Shown here: positions 1 to 64,000 of the stretch, in pieces
How positions within the stretch are numbered: position 1 is the stretch's first letter
How the letters are laid out: each line of letters begins with the position of its first letter
From: Branchiostoma floridae
Lineage: Eukaryota > Chordata > Leptocardii > Amphioxiformes > Branchiostomatidae
NCBI RefSeq assembly: GCF_000003815.2
Contig: NC_049984.1
Coordinates: forward strand, 8,919,196 to 8,983,195
DNA: 64,000 nucleotides
Reading direction: 5' to 3'
Position numbers and translations under genes: made by a program
Notes under the pieces: generated by a model
Told to the model about the DNA's origin: nothing
The model's input: the letters and a program-made list of their open reading frames with translations, nothing else
The model's database searches: none

Positions 1-360
1 TTCCTTTCCCGGTCATATCTCCCGGTTAAAAATCGCGAAAAAAATTGCCAAGCTTCCCAGAGAGGCCGGTGAAGGAGGCTACTATTGAACATACATTGGG
101 TATGCTCTACTAAACAGGGCTGAGGTTTCCACTTTTGTAGTCATGGCTTCTAACCAGCTATCAAACAATGTCAATGAGAGAATCGGCTTTACCAAAAGAA
201 AACATTTATTAAGGCGATTCTTTGATTGGCTGACAGCTGGTTAGTGGCTACCTCTTTCTCTAATATGTGTTAAGGAGCCTCAGGTTCACGTTTTTAATCG
301 GCTGTCGTGAGATATTAAGTATGAGATATGAAGGTACGTCTCAGATGTCTTGTTTTCCAG

Positions 361-1783
361 GCGACCAGATGGTGAGGGATCCTAACGTTAAGTGGCAGAT
401 TAACTTCTGTGGCAGACAGGTGACAGGAGCCACTCTTGGGATTGTGGGTATGGGAGGTATTGGGTATGCCGTAGCCCAGAGAGCTCGTGCCTTCAGGATG
501 AAGATATTCTACCACAACAGGACCAAAAGGTATGAACAGTATTATTTCTTCTATTATACATTTGTATTATAATTCATATCATTGTAGATTGTCTCAAGCA
601 TTCCTCGTTGAGTTATTAGCATTGTCAAAGTCCTAGGGAAAAATGTTGTATTTCTGGGTACCCATTGTTTTTGATCACGTTCTCCTTGTTGGATCACTTC
701 AGCTGAATTCTTTAGAAAAAAGAGAAGAATCACTACCTGCCCACCTTTTATTCAGGACACAAAATGTAATTTTTCCTATGGCTTGAGACGAAGTTTCTAT
801 TTCTTTCCTTGAGTACAATGATGTGATGTCTCAGTTTAGGGACTGCAGTAAATTAAGTAGAGGAAGGTTGTTGAAGAGCTGACCTCATTAACGATCTTCA
901 TCTACTTAACATTTTGCTGTTTCATCTCTTCAGGCCCCAGACTGAAGAAGAGGCAGTGGGTGCCCAGTACTGTGCCACCCTGGAGGAGCTCTTGCCACAG
1001 TGTGATTTTGTCATCATAGTGACTCCACTAACCGCTGAAACTAAAGGAATGTTTGGCAAAAAGCAGTTTGAACTGATGAAGCCATCTGCCACCATCATCA
1101 ACATTGCAAGGGGTTAGTTGAGTTGGCTTTCTCTTTTTGTTTGGGGGTTTGAATGATTTTATTCAGTATTCAATGCCATAATGTTAGTGTTGTTAGCTCC
1201 TTGAAAAGAGAGGTATCATGCATAATCGGTTTGTTTATTTGTCTTGGTGTGCGTCTACAGTCATGTAGTCATGTGAATATTGCAGTGTCAGCTGACATGG
1301 AAGTTATTTGATAGGATATATTGTTCTGGAAAGTTGGAAGTATATGGTTTGACTCAGGTCAAATGGTGTTGTGGTTGAGAGGCTACACCCATGCGGTTAT
1401 GTCAGGTCGTTAGGGGTAACCATGAGTAAGAGCTTGTCACTGATATTCAGACATTGATTATATCAGGCTCTTGATGTCTTCACACAGGTTCTTCGTCTTC
1501 TTTTCATCAGACCACTTTTTGTACTTTTCACACAGGTAGCATCATAGATACAGAAGCCCTGCTAGAGGCACTACAGAACAAGACCATCGCTGCAGCAGCC
1601 CTGGATGTGACAGACCCGGAGCCCCTGCCTGACGACCACCCCCTGTCCAAGCTGCAGAATGTGACCTTCACCGCACACATGGGCGGTGCCACGGTACAGA
1701 CCAGGAGCAACGCGTTCGCAATGGCTGTGCAGAACCTCCTGGATGCTTTCAGTGGTAAACCTCTGGTCAACCAAGTCATCTAA
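361..1783 (+). CDS. D-2-hydroxyacid dehydrogenase (glyoxylate/hydroxypyruvate reductase-like), 3' part
   Basis: Three terminal exons: 361-529, 934-1112 and 1536-1783 (TAA at 1781-1783). All junctions are GT-AG and phases close (AG+G, then G+GT). The product is an NAD(P)-dependent reductase of 2-oxo acids such as glyoxylate or hydroxypyruvate, usually cytosolic. Exon 1 holds the Rossmann nucleotide-binding motif (GIVGMGGIG). Exon 2 ends in the catalytic arginine segment IARG. Exon 3 has the catalytic glutamate in DPEPLP and the catalytic histidine in AHMGGAT, then the family's C-terminal helix. About 200 residues are visible, against about 320-330 for full-length members, so the N-terminal substrate-binding half lies left of the window; bases 1-360 look intronic. 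It resembles the animal group often named probable 2-ketogluconate reductase as much as GRHPR itself, so no symbol is given. The fold and active site are clear; the substrate is inferred. Confidence 0.9.
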
Positions 1784-2003
1784 TTAGGGACTAGAAACTG
1801 TGCCTTGTCACCTTGTGTTTTTGGTAACTGACCTAAAAATATTTAGGGTTTGTGATTTTTAATAATAGATTTTGGCCTCAAATGACTTATAAATTATGTT
1901 TAACAATGTAACACTGGTATTTGGAAATGCATTGAGTGTTCAATTCAATTCAATTGAGTATTACATTGAGTATATGCACCAGTAAGTAAAAAAAATGGAA
2001 TGT

Positions 2004-2103
2004 NNNNNNNNNNNNNNNNNNNNNNNNNNNNNNNNNNNNNNNNNNNNNNNNNNNNNNNNNNNNNNNNNNNNNNNNNNNNNNNNNNNNNNNNNNNNNNNNN
2101 NNN
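2004..2103. other. assembly gap, 100 N
   Basis: Exactly 100 N, a conventional size for a gap of unknown length. It lies just downstream of the reductase stop codon. Confidence 0.99.
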
Positions 2104-2400
2104 ATCTGCATAAAGTACCAATAACAATAATATATGGGTACAATTTTTTTTATTGTATCGAACATTTTGCAGTATTTTGACAATTTTGTTTGTTTTACAC
2201 ATGGATATTTCCATACAGTGCAATAACTAAAGTACACTAAACATCAACATGTGTCAAAGTTGTTATATAAATGTCTGTGGCATAAAATGCTGATACTTTT
2301 AAAGTTAACTTAACAGACTTGATACTATTATTCTACTGATAACATAGAGCCAGAATATGAATGCAACAGAAATCTCTTTGTATACCTTAGTTGGTTTATA

Positions 2401-2586
2401 TAGTCAAACCTGTACAAATGACCACCTCTACATAGGAACCACCAGGACAAACTGACCAGTTTTTGGTGGTCTCTAAGATAATTTTTCCACATGGACCAGA
2501 TTTTATCAGTCATTTTAAACGAGGACAACAACAACAACAACAACAACATCAGTCCAACAAGTGGTCTTCTTTGACAGGTTTGACTG
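2401..2586 (+). mobile_element. TA-flanked MITE, CAGTCAAACCTG family (copy A)
   Basis: Inverted ends TAGTCAAACCTGT at the left and ACAGGTTTGACTG at the right, bounded by TA on both sides. The interior mentions the same GACCACC/GGTGGTC words as the copies at 42914 and 44800 and holds a short (CAA)n run. TA duplication and these termini fit a non-autonomous Tc1/mariner (pogo/Tigger-like) element; the superfamily is inferred. Confidence 0.75.
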
Positions 2587-4914
2587 TACTTTCCAAGAAT
2601 CAATTATACATTGTCCTAATTATAAAAGCAATAACAATAAGCATGTAAGAATCACTATTCTAACCTAAACCATGCCCCTACATATAGCTTCGAGACCTTG
2701 ACCAGCATTCTGTCACAACCATATACAGTGACAGTAGAGTACTCTTAATGAACAATATGTAATGTCACATGCAATTGTGCAATTAACAGGTACATAAAAT
2801 GTTAATTGAAACTGCAAATACTACCACAATGTTTCACAAGGCACTGGACTACATAATGTGATAATGGTTGAGGCACATATACAACATCGGTAAGAACTAG
2901 TGCACCATATGGCATATGGTGTGACTGTATATGTTACAGATACCATTCTTCATCAACATCATATGTCATGTATTCTCCTATGTAGAGCCTCCCCTGTAGC
3001 TGATAGATGTACCTTGGGAGGCTCTGCTAAACCAGGCCCTTTAGATTGGTTCTTGCCATACCAGTTATACTGTATTTTACTATTACAGTCTTAGATTTAT
3101 TTTGAAAGGTTTTCTGGTTGATACCTGTCAAAGGCTATGGAAGAACAGGAAGTGGCCAGGGAAGAGATTTTAGGTGCATTTTTGTTACGTTTTAGTACCC
3201 TTCTGATACCTTTACAATACACTTAATATGCACCAACTGTTCCTCAATAGTATATTTCAAATGTTCCCATCAAATCTTTTCATAGACAACCACATCCATG
3301 AACACTAGGGACGTAATACCATACCTGTACTGCACATAACAATTCCTATACTTTAAGTATGAAAATTGCATTACATTGCTTGAAACAATCAACATATATG
3401 TCTGTCTGTACAATGCTTCCTGAATGTTACATTTACCGGCAGTACATTTTGTGTTCAGATCTTCTTTTATGCTAGTAATACAGTGTCATGTTTGTCTATC
3501 CATATGCATAGTTCTAAGTTGCCATCCTCCCATAGTGTTACTATTACAAAATATCCACATTTGTAACCAAACTACAAACTTGTCCTACAAGCATTGCAGA
3601 CAGCCAGTATTTGTCTGTATATGTATTCTGTTACTCATATCAGTCTTTTTCTAATGATGTTTAAGTAAACTCACAAGAGAGATGCTAATTATCAAATTAA
3701 GCAACAAAATCTCATCATTTCTACAATAAGGTGACATTGTTCCCACACGGATGTTACTGTAAGTTAATTTACTTTTGCAATGATTTTTTTTGTAATAGGA
3801 TGGAAAAGGATGTTTTAAAGGCGTTTTAAATATTCAGTTGAAACAAATCTGCAGTACAGTAGTCATACAAGGGAGTCACTTTTACGGTGTGATGGATTCA
3901 CAGTGGAGTGATTACGAAAAATGCAAAGATTAAACCGCAGCAAAAATGTCAAAATTTACAGTATCACTGACTACCAATGGCAATGCAGCTCTAATCTGTC
4001 AATAAACTGTTTAATATTATGGCAGGTAGAAGACTTCCGATTGGCCACCTGAGCATGTAGGAACCAGGGCCATGTTTTTATTAATCGTTTCGAGTTTTAA
4101 GCTTAGAAAAACAACAACAACGGCACATTTATGACAGCAACAGGAAATAATAGATCCTATAATCAACTACATGTACAATGTATATGCTATTTGCTAAGTA
4201 TTCAACATTTAGTTTTACTTAGAGACAAAACTTTCATAAAGTCTACATCAATATCTTGACAGTATCACAATATTGTGTAAAGATTTGCATCCATACATCA
4301 TTATTTAAAGGGGACAAACCAGTGACAAGACAGTGTAGAAATGGAAAAAACACAATTGCACTGAAAAGGAAACAACAGACTTCCACAGGAAAGCTGACAG
4401 AAGCCAAAAGTTATAAGATACAGAAGAAAAGTCACACAAATAGTTAACTTGAAGAACAAAAATTGCACTGACAATCCCTCCCCCAACGTTCATCCTATTC
4501 TGTTTGAAATGTAACCACCATGTCTGAACTACGATCTATGCAACAATCCTTTAGAAATTCGATATGATAATTTCTTGAGTTGCTTTACGTAAGTAACTAA
4601 TAGGGAGCAAGTGGCAAATATCATTAATAACTAACACTACGAATACACAGAGGAAAGAGTTTAACATTGGTTACATATATAGTCAACATCATAAAGCATT
4701 AACATGAAATAGCATCACATTGCAAACACTCTTCAAAACTTGGCAGATGGTGGGAACAACAGAAAAAGTTGCAAATAAGACAGAATGGTTGTAGGGGGGT
4801 TGGGGTAATCTTTTTTAAGGCTTACAAAAAATGTTGTGTTTCCTGATACTGGGAACAAAACCAGCCTGTCTCCTAATTCTAGCAAAGATGTCAGGTCTTC
4901 ACAGACCACGTCCA

Positions 4915-5080
4915 TACCAGGATTCACAAGTTAGGATCCACTCAGGCATGAGACTGATCCCGACTTGATCCACCTACTGAGGTGGATCCAAACATTTACC
5001 CCCTCTGATCAGACTGTTTCACACCAGGTCTGCAAATCTGGATCCAAGGCTGAGTGAATCCCGTTCTGCAAATCCTGGTA
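4915..5080. mobile_element. small inverted-repeat element (TACCAGGATT ends)
   Basis: Left end TACCAGGATTCACA and right end TGCAAATCCTGGTA are inverted copies with about two mismatches. The interior is rich in GGATCC-like words. A diverged relative may lie at 7277-7388. This looks like a MITE; no target duplication is certain. Confidence 0.5.
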
Positions 5081-5207
5081 TGAAAGGTCATAGTGTAGGT
5101 CCTATACTATGATAATATGACATATTTGCTGAAATAAACATGCTTGAGAAAACATATTCAAGATAATGATGACCCTGGGGTTGGACAATTTCCTATTTCA
5201 ACGGATA

Positions 5208-8200
5208 TCAGAGCTGAGCAACATCCCCTTTCCCCTCCAGCCGTGCCTCCCTCTCTCTCTCCCTCATCTTCCTCAGGGCCAGTTTCTTCCAGAACAGCCC
5301 TTCCTGCCTCTTCCCCAGCTTCATGACAGGGTACGGCTCGGTGCGTATGTGCCTGATGTTGTAAGGGCAGTTCCTGAGGTGTTCAGCCATGGAGGGGGAG
5401 TCTTCATAGTACCAGGACTTTCACAGGGTGAAGGCAGTGCTGAAGTACCATTTTCTGGGAAGTAACAAGAAGTTTTTGGGTGAATTTTCTAAAGCCCGAA
5501 CCCCTAACCTGTTTTAATAACAGTTGATTTCTAAAACAGGTCCCANNNNNNNNNNNNNNNNNNNNNNNNNNNNNNNNNNNNNNNNNNNNNNNNNNNNNNN
5601 NNNNNNNNNNNNNNNNNNNNNNNNNNNNNNNNNNNNNNNNNNNNNATGGAGTATACCATGCTACTTTCAAGAAGGTGGTCTTAACCTGCATGTTTCTTTG
5701 AGACCTAAATAACTACGTACGTACCAAAATTCATACAAATCCATCAAAAGGATCTTGAGCTATGTGGCAGAGAAGACAGATGTCATCTACAGTATTTACA
5801 TTTTCAATACGCAAGCTCCTAGTACTAGCAGAACAAGTCTAGGTCCTTGGCTACATGTGGTTTCTAATGAATATCTACATGATTGCGACGTTAAGATTGC
5901 TATATTTTCCCTCATTGCATAGTCGTGGTAGTCACAACTGTATGCCCAGCATCTCCCTACCTGGTGAGAGATTTGCCATGTGAAGAGGGTCTTGTATCGC
6001 CTCTTCTCCCACTGCTGCACAACAATGCCCCTGTCCTCCAGGATGCTGTAGCAAACCTACAGAGTACAAAGGATAGAAATGCCACAATCTTATCAGAACT
6101 ATCTTTGCTACATGTACCAGTATCACAAGGCTCCAAGTTCATTTTGGGGAATGAGTCCGGTCCTGTCCGGTCTGACATGTCTGCTCCATCCAAAAAAGTT
6201 AACATGACAGTTTGCTAGTACAACATCAATGGTGCACTGTCAAAATCACATGCTTCTCGAGTCTGGATCTGATATTCCAAATTGTTAACAAGCAATACAA
6301 CAAAGGTTTTATTATTTTTTTCTGACACTCAAATCTCAAGAATATGTAGTATATACACATTAATTATGTACAATAGTAGGATAGTACTCTTATGTTTGTG
6401 ACCCTGCAAAATATATTATCATCAAGGACTTAGGTACACACATATTTGAAAAATTAGTTACACAGCTCCAATTTTGGGTGCACAAAAGGGCATATACACC
6501 TAGTATTTCGAGTCCTGAACTTAGTATAACAGTCCTTACATACAGCGAGGCTTATACAAATTGTGTAAATGGAATGTGGAGTCTGCCACTTAACAGACGT
6601 TAACTGCTGTGCTTCCTGTCTTACAACATTCTTCTGCATCAAAGCACACAATCCACAGTCAAACATGTCCCACATGCCAAACAGCCTGTCCCTGTAGGTC
6701 TTCATTACTCACTATACACAAGACAAGTCTAGAGTCAACTATTCTCATGCCAACATTCCTCAGTCTCTTACAGCAAGGAGCTAAAAGCATACTTCAAATC
6801 TAGTCATGTGGAGCAACAAAAAAGTGAATGCAACAACATCAAAATCTGTTTTGGTCTTGGGTTTTTGGTAATAACTCTGATGCACAACAGTATGTTAACA
6901 GAGTTTGCAAGCAATATTTCGAACTTGCTAAAAATGTTACCCATTCAACAATTCGTTGCCTTGTGGCAAGATACCAATTTGGGTGTTTTTGTAAAATGAG
7001 ATGTTGCTGTACAAGTTTTTAGAATGGGAATTCTTTGGCAGCAAGCCACTGTGGAGTTTTGTGAATGTGAGCAAAAACAAATTAGGTATTCAGCTGTCTC
7101 TAAGGGTACTCTCCATGCAGTAAACTTCTAAATGAACATCTTGTTCAATGTTAAACTCAAATACAGAAATGAAATGAATGGGGGCAAAACTATTATTCCA
7201 GATTTGTGCAGGGTTGAAGAGCAAAGGACTAGATAGGGAATGTGGTCAATGACCACATGCCAATGATGCCATTGAATACCATGATTCACAAATCAGGACT
7301 CACCCAGGGCACAGGATTGATCCCAGTTCACAAAGCCTGGTAAGAACGGGGTCCAAGGGGGGGATACAGATTCAGACTCTTCATACTAGGATTTACGAGC
7401 TTGAATCAAACCTGTGCCTACAGCAAGATGAATTCCAGTTCATAAATCTACTCCTATCTTTACATGTAGGTACATTGTACATTTTGTACAAGGAAAAATG
7501 ACTGATAACTTGTGCTCTTACCTCTCTTGTCAGCTTGGAGACCATGGAAAAGTTGCACAGACTGAAGCTGTCCAGACACAGAGCTATGTGCTGTAGAATC
7601 TCAAACGGCAGAGTGCTCAGTCTATCCCTCCACTTCCGCCTCTTCCTCCTGTCTCCTGTTTCAACCTTCCCGACAACCCCGCAGCTGTTGTCATCTGATT
7701 CTGAATCTGATGGTTCAGGTGACTCTATTACACTCTCATCTATGAGAGGCCTGATACCAAAACTTTCCAGATGCTGGTGGAAGATGATGGTGCCATTCTT
7801 CTTGTGGGGGTACAGCCTACGACGGGAGTGGGTGCAGCCATAAATGGCGAGGGGACACCGCTGTTCTATCCAGCCGTTCAAGCCGCCGTGAATGTCGTTG
7901 TGTACGTTCTGGAAGTGTGATGGATACTCGTCTCTCCTAAACTCCTGTCCGCATACGAATGTGTACATGGTGCGCGGCTTGTTCTGATACCTTGTGATAG
8001 ACTCGAGCACGAGGTCTAGAACTAGTGTGTTAGAGTGGTCTACTGCCGGTGCTGATCCCATGGGCCCAACCTGTGACGTTGTGGCAAACACTGCGGTAGG
8101 GATCTGTACAGTCTGCACGGCAGCCTCTCTTTTAAATTCAGTCACTTTCCTGCTGTAAACATTGAGAGGATAGATGTCGAACCAGGCCTCTAACATTACG

Positions 8201-11087
8201 CTCAGGTCATCCTCAGACACCTTACTGTCTGAGAAGTTCAAAGAGTTGCTCACGGCTTTGGTTCCGACAATCTCATCATCGAGCTCCAGGTCCTCAGTAC
8301 CCACACACTTGGACTGCTGGGTCCTGGGATCCAAGAAGCGCATGTCCAAGACGTGACTCGGTGTAAAAGTGGATGGCGGTCTGAACATGCTTACAGAACG
8401 ATGAGCGATTCCTTGTCGATCGTACCAGCACGAAAATACAGGTTCGTGTTCTTCTACTGAATCTTCTTCTGTGCTGGGAGGCTCTTCGCAATTACTTCTG
8501 ATGTCAACTTTGAGCTTACCATCCGCCCCCACCTCTTCTGTTATCACGACATTTTCTGCCGCTTTTTGTGTATCGTGTAGTAACTGCGTGTAATAGTCTA
8601 CCTTTTGTGCCACGTCCTGCAACTCGTCAGCCACATCATCTGGACTGGGTTCCCTTTCTGTCCCACTGACTTCCCCGTTGGACAAGTCTTCATGTATTGA
8701 GGCAGCAGCAGCACCATGTAGTTCCTCTGTATCCTCATTGACTTTTTCCTGTCTACTAGTGTTACCACCTGCAGAAGCAGCATTATTCAGAGTATCCAAA
8801 GCCGCTGACAGGCTCTGGGTCATCTGTAGTGTAGCCTTGTACAGTTTGCTGGAGGCACTTTTGGAGCTTTCATTCTCGGGAAAGGGCGGTGGCATCGGAG
8901 GGGATTGCTTCTCCCAACCGTTCATGACGCTCGAGTTTACTACTAAACCCTCGGCACTTGTTGTGTTCTCTTCCTTTGCAAAGCTACCCATTTCCTCTGA
9001 AGGCGTCGAAGCCTCTGAGTCTGACACAGACTGTTGAATAATGCTGCTCATCAGCGCCAGCCTGGCCCGGTCAGACGCCTTCATGGTCTCCATGAGTATC
9101 CTCTGATCTCTTAGAGCCAGCGCAATGTCCAGCTGGTCCTTGTACACCTGAGCATCGGCTTTGACAATAGGAACGTGGGATTGTCTCTCCACGGAGAACA
9201 CCGGCCAGCGATTCCACTCCATGGTACAGCGCACAACGCTGGCCGGACAGTGGGCCAGGTGCCTGGCATGCTGTCCTCGAGGCATCCATTTTGGACAGCC
9301 GTTGACAGCATTGATACATGGTGCCTTCTCATTGGGGCAGATAAGTCCATGCTCCGACAGCTTGCACGCGTGAAAGCGAGCGCCGCAGTCCGCCGGGCAT
9401 GCCTGCATCTCACAGGAGACATCCAACTCCGGCTTGACGAAACAGCTCCGCCTGTAGCACTGGGTACAGTGGCTATGGGGCACCAGCAAGTAGTCTTCAC
9501 CTTCTTGAGATTCTGAACAGTGACACAATAACAGCATCATCAGTCATCACATTAACGTCCTGTTACATACATGTAAGACAACATTCTTTACTGATATCAA
9601 AGCTAATATTGATACAGTCAAATCTGTGTTATTGGTTACATATGCATAGCAACCAGCTGGCCATTGTGGTCACTCCCTTAAATTTTTCCCATTGACCTTA
9701 GCTTTAGGGATGTAGATAGAAGAAATCTCTCTGACATTGACATGGTCTGTGGATGACAAAGGGTCAAATCAAAAAACATATCACTACAGTACTAGTACCC
9801 TCATTGTCACACCATATTACTATGGCATGGATACTAGACCCCACCTGGTTATAAAACATTTACAACAAACTACAAAATTATAGAATGTCTTTTGCTTTAA
9901 ACAGTTCACAGTATGAAGTAAAGTGTTAAAGTATAACCATACATTTGATCAAATGTACATGTTTTAAGTACATCAGTTGCATTTCAAAATGTAAGTTTAA
10001 TTTTGCCTGATGGCTACTTTTATGGTCTCCACAATACCATGCCATGAAATTTCATGTATCTAGTTGGAGAGCTCCAGTACTTACAAGCTCAAACTCAATT
10101 TGTAAACAAAGTGATAGCCTAACAAACAAGAGGTTGAAAGGTCAATCCTTTCTTTTTATAACATCCATTGCATTGATACACCCGATCCCCCCGATCTCGT
10201 AAGTTAAGCAACGTGCAGTCCAGTCAGTACATTGTGTACTTAGATGGGAGACCACCAAGGAACCCTGGATGCTGTAGTCTGACTAAGAGTAAGAATTCAC
10301 GAACTCGTCTTTCGGACGGGACATAAAACGAAGGTCTGGGAGTTCAAGGAGGTGTCCTGAGCATGTAAATCAGCCTCATCACTCAAACATTGGGCACCTA
10401 CTGGCTACAAATAATACACCAGATGTATTATTATTATTATTTTTCAATCTTCTGGTCATTTAATTTATCCTTGATCAGGATTCAGGAATGAAAATATGTA
10501 AATCTGTTGTAACTCAGGGATACGGCTAGGGTTGGAGACACAAGACATTATTCACAAAGAACATCCTGTCAAGGCTAAAAAAATTCTTACTGACAGGAAC
10601 ATCCTGTCAATAGCCTCGGACATTTTTATACCATGTTTTCAATTTCAACATGACAGCGCTGGACTTTGTCCAACTTCATTGATTGCAAATCGACAACAGT
10701 AGGTGCTAACATTCTTCAGGGCACCAATGTTATACAACAAGCCAGGCTCCACTCTGATTCATAAAACTTGATCCCTTGCTGCGCCATAATTACGCAACGT
10801 CTACCAGTCAAAACAAAAATATGACAGCAATGTCGGCCCGTCGCACGACCTACAAGCTTTGCACGTCTCTGTCAGAAAGACCTCGAAACCGGCGCGACAT
10901 TTGTACCAAAATTCTCTCCTTGTCACGGCAATAATTGATAACCTGGTCAATTCTAAACGACTATCAGACATTTCTAGATACGACAGTTGATACAGATAAG
11001 AACTCGTCCTCCAGACAAATCTAATAATGCGGTACAAAAATCTGCTTTTCGTCAAATTCCATCAATCATACCTTCTACGGCAGCCAT
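5208..11087 (-). CDS. FBXO30: F-box only protein 30/40-like ubiquitin ligase adaptor, with disrupted last exon
   Basis: Exons on the minus strand: 11087-11072 (ATG, codes MAAVE plus one base), 9512-7522, 6056-5961 and 5454-5208. The first two introns join in phase. The N-terminus carries a Cys/His-rich TRAF-type zinc finger (about residues 20-100, ending in CTMEWNRWPV, a hallmark of FBXO30/40). A long acidic, probably disordered middle follows, then the F-box (LPFEILQHIALCLDSFSLC, about residues 625-665). The C-terminal part (QQWEKRRY, TWQIS, WYFSTAF, SMAEHLRNCPYN) lines up with vertebrate FBXO30. Such proteins link substrates to SKP1-CUL1 ligases; human FBXO30 is 745 aa. Oddities: the last exon needs a phase that exon 3 does not supply (one extra A in AAAA at 5451-5454), and an in-frame TGA lies at 5421-5423, although both flanks are conserved in one frame. 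The 100-N gap 90 bases away makes sequence error plausible. FBXO40 is the paralogous alternative. Confidence 0.88.
5546..5645. other. assembly gap, 100 N
   Basis: Exactly 100 N, inside the last intron of the F-box gene. It lies about 90 bases from the acceptor of the disrupted terminal exon. Confidence 0.99.
7277..7388. mobile_element. possible diverged copy of the TACCAGGATT element
   Basis: Starts TACCATGATTCACA and ends near TACTAGGATTTA, resembling the ends of the 4915 element, with related GGACTCA and GGGGTCC words inside. It sits in an intron of the F-box gene. The match is weak. Confidence 0.35.
10157..10443 (+). mobile_element. 5S-rRNA-derived SINE (copy 1)
   Basis: The head resembles eukaryotic 5S rRNA: CCCGATC, GATCTCGTAAGTTAAGCAACG (A-box region), TAGATGGGAGACC (intermediate element/C-box) and GGATGCTGTAG near the 5S end. 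An unrelated body follows (ACCTACTGGCT, ATACACCAGATG) with a TTATTATTATT tail, the structure of a SINE3-type element transcribed by RNA polymerase III. It lies in intron 1 of the F-box gene, on the opposite strand to that gene. A second, interrupted copy is at 39599. Confidence 0.8.
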
Positions 11088-12306
11088 CTTGAATGTCACT
11101 TCTCGCGAGATTTTTCGAGATGTCGTGAAGTGATTCTTGTCTTTCTTTAGCTAACTTTGTCCAGCTGCTAAATATATGATCGCTTAGTCACTGCAAGAGA
11201 GGTTAGGCCACGAAACGTTTTGCAAGTCTTGGTGATGTTTGACCAGTTGCCATCCAGTGCGCATGGATCAACAGCGGCTCCTAGCAGTTCATCAAAGCAC
11301 TACAACACCAAGTACGCATTTCTGCTCCTACTGCAGTGATATTTTTCGCCACTACATGGCGCTTTTGATCCATCTAGATGAAAATGTTTATATCATTGAA
11401 CCATCTTTTAAGTTTTGTAGGACCTTCTCATCTTCAAATTTCTTCACTTTAAAAGAAGATCTATTTTCATTTTAAGTTATGTTTAGTCGAAACACCAGTA
11501 AATATCACAATATACACGCAAATGTGAGCTTGATTTATTCAATACAATTAATCATGTCAACAATCCATGATTTCATTAACATAAGCCTTTCTCATTTTTA
11601 TAACGGAAAAATCTTTCTGACAATTTTGTTGAAATAAGACTACAATAACGTACATGAGGAGTTCAATTCCTGTCAGCTTAATTGACAGTGATTTCTATCT
11701 TCTTGGGTTTACACTTGGTTACCAAGTCTTTATTTGCTTACATGACTTATACAATATCTAACAGAGTTGAAAGAAATCATCTTGGATGTAAGTTCATCTG
11801 TGACAGTAGTTAACATTATGCCACAATTTAAACTCTGCTGACATCACACTTTAATTTGTGTACGGATATAATTTAAAATTGTCATACACTTAAGCATCTT
11901 GTTAGGACAGGACAAGACAAAGGCAGCATAACAGGGAACAGACATCAATTTTACATGTTTTTCAGTCTCAACAACATGAATTCATGTCTAACGTTTTTCA
12001 TCTCAGCCTCTTGTGCGTATTCTTCCTTTAAGCAAGGTCTCCATTCTTCAAAAGATCACTCAGTTGCGACGCTGGCCACTTCAGTATAATTGGCAGCATG
12101 TCTTTGGGAAGTAAGCAAATCACAAGCAATAGATACGGTCCGAGTTGCACTCAGAACCAACTTCCATGAGCCAATTCTAGGCAGGTCCATGTCATCCTTA
12201 AGTCATGCAAACATGCAAGTAAAAACGCGACAATGTTCATCATTTAGAGACAATCTCCTTGATGATATGTAGCCAATTCAACAGGGTTGGACTATGTGGC
12301 TGGCTA
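11088..12306. other. intergenic region, F-box promoter side and TCAIM 3' flank
   Basis: This 1.2-kb spacer separates two minus-strand genes. Its left end, just upstream of the F-box ATG, should hold that promoter (CGCGAGATTTTTCGAG near 11104); I see no convincing TATA box. The right part probably contains the TCAIM 3' UTR. No coding match was recognised. Confidence 0.5.
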
Positions 12307-15300
12307 CTACATCCTCCAGTTCCACGGAATGCACACATCCCCATCCTGCGTTATTGAGTAGAACTGTGTGACCCTCAGCCGTGCACCCTTCAGTAACGGG
12401 CTCAGCTCCAAGTACTGATGTCTGAGTCTCTGGCAGCATGATATCATCTGTGGCATGGACACGTTATGGTCCTTTCTCAGTGCTGCCAGCTCCAGTACTT
12501 CCCGGCACCTCTGCATCTCCTCTCCCTCTACCCTGTAGTCCCTGTCAATGTGGTGGTTAGACAAGGGATGTTAGTTTCCATCTCATCAGCGGTGTAATAA
12601 CAGCTTATAAGATTCCTGATGGTCCGCTCTATATAGCATAGACTGAAGCAGTGTCAGGTATGTATGATTAAAAAAAAATTTCAATACAATCAAACTGAAA
12701 TATAACTATAAGTTATCTGTACATTTGAACTAAATGTATATAGTGGTTTTCTTTGGACAGTTGTGTGTGACAAACCAGTAGTGCAGTTATGTCTAACCAT
12801 TGTTCAAGAAGGAAATGTTTACCTGTCGTATTGCTGCAGAAGATACTGAGAGTCTGATAACTTCCTCCTGATGAAGTGTACCAGCTGGGATGGTGGGCAG
12901 GAGATAGGCACCAAGAACTGACCTGTCTGGGACAGCCGAAGAGTGCTGTTCTCTCTGCAAGGAAGATATATCTCTGTATAGATTAATTCTGATTAAGATA
13001 GTAACTGACGCAAGCCTATGATATAGAAGAGATGCTTGGAAAACATTTGGAAAAAAATTTTGCTGGTAGATATATCTACAAATCTGGTACATGCAAACAA
13101 ACTACATGTATTAGAGACAGGAACTGAAGCAAAACTAGTACAAATGCTTCTGAAACCAATTAATGAGTTATGTCTTCTTGAGTGTGCTGTATGTGTTTAG
13201 TACTAAATGTTTTTCACATCTATTAAAGGCAGAAACCTGTTTGTATCTTGTAAGCTCTAAAAAGATATTAAAATAAGACACAACCTACCCTTGCAACACA
13301 ATCCTATACTTGCTGAGGTTTCCCACAGAAAAGAAATGTTCTGTGCCATCTAACTGTAGGCTTTCGATCAGTCTCTGCAGCCACTTGGCATATGACACTG
13401 CCATTACCGTGGCAACATTACAGTCCCGCCGAACTTTGACCTGTGACATGAGCGCAGACAGCTGTTTCTCCAGGACGGGGATGTGCTCTACCACCGCTTC
13501 ATAGCGAGGCAGGCTGCTGATCAGCTGTACAGCAACAGATAAAAACAGGACACCAGGGTTACAAACAGGCAGCTGAGATCAACTGACATGGGCAGGAAGG
13601 GTCTTCGATGCACAGCATTTTCCCGTGTAAGAATATTCAGACTTTAAATCACCCCCATGTCTCCAGGAATTATGAAAATGTGCACAGATAAAGACAGGTC
13701 TGAAAGCCTAGCATGTTAACAGTATGGTTAAGACAAGGCTAGTATCACTTACCATAAACCAGTGCTGCCACACATCTTCATGGCTCAAGACAATCTGGCC
13801 ATCAGCACTGACTCCAGAGTAGTTGTTGGAGAACATGATAGTTTTTCCTACAAGTGAGTTGAATTTCATGTACATCATCACACAGTAACATTGGTTCATC
13901 TAGATCTACACATCTATGCATTCTTGCTCTTAGTACAAACAAATCCAGACTAAGAATCATTGGGAAAAGATTTTAAATCTTAATGGCAATATCAAGGACC
14001 TGTACCTTTCAGGAAGTATGTCATATCTGGGTGCTGCCGACAGAGTCGTAGGAAGCTCTGCAGACAACTTTTGACGATGAAACAGCCCAGCTCACAATCA
14101 CAGTCAACCGACAGCACACCATAGTCCCCACACAGCTTGGTCTCCAACGTCCTGTTGGTGTCTCGCACCGTCTGGCTCTGCTTCCGTCTTTTCTCAATCT
14201 TTGGCATGTTGGTACTCACCCATGACCTTAAAAACAGAAAACGTGACATGGCACTTGAAAAGAAAACCAAAAACACAAAATGCATATCTCAAGTAAAATG
14301 GCAAATCAATCATAGTCATGTGGGTACCAGTCACCTCCAAAACTTTACAAACCTAAGTCTAATATCTTTCTTTATCTGTGATCTCCTGAGATTTCTGTGA
14401 CTGCCGGGTCTGGTGAAGAAGTCATGAACCACTGCCTCGTCCCAGCGTCTTAACGGCATGGCTGTTGACTTGGTGGGCTGAGTAGAGCGCAGTTTCTCCA
14501 GATGACAAGTGGGCAGGTCACAGGAGCTCAAGATCTCCTCCACTACAGTCAGGAAGTCTTTGGACAGTATGGTGAACTGGACGGACTTAAAACCTACAGG
14601 ACCTGCTGGAAAAGGGCAAAAAAATATTACACTGTCACTTGTTCCTCCTGAGTTGTCAAATAAAGAAATGAAACAATTTCAATATAATTTGTTTACATGC
14701 TGGTAGGCACCATATTTTCAGAATATTTGTGTGCAATAAATAAGCCCAGCCTCAGTCAGTGTGTTATGCTGACATAATAATTATGTCGAAATAAGAGGAT
14801 GCTTGTGACAAATTTCTTACTTCTGTTGTCCTGGTTAACGTTGTTCTCTCGTATGTAGAACTTGAGACTGGGAGGCAGATGTGGACAGCCTGCCTGGATA
14901 GACTCCAGGTAACCGTTCAACTGCTTTAAGGATGATTCGTTCACCTTCTGCATATGGAAACATTTATTTTTTTAATGCATGGTAAATGGGAGTAGCTGCA
15001 TTACCATTGCATTGTATCATTTCACAGGAGCTGAACTGAGGGTGATCGTAAAAAAAATGTGAAAATTACAGGAAATATTACTGACATTGTCCATATCAAC
15101 TTAATTCTATAAAAGATATGAACAGTGTTCGCTAGGACGGTGACATAAAAAAACATGTCATGTAGAACTAAATGATAACTCAAATAAGTCTTTTCTTCTT
15201 CTTGAGTTCTTCGTCCTTTCTTTTCAATTACAATGTATTTGATAGCTAAGCATGATTTTCTTGCCATCTCCGTTGATAATACAGTCATTCAGTACAGGAT

Positions 15301-15676
15301 AGATTGCAATGACAAGCAAGGAGGTTCAACGTCCTCGTGACAAGGTATGACAACAATGCCTGAATGCAAAGCCTGCGCATAAACAGACCTTCTCCCTCGG
15401 GAACTGTCCAAACAGGTCGGGGTGGACAGCGAAGTAGAACGGCCGGAGAGGGTTGCTGGCGGCGGGCAGCTCGGCCGGCTGACTCTGCGGTCCGGAGTGG
15501 ACAGTGTTTATAGACAATCTCATGGGGGGTTGGCTGCGTAATAATCTGTAAAAAAATGTTCAAAAATTGTCAACATTTTTACGTGCTGTGGCATCGTTAG
15601 AGCCAAGGGAAGATGGACAGAGAACGCTGTAGCTCGCGATGTTATAACGTTACCTGATAGCTCTGATGATGTTCAT
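12307..15676 (-). CDS. TCAIM: T-cell activation inhibitor, mitochondrial (TCAIM), complete
   Basis: Nine exons: 15676-15654, 15545-15389, 14947-14821, 14605-14353, 14226-14006, 13847-13753, 13524-13289, 12954-12823, 12541-12307 (TAG 12309-12307). All junctions are GT-AG and the sum is 1479 nt (492 aa); human TCAIM is about 496 aa. Shared landmarks are NPLRPFYFAVHPDLFGQFPR near residues 39-58, LKFYIRENN, the FSNNYSGVSADGQ segment, and the C-terminus FYSITQDGDVCIPWNW. The N-terminus (MNIIRAIRLLRSQPPMRL) is basic with no acidic residue, fitting a mitochondrial presequence. In mammals the protein is mitochondrial and dampens T-cell activation; in an invertebrate the role must be older and more general, and is unknown. 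The exon 4 acceptor is a CAGCAG tandem (14607-14602) that can add or drop one codon. Upstream lie AGTTCA direct repeats (15863-15889). Confidence 0.96.
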
Positions 15677-15862
15677 GGCGAAAAGTTGACGATTTTTGTC
15701 CTTCTTCACGTGTTGTGGTTGTTCAATCTAAACTGTCCAGGTTTGTTTACATGTCTGGAGACGCCACGCGATTGTAACTCCGCCATTTTCACTTCTTTTC
15801 GTCTCCTTCCAGATGACCTCCATGACGTCAAGGGTCAAACGTCACTAGTTGCTTTACTTTAT

Positions 15863-15889
15863 AGTTCAAAGTTCAAAGTTCAAAGTTCG
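15863..15889. promoter_or_regulatory. four AGTTCA half-sites spaced by one base (DR1-like array)
   Basis: AGTTCAA occurs three times with exact 7-bp period, then AGTTCG. AGTTCA-A-AGTTCA is the DR1 arrangement bound by HNF4, RXR or PPAR-type nuclear receptors. It lies about 190 bases upstream of the TCAIM ATG. Binding is inferred. Confidence 0.45.
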
Positions 15890-16240
15890 GAAAACGTCAC
15901 CGAAGACTCCGAGGCAGAGAACTAGTAACGTTACCTCTCTCGCTCTCCAGAGTACGGTGTTGACATCATCATCAACAACAACAACGGTGTTCACAGGTAA
16001 CGTTACTATTATATCAAACTCTCCAACTATAGAGGTCACCTTATCGATCATAAGCCACGGAAGACGGGCGAAAAACGCAGCTCAGCATATCATAACAAGA
16101 TGACAAACAACATGTCACTGGACGCACCATATGCATCATCAACCCGCCTCCTCATGCTATTATTATCAACCTCCTTCGTGCTTGGATAACGTTCTCCCCC
16201 TGCTAGATATCGACCACAGTTTCTTGGTCTATGAAGATAA

Positions 16241-16327
16241 CGCAACTCGTCCCGTCGGTTTCTTGAAGATGACGCAACTCGTCCCGTCGCAACTCGTCCC
16301 GTCGCAATCGCAACTCGTCCCGTCGGT
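16241..16327 (+). repeat. GCAACTCGTCCCGTC repeats, four copies
   Basis: The 15-mer occurs at 16242, 16274, 16289 and 16310, the middle pair directly tandem. The stretch is CpG-rich and lies just before the 16385 element. Function not recognised. Confidence 0.8.
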
Positions 16328-16384
16328 CGTTGGCCCCATTCTACGCGCTGGCGGTCGAAACCACTGCACTGGGTCTATATAAAG

Positions 16385-17430
16385 AGGGTCTGCATGCTCT
16401 TTTCCGTAAGGCGTAGGCAGGCCTTTTAACTTCTCGTAATTCGTAGGGAAGCTTTTTTATTTCACGTAATTCGTAGTGAGGATGGAAAATTTACCGTAAA
16501 GCGTAGCCAGTGCATTTCACGTAAAGCGTAATCTAGCCCAAAATTTTTACGTAAAACGTAATCTAGCCTAAAAATTACCCGTAAATCGTAGTCTGGCCTC
16601 CCAAATTTCGTAAGTCGAAGCGTAGTCTACCAGTAAATTTTAGCCCTCAAAACAAAGGAAATTGCGTTTCAAAGGATCAAGATTTTAAAATTTTGCCGGA
16701 TCTCCCCTGCGACTCTTTTCACCTTCGGTCATCGACATGGTAAAAATTGTATCGGTGGCCTCGCCCTCGAAAACCTTTTTGCTAATAAAAATGTCATTGA
16801 TGTTAACTTAGTCTGCCAGCAAAATTTGCCCATCAAAATGCAGGAAATATCATTTTATAGGGTCAAGATTTCAAAATTTCCATGGCCCTCTCTTGCGCCG
16901 CCTCGCGCCTTCGGCGCTCGAAATGCTGAAAATGATGTTGGGGGATGTGATGTGTCAACCTCAAACACCCTTTTTGCTGATAGAAATGTCATTTAACTGA
17001 GTTTATATAATAGCCAGAAAACTTAGGAAATTGCGTTTCCGGGGGTCAGGATTTCACAATTATCCCAGACTTCCCTTGCGACGCCTCGCCCCTTCGGCGC
17101 TCGACATGGCAAAAATCTGTTGGGTGGCTTACACTGAACCCCTGGGAATCTTTAATCAGATATGCCATTTAACTTAGCTACCAGCAAAAATTTCCCCTCA
17201 AAATGCGGGAAATAGTGTTTCAGAGAGTCAAAATTTCAAAATTTTCCCGGCGGAGCATGCCCCCGCCCTCGCCGAGTGTTGCCAGCCTTCCAGAATTTAT
17301 TAGGGTAAACCGTTGCCGGCCTTTCTGAATTTAGCGTAAAGCGTTGCCGGCCTTCGGAATTTAACGTAAAACGTTGTCGACCGTCCTGAATTTAGCGTAA
17401 AGCGTTGTCAGGATCCCCCATGCAGACCCT
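16385..17430 (+). mobile_element. CGTAAAGCGTAG-rich inverted-repeat element (copy 1, longest)
   Basis: The ends AGGGTCTGCATG and CATGCAGACCCT are exact inverted repeats. They are flanked by ATATAAAG and CTATAAAG, a likely 8-bp target duplication with one mismatch. Both subterminal zones carry many CGTAA(A/T)(G/C)CGTAG-like words. The core has about four diverged tandem units of roughly 180 bp (each with CCAGCAAAATTT, GGAAAT, GGGTCAAGATTTCAAAATTT, and CGCCTTCGGCGCTCG). No transposase reading frame is present. Related copies lie at 45793-46443 (reversed) and 63795-63996. Confidence 0.75.
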
Positions 17431-17852
17431 CTATAAAGGGGCCACTGTAAATTTACTTGCCAAAGGAGGCTTTCATACCTAGGTGGGAGCAAGGAAGCTT
17501 ATAACATCCTTGGTGGGAGTTTTACACGGTAGGAGTACTGGATACTTTATCCATTTTGGAAGAGGTTACCCACAGCTACTGTAGTTTCATTTACACTCAT
17601 TTGTGTGTGATGTGATTGTAATGTTCAACCGTAATACTAATATTTAAGGAGGGGTACCTCCTTTGGAGCGACAAAACCCTACCATGAGACTATGTAATAG
17701 TGCCCTATAGTGCTGCGGTGTATTTAGAGATTGTGCCCGAACAAGAATCAAGAAAAAAATTATCATTCATTGTACTTTTTTCCGTCACATCCAGTACGTC
17801 AGAGAGGATCTTGGAGGAAAGCTGACCAGTGTGAACAAGCAGATCCATCAAC

Positions 17853-20800
17853 ATGTCAGCTGACTCCCTGCCCGTCCCCCTGACCTGGATCCTACTGGCC
17901 ATACTGCCGGTCCTGTTCTACATGTGAGTTAGTTAAGGTTATATCTCCAAGCAGATGTTGGGATCGACAATTGTTAACTTTTCTCCTAAGGGTGCTCCAA
18001 TGACGACTGTCAGAAAAACTGATAAGAAAATGTGACGACTGTCCATGCCAGGCAATGTCTGCTTTACATGTTGTTGTTTTTTCACCAGTAATGATGAGTT
18101 GACCGTGACAAAGGTCCTCTGGTGATTTCTTGTTGTTGTAGCTCACAGCTTGTAAATGTGAGATGAGACATAGTCCTGGTGTGTTTATCAACAGATACGC
18201 AGTGCGACCCCTTCAGCTGTTTAAGAAGATGGGTGTGCCAGGTCCCGCCCCGTGGCCAATCATTGGGAACCTGCTGGATCACATGAGAGACGTGAGTCTG
18301 AATTAAAGTTAGTGCTTCTACAATAATGTCATATCAATGAATCTGTATTTATTTATTTCTTGTTGAGTTGGTTGAGTGGCTTTGATCAATAGAAAAAAAT
18401 AAAAATTGGTAAAAAAAGGTTACAGATCTAAAAATAGCATTTACAGAGAAAACTTGAGATCAGGAAAAAAATGTAATTGGGGTATGAAATATTGTTTGTG
18501 TGCCAACTGCAGTTTTAGCCTCACTCTATTATACCAGTTTAAAGACCTACTTGACAGGCTTCATATTCTTCTTTCTTTGGAGGTCATTATCTTCAAGTAC
18601 AAGTGGTGCATTCAAAAGATTTAACTCATCAACATTTTGAGACACGGTTGTTCAAGTAATGATTTTAACTTTTCTCAAAGGGCATATGGAACATTGAGAC
18701 TCAAGTTGCACGAACACGGAAATATGGCACTGTGTATGGGTAAGTGCATCATCATCAGTATTTCAGGTACTTTGAGGTAGCCTACTACCTCAGTGTATCC
18801 TATGCCATTCTCTATACACTGTCAGGTGTGAACCTGCTCTTAAGAGTCAGAAACAATCACTACAAGCCAAATATTTTAATCTACTAAGTACATTAAAATT
18901 GGAAAGTGGTGCGTGATTCAAATTTGATTCATTGGCAACTCATCCATGCTACTACATGTACAATGTATCTACAAAACTGAATACATTGTATGATATCTAA
19001 TGAAACACAGACTATAAGGCCTAAAACCTTTCCATGTAGCATTCATTTGTTTTATGCAGTCAAACCTGAATTCAGCAACCCCTCATTGGACTGAGGAAAA
19101 TTTTTATTGAGGACAGGTGGTTGCTCAGGACAGGGTGGGGTCACCTAGGACTGGTCGGTTTTGACGTGGCTCTTTAACATCATTTGCTTCATTTTCAGGA
19201 TGTTTGGTGGAGGATTCACGGGTGTCTTCATAACAGACCCAGAAATGTTGCAGGATGTGTTTGTGAAGAAATTCCACAGTTTTACAAACCGCCAGGTGTG
19301 TATATGTACCACTTCCTCATGACTGGGTGTAGTGCTGCTTTAGTCTTGAATACATTCCAAGTCAGGTGTTTATGCAAGAAAATGTCCAGATAATGCCAAT
19401 GGATGATTCATGATTGCTGTTAGAGCAACCAGTAAGCTGATACCATCCCAAGACCAGGAGTTCTGACAAGTCATTTCAGAATTAGATAATGAGTCATCGA
19501 TAATAGCATATAAATTTATTGCAAATTCTTGCCCGAGGGCTAATTGCAGGTGACAGAGAAAAAAAAAGACAATAAATGGTAAGCACTAAAACAGTACTAG
19601 TATAGTAAGCGACTACTGATTAATTAAAGATACTCAAGAGTTGGTTGTTTTCTAGAGCTAATCATAGAGTATAATTGATGTCAAATGTCGAGTATTGCAG
19701 GTTCCTCTTGATAAAATGATGATTTCATACAACCTTGAATGGAATGGTATACCCAAAGATTAATCTGCTTTCCAAGCACAGTGAACAATTAGTCTTTTTT
19801 AGACTGACTGAGAAAAAAGCTATATACATGTACGTGCAACGCAAGTTTGAAGTCCCGAAAGAAAAAGCAGTAACTGTTGAATATTATACAGATACAGATG
19901 TAGGTGTTCTTTGTGTTAGTCTAAGAACCTTAAGATCAACGTAAAACCTGTGAGTCGCATGCTGATGCAGCTATTTGTGTTCTTTGTGTTAGACTAAGAA
20001 CCTTAAGATCAACATAAAACCTGTGAGTCGCATGCTGATGCAGCTATTTGTGTTCTTTGTGTTAGACTAAGAACTTTCAGATCAACGTAAAACCTGTGAG
20101 TCGCATGCTGATGCAGCTATTTGTGTTCTTTGTGTTAGACTAAGGACCTTCAGATCAACGTAAAACCTGTGAGTCGCATGCTGATGCAGCTATTTGTGTT
20201 CTTTGTGTTAGACTAAGAACTTTCAGATCAACGTAAAACCTGTGAGTCGCATGCTGATGCAGCTATTTGTGTTCTTTGTGTTAGACTAAGGACCTTCAGA
20301 TCAACGTAAGACCTGCGGGTCGCATGCTGACATCGCTGTTTGACGAGGACTGGAAGAGCGTACGGAGCACCGTCAGTCCGGCCTTCAGTGGGGGCAAGCT
20401 AAAACAGGTAAGACATAAACAGGAGAACATGAACACTCAACAGGCTGTGTCAGGACCTGTTTGACTATAGTGGGAAGGACCTGGACTGGTTGTGGTGCTC
20501 AACAGTATGATAATGAACAGGCTATTTGTTTCATGAAGTCAATAACAATTGAGGCTGGCAATTTGATCAGACAGCTTTATATGCCATTGTATACTTATTA
20601 CTGCCTAGTACGTACAAATGTATCTGCTATGCATGTGATGATACCTTTAGTCGTATCTTTAAACTTTGGCAAAGAGAGGTACAATTGAGGTTAATCATTA
20701 GTCTTTATGACTGCAATGTAACTTGCAAGCTACAATGACATGAGTGTTGTTGACAGATGGCAGGACCAATGAACAGCTGTGCTGATCTGCTGATAGAGAA

Positions 20801-23800
20801 CATGAGCAAGTTTGCAGAAAGTGGTGAATGCTTCGAGGTCAAGGAGTGAGTGCTGATTAGCAATATTTGGATTTCTCACAGTTAATGGGGGTATGCTAGG
20901 AAATCTGAGAGAGAGAGAACTGGTTTATTTATTGAACGCACACAAAATCAAGTACAAGCTGGTAGTCCGGAGACTAAATTGCCTCGTACTAAGTACACAA
21001 GAGAGTATAATGGAAATCCCTGCATATGTGCAGTAATCAAATTATTATAATCGCAATTCGCACTCAGCTGTACAATTTCAAAGTGTGGATCTACACACAC
21101 ATAGTAGATATATATATATCAGTAATAAAATCTCATTTCAATCTAAAACATCACTATTAAGGAATATCAAAAAGTGACATCTGAAGTCTAACATGAATTT
21201 AAAAGGTCGACACAGTAAGGGAGCGTAGTGTTCCTGGCACCTACCATGTTAGGTTGGGGTTGTTGATGTTTTATCGTTATTTTGTGCTGCATGGCAGGAA
21301 TGTTAAACTTCTGTTGAAAACTCTATTAAGATAGAGTTTTCATCAGTTTAAAAACTTGCCAGTCAGGGTTGGACAAGTCCACTAGCCCGATTGTCCCAGG
21401 CAAGTGAAAGTGTCCATCGGGCAAGTGAATGTCTTCCCCACTTGTCCGATCGGGCAAGTAAGAGTTTTCCATGAGATTTTGATATACTTATGATATGCTT
21501 ATCACAGTTACCGCATCAAGCATTGGTCAGCACAGAAAAATAGAGCCAATGATAAAAGAATTTCATTGCTGCACGTTAAAATACATAGTAAAAAATGTTA
21601 GTTAGATTTTTGGGCAAGCAGAAAGCTGGTTCGGGCAAGGACATTACATCAGATATAACGTCCATGGTTCGGGCAAGTAAATTTTGCATGTACTTGCCTG
21701 ATAGGACAAGTGAATTTTAGAAAACTTGTTAAACCCTGCCAGTGATGGAAGCTCATAAAGGTATGATGTCTTGTTGTTACAGACTCACTGGTGCCTTCAC
21801 CATGGATGCGATCACCAGGACAGCGTTTGGTACTCAGATCGACTCACAGAAGAATCCAGATGATCCTTTTGTTGTCTATGCAAAGAAGATGATTGACAGA
21901 CCAATTTCTCCTGCCCTTCTCATGTTCAGTAAGTCTTGTTTGTAATATGGGCAATGTTGGTGCCTGAGACTCTTTGTTTGTGCCTGTATCTTGTACAATT
22001 CAATGTTGTATTTATCACTGTCCAAGATTTTCATCATTTCTATAACCTATAATTTTGTTTTTGTTGAATTTTCTCTTCTGCAGTGTTTTTTCCAAAGCTG
22101 ATGAAACCAATCTTTGAGAAGTTTCAAGTCGGTATCTTCCCAACTGCACCCACCCAGTTCTTCTACAATGTTTTTGACCAGTTGATGGAAATGAGAGAGA
22201 CTGAGCAAGTAAGTATCACTACTGGCTGGTTTATCATTCAATGCCATTCATGCTGCCCTTCACTATGTTTTTCACATCCCTGCTTCAGGTTCAGGAGGTT
22301 AGAATGCTGTCTCTTTACACTTTACAAAGGTTCTAATTGTTGACGATAGTGTAAATGCAGAAATTTTTGCGGTGGTTTTATGTTTGCGGTTTTCATGTTG
22401 CAAATTTACCACAAACTTAAAACCACCGCAAACATTTTTCCTTGGCAGGAAGAGACTACAGTGTATGGTCCTACCGAGAACTTAAAACCACTGCAAACAG
22501 TCCTGGTCCTGCTACCGCGAAATTAAATCCCCACAAACTTAAATGTATTTACAGTTATTGTCCTTCTACTTCTCTTGCAAAGGAACGTGTGGACTTTATG
22601 CAGCTGATGATGAATGCTCACAAGGAACACGACAAAGAACCTGACGGCAGCGGAGATAAGCCACGTGGACAGAAACACCGTAGGTTTCATGACACGGTGA
22701 TATTGTAGGTTTAACCTTCTTAGAAGTCACAATTTTGTTTTGGAGAAGTTAAGGCCAACTCGTGATATGTCAAGTAACTCAGAGTTTTAGTCCATCTTAA
22801 CACGCGACTAGTTCATGGAGGTGGTAGCCTGACTTAATCAAGCTTCTAGCAGACTTTCCACTGGTCAGGCACATGGAGGAGACTCAATGAGTGTATAATC
22901 GCTGGTATTGTAATGAGTGACTTTCGTGCTGTAGGTTCAGGGAAGTCATTTTCTATGTTAGATTCAATTGTACCCATTGAGACACGGGCACATAGAAGCA
23001 CCCTCTGATTATACACCATTACTAAGCGGTTCATCAAAGTAAATTTATGTGACAACATGTTTCAGCACTCACTAAGGATGATGTTGTTGCTAATGGGATC
23101 CTTTTCTTCATCGCGGGATATGAGACGACTGCTACAACCATGGCCTTCGCGCTGTACAACCTGGCACTGAACCAAGACGTACAGGAGAAAGTCAGACAGG
23201 AGATTGAACATGTCATGGAGGACAAGGTACGTTCTTCCATAACCTTCTATAGTCTCCCTGGTATTTGGCAAAGGCTGAAACACAGTAATTTGTATTGCCA
23301 TAGTTGTCATCATGTTAACATTGTTTGTTGTCGTAATTACATGTACACATGTAGTTGTTTTTTTCTTAACAGACATATGCATCACCTCTTGCTCTAGTGC
23401 GTATGATTATCGTCATTGTGATAATAATAATTGTAGTTGTTGCTGTACAAAATGTACATTCTTGTCAAATCTCAAGCGCAAAACTAAGACTCTTATCTTG
23501 GGAAAGTTTCACCAATGTTGGTTTTAGAATATAATTATGATCAGGAAGGAAAGGCAAAACCACGGGATCAACTTTTGACATTCAACTCTTTTCAGGAAGT
23601 TGTTGACTATGAGGCTGTCCACAAGATGTCGTACCTGGAAATGTGCATCTTGGAGACCCTGCGTATGTACCCTCCTGTTTCCATGTGAGTATTTTTTCTT
23701 TCTTTCAAAAATTTTACTACCAGTGGCTTAAGCTTCATTTGCCAGTAAACATTATGCGGTACTTCTGTACAAATATGACAGCATCATTTGAATACTTGAG

Positions 23801-24803
23801 TTTTGTGTTGCAATGATTTTACATGTATGTTACAGTCTTGTAATGAATTTCATAGCAGCATTTCATTTTTTAAACAGTATCAGCAAAGTTGTTACTTTTG
23901 TTTTTGGGTTTATTACATGAGGTATAGAGGTTTTTATGTCCTCATTACTGTACAGTAAGCGTCAAGCATACTGTACAAACTAGCTGTGCTGTGTCTGTTT
24001 CAGTAATATGCGTGCCAGCTCAGAAGAGGTGAAGCTCAAGTGGCTGACTATTCCCAAAGGCATGTTAGTTGGAGTCCCCATCCTCTCCATTCACTACGAC
24101 CCAGAGCGCTGGCCTGAACCATACAAGTTCATTCCTGAACGGTAATAATGTTACAGCTTGTTTTACATGGACCATCATTCTTGTACTGCTTATTCTTATG
24201 GTCACTTCATTTCACTTATCATAGGCAAGTCATTTTCATTCAATAAAATGTTTTATGTGTCTTAAGTTTTGCTGGTTATAATTGCAGGTTCACAAAGGAA
24301 GAGAAGGAGAAGAGGGGAGCCTTTGACTGGGTGCCTTTTGGTTCCGGGCCAAGGAACTGCATCGGGATGAGGCTGGCCCTGTTCGAGCTGAAGCTGGGAC
24401 TGGCCAGGCTCCTGATGAAGTACCGCGTCATGACTGGACCTGACACTGATGTGAGGATGGGACTCATTTTGGTGTAACATGTTCATGCTATTGGCAGCAA
24501 TGATAATGGCAGTGGTTGCAACAGAAGTCAACTGAGCAAAAATCATCACAGCTTCTTGTTTTATTCGAATGCAGATGTACTAGACTTTGGATGGAGATTT
24601 TGCCTAAAGGTTTGATAAGGATGGACTGGCTAGTACAGATTTCCCTGTATGTTAGAAAAATGTACGTTTTACAGATGTGTGCCATCTAATCTTATTGTAC
24701 TTCTTTTTAGATTCCCCTGAAGATGAAGAAGTTCAAGAAGTTTCCCCTCCCAGAGAATGGCATAAGGCTGAAAGTTGAGCTGGTAGATCAGGCTGCAAAC
24801 TGA
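17853..24803 (+). CDS. cytochrome P450, CYP3 clan (CYP3A/thromboxane-synthase-like), complete
   Basis: Fourteen exons: 17853-17923, 18195-18291, 18681-18739, 19199-19295, 20291-20407, 20757-20845, 21783-21928, 22084-22208, 22583-22679, 23066-23226, 23596-23684, 24004-24141, 24288-24450, 24711-24803 (TGA). All are GT-AG and in phase, 1542 nt, 513 aa. A hydrophobic ER anchor (about residues 8-25) is followed by the proline hinge GVPGPAPWPIIGN. Other landmarks: the helix-C WKSVRSTVSPAF, the oxygen-activating I-helix AGYETT, the K-helix ExxR (ETLR), PERF-like PERW and PERF segments, and the heme loop FGSGPRNCIG with its cysteine. These place it near CYP3A and CYP5A1: an ER-membrane monooxygenase reduced by P450 reductase. 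Substrate is unknown. Introns hold a 73-bp tandem array copied from the exon 5 boundary and at least three MITE-like insertions. It is divergent from TCAIM and convergent with the TRIM gene. Confidence 0.96.
19057..19165 (+). mobile_element. partial CAGTCAAACCTG-family MITE
   Basis: Left terminus GCAGTCAAACCTG followed by GGACAGGTGGTTGCTCAGGACAG wording typical of the family; no right inverted end is visible. It lies in P450 intron 3, close to the exon 4 acceptor. Confidence 0.55.
19903..20290 (+). repeat. 73-bp tandem array derived from the P450 intron 4/exon 5 boundary
   Basis: Five units with exact 73-bp spacing: the acceptor-like CTAAG begins at 19921, 19994, 20067, 20140 and 20213, then at 20286 before the true exon 5. 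Each unit repeats the pyrimidine-rich TTCTTTGTGTTAGACTAAG, then a copy of the first part of exon 5 (ACCTTCAGATCAACGTAAAA), then CCTGTGAGTCGCATGCTGATG. Units differ by only a few bases (the first has GTCTAAG). Confidence 0.95.
21364..21738. mobile_element. inverted-repeat element with GGGCAAGT words
   Basis: Ends CAGGGTTGGACAAGT and ACTTGTTAAACCCTG are inverted repeats with two mismatches. The interior repeats CGGGCAAGTGAA and ACTTGTCCGATCGGGCAAGT. It fills most of P450 intron 6, ending about 45 bases before exon 7. Confidence 0.65.
22348..22554. mobile_element. MITE with GTAAATGC/GCATTTAC-type ends and GCGG-rich stem
   Basis: Left AGTGTAAATGCAG and right TAAATGTATTTACAGT are imperfect inverted ends. 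The inside has TTTGCGGTGGTTTTATG and its inverse AAAACCACCGCAAAC, so the element can fold on itself. It sits in P450 intron 8, ending about 28 bases before the exon 9 acceptor. Confidence 0.65.
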
Positions 24804-26084
24804 TGTTTCCTGCAGTTTCTATATTGGTGTGTGTTGTAGTTCCTAGGATGTGCTGTACATTGTACTTTGAAGAATGTACATTAAAATGTTGTTTTAAAAT
24901 TTTCACCTGGGTTAGGACCAACCTGTGTCGGGGCCATTGAAGTTGATGTACATGTATACATGTATGATGATTGAGGAATGACATCCTCCCCTTAAATATA
25001 CTGGTACTGGTATTAATCCTTTATCCGGAATGTACTGTAATGTATGAAACACTCCAAATAGTGTTGCCAATTAGTTCTAAGCAGACTGCTTTTGATAGTC
25101 ACTATAAATTTGAGAGATTGTCATTTGTCCAGGGTAGTAAATTTATTGTTACTCTTCAGTCTAGTCGTGCGCATTTGGAGATTCCCCCAGTATAGAGACA
25201 AGTAGACACTGTCTATGCATATTTTATATTGTGAACTGATGGATTGTTACCAATGATAGCTTGTACCTGGAGGCCATCCGTCTAGGCTTGCCTCCTGGCG
25301 CTACAATCTGTTGTATGCTGTGATGATACACACATACTTGATCAAAGAATGAAATATAAGTGCAGTCATTGGCTACCTGTCACAAAGGTAACATTATAAT
25401 TCCAATATTACAAATAGTTTACATCCACCTGCCATAAAAAAGGAACAGCCTAGAAGACCTGCAAACTATACAAACAATAATGTCTACAATTATGTCTCAA
25501 AATGGTATTGAATTAATAAATTTATACATGCTGTAATATCAAGTTATACGTTGTATACCTGTACTGCATTTTGTCACCTTAATTATAAGAAGCTGTGCAC
25601 AATAGGACGAACTGATACAATGTGTTAGAAGGGGTGTTATGTAGAGAGGCAGTTAAATTTGAATGTGTGCTATTTATGTAATACCTGATTCATGATCAAA
25701 ACAAGTGTTTTTTTCTTAAGTTTCAAATATTATATCTTATAACCCTAGCTAGCCTCTGGTGTGATCTCCTAAAACCATAATTTGCTATTCATGATATTGT
25801 TACTAGTAGTTTGCAGTTAGATTGCATCCATGTATATATGGATATATTATTGAATGTCATATAATTAACAATAAATATTACGATGAATGTTTCACTGTGC
25901 TCTCCTCAAGTATCACCCTGCAAAGTACATGTAAGCTCATTGCAAAGTATGACACCAATTATTGAAAGCAACAACATATTTTGCAAAGAATATGGCATCT
26001 GGAGTACTTGCAAAATACCGTACCATCTGTCCTTCATTTTGCATCGATGCCATCCGAAAAGTTTACCTCACTGGGTCTCAAAGT
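24804..26084. other. convergent intergenic region, P450 and TRIM 3' ends
   Basis: AT-rich, without a recognisable coding segment. Contains the 3' UTRs of both genes. AATAAA words occur at about 25514 and 25870 on the plus strand; which one serves the P450 is not determinable here. Confidence 0.55.
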
Positions 26085-29000
26085 TCACTTCTGTACTGGG
26101 ACTAAGGCATAGGCAGAAGGGCCGTAGGCGACTAGTCCAGCTGTGGTGGTAAAGCCTCCATAATCAGCTTGAATCTGAGGGAACTGTTGTTGGGGCACTT
26201 CTTTGTCTGCATAGAGAGCCATGGACCCGTCCAGGGACAGCAGTGCCACTGCTGGGTACACGGGCTGCAGGAACTTGGTGTGGAAGGTGTAGATGTGCTC
26301 CTCTCTCTCCACGTCCAGGAACGAGAGCAGGCCTTTGTCGTAGTCCAAGAACACCCCCAGGACATTGGGGCTACACTGTGGGACGTTGTGCTTCACATCC
26401 CCGGTAATGGCAGAGCTGATACACCCGCTTCTGTGGAATACCCACGAACTTTCACTCCCACCAATCAACTTGGCCCTGGGCGTGTCAAAGTAAGCCACGC
26501 CCACGCGGTACGAGGCACAATCTCTGACGTCACACTCCCAATAGTGCTGCCCGCAGCGGATGGATATGTTGCCCAGGGCTGCAGTGCTCAGGCCACTGAA
26601 GCGGTCTTTGTGGGTTTTGATNNNNNNNNNNNNNNNNNNNNNNNNNNNNNNNNNNNNNNNNNNNNNNNNNNNNNNNNNNNNNNNNNNNNNNNNNNNNNNN
26701 NNNNNNNNNNNNNNNNNNNNNNNNNNNNNNNNNNNNNNNNNNNNNNNNNNNNNNNNNNNNNNNNNNNNNNNNNNNNNNNNNNNNNNNNNNNNNNNNNNNN
26801 NNNNNNNNNNNNNNNNNNNNNNNNNNNNNNNNNNNNNNNNNNNNNNNAACCCTGACCTGGTAACTTAGGTCAGGTTTATGTGTGGCATGAGATTTCATCA
26901 ATCTAGTGCAAATCTTATGCTGGAACAAATGCTCCAAATCAAAAGATAAAATAGAATGTAATACATGTACTGTAGATTAGAAATATCCCAAATTAGGTTC
27001 AGTGTGCAAGACTTCTAAGTAACGGAAATGTACAAGACTTCCCTACCCATCAACTGTTAAAATGTTGCGGTACAAGATGAGAGGCAACTGGTTTCTGCTG
27101 AAGCTACTACATCAGAACTGAAGCAAGCTTTGTCATGATTGTGAAGCAGTTTTACCTTTGTGAGTTTTGACATTAATGAGCTGACTTCTCTCAGTGCAGC
27201 CAGCCTGGCTGATGCCCCTGACAAACATGGTGTACTCTGTGCCTGGCTCCAGCCCATACACCGTGTGGTGGTCCTCTGTGATCCCATCATCGGTCTTCCA
27301 GTGGGACTGAGCTGACGGCATTCCTCCCGCAGTTACACCATAGCCATCGTCTTCAACACTTGCTTCACAATACAACACCTATCACATTAGATGTGATAAT
27401 GTTAGGCATGTTACCACTTTCACAGGTGTCATCAAAACGTCATAACATAAATTGAAGCTTTACCAGGCAGCTTCAAAGTCACAAGAATGCTTGAAAATTA
27501 TGTTGTAAGATTCAGCCCTGTTTCCAATGAGCCCAGTTATAGGAAATGGAAGAACAGTTGATTTCTGTACTGTTTAAAACCTTACCTGGTATGAGTCAAT
27601 GAAGTCTCTCTCCTTGTTCAGCCAGTGTAGGGTAAAGGAGACATTGGTCACCTTACAGTAGTTGGCCATGATCACTGGAGCAGATGGTACTGTATAGTAT
27701 TAAAGAAAAGGCCATACGGAATGTTATAGTACATGTATGTCATACACATGTATAATCTTTTATTTTAGCTGGTTGACAGTTTTTTTTTAAATCGTAGCTG
27801 CTGGTAGTTTAAATTTTTCGATAAGTCTTTAAACAAGCATTAAAAAAAGCTGCCTGTACATCTGTAACAGATTCTTAGGGATGGTGCCCATCTCCACTCC
27901 TGTAGCCCTTGGGCCACACTTTTGTGCAAACCACTACAGCAGGGGGCTGGTCCACTGGTAGTGATGTGTGTGCAACTCCCTGCTTTTCCTCATTTAGTGC
28001 TGAGTGCTAAGCAGCATGTACCATTTTTAAAGTCTTTGTTATGACTTGGAAAGGGATCCAACTCACGACCTACCGAATGCAAGGCAAAAACTCTACCCAC
28101 TCAGCCATTGCACCGGTCAGTAAACAAGCATAAGGCACTTTTAAAACAAACTACAACAAACATCTTACCTTTCATGAAGTTCATCCCCTTGAGCTGGTCT
28201 CCCAGCTCCCTCATGTCCACCACAGTGTGCATGAACTGTGCCGCACCAACACACTGGCCAGGCAGCGGGGTCATCGCCTTCTGGATTCTACATTCACACA
28301 TCAGGAAAGATTGTGCAATTAGGGAAAGTAATAGACTACTTAAAAACGTCTTTAGATGAATGATTTAAATCACACTTGCGTAACTTGGGAATGGTTGAAT
28401 TCTACTTCTATTTGGAACATTTGCAAAAAAATTGGTGCACCTTTTGAAGACCCTTCAAACCACAACTACCGAATAGATATTTACGTTTAATAGTCTAGGT
28501 GGTAGCAATAGACCCTTTCTAGTATTAGTACTGTGCAACTTCTAAGTATCTAGCGTAAAGTATAAATAGTTTAACTGCAGCGCAATTGATTCTTTGTCTC
28601 TTGTTGATATTTTTCTGAAAAGATGAGACTGATAAGAATTAAAAAAATCAAGCTTACCTTTCATTGATCTCAGCAGCACTCTGTAGAGGGCAGCAAAAAA
28701 AAATTGTCAATTCACTATTAATGACTTTGTATGAATTCAAGCTTATATAATTATTTTGACAAAACAACACAACTACAGTTTGTAGCTTGGGAAGCTAAGC
28801 GAGACTGTCCCTTCATCAACCCGGTAGATCTGATCTTGCAGTTTCCTAGTCACGTGATGACTTAAAGACTTTGTCACTTGACAAGATACAGTCATAAACA
28901 GGCCTGAGATAGTGGCGCCCCCTGTCCCAAGATGTAATAGTCAGACATTTTTGATTAAGTGGATGTCATCATGACAAGGGAGTTATCATCTGAAGAAAAC

Positions 29001-31880
29001 TGCAAATAACCTACCATAAGAAATGCACTACAGTCCTTCTCCTTGATCAGCTCCCTGGCAAAGAACAGCGACCGCTTGGCTTGTTCCACCATGGCCAGAG
29101 CATCGTCCACCTGTTCCTCCATAGCCTGGACCTTCATCTCTCTCTCTGTGTCAATCTTCTCCCCGAGAAGCACCTTCTTCTCCTCCAGGACTCCGATGAG
29201 CTCATCAATGTCCATGTACAGCCGCTGTTTGTAACGGTGGCCAGTACTCTGATGGAGCAGAAAAACGGTACTTTACAAACCTGTTGGTAACTTATTTTGG
29301 TGCACACACGTTACAAACATAACACACAAAACCGTTAAATCATCCATGAAAATGATGAGAAGAAAATGCAGCGTGATAGATCTAAGATTGTGATGATAAC
29401 CTCAATGTCTTGACACTGGGTCCTGAGGGATGAAACCTGGTCAATCATTCCTTCAGTTCTCTTCTCAAGTGCATCCACATTGAGAATCAGCTTCTCCTGC
29501 AACAGAAGTATGAGTGTTAAGCACATGCTTTCTTATGTTATATGGAGTTTATCCTCAAACTAGAAAATGTTGATTCTTGAAAATTGATTGTTGCCAACAA
29601 AGAAATGTACATCAGTTTCTTACTCTGAGTTCTTTGAACATCTCATCGACAGCTGCTAGTTCATGGTCCTTGTGCTTCCCCACAAGTCTGCAGATTGTGC
29701 ACACCAGCTTGTTGTCTTCCCGACAGTACAGATTCACCTGAAATTTAAAGGTGCATAATGACAGTCCCCAGGACTGTAAGATTCAGGAGATGATATTAAA
29801 ACTGAAATGATTACTGATTGTAAAACTGTAAATTAACAATTGCAAGTTGATTAGTAAGGACTGTGGATTTCATTCCTTGCACTTGAGTTTCTGTGGCTTT
29901 GAGATTAGAGGTGTCAATTGTACAAGCAATATATCCATGTTAAAATCTCATTTCACTCAGCTTGCCTCAATATTCATTGAATATTTTGGAATTTTTTTTT
30001 ACTGTATACAAGTAGAATATAAAGCAACCTTTTTACAACTTACCACCCAGGGCATATAGATGACAGGACAGTTACATTTGTAATCAAAACTATCTACAGC
30101 TTAACAAGTGAACTATTACTCAGTATGTCAATCTTGAAAAGGCGTCTTCTAACAAGAAACACCTGTTCCTCCATACCTTCCACTGTATTTTGGAGAATCT
30201 TGATAGATAAATAAATGAATTACCTTTTCATCCCTGTGTTCACTGCACAGAATCTCTTCCTTGTCTCTTGTGTCAGAAAGCTTGTGTGGTATGACACCTG
30301 TTGGAGCGACCAGAACGTGCTTGGCAAAGATCCTGGGGTGGCTGTGGTGAGCTTCAAGGCACTCGGGACAAAAGGACACTTCACAGGTTTTGCATGTCTT
30401 AAAGGCTGGCTTAGGGTCCCCCTCACACGAGTCACAAAGAACCTGGCTGTCTGGTTCACTCCCAAAACTGCTGGCTGTCCGGCGTGCTCCGGATGTTGCT
30501 TGCTTGTACCTATAAGATGAAAAATAACAAGTTATTCAACAAATCCCAATATCCCGATATTTTCTGGCATACTAGTAACGTTATATTGTTAAGGTGCGCA
30601 TATCAATATACTGGCACAAAAAAGGCAAATCCTTGTGTTCAAACTGTCATCCAAGGACTGTACATTCACAGCACACACAACAGTCAGATAAATACCTGTC
30701 ACATTTGTCTCAAGGCCACACAGGATTCAAATTGCCTCAAGCTCAGTATGACTTTGCAAGACAAGACCCGCCTGTCTTGATACTAAGTCATGCTGTCACT
30801 ACAGTGAAAGTCTGTTATCCCCAAGTAAATTAAGGTAGCACAGTTTTTTTAGAATCTATGCATTATCAAGTTTGAAAAATTGATATCAAATTCTTTACTT
30901 TTCCATTGTCTTGCCAATACTATTTTTGTCTCACCTGCTTAACTTGTACTATCAGTATCACAGAGACAAATTTAATCCTAATTGTTTTCTCCGCTATGTT
31001 TACCTGTCAACAATACTCTGTAAGGTGGCATTTTTCCTGAGTCCGTCCAGTCCTTTGTCCCCCAGCACGATCTTCTCGCGACACGTGGGACAGCAGAAGC
31101 CCTGGCCTGTCTCATCCAGGTCTTCCACCTCAGGTTCAGGTTCACTCTTCCCGCTGGCATGGTTCTTGTAGTACTGGTCTGGAGGAGACGCTAAGATGTC
31201 TTCCGCACACCTTGAATAGAGACGGTCAACTTGAAGTTGAATTCCAACATAAATGAAATATCAAAATTTGTGTCACCTGTGATCTTGAATCAAACTGACA
31301 GTTGACCAGGGTGACCATGATGGATTGCAATTAAAATTCAAATGTAAATGGTCAAGCAGGTTCTGTCACAAATCAACACAGGCATTTCATAGGAGCACAA
31401 AGGTACTGTTGTTCAGATGGTTCTATAGTATCTTTATAAAAGCTCCTTGATAGTATGAAAACAATGTTCTGTTACAGAAGTTTGTAATTGGCAGATAGGA
31501 CATAACTGATACTTAATCTCCTCAGTCAGCAGATCCAAAGATTTACTAAAAGATGTAATATTCAAACAGGTAATCTTCTGAGTATTAAAGTCCATCTAAA
31601 TTCCTTGCCACATAACGTTTCATGTATCTATCGAAATCCTCCCTGTGCAACAGGAGACATAAAGCAAAAATGTAAGAAGTGGCAAATAAGGTGTGAAGCT
31701 ATTTGTCTTGCAAGGAATGGTTAATTAAGAGTGTTACAGACTTCTAGAATTACGGCCTAGTCTACACTAGAAAATGCTTACTTACCCCCTACAGAGATTG
31801 TGAGCACAAGGCAGCAGCAGAGGGTATGTGAACAACTCCAGGCACACAGGGCAGCACATCTCATTGCCCAGGGCCTCCAT
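26085..31880 (-). CDS. TRIM E3 ubiquitin ligase, C-I subclass (MID1-like)
   Basis: Exons: 31880-31786, 31210-31004, 30509-30224, 29737-29624, 29496-29401, 29248-29015, 28680-28658, 28287-28169, 27689-27586, 27378-27156, then a last exon entering the gap and running 26621-26085 (TGA). Visible junctions are GT-AG and in phase. Order of domains: RING (C10-x2-C13 ... CAHNLCRGC ... CCPTC), B-box 1 ([15 protein letters not shown]), B-box 2 ([13 protein letters not shown] ... [14 protein letters not shown]), coiled coil (about residues 215-345), COS box (around [20 protein letters not shown]), FN3 (PSAPVIM to [18 protein letters not shown]), and SPRY ([36 protein letters not shown]), with a 35-residue tail. 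This architecture marks microtubule-associated ligases; the FN3 and SPRY match MID1 best, with TRIM36/46/9 as alternatives. Roughly 30 codons between FN3 and SPRY are missing in the 226-N gap. A tRNA-derived SINE sits between 27877 and 28118. Confidence 0.93.
26622..26847. other. assembly gap, 226 N
   Basis: A run of 226 N. The minus-strand SPRY reading frame is open right up to base 26621, so the gap removes the start of the last TRIM exon and its acceptor. Confidence 0.99.
27877..28118 (-). mobile_element. tRNA-derived SINE
   Basis: On the minus strand the head reads TGGCTGAGTGGGTAGAG (A-box-like), and 30 bases on GGTCGTGAGTTGGATCC (B-box-like), matching a pol III internal promoter. A non-tRNA body extends for about 150 bases. 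It lies in a TRIM intron, in the same orientation as the gene. Confidence 0.7.
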
Positions 31881-34800
31881 CCTCACTTCAGCTGCAGCGG
31901 GATGATATGGAAATGTCTCATTATCACGGAGAGTGCAAATCAAAGTCTTAATGGAGTCATGTGCATGTCTGGATATACCAGTTGTAATTATACAAAGAAA
32001 GATGCATTGGAGAGATTGTGAGGGAGTCGTTTGAACAAAACAAAAAAAGAAGAAAAATATATTGCAAAAGAGAAATTAAAAGATGTCCAAAAATAATGGT
32101 GAATACTCTTGAAAATTTGTTCAACAATATTGACCAGAAAATGGACTGCATTCAATCTTATCACCAAAATATTACTCCAGAAACACTTCTTGTCAGCTTT
32201 TGTCATTTTCACTAGATTTTGCATTGCAGTTCCCTTCTAACAGTTAGGCATATCTGCCACTAGGCTATGAAAACAAACCTCTGTACACACTGAGACTGAA
32301 TAAACAACAGTAGCCAGTAACACATCATTAGCTCATTAGCACCTCCCCGTGGGACAGTTGTAAGGGGTCTTCTCTTTATGATGATTGATGGGTCTGTTTT
32401 CTTAGTGAAGACCAGAAGGTGTCCCAAAGGGCTATAAAAAGTATTTAGCGATGAGGTGAAAATTCAAATCAAAACGATGTCAGTAGTGAGGCAAAACAGT
32501 GTCAAACTCCCCGCGACATTTCCCTGTGCATCAGCCATCAGGCCAAATGATCCGACCGACTCGAGACCAAGCACCGTGAGGACAAATGATGAAAGCCCTT
32601 CATCTGTGGAATGACAAGTTTCACGTTTCTTTGATAGAACGTGTTTGCTCACAAACGAAACAGAGGTGAAGTCCTTGCTATAACTTATTTTGAAGGTTCC
32701 ATTTTTTTTCAAAAAGCTAAAACACCTTTGTCTGGTTGTCGTCCGCCGTTTTCTCACAAAATGGACGAATTGAAATGGGGAGGGGTGCATAGAACATGAC
32801 GCGTCGGTCGGTAATCGCACAATACCTTCATCATAAGTTCGTACTGTTGGTGACTTTGACCAAGGACTTTGACATAACGTAATAAATACGAAATCACTGT
32901 GTAACCACTACTACGCCCAGGGAGTAGAAAAATGCCAGAAATGTAGAACGCAAGGTGTGTGTCGATATGGCGGTCACAAAATAATAGGACGACCAAACCA
33001 CCACAGCTGCTGACGCGACGAAAACAGTCACATCAGTACATTGTCTTGTAACGTTACCTTTTACTCCGATAAAACTTAATAAAGGTTCTAACATTACCTC
33101 AATAAAAACCCTAGCTAGCCTTCAGACTTTTTCCGTTGCCAGTCAGTAGTCCGTGTGCGACGTTTTAGTGGTAGTTCTAGTTTGAAGTTGTCTAAACTCT
33201 GGGCGTCCCGGGACAGGGCCGGGTCGGCTGGCCGTCATGGTTCAACTCGCACAATGTGGAAAGACCCGTTCTCGTCTCGTCGGAATACTAAATAGTCTCC
33301 GATAACGTCATGTCTGCTACGGGGAATACTGATATGGTAGAAAATGTTGTAATTTTTTTAGGAGAAAATGGTTCTCAGATTGTCTTACGACCTGCAATCC
33401 TCGTTGAGGATATCCATTGACTAGGAGGCACATTAAAAATCATGCAAAACACATTAACGTTCAGGTTAGGTGTATTCTTTTTGATCTTAAGTACTTGACT
33501 TGCGTCAGTTATGCGACAGTGTTATGCATATAAGTTACAATGGGACGATCGACGAGGGAGCGTCTATGCGGCTCTCTCCACGCCTATTTCTAGAATTCCA
33601 TACTATTTGTTGCCAAGGGCTGAAAGTGAGTTTCATAACCATACATTTGCCAAAACGTATTTTCTCATCAGCAACATGTATGCAAAAATATGCCCTCATT
33701 TGCATAATGTATGACTATCATAATGTCATTTTCCTCATTTACTAAATACTTTTAAAAAACAGTCTGTCATAAAAAAATTATCTTTTATCAATTGAAAATT
33801 AATTTTTTGGTGCTATGATTAACATTAATTGCCAAATTGTAAATTTCTAGGCCTTTTCAATGTCGCCATAGGACAAAATCAACAAACTAATACGACAAAT
33901 ATTCAATAGATACTGATACAAAAGAAGAAACAATCAAATTAAAGTCAACTTAGAAATCAAATCAACAGAAAAGAAATGATAGACTTTTTCCGTGTATTTT
34001 TATTTATCTAGAGAGTACTAGTCCCTATATCGAATAATGTAGGTTTTAGACTCCATGTGATATGTTTCAGATCAATCAATCAATCAATCATTCGCTTGCA
34101 TCATGAGTTGATGCAACTTCATAATTCAGACAAGTTTATTTCTGTGGAAAAATTGAGCATATGCAGCATATGATTTCACATTGTTCAAAGTATATACACC
34201 ACACATACATTGACAAGTGCATCCAGTATAAGACAGCATGAAATCACAACCAGCACTGGAACCAACCGCTGTAGCCAATTAAGCCTTGCTGCATATGTAC
34301 ATATAGAATACACCATGGTGTATTCCGTATCACACGAGGAATCAGCCCGACCCGCGGGAGGGCTGGGACAGAGGGTGATGCGGAATACACCGCGTTTTGT
34401 ATTTTATTTATGACATACCCACCTAAGAAAACCCCTGTTTTGATGCGAAATGCGCCAGAAGTTGAACAAATTTGATGCCCGCGAACAAAAAGTGTTGCAA
34501 CAGTAATGTTCCAACGTCTGAATCAGGTAATCGGACATTCGATGGCGCCGCACTAGGCCCGCTCGAAACAGTTCGATTTACTAGTACATGTGCATGTATT
34601 CAAATGGAGCCTGTGTGATACGCCTTTCGAACCGGTCTGATACGGAAGTTATGGCCCGGTCCGGAACACCTGTAACATTTTCGCGTCACAGGTATGACAT
34701 AAATTAAGCTATAGCCTATGCCCACAACGGGATTAGCTGCTTGTAGCTTTAGCAGGGCTTATATTGAAGAACCACCCAATCTCTTTCCGGCAGGCAGCCT

Positions 34801-34964
34801 CAGGCTGCACAGCAAAAGCAAATGTTGCATATACATAATACTACTAAGTAGTACACAAGGTTTATGACACATTATCTGTATACAAGGCAGTGGTACAAAC
34901 TTTTTACAAAGTGTTGCATGACAGGTGTATATAGAGTTCTGTGGTTTTTGCTGCCCTATATGTG
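31881..34964. other. intergenic region upstream of the TRIM gene and 3' of MPPE1
   Basis: CpG-containing sequence around 32500-33300 is the likely TRIM promoter and 5' UTR region on the minus strand. Open frames there (32464-33094) have no recognised match. From 33400 on the DNA is AT-rich. A strong hairpin lies at 34306-34391. The right end should contain the MPPE1 3' UTR. Confidence 0.45.
34306..34391. repeat. 20-bp perfect palindrome plus 75-bp hairpin with GGTGTATTCCG arms
   Basis: GAATACACCATGGTGTATTC at 34306-34325 is a perfect palindrome. Its right half also starts a longer hairpin, with GGTGTATTCCGTATCAC (34317-34333) pairing with GTGATGCGGAATACACC (34375-34391) with one mismatch and an inner AGCCC/GGGCT stem. 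Probably the end of a repetitive element. Confidence 0.8.
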
Positions 34965-37900
34965 CTACATCAGCTTTGATAGGAAGACTCTTCTGCGTTG
35001 TCTGACTTTTGAACATGTCCATATTAACATCAGCAGAATTGATATGACATAAAGGACGATAACAGAGCTCTCTTCTGGTAAGAAGCACTTAGTCAGGGAA
35101 TAGCCAGTGGGGTGGATCGAGGCCTGTAAAACATGAAAAGATATGTATGTGCAAGTTAAAATTGTTATACATGTTGAAAATAAAATCTTGGACAAATGAG
35201 TAATGGGTTTTTTTAAACTGGTAATACAGTTTGTCAATGATTATGATGTGTGATACTGATAAAGTTGCTGCAGTGATGCCATATCTGTAATGTCTCTAAC
35301 ATTTGTTTTTCCTAACTACAATGACAATGCATATGACAGGTCTGCTTCAAGAGAAATATTCACATTCTTTTTGAGTTTGGTTCCTTTACTTTACAGCATT
35401 ATCTGATGAACAAGCATTACAAGTATGAGGCAGACAATCACCTACTCGACATGGCATCTTGGCTTAAAAAGTCCTTAGCCTGACAGTAACGTTACCCACC
35501 ATGAGGAAACTGGGATTGTTTCTGTTCCTCCAGCTGAAGGAGGGCAGGGTGTGCTCCAGGGTTCCATCCGGGTGGTGAACCACACAGCCGTGGTGGATGT
35601 GGGCAGTCAGGACAAGTCTGGGCTGCAACCACCACAGCAGCTGTCAAAACACATCAAACATTATTTCAAATATATTATATTCTGTTTCTTCCATTCTGTC
35701 TTCATTGATTTATTGCCTTCCTTTCTTATATTTCCCCCCCAGATCCTTCATAAGAGAGAGGGAAAGATCCTTTAGAAGTCCATTTTTTTTTCTACCGTTT
35801 TGCTTTCTTTCCTCATCTTTCTTATGATGTTTGCTTGTTTATCCTTTCCTTCAACAACTTCAGCCAAATCTGAATCAATGTTTGCAGGCATGCCTTCATA
35901 GATTGACAATGACATGACTAACATTGTCCTTACAACAAATACTGTTGGTGATGAGAAAATATAAAGACCTATCGGACTTTAGTAATGTACATGTAAATGG
36001 AAACTGTTCTTGCCTTTTGCGATGCAGATTTTGATACCACATCATATCGAGCCTTGAATGTAGTATACTTCTCATTATTGGGTGCAGAGTCAGGACCAGT
36101 GCAGTTGGCATCTGAGTTTCTGTACAAGGGGTAGTGCTGAAAGAAGACCCAACAAAGTGAAAAATGCATAAATGGCGGCAAATACACCGTATGTGACAAG
36201 GCTACTGAAGGAACTAGGTGGAGTTGACAGAGTAGCAGCCACGCAATAAGACATCATGATGTATAGAATCTGAAATTTGAATGGAAAAAAATTGGTACCA
36301 ATACATATCAAACTTGATGTTTATGTCAAGTCTTATACTATAAATTTCAAAAGCAATCTATTGGAAAATATCAAAATATACCAGTACTTCACAAGAATGA
36401 AGTTATACCATTAGCAAAATGGGGGCAGTATTTGGTAGCTTGTGAGCATTCCTACACTGCATTTTCCCATCATTCTCCTCACCACCAAGCCCCTGTGTAG
36501 TAAAACATTAGAATAGTAATACATATAAGTGAATACCTCTAGGAACCAGCAGAATAAAAACGATTTTGCATAGCTTTTTATTCAAGAATTCTGTCTTTAA
36601 TTAACACAATCATGCTAACTGTTTTAGTACGTGTACATTCCAACACTTAAAATGAAAAGAAACATTTATGGAAATCCAAATTTGACTCCGAAATTGATGA
36701 CAGAGTTTGTGTCTAAATATCAAAAGTGTTTTATACATTGTGATGTTTTTCCTCTAGTCAGAGATATGGTGAACTAGTCTTTTTTTACCCGAGAACAGTT
36801 GAGAGAGAAAGAGATGTCCTTCAGCTGGTCCTCTGCTGCAGCACACATAAAACAACCATCCTCATCTAGTGCCACACTGTTCACTAACAGGAACCTGGAA
36901 AACATAGGCAGTTCCATTAAAACAAAAAAGTCAAAAGCATCATCTAAATCATCAGGTGCTCCTTATTTGACTGCTATTACTAGCCAAACAATTGATGACA
37001 TCCATCCCTTAGGAATGTCTTGCCCCAGATCTACTAACTCCTGATACCTTGAAGTTTTAACTTCAAGATCTATAAAAAGGCATTATCATGTTACTGACAA
37101 CAAACACCAGTCTTATTAAGAAAATGACTTTTTGCCTATCATATTTATGAAATTCCCTGGGTAATCAGTAAAAAGTTACTGCAAATTTTCCCCAACAAAG
37201 ACCAAAGGGCTACTTAAGCACTTTTACTGAATCTGAGCACTTAAATTTAAAAAGGGCAATCGAGCAAAGATAGCAATGATGCTGTACAACATACATGTTT
37301 CCTTGAATGGTAACTGTGGTGACAGCTGACAGGTTGAAAGCCTTTTGAAACCTGTTCAGTTTCTGTCTTGTAACACTGTGGCAAACAGAACAACAAAAGT
37401 CTGCAGTCAATATTTAATGCATGTCATACACACGCTCCTTATCATCTTCACATTGGAATACAGAGTTTTCTACACTCAAGAGCTACACTTTGCATTGCAT
37501 AGCTCTTGACTGAATATCATCTTGCATAGATTGACTTCTTTATTTTGAAGTAGCAGCACATGAAAAAGTTTAAAACAAAAACTTAAACTTATCTGATAAT
37601 ACAAAAGACTGTCCTTTTCACGTTATTATCAAGAGAGAAATTTTGCCAAACCACTTGTAAAGATTCAATGGTCACACCACCATTTCATACAGGACATACG
37701 TCAATGAAGGTTAGACATTCACGTGTCACTGATGAAAGATGTTATCAAACAGATATTATCTGAAATGTCTGACCGTTTCCAAAATCGTATCCATTTGCTT
37801 GAATAATTTCTTTTGGCATTACATACTTACTTATCCAGTAGGAAAAAACTCACTCATAATGGAAGCCTATGTCATGGTTTCCCACGACCACATGGAACTG

Positions 37901-38585
37901 GAGGTCTGCATTGTGACGAAACATACGTCTGGATCTAACCAGATACTCCTCCCAGAATTCCTTGTCGCTGCACCATTTCCCCTCGTCCAGCAAGTCCCCC
38001 AGCACGAAAACGGCATGAGGCTGGTGGACGGACACGGCCGTCTGGAACGACCTCTCCATCTGCCACTCCCTGCAAACGAATGCACTCCATAAAACACACT
38101 ATCTGGTCTGTCATAACTGCGAGATGGATAAATGTCCTCATGTAGGTACATGTATGTGTGTATTTATAAAGTACGTAGGCCAAGGGGTTCACGGAAAAGC
38201 CTGGGCCCAGGAGTTGGACTGGCTAGCCTGAAAGACTACCTTTTCTGGGCCCCAAGGCTATGCATGGGGTTTGGCCTGCAGCTGAAGTTTTTTAAAAATA
38301 AAAACTGGGTCAATTACAATCCCAGCTGTGGGTGGAATGGGGCTGGGATGGGGAAAAGTAACAGTTGATCATATTGCTGGGCTTGCAATGAATAACTCAA
38401 CCAAGACTGTAAGAAAACAATCATAAACTAAATTCCAACTATACAACAGAAAATGCAAAATAAAGAATACTAGGATGGGGCAGGAAATGATAGCGAATAA
38501 CATCAAAGTCAAAACAGATGTCTCACACTTTGAGTGAGTGTGTATTGACCATTGTGCATTGTGTGTAAATGATGCATGCATGCGC

Positions 38586-38616
<31 letters not shown>

Positions 38617-39260
38617 TACATGTAGAACTTATAGTGCTGTCAGTGCTGTTCCTTTCTTATGTTCTTATTAAGGAAATTCCACTGGGGGCCCAAACCCGTG
38701 CATTTAGGGCTTCAGAAAGTGTAGCATGACAACCCCCATGCATACCCTTGGGGCCCAAAAAGGGTAGGCTGGCTACCCTGCTGGGCCCAGGCTTTTCCGT
38801 AAACCCTAGGCCAAGTACAGTTATGGCATGAACTGATGACACTCATGAGATACAATGTGGTGTTTCAGCTAATGAAAGGGTATGTCTCCCCAGAAGGGGC
38901 AGTATTAACCCTGTCATATGCATTAGCATACATGTACAAGGTTAACCACATGATCACTTCATCTCAGTTCCTTTACCTTCTGAGTCGATCAAACCAGTGC
39001 CCTAGCCTACTACCAAGGAGGTGGGTGTCAGCAAGAAACAGCACCCTGATAGGCTGATGTGGATTGGTGCTGTCCCGTCCTTTCTGAGCTGCAACAGAGG
39101 CAGGTCCTTCAGGTTCAAGATGTGGCCAGGAACACTGCCATATGGCTATGTAGTAGATGACATATTCGCTATACAAGAACACACTTGCCAGGCCCACACA
39201 GAGGATGGCCAAATGTCTCCTGCTCAGCATCATCCACCTGACCTGTCGCCACAACAGCAT
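34965..39260 (-). CDS. MPPE1: metallophosphoesterase 1 (MPPE1/PGAP5), complete
   Basis: Eight exons: 39260-38977, 38069-37854, 37375-37295, 36894-36789, 36492-36409, 36136-36014, 35640-35500, 35123-34965 (TAG). Sum 1194 nt, 397 aa; human MPPE1 is 396. An N-terminal signal anchor ([20 protein letters not shown], about residues 19-38) and a C-terminal hydrophobic stretch ([17 protein letters not shown]) fit a two-pass ER/Golgi protein. Metal-binding motifs in order: [36 protein letters not shown]-like [12 protein letters not shown], and LTAHIHHG. In mammals PGAP5 removes an ethanolamine-phosphate side group from the second mannose of GPI anchors so that GPI-anchored proteins can leave the ER. 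Oddities: the usual GHTH motif reads AHIH here, keeping both histidines but losing the glycine, and the intron after exon 6 has a GC donor (AAAAG|GCAAGA, 36014/36013). Confidence 0.96.
38174..38816. mobile_element. fold-back element with about 90-bp inverted arms
   Basis: The left arm (38174-38270: GGAAAAGCCTGGGCCCAG ... CTGGGCCCCAAGG ... ATGCATGGGG) recurs inverted in the right arm (38733-38816). The arms enclose about 460 bases including a (TG)n run. GTAC-like bases flank both ends. It lies in MPPE1 intron 1. Confidence 0.75.
38586..38613 (+). repeat. (TG)n microsatellite
   Basis: Fourteen uninterrupted TG dinucleotides, preceded by GCATGCGCG, which may favour Z-DNA. Located between the inverted arms of the 38174-38816 element. 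Confidence 0.95.
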
Positions 39261-39598
39261 CAGCTCCTATCATTTGGAGTGGTTGCCATGACTACATCAA
39301 CACAGTGGTGGCAAGATAAGAACACAGTAAAGCATCATGATAAACATGTTGTTATAAAAACTTATATCATCCCTATAATCCCGTTACTACTGGCTGTTAA
39401 ATGCTATTAAATGGATGGATTTGTCCGGTTTCTATTATGTCCTTGTAACTGTAACGTACAGAATTATGTTTGTTACTGGGCGGCTCTATCAGCTTAGATC
39501 ATTTTGCAGAAAATGGAAGCAAAAAATCTGGGAGCAAAATGGTCATGAAACAACTGTCCAAGTCTCGGTAAACTTATAACTGTATGAAACTTAGCTAA

Positions 39599-41245
39599 GT
39601 GTTACTACGGCCGCGTGGCGCGTTGGTACACCCGATCCCTCGATCTCGGAAGTTAAGCAACGCGACGGTCCGGACAGTGCTTGGATGGGGGACCAACCAA
39701 GGACGTCCGGATTGCTGTAGCCTCACGAAGTTTCCACGAAATCGTCTTCCGGGAGGGACGTAAAACGGGGGCAAAACTACGAAAGCTTCACCCTCCTTTT
39801 TCAGCACTGGAAACCAGTGCTGAAGATGGCTTCAGCACTGGAAACCGAGTGCTGAATGTTCGTCAGCACTGGAAAACCAGTGCTGACGCGCTCTCAGCAC
39901 TGGAGACGCCGGCTTCAGCACTGGAAACCGAGTGCTGAATGTTCGTCAGCACTGGAAACTGAGTGCTGACGCTCTCAGCACTGGAAACGCCGGCTTCAGC
40001 ACTGGAAACCGAGTGCTGAGAGAGCGGGAGACTAGACTCTGACATACTAGTATACAGTATTATAAATTTGGAGTTACGACACGTCCTTTGCTCGACTCAA
40101 GGACGTTATATAACGTCCTTGCTCGACTAAAACGTAAGATTGCTGAATTATAAACGTCACCTATCGTTACATTCTGCTCTATAACACCTCTATAACTCTA
40201 TAACAGTGTTCATTTGTCGATTACCTTCGGGGAAAATACTCGCGATCGTCGTGACGCTTTCTTTACGTGGGCGGTAATAATAATAAAGTTGTTTGCAATC
40301 CCGTTCTAATGATATCCATTCCTTTTAATTACACAAAACAAAATACATTTCAATTACACAAAACAACACAAATTCAGGCTTTTTTGCATCTGTATCTATC
40401 TTACGTTATATAGCCGGTATAACCGCCGTTCGGCGTAACACACCAGCTAAAACTGCATAAACTTGAAAAATCATCTTTATTAGTATCGTATATTGTACCG
40501 CTTTCAGTACTTACATACACCAAGTTACACATTAAATTGAATAGCACAACCAAAAGTTTAACTTTATTTTTAATCAGTAATAATTGCGTCAAGTACCGCT
40601 CTCAGCACTAGGACACTCCAGCACACCAGTGCTCGAAAGACTTCGGCACTGGTTTCAAGAACGTTCCAGTGCTGAAAAGATGTCAGCACTCGTTTTCCTG
40701 TGCTGAAGATTTCTCAGCACTGGTGTTCCAGTGCTGAAGTGCCCCTGAACACTGGAAAATCGAGTGCGGAAGGCGAAGCTTTTGTATATCAGCACTCGGT
40801 TCCAGTGCTGACGGCGGTTTCAGCACTGGGTAACCAGTGCTGAGTGACCTTTGACGTGACCCGTCGCCGCCTGGGCCGCGAGTTCAGCACTGGAGCCGAG
40901 TGCTGACGAACATTCAGCACTGGAAAACGTCTTTTCAGCACTGGAAAACGAGTGCTGACGTCTTTTCAGCACTGGAAAACGAGTGCTGAGGGAGCTTCAG
41001 CACTGGAGAAAGGCCGATCAGCACTGGAAAACGAGTGCTGAACATTCTTCAGCACTGGGCGCCGAGTGCTGAGGCCGATTCGACCATTGTTTTCAGCACT
41101 CGGTTCCAGTGCGGAAGGTGAAGCTTTCGTAGACTTGCAAAACGGGGGTCCCGTGCTCGAGGAGGTGCCTCGACCACGTTAAACAGCCTCATTACTCATA
41201 CTGGGTACCTACTGGCTGGCAAAATACACCAGATGATTATAGAAT
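39599..41245 (+). mobile_element. 5S-rRNA-derived SINE (copy 2), split by a 1.37-kb insertion
   Basis: The 5S-like head at about 39605-39722 (GGTACACCCGATCCCTCGATC, AAGTTAAGCAACGCG, TTGGATGGGGGACC, ATTGCTGTAGCC) continues to TAAAACGGGG at 39770. The body resumes at 41139 (AAAACGGGGGTCCCGTG, CTCGAGGAGGTGCC, ACCTACTGGCTGGC, ATACACCAGATG). Joined, it parallels the copy at 10157. Confidence 0.85.
39771..41138. mobile_element. fold-back transposon carrying arrays of 20-24 bp palindromes
   Basis: The insertion is flanked by the 9-bp repeat AAAACGGGG (39762-39770 and 41139-41147). Its ends, GCAAAACTACGAAAGCTTCA at the left and the inverse of GCAAGTCTACGAAAGCTTCA at the right, form a roughly 26-bp terminal inverted repeat with three mismatches. 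A 9-bp duplication suits a Mutator-like transposase. Inside the left end (39801-40022) are about six palindromes of the form TCAGCACTGG-loop-CGAGTGCTGA plus half-sites. The right part (40597-41118) has about a dozen more, several as half-sites. Between them lies some 570 bases of AT-rich DNA with no long reading frame. A degenerate copy of the right terminus (GCGGAAGGCGAAGCTTTTGT) occurs internally near 40766. Non-autonomous by appearance; I do not recognise the family. Confidence 0.85.
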
Positions 41246-42554
41246 TTGAGTGACTTCTGAACTTTTAGTTATCGTGCTCGGTATCCGGCTGAAAACGCCG
41301 ACAGTTAGAACAGAAAAGTGACGAGGGCAAATGTTCGTGATGTCATAGATATCAAACGTCCTATACAACAATATCAATTTTAGCGATGTTTAATATGTAT
41401 AAAGATAAACAAAAACATTTACCATACGATACACACGACGTTTCCTCCAGCTGATAGAGGTGAAAGGTCAAAACTTACTTTGGAGGAGGATCATGGGATG
41501 GAATAGTCTACTTTTTCTAGGTGTTATATATTTAATAGTTTCAGTGAAAGAAATAATTTCGTGGCATTTAGATATTATATTTGTACTACAAAGCCATAAA
41601 TATATGTTAGCTTGTATGTATTTTTATTAATAAAGAAAATTTAGCCATTAAAGTTTTTATTTTCTTCCGCCAGTTTATCGCGACATCCCTGTTTTTGAAT
41701 GTACCACTAAGGGGGTGTGTTTTTAATCTTTCAGCAGTTCCTCAGTCCTTGGGGAGATCAGTCAGGCGCGGGGGTGCGGGATATGCTGTCGACTTCCTTC
41801 TTCTTCCTTCGTTCTCCAGCAAGGATCAAGTAGATCTCGGAACTGTGTCGTCAGGAAGACGATGGTAGGAACTGAGCAGGAAGACTGCGGTGGGCTGTTG
41901 TGATTTCGGTGAGGATTAGAGCAATTTTTCCTGCGATAAAACCAGTGCACTGGTAGCGGGGTCATATCGATGTCGTGTCACGGCATGTCATGGGAAATTA
42001 TCCAGATGTGCTCATGGGGAAGCTTGAGGGGCTGACTTCACAACAACAAGCACCGTTTTCAAGTTTGCTAGTTTTCACGTTTCCCTACCGTTCAGTTGTT
42101 ACCGTATTATCTGTTCAGATCATTTTTGTACAAGGTCGATAAAGAACAGGTTGTATTTACTGTTTAACACTCTACTGTTTAGGTGTTGTGCTTTCTGTTT
42201 TAATATTGATGTTTACTGTAATGAATAGTGACAGTTATCCTGCTCCCTGCCTGCCCAGTCTAAGGCTGTGGGTTCTTCATGTCTTTTTTTCAAGGCTTCT
42301 ATTCCACCGTATTATTTTATCGGGTAGTGAACCGCTGTTTCCTGACATGAATGTTGATGTATATTATTTATATATTCCCTTTTATCTTGTTGCAGTAACT
42401 TTCTATAGAGGTGAACCCACTATCCACCAATCTATACTTGGAAATTGCATTTACATATCATAATAGGTAGCACTTAAAACGATTCAAACCTAACTTGCTT
42501 TGTACAGTTGATGTATTCAGATTTGTCACAAAGTACATGTGGTTTCATGCTTAA

Positions 42555-43869
42555 GCCCTCGTCTCACTGGGCTGAGGTACTGTTGAGTTCACTGTGGTAC
42601 CTTTGTGCTTATTAGCCAAATGTTCCTTGAGGTCACACGGTCACACTGACGTGTGGTGCATATTTTGCATTTCAAGCCCAGATGAGCAGATTTTTTTGGA
42701 AATTGCAGTTTTGTCATTGAATTAAAATCATGATTAAAATGCATCCAAAATGAATTTGTAATGAAAAATGAATTTGTAATGATAAAAAGATATCAAGAAG
42801 TACACCTCTAATCTTAATTTTGAAAAGACTCTTACAGTAAAAGAAATTACCTTAACAAACCATACAAGATTTTACTCTGTTATGTGTTGATGCCATGTAT
42901 GAGTAATGATATACAGTCAAACCTGCCCAAGACGACCACCCGGGGGACCGGAAAAAAGCGGTCGATTTGGACAGGTGGTCGCTGAGAAGAGTATCGACTC
43001 AAAACATGCCCGATGCAAAGTATAAATGGTTGCCGTTATGTTTAATGGCAAATAGCAAGCACACTGCACGCACGCAAAGAAGCGAGGTCTTTAATGTCAA
43101 ATACAACACGCACACTGTAAACTGTAAATTTAACCCCAAAATCCGACGCAAACTGGCCGATTTCGGCACAAAATCGCGCTAATTATCATAAAAAATCGAT
43201 GAAAACCTCAATCTTGAAAATGATGCGGTCGTTATAGGTCCCAATTTGGGCCGGTCGCGGTCGCGTTGGCCAGGTGGTCGTTGAGAAAAGGTCACTTAAT
43301 GCTTATGTCAATGGGAAAATAAATCGGGACCGAGAAAAAACGGTCGAAATGGCCAGGTGGTTGCTGAGAAGGGGTGGTCGCTCGGGCAGGTTTGACTGTA
43401 TGTTGATATTTATACAGACCAAACAAATCTTTCAATTTACATACTTCTTTTTTCAGAATTGATGATGCCTGTTGAGGACACTTTCGCGATCAGTTTGTGC
43501 CCATTGATGCCTAGTGGCTCCCAAAGTTCCCAGTATGAAATGTATCGGAAATAGATTTTAGACTTTTGATACGTGGTACAATATATGAAGCATATCTTAC
43601 AAGCATATCTTATAACCTTGCAGCTGACATTCGCATTTTGTTGCTGGCATGGTAATGGCATAATTGAGACATGGCAGAGGTACGACAGGGGCATTTTCCC
43701 ACTTGCATTATTTTTGAATATAAAAAACAGTGCCTTTTGGTTATTGGAGGCACATTGGAGTTCATTAGAGGTACCATTATGCCTGTTAAGGTAAAGGTAG
43801 GGTAAAGTACGTTTGCATTGTCAAACTCCAACGTACCTCAACAGTGCCTCCGCTTAGTGAGATAGGGGC
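42555..43869. mobile_element. piggyBac-like non-autonomous element (TTAA duplications)
   Basis: TTAA at 42551-42554 and 43870-43873 flank the ends GCCCTCGTCTCACTGGGCTG and the inverse of GCCCCTATCTCACTAAGCGG. The inverted similarity extends some 35 bases to GGTACTGTTGAG / CTCAACAGTGCC. TTAA target sites are the signature of piggyBac. No transposase frame is visible. The MITE at 42914-43398 is inserted inside. Confidence 0.8.
42914..43398 (+). mobile_element. TA-flanked MITE, CAGTCAAACCTG family (copy B), nested
   Basis: Ends CAGTCAAACCTGCCC and GGGCAGGTTTGACTG are perfect inverted repeats, bounded by TA. The interior repeats GGTCG and CAGGTGGTCGCTGAGAAG in both orientations. It sits within the TTAA-flanked element, so it is the younger insertion. 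Confidence 0.85.
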
Positions 43870-44799
43870 TTAAGTCTTATAACCTTTGCTGTGATAGTAC
43901 AGTGTAGACTTGAACTTGAAGGTCTTGAAATATTTGAAGTACCCATAGTTTTACAGTCTCAATTTTCTCAAATCCTCCCAAAATTGTGATATTTGCCCTT
44001 TGTATCCAGTAAAAAGGTCCCATTTCACTTTCATTCATATCATATTGGATAATGTTTTCACATCCTGTTGATAGCATATTTGTCCCATGACATGTCTATG
44101 AGTATGACAGTGCTAAGAATTACATCAACACAGCTCCCATTTTGCTTTCGTTGTTGTTTTTCCTGGTTCACTTACTTCCTTGTTTTATGTATCATTGTCT
44201 GACTTCTGATTGTATTGCTACAGCTGATGTCTGACTGACTCAACAGACTTCCTCTTACAGATCAGGAGAATATTGGTAAGTTGATACATAAATCTCTAGA
44301 CATAATCCAATGTATATTGTAGTTGTAGTTGTAGTGACCAGAATGTGTAGAAAGGCTTCTCTGATATTTTAGTGGTATCGTTGCTTGAGAGAACATAACA
44401 TCTTTTTTAGATTAAGATAACTAGATTGAATATTTCTGTCCATCGTATCATGAATATCTTATTTTGACAATGTTTGCAGCTGTGTTCCATTAGAACAGTG
44501 GCTAATCAGATACAGGCATGGTTCTTAATTTAACCTTATTGAGATTGCAAGCTTTTACCCTTTTACATCATAGGCCCACTTTAGAGCATGTTCAATTTTG
44601 TCACACTTGGACTGGGTGCTGACAGCTTTTCTGCCATGTAAAAGAGTAATTTTATTGTAACTGAAAGGCTTTATCTTGATATCGCAAAGAATCTCCTATG
44701 ACAGCTCTGAGGTACATAGTTGTACAATACCTCAGTTTGACTTTGAATCCCTGATATCTTCGACAATGATGCCAAGATATAGAAGATTGTAGGTGCATA

Positions 44800-45417
44800 C
44801 AGTCAAACCTGTCTATAGTGGCCACTCAAGGGACTGGTCAAAATTGGCCACTATAGAGAGGTGGCCGCTATAGAGAAAATGCTGATTAATTGACCACAAG
44901 CAAAAAGTTACACATGGTTCACACGTCAGATTCCACCATTATGTAAATGTGGTCCTCACAAGAAAAGCCTGTCATTTTAGACTTATCTCTTAATAAATGT
45001 AAGAATACAATCCACCGTAGTCTGAAGTTCATATAATTTTATCTGTATAACAATTTATTTAGATAGAATGTTTTTGTAATGTAAATTAACCTCAGCGATA
45101 GTGTATTAGAACGTAACTTTGAAACAATTTACCTCCGTAAAAAATAGTGGTGTCGTCTGTTGACCTTATATGACCTCGTTTGTCGGCGGTAGGGCAGTTT
45201 GGTTTTGAAAATAAAAAGGTTTTAAATCCGGCGTTGGGTGACGATACAGCTGCTGTGTGGCCGAATGCGTGCCGGACTATAGATCAGCCATCCGCCGTGG
45301 CCGTAATGGCCGCGTTGGGCAGGTGGTCGCTAAGCCTATTTCTTAATCATTACGAATCCAAGGGACCGACAAAAAGTGGCCACTATGGCCAGGTGGCCGC
45401 TAGTACAGGTTTGACTG
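44800..45417 (+). mobile_element. TA-flanked MITE, CAGTCAAACCTG family (copy C)
   Basis: Ends CAGTCAAACCTGT and ACAGGTTTGACTG, bounded by TA. Subterminal GTGGCCACT and GGTGGCCGCTA words recur at both ends. The 618-bp middle has no convincing transposase. Confidence 0.85.
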
Positions 45418-45568
45418 TACTAGTAGCCCAGGTTTTCTTGCCCTGGATTCCTAACAACTTCACATTTGTCTGTTGTGTGCCAATGACGTCATCAAATGTA
45501 TCTTAAAAATTAGTAATTCCCTTCCCTTAACACACATTTTAGTCATGGCCCCAGGTATGCCTGCATTT

Positions 45569-45792
45569 TACTCACACGCCTCTGCATGGGAACCTGTAGT
45601 TTGAACTTTAGCTTATCCACACGTAATTTAGTAGATAGTCCTTCTTGCAGCTGTGGCTCCCGAAGTGAAAGCATTGTCCACTATTTATCGTACTGCCCTA
45701 ACTACAACCAACTTAGAATATCCCTTCTCTCATATCTTCAGGACCTTGTAAGCTCAACCCTTGATTTGAAAACTTTTTCTGATCCACCATGA
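45569..45792 (+). pseudogene. LINE reverse-transcriptase C-terminal fragment
   Basis: The frame reads TRLCMGTCSLNFSL, then CSCGSRSESIVHYLSYCPNY, then NQLRISLL before a stop at 45790-45792. The CxCG...E...H.L..CP.Y...R pattern is the zinc-knuckle-like C-terminus of many non-LTR retrotransposon ORF2 proteins. Nothing of the catalytic RT core is seen upstream, as expected for a truncated relic. The next repeat element starts immediately after it. Confidence 0.65.
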
Positions 45793-46443
45793 TGATAAAA
45801 TCATGACCCTCTGAAAGACCATTTCTTATCCTGCATTTTGCTCAGCGAAATTTTGCTGGCTATACACAGAGTTAACTTTTGAGTTGACATTTCTACCGGC
45901 GAAAAAATGTTTTTGAGAGTGACCCTCCAATCAATATATTTATAGCATTTTGAGTGCTGAAGACACAAAGCTTCACAAGGGAGGTCCAGGAAATTTCTTT
46001 AATCTTGACCCTCTAAAACGCTATTTATTTTCCTGCATTTTGTTGGGCAAATTTTGCTGGTAGACTAAGCTAAGTTCAAATGATATTGCTATTAGCAGAA
46101 AAGGTTTTTGAAGGCGACGTCTCCTTACAAGTTTTCAACGAAGACAGGTCAACGAAGAGTATTGTAGAATCTTGACCTTCTGATATGCCATTTCCTGTAT
46201 TTTGAGGGGCAAACTATGCTGATAGACTACGTTACAACTTACGAAAATTGGGAGGCCAGACTATGATTTACGGGACATTTAGGCTCGATTACGCTTTATG
46301 TGAAATTTTTAGGCATAATTACGCTTTACATGAAATGTACTGGCCACATTTTACAGTTAATTTTCCCATCCTCACAATGAATTACGTACAATAAACAAGC
46401 TTCCCTACGAATAAAGGAAAATAAAAAAGAGCATGCAGACCCC
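45793..46443 (-). mobile_element. CGTAAAGCGTAG-rich element (copy 2, reversed and truncated)
   Basis: Read on the minus strand, it begins GGGTCTGCATGCTCTTTTTT and carries GTAA...CGTAG-like words, then tandem units with TTGCCC, GCAGGAAA and GGTCAAGATT like copy 1. The distal end is missing. Confidence 0.65.
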
Positions 46444-49400
46444 CAGTAATCAATATCCTTGTTTGATCCTCTCCGATATTCACATAGCCAAAAATGAACC
46501 AGAATGTCACCCGTGCTACATGATCAATGTAGTCTCAACAAAAATCATCAATGAGATAACCTCCTAACTCTGTTATGTTCATCTCTGTCAACTGGTCTGA
46601 TGGTCCTGTCAGTAATAAAGGAATAACTGGACTGCAGAAGTTAATGCAGATGATATATGATGGTAACGTGTAAGAGGGGCTTGGTCTATTCCAACTGTGG
46701 TGCTGGCCAATTAGGATTGCCAGTTCTAATCAACCCTGACAATGGAAGGGTATAGAAATTGAAATTGTACAATATTTATGAAATGATATTTATAATATAA
46801 TATTCATGCCATCTCTGCATTACCATTGACATCCATTACATAATCTGTGCATCAACTTGTGCAGCACACAGTAATGGCTGCAGGTTTTCCCAGACCACCT
46901 GCAAAGTGCATATTGTTTCTTATTAATGACCCTTTTAGATGTGAAATTCCATGTTATACATTACCAGTGTACCCGCTTTGTCCTGTGATCCAAGGCCTAT
47001 GGGCTCATGCAGAGTTAATACACCCATCAGTTTTTACATGTCTGTCACATATTAAGTATTAAACAATGTTGCTGCTTTTATTGAGCTACAGATATAGTTA
47101 GGGATACATTTTCTACCTGAAAAGTTGGCACTTGGTGTACCTCACTAGGACATTCTATTCGCATTGTCACTTGTGTATCATATCATCTGAGAATAAAATG
47201 TCAACTTGGTGGAAGGGAAAATAGGTGAACATTGCATTTGGTTGCAAATGGCAGGCCTTTTCTAGAAACCCTTATATTGTGTTTACTGCCATTGCCATTG
47301 TCATTTTAAGTTTCATTTTTCCAGCTTTCAAGTCTTAGAATGGATATTCTTATGCAGTTATGCTACAAATGATGATGATAATACAAGTTTTGAATATGCT
47401 TCTGCTGAAAAAGAATTGTATGCTATACAGTATGTTGATACATACTAATATTGTGCTCCATATTCTTGTCATGACTCTGTCTGCTTGTTGAACACACATA
47501 TGCTTTAGGTCCCCTTGAGCAAAATTGAAGTAAAAGGGTCTTTTTATGTGTGCTCGGCCATGAAAATGCATCAATCTGGGGTCCTCCGCCGAGAGGACAA
47601 AACCAGCATGAAATATTATGTCATTTGGGAATCAACATGATGAAGTGACCTTTTTGATGACACATTTGGACGGCATTTACGTTACAGGATTTTTATTGGA
47701 TAGTGCCGATGGTAGCATGAGCAGGTAAAACATACACATTCATACATAAAGGCATTTATGGCTAGTTTTTACAGCAGGCTGGACAGAAGAGGTGGCCAGG
47801 GCAGGTTTGTGTGTATGTTGTATTTCAAACTTTGGTCACCACCTGATTTAATTTCTCCTCAAGGATAATGCTGTCAAATAATTGGCTATAAAAGTATGGT
47901 CAAGACTGCAGAGAGTACCCTAACTTGCGACTCAATTATATGTTGATCATGTAACGTTATTGAACATATTTCTTAAGATGCATCCTGCAATGTCTTCACT
48001 AGTGTACATGAGATTGAATTTAAAAAAAAACAACCTAGTAAATACTGTATTTTTAAAGAAATTTTAAAAGACTAATCTAAACCCAGTGATTTAGTAATAC
48101 TATGTCCAGACGGAAATCTGTAGTCTATATGATATATAATCATGCATAAGGAGTACATGGAAACATTACATGCTAATTTGTTATATGATGTTGAACATTT
48201 GCAAGTATACTAGCATCTTGTGCTCCAATAGGGAATTCCTAGGGCTTAAAACAATTTGAGGGCCTGTGTTCTATAAAATAAAGAGGGTATCATCACCAGA
48301 TAGGGAAAGAATTACCGTCAAGAGAGAGGGCTTGTGAGAGTGCGGTAATGTATCGGACTGCCAAGAGAGGGCCCAGGGGCCCCATGGGAAAGCGTAGGTA
48401 ATTTACAATGACTCACATGACTACGCAGCAGGTACAGATCATCTCCCATTTGTAGGCAGGCAATCAATACACGGTTTGGACTTACCCAAATTACTGCTGG
48501 GTGGGATGGAGCAAAGGTAAGGTACACATTGTTTCCATAGGAATTGAGGTAGAGAATTCTGCCCATATCAGCACCCATTGCCAGTCTGGGAAGGCTCTGT
48601 TAAATATGTATGTGATTGCGGTGGAAGAAGAATTCAGATGGAGAGGGGTGGGGGAGGTGGCTGACTGCATAGCCCGTTATGCTGCGCATATGACCTTCCA
48701 ATGTCATTGGCTTCCAGAGGTAGTATTCATGGAAATTTGTGCAGAAACTAGACTCAGGTTTACTACAAAGGCAGATGATAAAGAATCCCTTTTCATGTAT
48801 CAAGCCTTGTAAAATTCAGCACACAATATAGCAGATTTTATTGCTGCTGCTGCTGCATGCAGTGGCTAATGGATATTTGGCTCCTATTCTGAGCAGTACG
48901 TGATTAGTAAAGGGTATTCCTCTGTGCACCTTATTACTTTACCTTGATAGAATTAACATTGTTGTACACGTCTGCAAAATGCATTTAGTTTTGATCTTTC
49001 TTATTTGATTTGCATGGTGTAATAGATTTCCAACCATGCGTGTCCCGTTCGTGTGACTGATAAAATGTATTGGATCTTGCCGCGGTACGTGTACGCCATA
49101 GGCTAGCGCCCTTACAAACTAGCTCTGATAAGGAAAGGCTTCAGCTGTGAAAGGAGGTACTTTTCAGTAAAACATATGCATCAGAAGTTTCGTGCTTTTC
49201 TCACAGCTTTATTATAATTACCATGTCGCATTGATTGCAAGCTTCAGGATTACCAAGGTGTCCTCTGAGCTAGTGCCGGAAACCATTTAACCAGTGACAG
49301 TGACAGGATGCTCTGTCCTTCTGTAACCTTTTGCATGTATGCATCAGCCTGTGAGCAGGTTAGCCCTCAGGTTTATATACCTCAGGAATGGCAGCATCTA

Positions 49401-50250
49401 CCTTAAGTAACGGTTTTCTGGCTGACGCATCGATGTACCAATACAAATTTGGTGCATGGATGAACCCACCACTGGCAGAAGGTCGTGACAATCTATACAG
49501 GCAGGGTGAGAAATTCACATTACAGTACGGTACAGTGAAAACGTTTTAGCCTGTTCTGTATTCAGTGGCTGTGAGATGTGGTAAGTATGTGCCTCCTTCA
49601 CCACCCAAATTTCGCTAAGTATGCTGTGCAAACCCATAAATCAGGCACTACAATCAGCAGGCATGACTATAGAAGTGCCAGATGGCCACGCCCCCTCGTG
49701 GTTGGAAGTATGGGACTGAGAGTGCTGATTCAGAGAGTCCTTTGAGGGCGGTTTGTGGGTTTGCCAATGGAATCAATGATATAATTGCTTTGTAGAAGTG
49801 GTCACGTAAGAGGTTATGCATCACAAATGTGGAAAATTTCAGAGAAAAGGGGGTTGAATAATGTCAACATCTGTTTGTATGAAAGCAATAGGTAAACAGA
49901 ATAGTCTGCCATGTGATATGTGAGCTTATCCTGTGTCATATTGGCTCTCTGAAGGATTGATAGGGATTTTGATGTATTTGCATAATACCTTTTATCAACA
50001 TCTCATTTTCAGTGAGAATTTTTGACTAGCCCAACAGTCATTTGTATATGTTGATGGCAAAATAGAATGTCGTGTATATAGTTGCATATTCATGATCTGT
50101 AGTAATTTGATAAGCTTTTATCTTGCAGAGACTGTCACTCGAGACATTTCAGGGAAAGATGTCACAACACTTTCAAATTATCAGTGATATTGTTTGCATA
50201 TTTAATTGTGTATTAAAGGTTGCATGAGGACATTGAGTTCATGTTTCTAT

Positions 50251-50297
50251 TTTCCATCATCATCCGTGCAACCAGCACGCCCGGATGATGATGATGA
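50251..50297. repeat. CATCATCATCCG / CGGATGATGATG hairpin
   Basis: A perfect 12-bp inverted repeat (50255-50266 with 50282-50293) around GTGC...GCAC. The trinucleotide run extends further on the right arm (five GAT units). Confidence 0.8.
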
Positions 50298-51997
50298 TGA
50301 AAAATGAATATTATGGCATGTCTATATATTGAGATTGTCTTATTTCCATATCCAATTATTGTTGAATATCTCTTCAGCTAAGGGTGAATATTAAAACACC
50401 CATATCATCCTTTGGCTTAATATGTAAATTTCAATATTCCTTTTTCATTTTAAAATTTGTCTATACTGATTTTATGATTCATGTTACTCAAAGTGATGTT
50501 GACCAGGAAAGTACAGAAAGAAAAAATACATCAACAGAAAGAAAACACTGCTCAGTCATCCTTTGAAGATACCTCTAACAGAAATTCTGAGATAGAATGT
50601 TGTCCCAGGAGCTTGCTGATAAGACTTAAGTACCATAAGACGTAATTACCGTACCACCTCTAAGAGCTGAATTTTTCTTCAAGAGTGAGTAAAAGTAGAC
50701 AAACCAATTTGGAATTTATCTTGTACTACCTTGGAAATGGCCCTTGTACTGTAATTGCTTTAGGAACCTTGGGAATCTGCCTTGTCGATATTTGAAATGA
50801 AAAAGAGATGGGATGTGAAGTGCACATTACCTGGATATCGTATTTCTATTCCATTTACCTTAAATTCTTTAAACCCTCATGCCTACAGCTACACAATATA
50901 TCTTTTCGAGGTGATGTTGGCATAAAATCTGTGGAGAAGTTCAAATAAGCTGAGGTTATGGATGGGAAATTCTTGTCTTGGTATGATTTCTCAAGGCAAA
51001 TAATTGGTTTTATTCTTATTTACTAATAAGAAATTACCCACATCATAGTATAAGAAGTAATGTATAATAATGTAGTGTCAACCTTTGAGCTATTATCATT
51101 AGAAGATACACTATCTTCTATCAGATCAGTTTTGAGGGTGCAGGCTGGGTATGCCAGCAACTGGCAGAGAGAATGTGATAACGTCATGGTAATTCAATCA
51201 ACTGTTTCCTGACCTTGAACCTGCTTACTTAGGGACTGTCACATGATTGGTGGTAAGTCAATCAGTCATGGTTATGGATGATGAGCAGAAGTGGTTGATC
51301 CTTTTGTCCTTCCCCAGATTTGAAAGATCGTTGATGAGATGGTAGAATCATGCGGTGAGCTTTAGTCATCGTCCTGACACGCATAAACAAAAGATGTTGT
51401 ATATATTACGTACCTTACAATAAAAAATGATTACTACCTTTGTATGCCTGTAAACAAGTGACTTCATGGTACATTTGTTTCACTCACTCATTTTCCTTGT
51501 GTATACCATGATATTTGGCAGTTTATAGACTAAACACCTGCCATAGCATATTCTGATATGAGGCAACATAATCACTACAGATTGCATCATGGGTGATCCA
51601 ACCAGGGAATCAAAGCTCATGTACATGGTAATTCTAATGATGAAGTCATTTCTATGATTCATACCTAGTCTAACATGTTACTTCGTTAGAACAGTACTCA
51701 AGTAGCACTGGAATAGGGTTCATGAGCCCTTATGACTCATCAGCAATCATGCGCATATTGATTACAGTTTCAGGTTATCTAAATTTGTTCAGTTTACATG
51801 TAGATAAAAGATAAAGTAACCTCTGTTCATATTCTCCTTTTGTTTTATTGGACAATATTTTCCTATTATAATAGAAGTTTGTTGTTATCATATTTTTCAG
51901 ACTTCGTGTTCTGGAGCCATTGTCAGATTGAGCTGGGTCTGAGAACAGATGTTACCTGATTTATCATTCCTGCTGTGAAACACACACATCAGAAAAC

Positions 51998-54900
51998 ATG
52001 AGCGCGTCAGACATGGCATCCAAACTGTCAGGCATGTCCTTTGCCTTCGGCCTGCGGACACAATTTGCAGAGCTGGTCAAGCGGACAAAGGATCAGATGG
52101 ATGAATCAGAGGAGTCGGAACAGCCGCCGAGTGAAGAGACAGCCGAGTCTGCCACCACAGAGGAGAAGCAAGAAGCAACTGCCTCTCCTGCAAGTCCAGA
52201 ACAGCAGGCTGCTGAGAAAGCCGAACCGACAGGGGATAACATTTCTCAGCATAAGTCTCCTGAGGAGAAGCCCAGAAGTGTTCGGGATATGATCGCTCGT
52301 TTCCAAGGAGGAGACAGTGGTGGCAGTTCTCCACGTAAAAGTCGCCCCAAGGAGCCCAGCAAACCAAGCCCTGAGCCACCCGCGAAGGACAAGCAGAGAG
52401 AAGTGGTGAAGAAAGAAGGAGAGAAGCCAAAGGAGGAAAAGATAGCAACTAAAGCAGGAGTTACTGCTGTTGCTTCAAAACCTCCTGCCACAGAACAGAC
52501 TTCCACAGTTGGTTCCAAACCAACAGAACATGTAGAACAAGCCAGTGAGAAGCCTGCAATGAATTTAGTAACTAGAGCAATTAGAGGTATTGAGCAGAAA
52601 GCAGAGACAGTTCTAAACAAACAAAAGGACACTCCAGTAGTAGTGCCAGTTACCAAAGAAAAGGAGGTGGCACCTGTTGTAACAGAGAGCAAACCAAAAG
52701 AAGCTCCTCCAGTTGAGCCAAGCAACAGTAAGACTGAAAAGCAGACTGAGCCAGTGGAAGAAACATCTACAGTTGAAGTAAGAGGAAAAGATCCGGACAT
52801 TGCGAAGCCTGTACAAAAAGTACCAGCACATAGAAAGCAGCGCAGTGTTGAGAAACAAACTCGACAAGAAAGGAACCAGGAGGTAAAGAAGGAGACCCCT
52901 GTAGCTCTGGTTTCACAAGAAAGTCCACCTGTGCAGCAAGTGCAGGCTGATCAGCCTCCTCCCTCAGAAGATCAAGGCAAAGGTGCTGTGCCACAGAAAG
53001 CTCCTCCAGAAGCAGGCAAAGGTGGAAAGGCTGAAGTGCCGTCTCATCTTGCCGTGAGAAAGGCCAAGAAAATCATTCCTCGTGATCGCAGCAGTAGTTA
53101 TGACCCGGAGTCAGATCACAGCGGAGATGGAACATCGAGTGATGAGGGTCCCGCGAGCAGGGCTGGCAGCGTCATCATGTCATCCCCAGAGCCATCGCCT
53201 GATGAGGAGGAGATGGGCTGTAAGACTTTCATGGAGATGTTTGTCAGTAATGTCTTCAATGGCAGGTAAGTCTTCTGTTGGCTTCAGCAGTAGCACGTTA
53301 TGCATTAGTAACTGTCGGGAGAAGAGCAGATTAGCGTGTAAGTGGAAAGTATTCCCCCACTGTGACACGGTAATGTACCGTTTATCAGGCATCATTCCTC
53401 AGGCATGTGCTTCTGTAGGAGGTAATCTCTGAACAGCTAATTAGAACTTACCTTACTGTAACTAAAGTGGAGAGTGGGGGACTGGGTGGAGTCATTTAGC
53501 AAGCTGGTTTGGGAAGCATTAGGGGCTATTTGAAAGTCCTGATGGGTTGTGTTCCATTGAGGTGGTTAAAAGGTTAGATAGGTGCGAATTTGATGCCCAC
53601 AAACCTCTGGAAACCAGGCTGCTCAATTGCAACTATACAAGCTATTCAACAGGTGAAGAAGAGAAACACTGAATAGCACAACTGTTTTTGCATCATGAAT
53701 CACTTTTTTCCAAATCGAAATCAAAGTGATGCCAGATCTTAAATCTTGAACATAGACCATGAATTTTGTGTTACATTTGTATCAGTGACATCAATGTGAA
53801 ATGCATGCTTCTTAAAGTTTCTTACTGTCCTTATACATTGATCTGGAGATAAATCTGGACTGTAAAGAAACAGATCAACACTAACCCTACTGACCTTAGT
53901 GCTGAATCAACATTGTCACTCCTATCCCTAGTTCTGAATCATCAGACATGATTGTCCCGGTCCTTAGTGCTGAAACCACTGATCTTACTGTACCTCTCCT
54001 TAGTGTTGAAACAACACTGATGTTACTGTCTCTGTCCTTAGTGCTGAAACAACACTGATGTTACTGTCCCTGTCCTTAGTGCTGAAACAACACTGATGTT
54101 ACTGTCTCTGTCCTTAGGGCTGAAACAACACTGATCTTACTTTCCCTGTCCTTAGTGCTGAAACAACACTGATGTTACTGTCCCTGTCCTTAGTGCTGAA
54201 ACAACACTGATGTTACTGTCTCTGTCCTTAGTGCTGAAACAACACTGATGTTACCATCCCTGTCACTAGTGCTGAAACAACACTGATGTTACTGTCCCTG
54301 TCCTTAGTGCTGAAACAACACCGATCTTACTGTCCCTGTCCTTAGTGCTAAAACAACACTGATGTTACTGTCCCTGTCCTTATTGCTGAAACATCACTGA
54401 TGTTACTGTCCCTGTTGTTAGTGCTGAAATAACACTGATGTTACTGTCTCTGTCCTTAGTGCTGGAACGACACTGAAGTTACTGTCCCTGTCACTAGTGC
54501 TGAAATAACACTGATGTTACTGTCCCTGTTGTTAGTGCTGGAACAACACTGATGTTACTGTCCCTGTCACTAGTGCTGAAATAACACTGATGTTGCTGTC
54601 CCTGTTGTTAGTGCTGAAACAACACTGATGTTACTGTCCCTGTCCTTATTGCTGAAACAGCACTGATGTTACTGTCCCTGTCACTAGTGCTGAAATAACA
54701 CTGAAGTTACTGTCCCTGTCCTTATTGCTGAAACAGCACTGAAGTTACTGTCCCTGCCATTAGTGCTGAACCCACTGACACTGCTTTCCCTGTCCTTAGT
54801 GCTGAATCACATTCAAATCATTTGTACCATCCATCTAGAAAATGATCAATGATGCATGTCCTGCTGGGAAAATGGGGAATCAAATATTACTAAGGAGTTT

Positions 54901-57900
54901 GTTGTTGCTCAGCAATAATGTTTTGTTTCCAGCAAGATGTCCATCGTTTGATATTTTGTTTAGAATAGTTCAAATGCTTTGATGTGTGTGATTCAGCACC
55001 AAGGACAGGGACAGTAGTGTCAGCCTTTAAACTCTGTATTCTGGGTTTTCTTCCCAAAATACTTTTTATTTAAGTTTGTTTCTGGGAAAAACGTGTGTGC
55101 AATCCCAAAGAGTTAAACCTAAATTTCAACCCTTCACTAATGTTGTAATAGAAAGCACCCTTTGTGATGTACTTCATCTTTGTGCCAAGTTGTGGTACAT
55201 TGTGGACTATTTGTTCAAATATCAATCATTCAGTTTGAATACAGATGCACAAAATAGAGTTCTGACTCCCATAAGCACCATTCTAAATGCATGTCACATA
55301 CTGCCCCAGAAACCTCTTCCGGAGAGCTTGGATTAAAGAATCTTATCTAGTCCCAATCTAAATGGAGTCTTGGTCTAGAGAGTGGGCTATTATAGCATTA
55401 AGGATTAGATAGGGTCAACCTGGTCCAATAAACAGGCGTACATTTTGGCTGGCTACTCCATCATGTGTATTGATCAGTGAGGTTTGCTGCATATCAGCAC
55501 GAACAGACGTTTGCAGCAGGCTCCTGTCAGCTGTACAGTATACTCTCTTGGATCAAAGTCAAAAATGATGAAGAAAAAGGAGTAGGGCTTTTCTTGGGGC
55601 ATGACTAAGTAGAACACAATTTTTTTCATGGGAACTTTTTTCATCAGAGCTAAGAGCGCTATAAGAATTGCACAACCATGTAAGGTACCACCAAATGGTA
55701 GTCTTCAATATACACAAAAAGCTAACAGCAATAGCCAAAATTCCTTAATTATTTAGGTTTTTTAGATGAAGCGCATTCCTTGTTACATAAGCTTATTGCT
55801 GTCTTTAGTGGCAATATAACATGAAGAGACTGATACAGGTACAAAGCATTTGGCAAAGATATACAACATGTATGAAGGTTAAAAGTACCCTTACTCTCAA
55901 TATCTTCTGAATATTTTATGTGGTTATTTGTGTTGGATGGCCCACTTCTGGGATCCCTTACATGGAAATCATGCAGTGCTGCAGTGCCATCCATGTATCA
56001 AGCCATTGGCCTGTCTTGCCAATTGTGTAGATGATGGTGCTGAGGTCTTCAGTGCAGGATATGTTATAGTGCATGATGATGATAGTTACGTGTGTGGCAT
56101 GCATATACGTACTAGTACTTGGTTTGAAAGCTCTTTTTTTTTTTGCTACATATATCTTTGTGGGAAAACATCACAGTTCTGCAACTATATTACAACTAAC
56201 ATTGATCAATAACCGCTGAATGATATCATGGGAATAATGAATGACAGAAATGTCAAGCTAGGGCAGCAGATGATCTGTGGTAGCAGTTATTCTAAACAGC
56301 ATCTGACACAACTTGTCTTGTACAAGTAAAATGAGTTTGAGATACATGTAGATTTTGTACTTACTCTGTATATAGAAAGACATATTTTATACATGATTTA
56401 ATGCAAAGCTATACAAGTAATGAGGTTACATATAGTTGAGAAAATTGGAAACTGAAGGATATTGAAGAGCAAGGCTTTATTTCTTAATAGTGGTAAGGAA
56501 TTTGATAATGAAAGGTGATGACGGATTTGGAAAATGTAGAACATGCTAGTCATGATGGTACAATCATGAATTAGGAAAAATGCTATGATATGTATTACCA
56601 AAAAGTAGTAATGGTTTGAATCATTTGACCAATTTTCTGACAAGAATTGTTCATTTTCATGTTTTTCCCAGCCCTGTTGGTCCAGATGAACAGTCCCACT
56701 TTGGAGAAATGTGTCGGGTGAGTTGTTGGTGAAAACTTAAATTTAAATTCATTCCTTGATATAGAATCTAAGGAAAATGCTGTAAAACATATATCATGCT
56801 TGCCTTCCATTGTTTTGGATGCAGTTTTGTGCTGCTATATTGAGACTGGTTTGGGGTTGTCTTTGGAAGCAGGGGTAGAAAGATGGGAAGCAACAAACAA
56901 GTGAAACACAGTGATGAAGTGAGCAGACTTGTATCAGTGCCAGGAAGCTTGACCACCACTAAGTAGAGTTTGTATTTCATTGACGTACTTGCCGCTGCCT
57001 GGCCAAGTGTGAAATGAACCTCTGTGGAAGGAAGTCAGAAAGTAATGAGTCTGACTTGAGCCAGGATATATGGCAGGCACCCACTTATTACTTGTTGTCA
57101 CTAAAGGATGTGCAGTGTCATTGCGGAAATTAAACCTGCCAAACCAATTTCGGGTTTTGGACACTGATTTTCCTAGGTCAAATCGAATTTCTTAAAAAGT
57201 CTAATTGCACTACGGCTTAGCAACAGCATAGTTTGAAGGTTGGTATAGGACACAAGCTTCCCACCTACACAGGGTGGGAGAAACTGACATTTTATTGAGA
57301 TAAGAAAAGTTCCCTCAGGCATAAATTTCCGATATTGATGCCACAGGGCACAACCTATATCATGAAAATGACGTGGGAAGCCAACCAGGAACTTGTGTAG
57401 CAACAAGAATCCTTCATGAAGGACAATGTGTAATCTAACATAGCCTGTCTGGTGGCAGTGTATCTACAAACACTATCATCATCAAATTCTCATCTAAAGT
57501 TGAAAACAGTAATGATTCAAATAACCATAGGCTAGGGTAGGTTACATGCAGGCCTCCCACAGGAGGATAGAAGAGGATAGTGAGGTGCTCCACAGCACAC
57601 TGGTGGGATCCCCACGTCATTGAAAGTCATGTTGATGACGCAGATTGTGCCCTGTGGATGTAGTATTGCATATTTCTGCTTGAAAGCTGAGTTGTATCCC
57701 TGCTGCCCCCACGATTTCCTCTTCCACTTGGGTGAGCATCAGTATTACATCGCAACTCATTTTGAAGTTCATCTTTCTCTGGAAGAAGTCACTGCTACTC
57801 CAAAATAATTGCTCATTTTGTGGAGCCAAATGAAAGCATTTTAATGTAACTGGGCCCCACGAAATCATTTTGATTGTGTAATCTTGGGTTCCTACAAGCC

Positions 57901-60900
57901 ATTATCGAGGGCATGTCAAATTGCATGGTCATCGTTCTGGCAACCTCCACTCTCTTGCTTTCGACACATAGAATTATCCTACATCCTAAAGCCTGAATTT
58001 CCCTTTATAGTATATTGTAATAGCATAAACTAAAAGACTGTCAAGTCATACTACAGTAGAAGCCGCTTAATAGCACGGCCTATTTGCCAGTGGATTTTGT
58101 GCTATTATCCGGCTGGTGCAATAATGCGAAGTTACCTAGCTGGACCGCATCAGTTTGGGATTTGGGGATTCCGTGCAATTAACAGAAGTGTGCGTTAATC
58201 CGTTATGCAATTATCTGGCTTCTACTGTACATGATATACCTATAGTTCTGTAGTGTCAAATAGAATGTGAGTGTAAATCAAAATTTCAAAATTCTGAAAT
58301 TGGATAGGATTTTGCACTGGAGACTGAGTATTTACCATTTTGATGACTTATCACAGTAGTATTGCCAGTACTGATCTTGTCATGTACCTTGCAGAAACCA
58401 GCGGGAAGGAAATGGTTTGCCAGACAAGTCAACAGTGAGGTAAGACACCCTGCTGGTAGGGAAATGTACCAAATGTCAGAAACAAGAAAGTTGCACTTTT
58501 GGAAGATAATTTCTCCCAAATAAAGCTGGGAACACACAGGCAGACTAGTGTCAATCAGCATTCCTGTCTGTCTGGAGAGAGTGGAAATCGTTCAATGCGA
58601 AGCCTAAAGTAGTGAAAACCAAGGAAGTGAGAAATCCTAGAATTTCTATGTAAAACCCTCTATGAAATACAAAACATTCCCCTTATCTTGAGAAGCACAT
58701 TTCTGTCCAAGACTACGTTTTTATTCAACTCCAGTATGCCTTATTGATGGCAATGTTGACTTTTAAGAAGATGTATTGAACGCCCTAAGATACACTTGAA
58801 GGCATCCACAACAAGGAAAGGACCATTGGCCTTGATTTGAACAATATAAACAGATGGAGTCACTGTGCAATAATGGTGCATCAGGTTTGACTGAATGTGC
58901 CCAGCAGGGGCCGGTAACAGATGGCCTCATCTAGATGGAACAACCTTTCATGGTGACACAATCAGGTTATATATTACCCTGTGTGGTGAAGGTCATTTCA
59001 TACATCATGGCATCAAGAATGTTGATTGGATCATGTCACCACCGGAACAAGCTAATAAAAGGCTGTTGCAAAAGAAAACCTTAAGGAAGTGACAAAATTA
59101 TTTTCCTGGTTTTTGCACAAAGCAGCATGGGATTGATATGAAAGATGGTCCTCTGCATTGAACAGAATCTGAAGCTACAAAATGATGAATGCGGTATAGT
59201 TAAATGCCATAATTTTACTGTTCACTTCAGTACACTGTTGCATGGTTGGGATACTTCACTATGTAGACTCCTTTCTTTGATTGAACACCACAATGGTAGT
59301 TGGTAAAGATTATCATTACTTTTACTTTACTTTCTTCAAACGTGACAAAAACAATACATTGTGGACACCAGGCAGCAGGCTGATATTGTGATCACATACA
59401 TATACATATAACTTACAGTACAAAAATTGAACAAATATTAAGTAGGCTAAAGATTATGCCACACTAGGTCTCTTTAACAGTGTTTTGCTTTATTACAGAG
59501 GTGTAACACCAAGTGCGTCAGTGAAACAACGTTCTATCGCCTAGTGCAGTGTTTTGCTATAGCTCTTTTTGAGTAAGTACAAAATGACTTTACCATCATG
59601 CTTGTTCTTGATTACCTACTGGTTAAATACAACCTGCCTATAACCTTGTTGTGTGTACCTTGCAGCTAGTTTCAGAAGAATGCCTCAAATACAGTTTGTT
59701 TAGTAGAAAGCACTGACCATATAGAGCCATACCATTTGAATACGGGTCTGTAAGTAACAGTCACTGTATTTTTGCTAGTCGTGTCAAGCCCTAGTTTTGG
59801 AGCTTCAAATTAGAACCACGGCCCTTGAAAATTGGCCAAGTGGCCCAAAACGTATGGACATAGCTGCTCCCAATAGCATCGATAACTGTCAAGTTAGATT
59901 AGATCATTCTGCTTACTGAAGTCTTACTGTGTGAAACTTACATGCAAGATAATAAATGCTGTCAATGATTCGAGTAAAGCTATAAATTCGTATTAAGGGA
60001 CATTCTGTGATTTATGGTACTCTGAATTATGTCCAATAAATTGCATGACTGTATGCTTTCAAAGTCATGGTCATCGAATATCTGGGATTTGACTTCATTA
60101 TACTTCTGTATACATGTGGTGGGATTTTAAATGTCTTATGATTTTCTCAATATCGGCCTTTGTTTCAATCCCTGCAACTTATAGATGCGGAGAGGCAGAC
60201 GATTTCATCCCTGCCAAGATTCTCATGAACATGTGCTTCACTTTCTACTATGAAGGTGAGAGACAGTTGTCTTTGAACTCCCTTCTGGTGCTTACTTATA
60301 GAAATTACTGCTGTTAATGTCTATTGTTGCTTGCTTTCTGAAATGTATAGTACATGCATTAATAATCACGAAATCTTTGTATCTCTTGCTTGCACCTTCA
60401 TTCTGATCAGTGGGTAAGTAGCAAACTGCTCTTACATGTACACTGTGACGTGAAACAAATACCCATGGCATGCCTATGCAACGCTCGAAGGCTAATGTAA
60501 TAAAGGGGCTCTTATACCACTTGTGCATCAAACAAGTTTTAGATTTTGTATGATATCATGTCAAATGTATTCTTGTGGTTCTACTGGTTGGTTGTGAAAG
60601 ATATACTAGTATATCAATGATATTCTAAAGTTCTCTAAGTGTTGCCTAAGGCCTGGTGCATAGAGCACACTGAAAATCATCAAACATTGCCCTCCAGAAC
60701 AAAATGGTAATTGTGTTATCATGTTCATATTGTATGCTTGACTTAGAGAACATATGGATATGTGTTTGATGACTGATGACTGCTTTCTATTTTTGCCTGA
60801 AGCTTTGTGTATGAAAAATACACTGAGAATCATGCGGGTTGTTTGTTGCATGAAGCTTTGTGTATGAAGTACACTGAGAATTATGCAAGTTGCTTGCTTT

Positions 60901-63721
60901 CCAGATCAACCTGAGCCTGGGAAGGAGCAGAAGGTTTTCCTGTACATGTACCTGAAGGACCAGCCAGTCTGGTAAGCATGCTTATATAACATTTTATTAG
61001 CCTCCATAGCAGGCTCTTTGGGGCCTTTTTTGGGGCTCATAATACACTTTTGCTGGCTATTTCTATTTGTACTCGGTCGCTGATTGCTGGCGTTCTCTGA
61101 TTGCCGGCCTCCAAGAGCCTCCAAGAGCCTGGCACCACATATGAGTGTGATTTATTGTTCCAGTTTCTAGTTAACTGTCTCTGTTTTGGTTTTCTGTGCA
61201 TCATGTTAACCACCCACCCATTTGTCATTGTCATGTTCATGTGTGTTGTGTCAATAGTACAATGTACACTGGTTGGCAACTCAGTTGACATGGAAAGCCA
61301 TTCAGAATAAAAGCAGATAGTTATACTCAACAAAATCACTGTATCAGACTCTGGTTGGAAGAAGATGATTATTTTGCAGAACTGGTCAGTAGATTCTGAA
61401 GTGTTTTCAGGCTGCTCCAGTCACATCTGTAGACCAATAATGGTTTTAAATAAGTCTGCTGTACATGCTGTAAATGATAAACAGAAAACCCCAACATAAA
61501 AATACAACCAAGTCATCATTAACATTCTTGTCAGGTTGGTTATGTGTTGAGCACCTGTTGCCAAACCTGAAATGTTGCCCATTTTACCACAGAACCTACA
61601 TGTACACATGTGTAGTGTTCCAGTGAAGGGCACCCCTACAGGCAATCCCTATCCGCATGCTCTGCCAGTCTAGTAATTGATTTTTGCTAATTGAAACATC
61701 ACGTCTCCCATTGGGGCAGGGCATGCAGATGTCAGCACCAGCAGAGGGCTATGGAGGATTGTCACATGATGCCGCCATGTTATTTGATTCTCACAGAGGC
61801 TACCCTGGTAATCATATCTGCATAATGCATTCTGAATAACCCACGCAAAAGGTCGTGCCCGCTGCATCTTTTGAATCCCTAATGCTTGACATGAATGGTG
61901 CCAGGTCCAGTCTGCTCGCCATAGATATGAGTCAATGGTGCCATGCACAGTGATACAGGGAAAGGAGCACTTCAACTGCAACTGGCTGATTCTGATGATG
62001 TCCATGTATATATTGCTGTGTCCATGGATATTTTACTGTGCATCATTCTGAACTGATTTGCTGGTTCTGGAACCTGAAGTGAAATTGAATCTAATTTCAA
62101 TGTTGACGCATCTTTCTTGAATCAAAGAAATGGCAGTTAGAAAACTTGTACTGAATTTTGGTGTTCCAGTTGATTTCCTGATATCCTCATACTTAAGATT
62201 TGAGAGTGGAAAATGTAGTATGACATTTGCTCAACTGTAAGATGAGAAGCCAATGTTGTGTTGCTTGAGACATGACAAATGCCTTGCTTACCTTTTCTGT
62301 GTCTCACACAAGACTTTCCCAAGTAGGACCACTATAGCCAATAAGATAATCTTCTGTAGGCAGTGAACATGACAGTCAGCCTATTCTCAGTCCTATTTCA
62401 TATCAATGCCATTTTTCTGGACGTTGCACAAGACTGTCACATGACTGAAATCTCATGGCACTACACCTTCATATATGTAATCCTACAGTTATTAACTGTC
62501 AGCCTGCCTGTACCTGTGCCATATGAAAGCCATTTGCCGTGGATGATTTCATCAGCCTCAAATGAAGGCCAGGTGTTGCTATTGAGTCATTTGCTCCTTG
62601 AGTTGTTTTGTGTGCAACATTTATCTCTGAAGGTTACCTTTGATTTGCCTCACCAGTCATAGATGACTGCAAGTCACAATGACAGTGTGTCGGGGGAGCA
62701 AATAGATTGGATTACATATATTTGCTGCACCACATCCTTTCCTGTGAACCATTACCTGTCAGATGTTCCAGAGACATTATTGGTAGGACGGGAGCTCAAT
62801 CCTTGGAAATTTGATGCCCTCGAGTTGCCGATTGATTAATGAAGGAATCCATCATTTTCTGATGTGATTTTCTCTCTGTGTTGTCAGCTTCATGAACTGG
62901 GGGAGCAGTGCCCTTAGTGTTAAATGAAATATGCATTTTGTAACACTAGTTCACCTTTATCTGTGAGCTAACCTATATCCATTGTTTTCAAAAGCAGGGT
63001 ATTTAGGGATATTGAAATAGCTAATGGTGTTTTCAAATTGCAGTCTTTCTAAAATTTTGCAGTCTTTCTTAAGATATTACACCGTTCATCAGCTTTATAC
63101 CCCTAATTATAAATGCTCTGTTTTTCAAAACAACGGATATAGGTTACCCCCCAGATAAATGTGAACTGGTGTTACACCTCAGAATTACTGTATTCTATAC
63201 GTATGTACTAACAAATTGTTCCAGTTCTTATTGTGGTAATGGCATTGCAATAATAAATTAAAGTGAATAAAAACTTTTCTAGTATGTATCCGGTTGGGGA
63301 AAGCCAGCATACTTTCAGCAAAGAATCATCTTTGAACTGATGTCTTCTAGGGAAAGGTCGTCTCATCAACTGAATAAAAACACTTCACAATGATATCACG
63401 CTGGGAAAGGTCCTCACATTTACTGAATAAAAGCACTAAACAAAAGATATCTGCTGCAGAAAGGCCATCACATTTCAATTTTGCCAAAAGGTTGACTTGT
63501 TGACTCAGTGCCAAAGCTATGATAGTGAAATTGAATACCACCGTGGCTGGCTGGTGCCCACTGTTCAGTAGGATAACTGCCAGGAGGAGATAACCCTGCC
63601 TGCTCTGATAAAGACTAATGCAGCTCCTCACGTCCCACAGGAAGAGCATACGTTTCTGGAATGCAGCCTTCTTTGAATCAGTCCAACACGAGCGTACACA
63701 GAGAGGCGCACCATCTACCAG
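51998..63721 (+). CDS. KIAA0513: KIAA0513-like protein (SBF2-domain family), 5' part with long disordered N-terminus
   Basis: Exons: 51998-53265 (ATG; acceptor of the same exon at 51900/51901), 56672-56717, 58395-58439, 59499-59572, 60185-60255, 60905-60971, 63641-63721; the gene continues off the window. Junctions are GT-AG and in phase, giving about 550 codons so far. Exon 1 encodes 422 residues very rich in Glu, Lys, Pro and Ser (predicted disordered), ending [19 protein letters not shown], which parallels the start of the conserved human region. Then come [60 protein letters not shown] and [15 protein letters not shown], closely matching human KIAA0513. The same fold occurs as the SBF2 domain of MTMR5/13. 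Function is poorly known; a neuronal signalling or cytoskeletal role has been suggested for mammals. About 100 residues present in human between the YY and FLY segments are absent here. Intron 1 carries a 38-bp minisatellite. Confidence 0.92.
53885..54812 (+). repeat. 38-bp minisatellite, about 24 units
   Basis: Unit TGCTGAAACAACACTGATGT followed by TACTGTCCCTGTCCTTAG, with exact 38-bp spacing (for example GTGCTGAA at 54041 and 54079). Outer units are more diverged. It is in intron 1 of the KIAA0513-like gene. Confidence 0.97.
54992..55026 (-). repeat. single inverted unit of the 38-bp minisatellite
   Basis: GATTCAGCACCAAGGACAGG continuing GACAGTAGTGTCAGCC is the reverse complement of an outer unit of the 53885-54812 array. 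It lies about 180 bases past the array end. Confidence 0.8.
58054..58227 (+). mobile_element. TA-flanked MITE with CAGTAGAAGCC ends
   Basis: Ends CAGTAGAAGCCGCTTAATAG and the inverse GGCTTCTACTG (with TTATCTGGCTTC before it), bounded by TA. The subterminal ATTATCCGG / GTTAATCCG words repeat in both orientations, as in Tigger/pogo-type MITEs. It lies just before exon 3 of the KIAA0513-like gene. Confidence 0.8.
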
Positions 63722-63794
63722 GTAGCCACCACACAAACTTTTCATTTTCTTTTATTCAAAGTTTGTCTCTCTTTTTTTTTAAAGATTATTAGAG

Positions 63795-63996
63795 TGATAT
63801 CTGCATGCTCTTTTCCGTAAGGCGTAGGCAGGCCTTTTTAATTTCCCGTAATTTGTAGCCAAGCTTTTTTTAGTTTACATAATTTGTAGTCGGATGAAGC
63901 GAAAAGCGTTGGTAGCTTTCATGAATTTAACGTAAAGTGTAGTTAGCCATCCCGAATTTAGCGTAAAGTGGTGTCAGGACCCCCCATGCAGACCCT
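63795..63996 (+). mobile_element. CGTAAAGCGTAG-rich element (copy 3, internally deleted)
   Basis: Begins TCTGCATGCTCTTTTCCGTA, identical over more than 40 bases to the left end of the 16385 element, and ends CCATGCAGACCCT like its right end. The tandem core is missing, leaving about 200 bases. Confidence 0.8.
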
Positions 63997-64000
63997 TAAG

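Follow-up and report, generated by a model that had tools for sequence, protein, structure and literature searches.

A palindrome-array element of Branchiostoma floridae, probably an unusual form of a known foldback-type transposon

Foldback elements with repeated ends

By their published descriptions, which are cited throughout from excerpts of the papers concerned, the nearest known systems to the element reported here are Muta1, Tm1 and the FB elements of Drosophila. Muta1, an active MULE of Aedes aegypti, has target site duplications (TSDs) of 8-9 bp, is called a type 2 foldback element and has a short terminal motif, inward of which lies an array of short subterminal repeats separated by short spacers, and it has many non-autonomous derivatives in which the number of repeats is variable (PMC5225508). 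It differs in its 145-bp terminal inverted repeats (TIRs), its nine 12-bp tandem repeats with 3-4-bp spacers and its transposase; the excerpts of its description include neither an array of separate dyads nor a composite right side, though the terminal motif is itself a 10-bp imperfect palindrome (PMC5225508). Tm1, a Mutator/foldback element of root-knot nematodes, has TSDs of 8-10 bp (mostly 9), composite ends in which a ~14-bp motif recurs a variable number of times, and members which are mostly non-coding, with possible recombinant elements; unlike the present element its motif is arranged in tandem and not in dyads, its outer 7-bp motifs are asymmetric, and a copy with a Phantom-type transposase is known (PMC3169594). 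The FB elements share a 9-bp TSD, blocks of 27-31-bp repeats around a middle region and alternative ends, and differ in having conserved end sequences of 467-479 bp and repeat blocks which are opposite on the two sides, with no dyad unit in the excerpted description; they are called P-element-related, so a likeness to FB is no proof of a MULE (PMC7642927).

Three further systems are relevant. Rehavkus resembles the present element in its 9-bp TSD and its TIRs from 26 bp upwards; it has a minisatellite before the 3' TIR, where the present element has arrays at both ends, and differs in encoding a PHD-finger transposase and in having been described from arthropods and annelids (PMC6446971). Tetris was assigned to Mutator by its authors from its TSDs and earlier suggestions (PMC4079207). 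Galileo, of the P superfamily, has foldback-like ends in which the THAP domain of its transposase binds sites within the tandem repeats of the long TIRs (EMSA for two repeat sites, a footprint for the outer site), and differs in the 1.2-kb TIR of Galileo-G and in its THAP-type P-superfamily transposase (PMC3688188).

By analogy with these descriptions, the length of the TSD and the repeated ends of the present element point to the MULE-type foldback elements Muta1, Tm1, Tetris and Rehavkus. The initial annotation of this DNA knew of no comparable dyad array. This holds only in part: Muta1, Tm1 and Drosophila FB do have arrays of short repeats with 8-10-bp TSDs, whilst the excerpted descriptions of these elements mention neither dyads arrayed as separate units, nor orphan half-sites spaced at helical pitch, nor a right end of composite build. 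A search of mainly open literature for foldback transposons in amphioxus returned no paper, and as the subscription literature lay largely outside it, an earlier description is possible.

The insertion and its target

The window, meaning the whole stretch of DNA analysed, comprises 64,000 nucleotides of B. floridae contig NC_049984.1 (positions 8,919,196 to 8,983,195), and all coordinates are given within it. A 1368-bp insertion at 39771-41138 interrupts a 5S-rRNA-derived SINE, and its parts and surroundings are as follows.

39603-39770, plus strand: target SINE as far as the left TSD (included), with its 5S-rRNA-derived head and its body
39762-39770, plus strand: left 9-bp TSD, AAAACGGGG, identical to the right TSD
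39771-39796, plus strand: left TIR, 26 nt, 88% complementary to 41113-41138
40020-40600, plus strand: A+T-rich non-coding middle, G+C 0.36
41113-41138, minus strand: right TIR, 26 nt, imperfect partner of the left TIR
41139-41147, plus strand: right 9-bp TSD, AAAACGGGG, identical to the left TSD
41148-41250 (end approximate), plus strand: distal part of the interrupted SINE, 79.5% to 10344-10431
10170-10494, plus strand: second SINE copy, representing the empty site, from blastn and alignment to the joined flanks

The left flank matches 5S rRNA over 39603-39723 (Rfam RF00001, 48.3 bits), and the SINE to the left of the insertion matches the homologous SINE at 10170-10330 at 73%. In the review table that lists BflSINE1 of Branchiostoma as tRNA-derived, a 5S-type SINE is not named (PMC3747384). 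When the flanks of the element were joined and then aligned to the SINE copy at 10170-10494, this copy proved to be uninterrupted at the insertion point and to hold a single target, AAAACGAAG, which has 7 of its 9 bases in common with the TSD. The whole window was also scanned for 16-nt TIRs (no more than 3 mismatches, span 100-6000) bordered by exact 9-bp direct repeats; two loci were returned, the present element and 38176-38815, whereas 20 block-shuffled windows gave no locus. The TSDs, the ends and the uninterrupted SINE copy therefore confirm that 39771-41138 is a true insertion with a 9-bp target duplication. The initial annotation had proposed a transposon with 9-bp target duplications and inverted ends of roughly 26 bp, lying inside a 5S-SINE, and is borne out on all of these points.

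The second locus of the scan is a short element at 38185-38806 without blastn similarity to the palindrome-array element. It lies between exact 9-bp repeats, TAGGCCAAG, at 38176-38184 and 38807-38815, and its 29-nt ends, which are 93% complementary and continue into inverted arms to ~95 bp (76.8%), hold the palindrome CTGGGCCCAG. The 9-bp target of the main element is situated between short inverted flanks, GGGAC/GTCCC (39747-39761, 41148-41162), and that of the 38185-38806 element between GTAC/GTAC (38161-38175, 38816-38830), where the right copy takes in the last TSD base; these flanks are offset by ~2 bases each, were read by eye in two cases only and may be due to chance.

No stop-to-stop frame overlapping the element is longer than 93 aa, and the one of this length starts outside it, in the SINE flank; the element is therefore taken to be non-autonomous. 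Its middle contains a perfect 24-bp palindrome, CAAGGACGTTATATAACGTCCTTG, at 40098-40121, the longest perfect palindrome that a scan of the window at even lengths of 20-40 bp detected. In the window as a whole 51 frames of at least 100 aa are listed, and six of the nine frames tried against Pfam scored above the family cut-off, with families of animal type (zf-TRAF_2 with F-box, 2-hydroxyacid dehydrogenase, P450, SPRY and B-box). Two other tandem arrays were observed in the window: 5.8 copies of a 73-bp unit with 96% matches at 19904-20330, and a minisatellite at 53953-54806 of ~22.6 copies of a 38-bp unit, the consensus of which includes the half-site 8-mer AGTGCTGA. A link between this minisatellite and the element was rejected, blastn of the element against the window giving no match there at E 0.01. 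Dada, which has a 6-7-bp TSD inside a small RNA gene (PMC3706591), was likewise rejected as a relative, the TSD here being 9 bp long and lying ~40 bp beyond the 5S-like part.

Arrangement and phasing of the palindromes

The palindromes occur in blocks, referred to below as L and R1 to R4.

39801-40019, plus strand: left array L, six dyads and two orphan half-sites (39894, 39975)
40602-40770, minus strand: right block R1, five dyads, diverged; inverted homologue of L
40760-40786, minus strand: internal degenerate copy of the right terminus, 27 nt, 89% to 41105-41131
40789-40843, minus strand: right block R2, two dyads; weakly inverted
40884-41072, plus strand: right block R3, five dyads and two orphan half-sites (40914, 40997); mostly direct homologue of L
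41093-41115, minus strand: R4, terminal dyad adjoining the right end

With up to one mismatch, the half-site TCAGCACTSG is found 56 times in the window against an expected 6.7, and 40 of these sites are inside the element. When each start is counted once, dyads whose outer 8 bases match are similarly concentrated, with 27 of the window's 33 inside the element, whilst 100 block shuffles of the element gave a mean of 0.06 and a maximum of 1. The arrays in two clusters are thus real, as first described; the count of about 18 units is replaced by 19 dyads and four orphan half-sites of TCAGCACTSG. The loop measures 3-5 bp in 17 of the 19 dyads, and the dyads at 40602 and 40643 in R1 are diverged, with gaps of 13-14 bp between their halves. 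L contains an 83-bp higher-order repeat and 111-bp internal copies which are 94.6% identical. The arrays have a G+C content of 0.55 and 0.54, against 0.36 in the middle and 0.41 in the window. TRF reported a period of 31 in three rows, and the element thus has, as in Drosophila FB, tandem units of ~31 bp together with a 9-bp TSD. The 9-bp TSD and a TIR within 26-400 bp agree with Rehavkus; as to its minisatellite before the 3' TIR, an array precedes the right TIR here and another follows the left one.

The blocks do not all face the same way. Local alignment scores favour an inverted orientation for L against R1 (97 inverted, 55 direct) and R1 against R3 (83 and 43), are near even for L against R2 (63 inverted, 53 direct), and favour a direct orientation for L against R3 (157 direct, 52 inverted); aligned to its own reverse complement, L scores 64. 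L and R1 thus form inverted arms as in a foldback element, yet R3, the best match to L, is direct, and for the right cluster in its entirety a simple inverted-arm foldback was rejected. The polarity of position 9 (G then C) is found in four of the six dyads of L, the other two being symmetric, and in all five of R3, and is reversed (C then G) at 40683, 40789 and 41093; the dyad at 40746, within R1, does not conform to the inverted reading. Nor is R3 a perfectly direct copy of L, since its first spacer, CGAACAT, corresponds to an L spacer in reverse complement. The degenerate terminus which closes R1 carries the TTCCGCACT variant, in common with the true right end. From the block orientations and this internal terminus, the right side therefore appears to consist of one right end, then an array of left type and then another right end, as in a composite formed in tandem or by nesting, in which at least one segment was flipped locally. 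The internal terminus and growth by duplication had both been put forward in the initial annotation and are upheld, R3 being mostly a direct copy of L. Its suggestion that the two clusters pair with each other is weakened by the direct match of the best right block, and it had overlooked the reversal of orientation in the right cluster, the phasing, and the fact that the stems are mostly imperfect at one position.

At 21, 31 and 41 bp, the spacing of the half-sites is roughly in step with the DNA helix. On the plus strand the spacings are 31, 31, 31, 21, 31, 29 and 21 bp in L, and on the right side 41, 40, 31, 32, 43, 31 and 64 bp followed by 30, 21, 31, 31, 21, 31 and 44 bp; of these, 29, 43, 44 and 64 fit the helix less well. 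Loop and spacer partly offset each other: a spacer of 8 bp accompanies the 3-bp loops at 39801 and 40789, one of 7 bp accompanies most 4-bp loops, and in both cases the pitch stays at 31. The exceptions are 39946 (spacer 5, pitch 29), 40714 (spacer 8, pitch 32) and 40884 (loop 3, spacer 7, pitch 30). Orphan half-sites reduce the pitch by 10 bp, about one helical turn. The best resultant lengths are 0.94 at 10.25 bp for L, 0.85 at 10.40 for R1 and R2 together and 0.98 at 10.35 for R3, descriptive values without a null which are inflated by few points and a free period (picked within 8-14), the best period varying among blocks. For the 10 distinct spacings, a uniform null over 18-79 bp attained the observed value in 1.0% of draws when any period from 9.5 to 11.5 was allowed, a figure to be read with the caution that tandem copies are not independent.

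Half-site, hairpin and transposase

Positions 1-8 of the 19 dyads show eight one-sided departures and no two-sided ones, and position 9 is mismatched in 14 of the 19, counts which are biased by the dyads having been paired by hand from the list of motif matches; the orphan half-sites are perfect in four of four, though without a partner. The block alignments, which escape the bias of motif selection and hand pairing only in part, give the same picture. In L against R3 (39831-39972 and 40934-41075) the core has 71 matches, no mismatch and one gap, and the sequence outside it 49 matches, 18 mismatches and seven gaps (p = 6e-7). When uniform mutation was simulated at 13% substitution, 3% deletion and 3% insertion and the L-R3 core realigned, none of 2000 runs was free of mismatches (mean 8.2, minimum 1). 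The difference is weaker in L against R1, with 74 matches, five mismatches and eight gaps in the core and 50, 17 and 22 outside it (p = 0.002). Given the one-sided changes, the mismatches at position 9, the intact orphans and the unchanged core, it therefore seems to be the half-site that is conserved, and the constraint appears to act on this and not on a hairpin, as expected of a site bound by protein on duplex DNA.

This bears on two readings in which the arrays are not binding sites. Extruded or single-stranded stems could matter in themselves, for example in excision, replication or RNA, and the loops of 3-5 bp would suit this, as would the folding of the left array, which is far better than that of shuffles both as DNA (z -10.5) and, with the SINE flank, as RNA (z -10.8). 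Such folding is strong because any set of inverted sites folds well; the dyads show no compensatory changes, position 9 breaks most stems and the half-sites which lack a partner are intact. We consider a hairpin or cruciform function very improbable, and the emphasis first placed on hairpin extrusion is weakened accordingly, whilst the suggestion made at the same time that the dyads are protein-binding sites is the better supported of the two. Alternatively, slippage and unequal exchange may have amplified a chance palindrome in the manner of a satellite, without function. Tandem duplication is clear from the nearly identical 111-bp copies, the difference between core and spacer in the two recent copies inside L falls short of significance (p = 0.053), and foldback repeats are able to seed satellites, as described in the excerpts on Tetris (PMC4079207). 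Against this, half-sites have been kept whilst spacers diverged in L-R3 and, less strongly, in L-R1, and spacings which differ from one another remain near whole turns; passive expansion seems to us quite unlikely.

Our preferred reading, held with moderate confidence, is that of a non-autonomous foldback-like transposon, most likely a MULE, whose arrays are phased putative docking sites for transposase dimers. The element would have entered the 5S-derived SINE by cut-and-paste, producing the 9-bp duplication, with its short inverted ends as the putative points of transposase cutting. Each half-site, TCAGCACT(G/C)G, would be recognised by the DNA-binding domain of a transposase encoded elsewhere in the genome; two inverted half-sites, usually 3-5 bp apart, would load one dimer, and units at roughly whole helical turns would line up consecutive dimers along a single face of the DNA, after which the two ends could assemble into a multimeric synapse. 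The left array may have expanded by tandem duplication of an 83-bp block of two dyads and one half-site, and a copy of it, together with a second right terminus, may have come to lie in the right side through rearrangement, whether tandem or nested. Comparable use of repeated sites is described in excerpts on other transposons: the BED domains of Hermes bind co-operatively to a quasi-palindrome, and the phasing of sites is proposed by the authors to be crucial (PMC10368747), and piggyBac ends have a palindromic site bound by two domains, whilst inner sites of piggyBat restrict activity (PMC11707139). By analogy with the latter the arrays could either raise or restrain activity.

The ligand of the dyads may instead be a host transcription factor or chromatin protein which aids or silences the element, and phased dyads would, judging from their spacing, suit any dimeric DNA-binding protein; the position of the arrays at both ends, adjoining the termini in the manner of subterminal transposase sites, argues against this, and we regard it as unlikely. 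The superfamily is a separate matter. TSDs are 7-8 bp long in the P superfamily, with 7 bp in Galileo, and 8 bp in hAT; the 9 bp found here are outside the P range. An exact 9-bp TSD does fit the MULE range of 8-11 bp (PMC6446971) and Tm1, and TIRs are present (26 nt, 88%), although 26 bp would be a short TIR for a MULE and TSDs of 9 bp also occur outside this superfamily. In favour of a foldback element of some other superfamily (hAT, Merlin, P-like as in Galileo, or one not yet described), several superfamilies may give rise to a foldback build (PMC4079207), the element has no known transposase, and MULEs are scarcely found in chordates, the excerpted survey giving little evidence of them there and leaving an earlier report from B. 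floridae unconfirmed (PMC6446971). Such an origin is a minority possibility in our view, if one to be kept in mind. Database patterns yielded no relative: the dyad pattern had no match in viral_contigs and genome_contigs, nor the TIR pattern in viral_contigs, these being collections other than of animal genomes and hence no guide to copy number. A shorter TIR pattern matched 16 times in genome_contigs, in records named as bacteria or archaea; exact half-sites numbered none at 14 of these loci, one at one and two at another, and the matches are taken as chance despite only ~7 being expected by our own estimate.

This element, probably an unusual form of a known foldback type, bears on the question of why foldback transposons have long, internally repeated ends. 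A single copy already separates a conserved half-site from free loop and spacer, at spacings near whole helical turns, which leads to a sharp prediction on the ligand and provides a ready substrate for a binding test. It is conceivable, though rather doubtful, that the element represents a distinct lineage of animal DNA transposons, the ends of which are recognised via helically phased arrays of palindromic dimer sites. If that were true, a ladder of dimers on one face of the DNA, and not a single terminal repeat, would define the transposon end, copies of the array would be swappable between ends in either orientation because the units are nearly symmetric, and ends would evolve by the gain and loss of whole turns, in steps of 10, 21, 31 and 83 bp.
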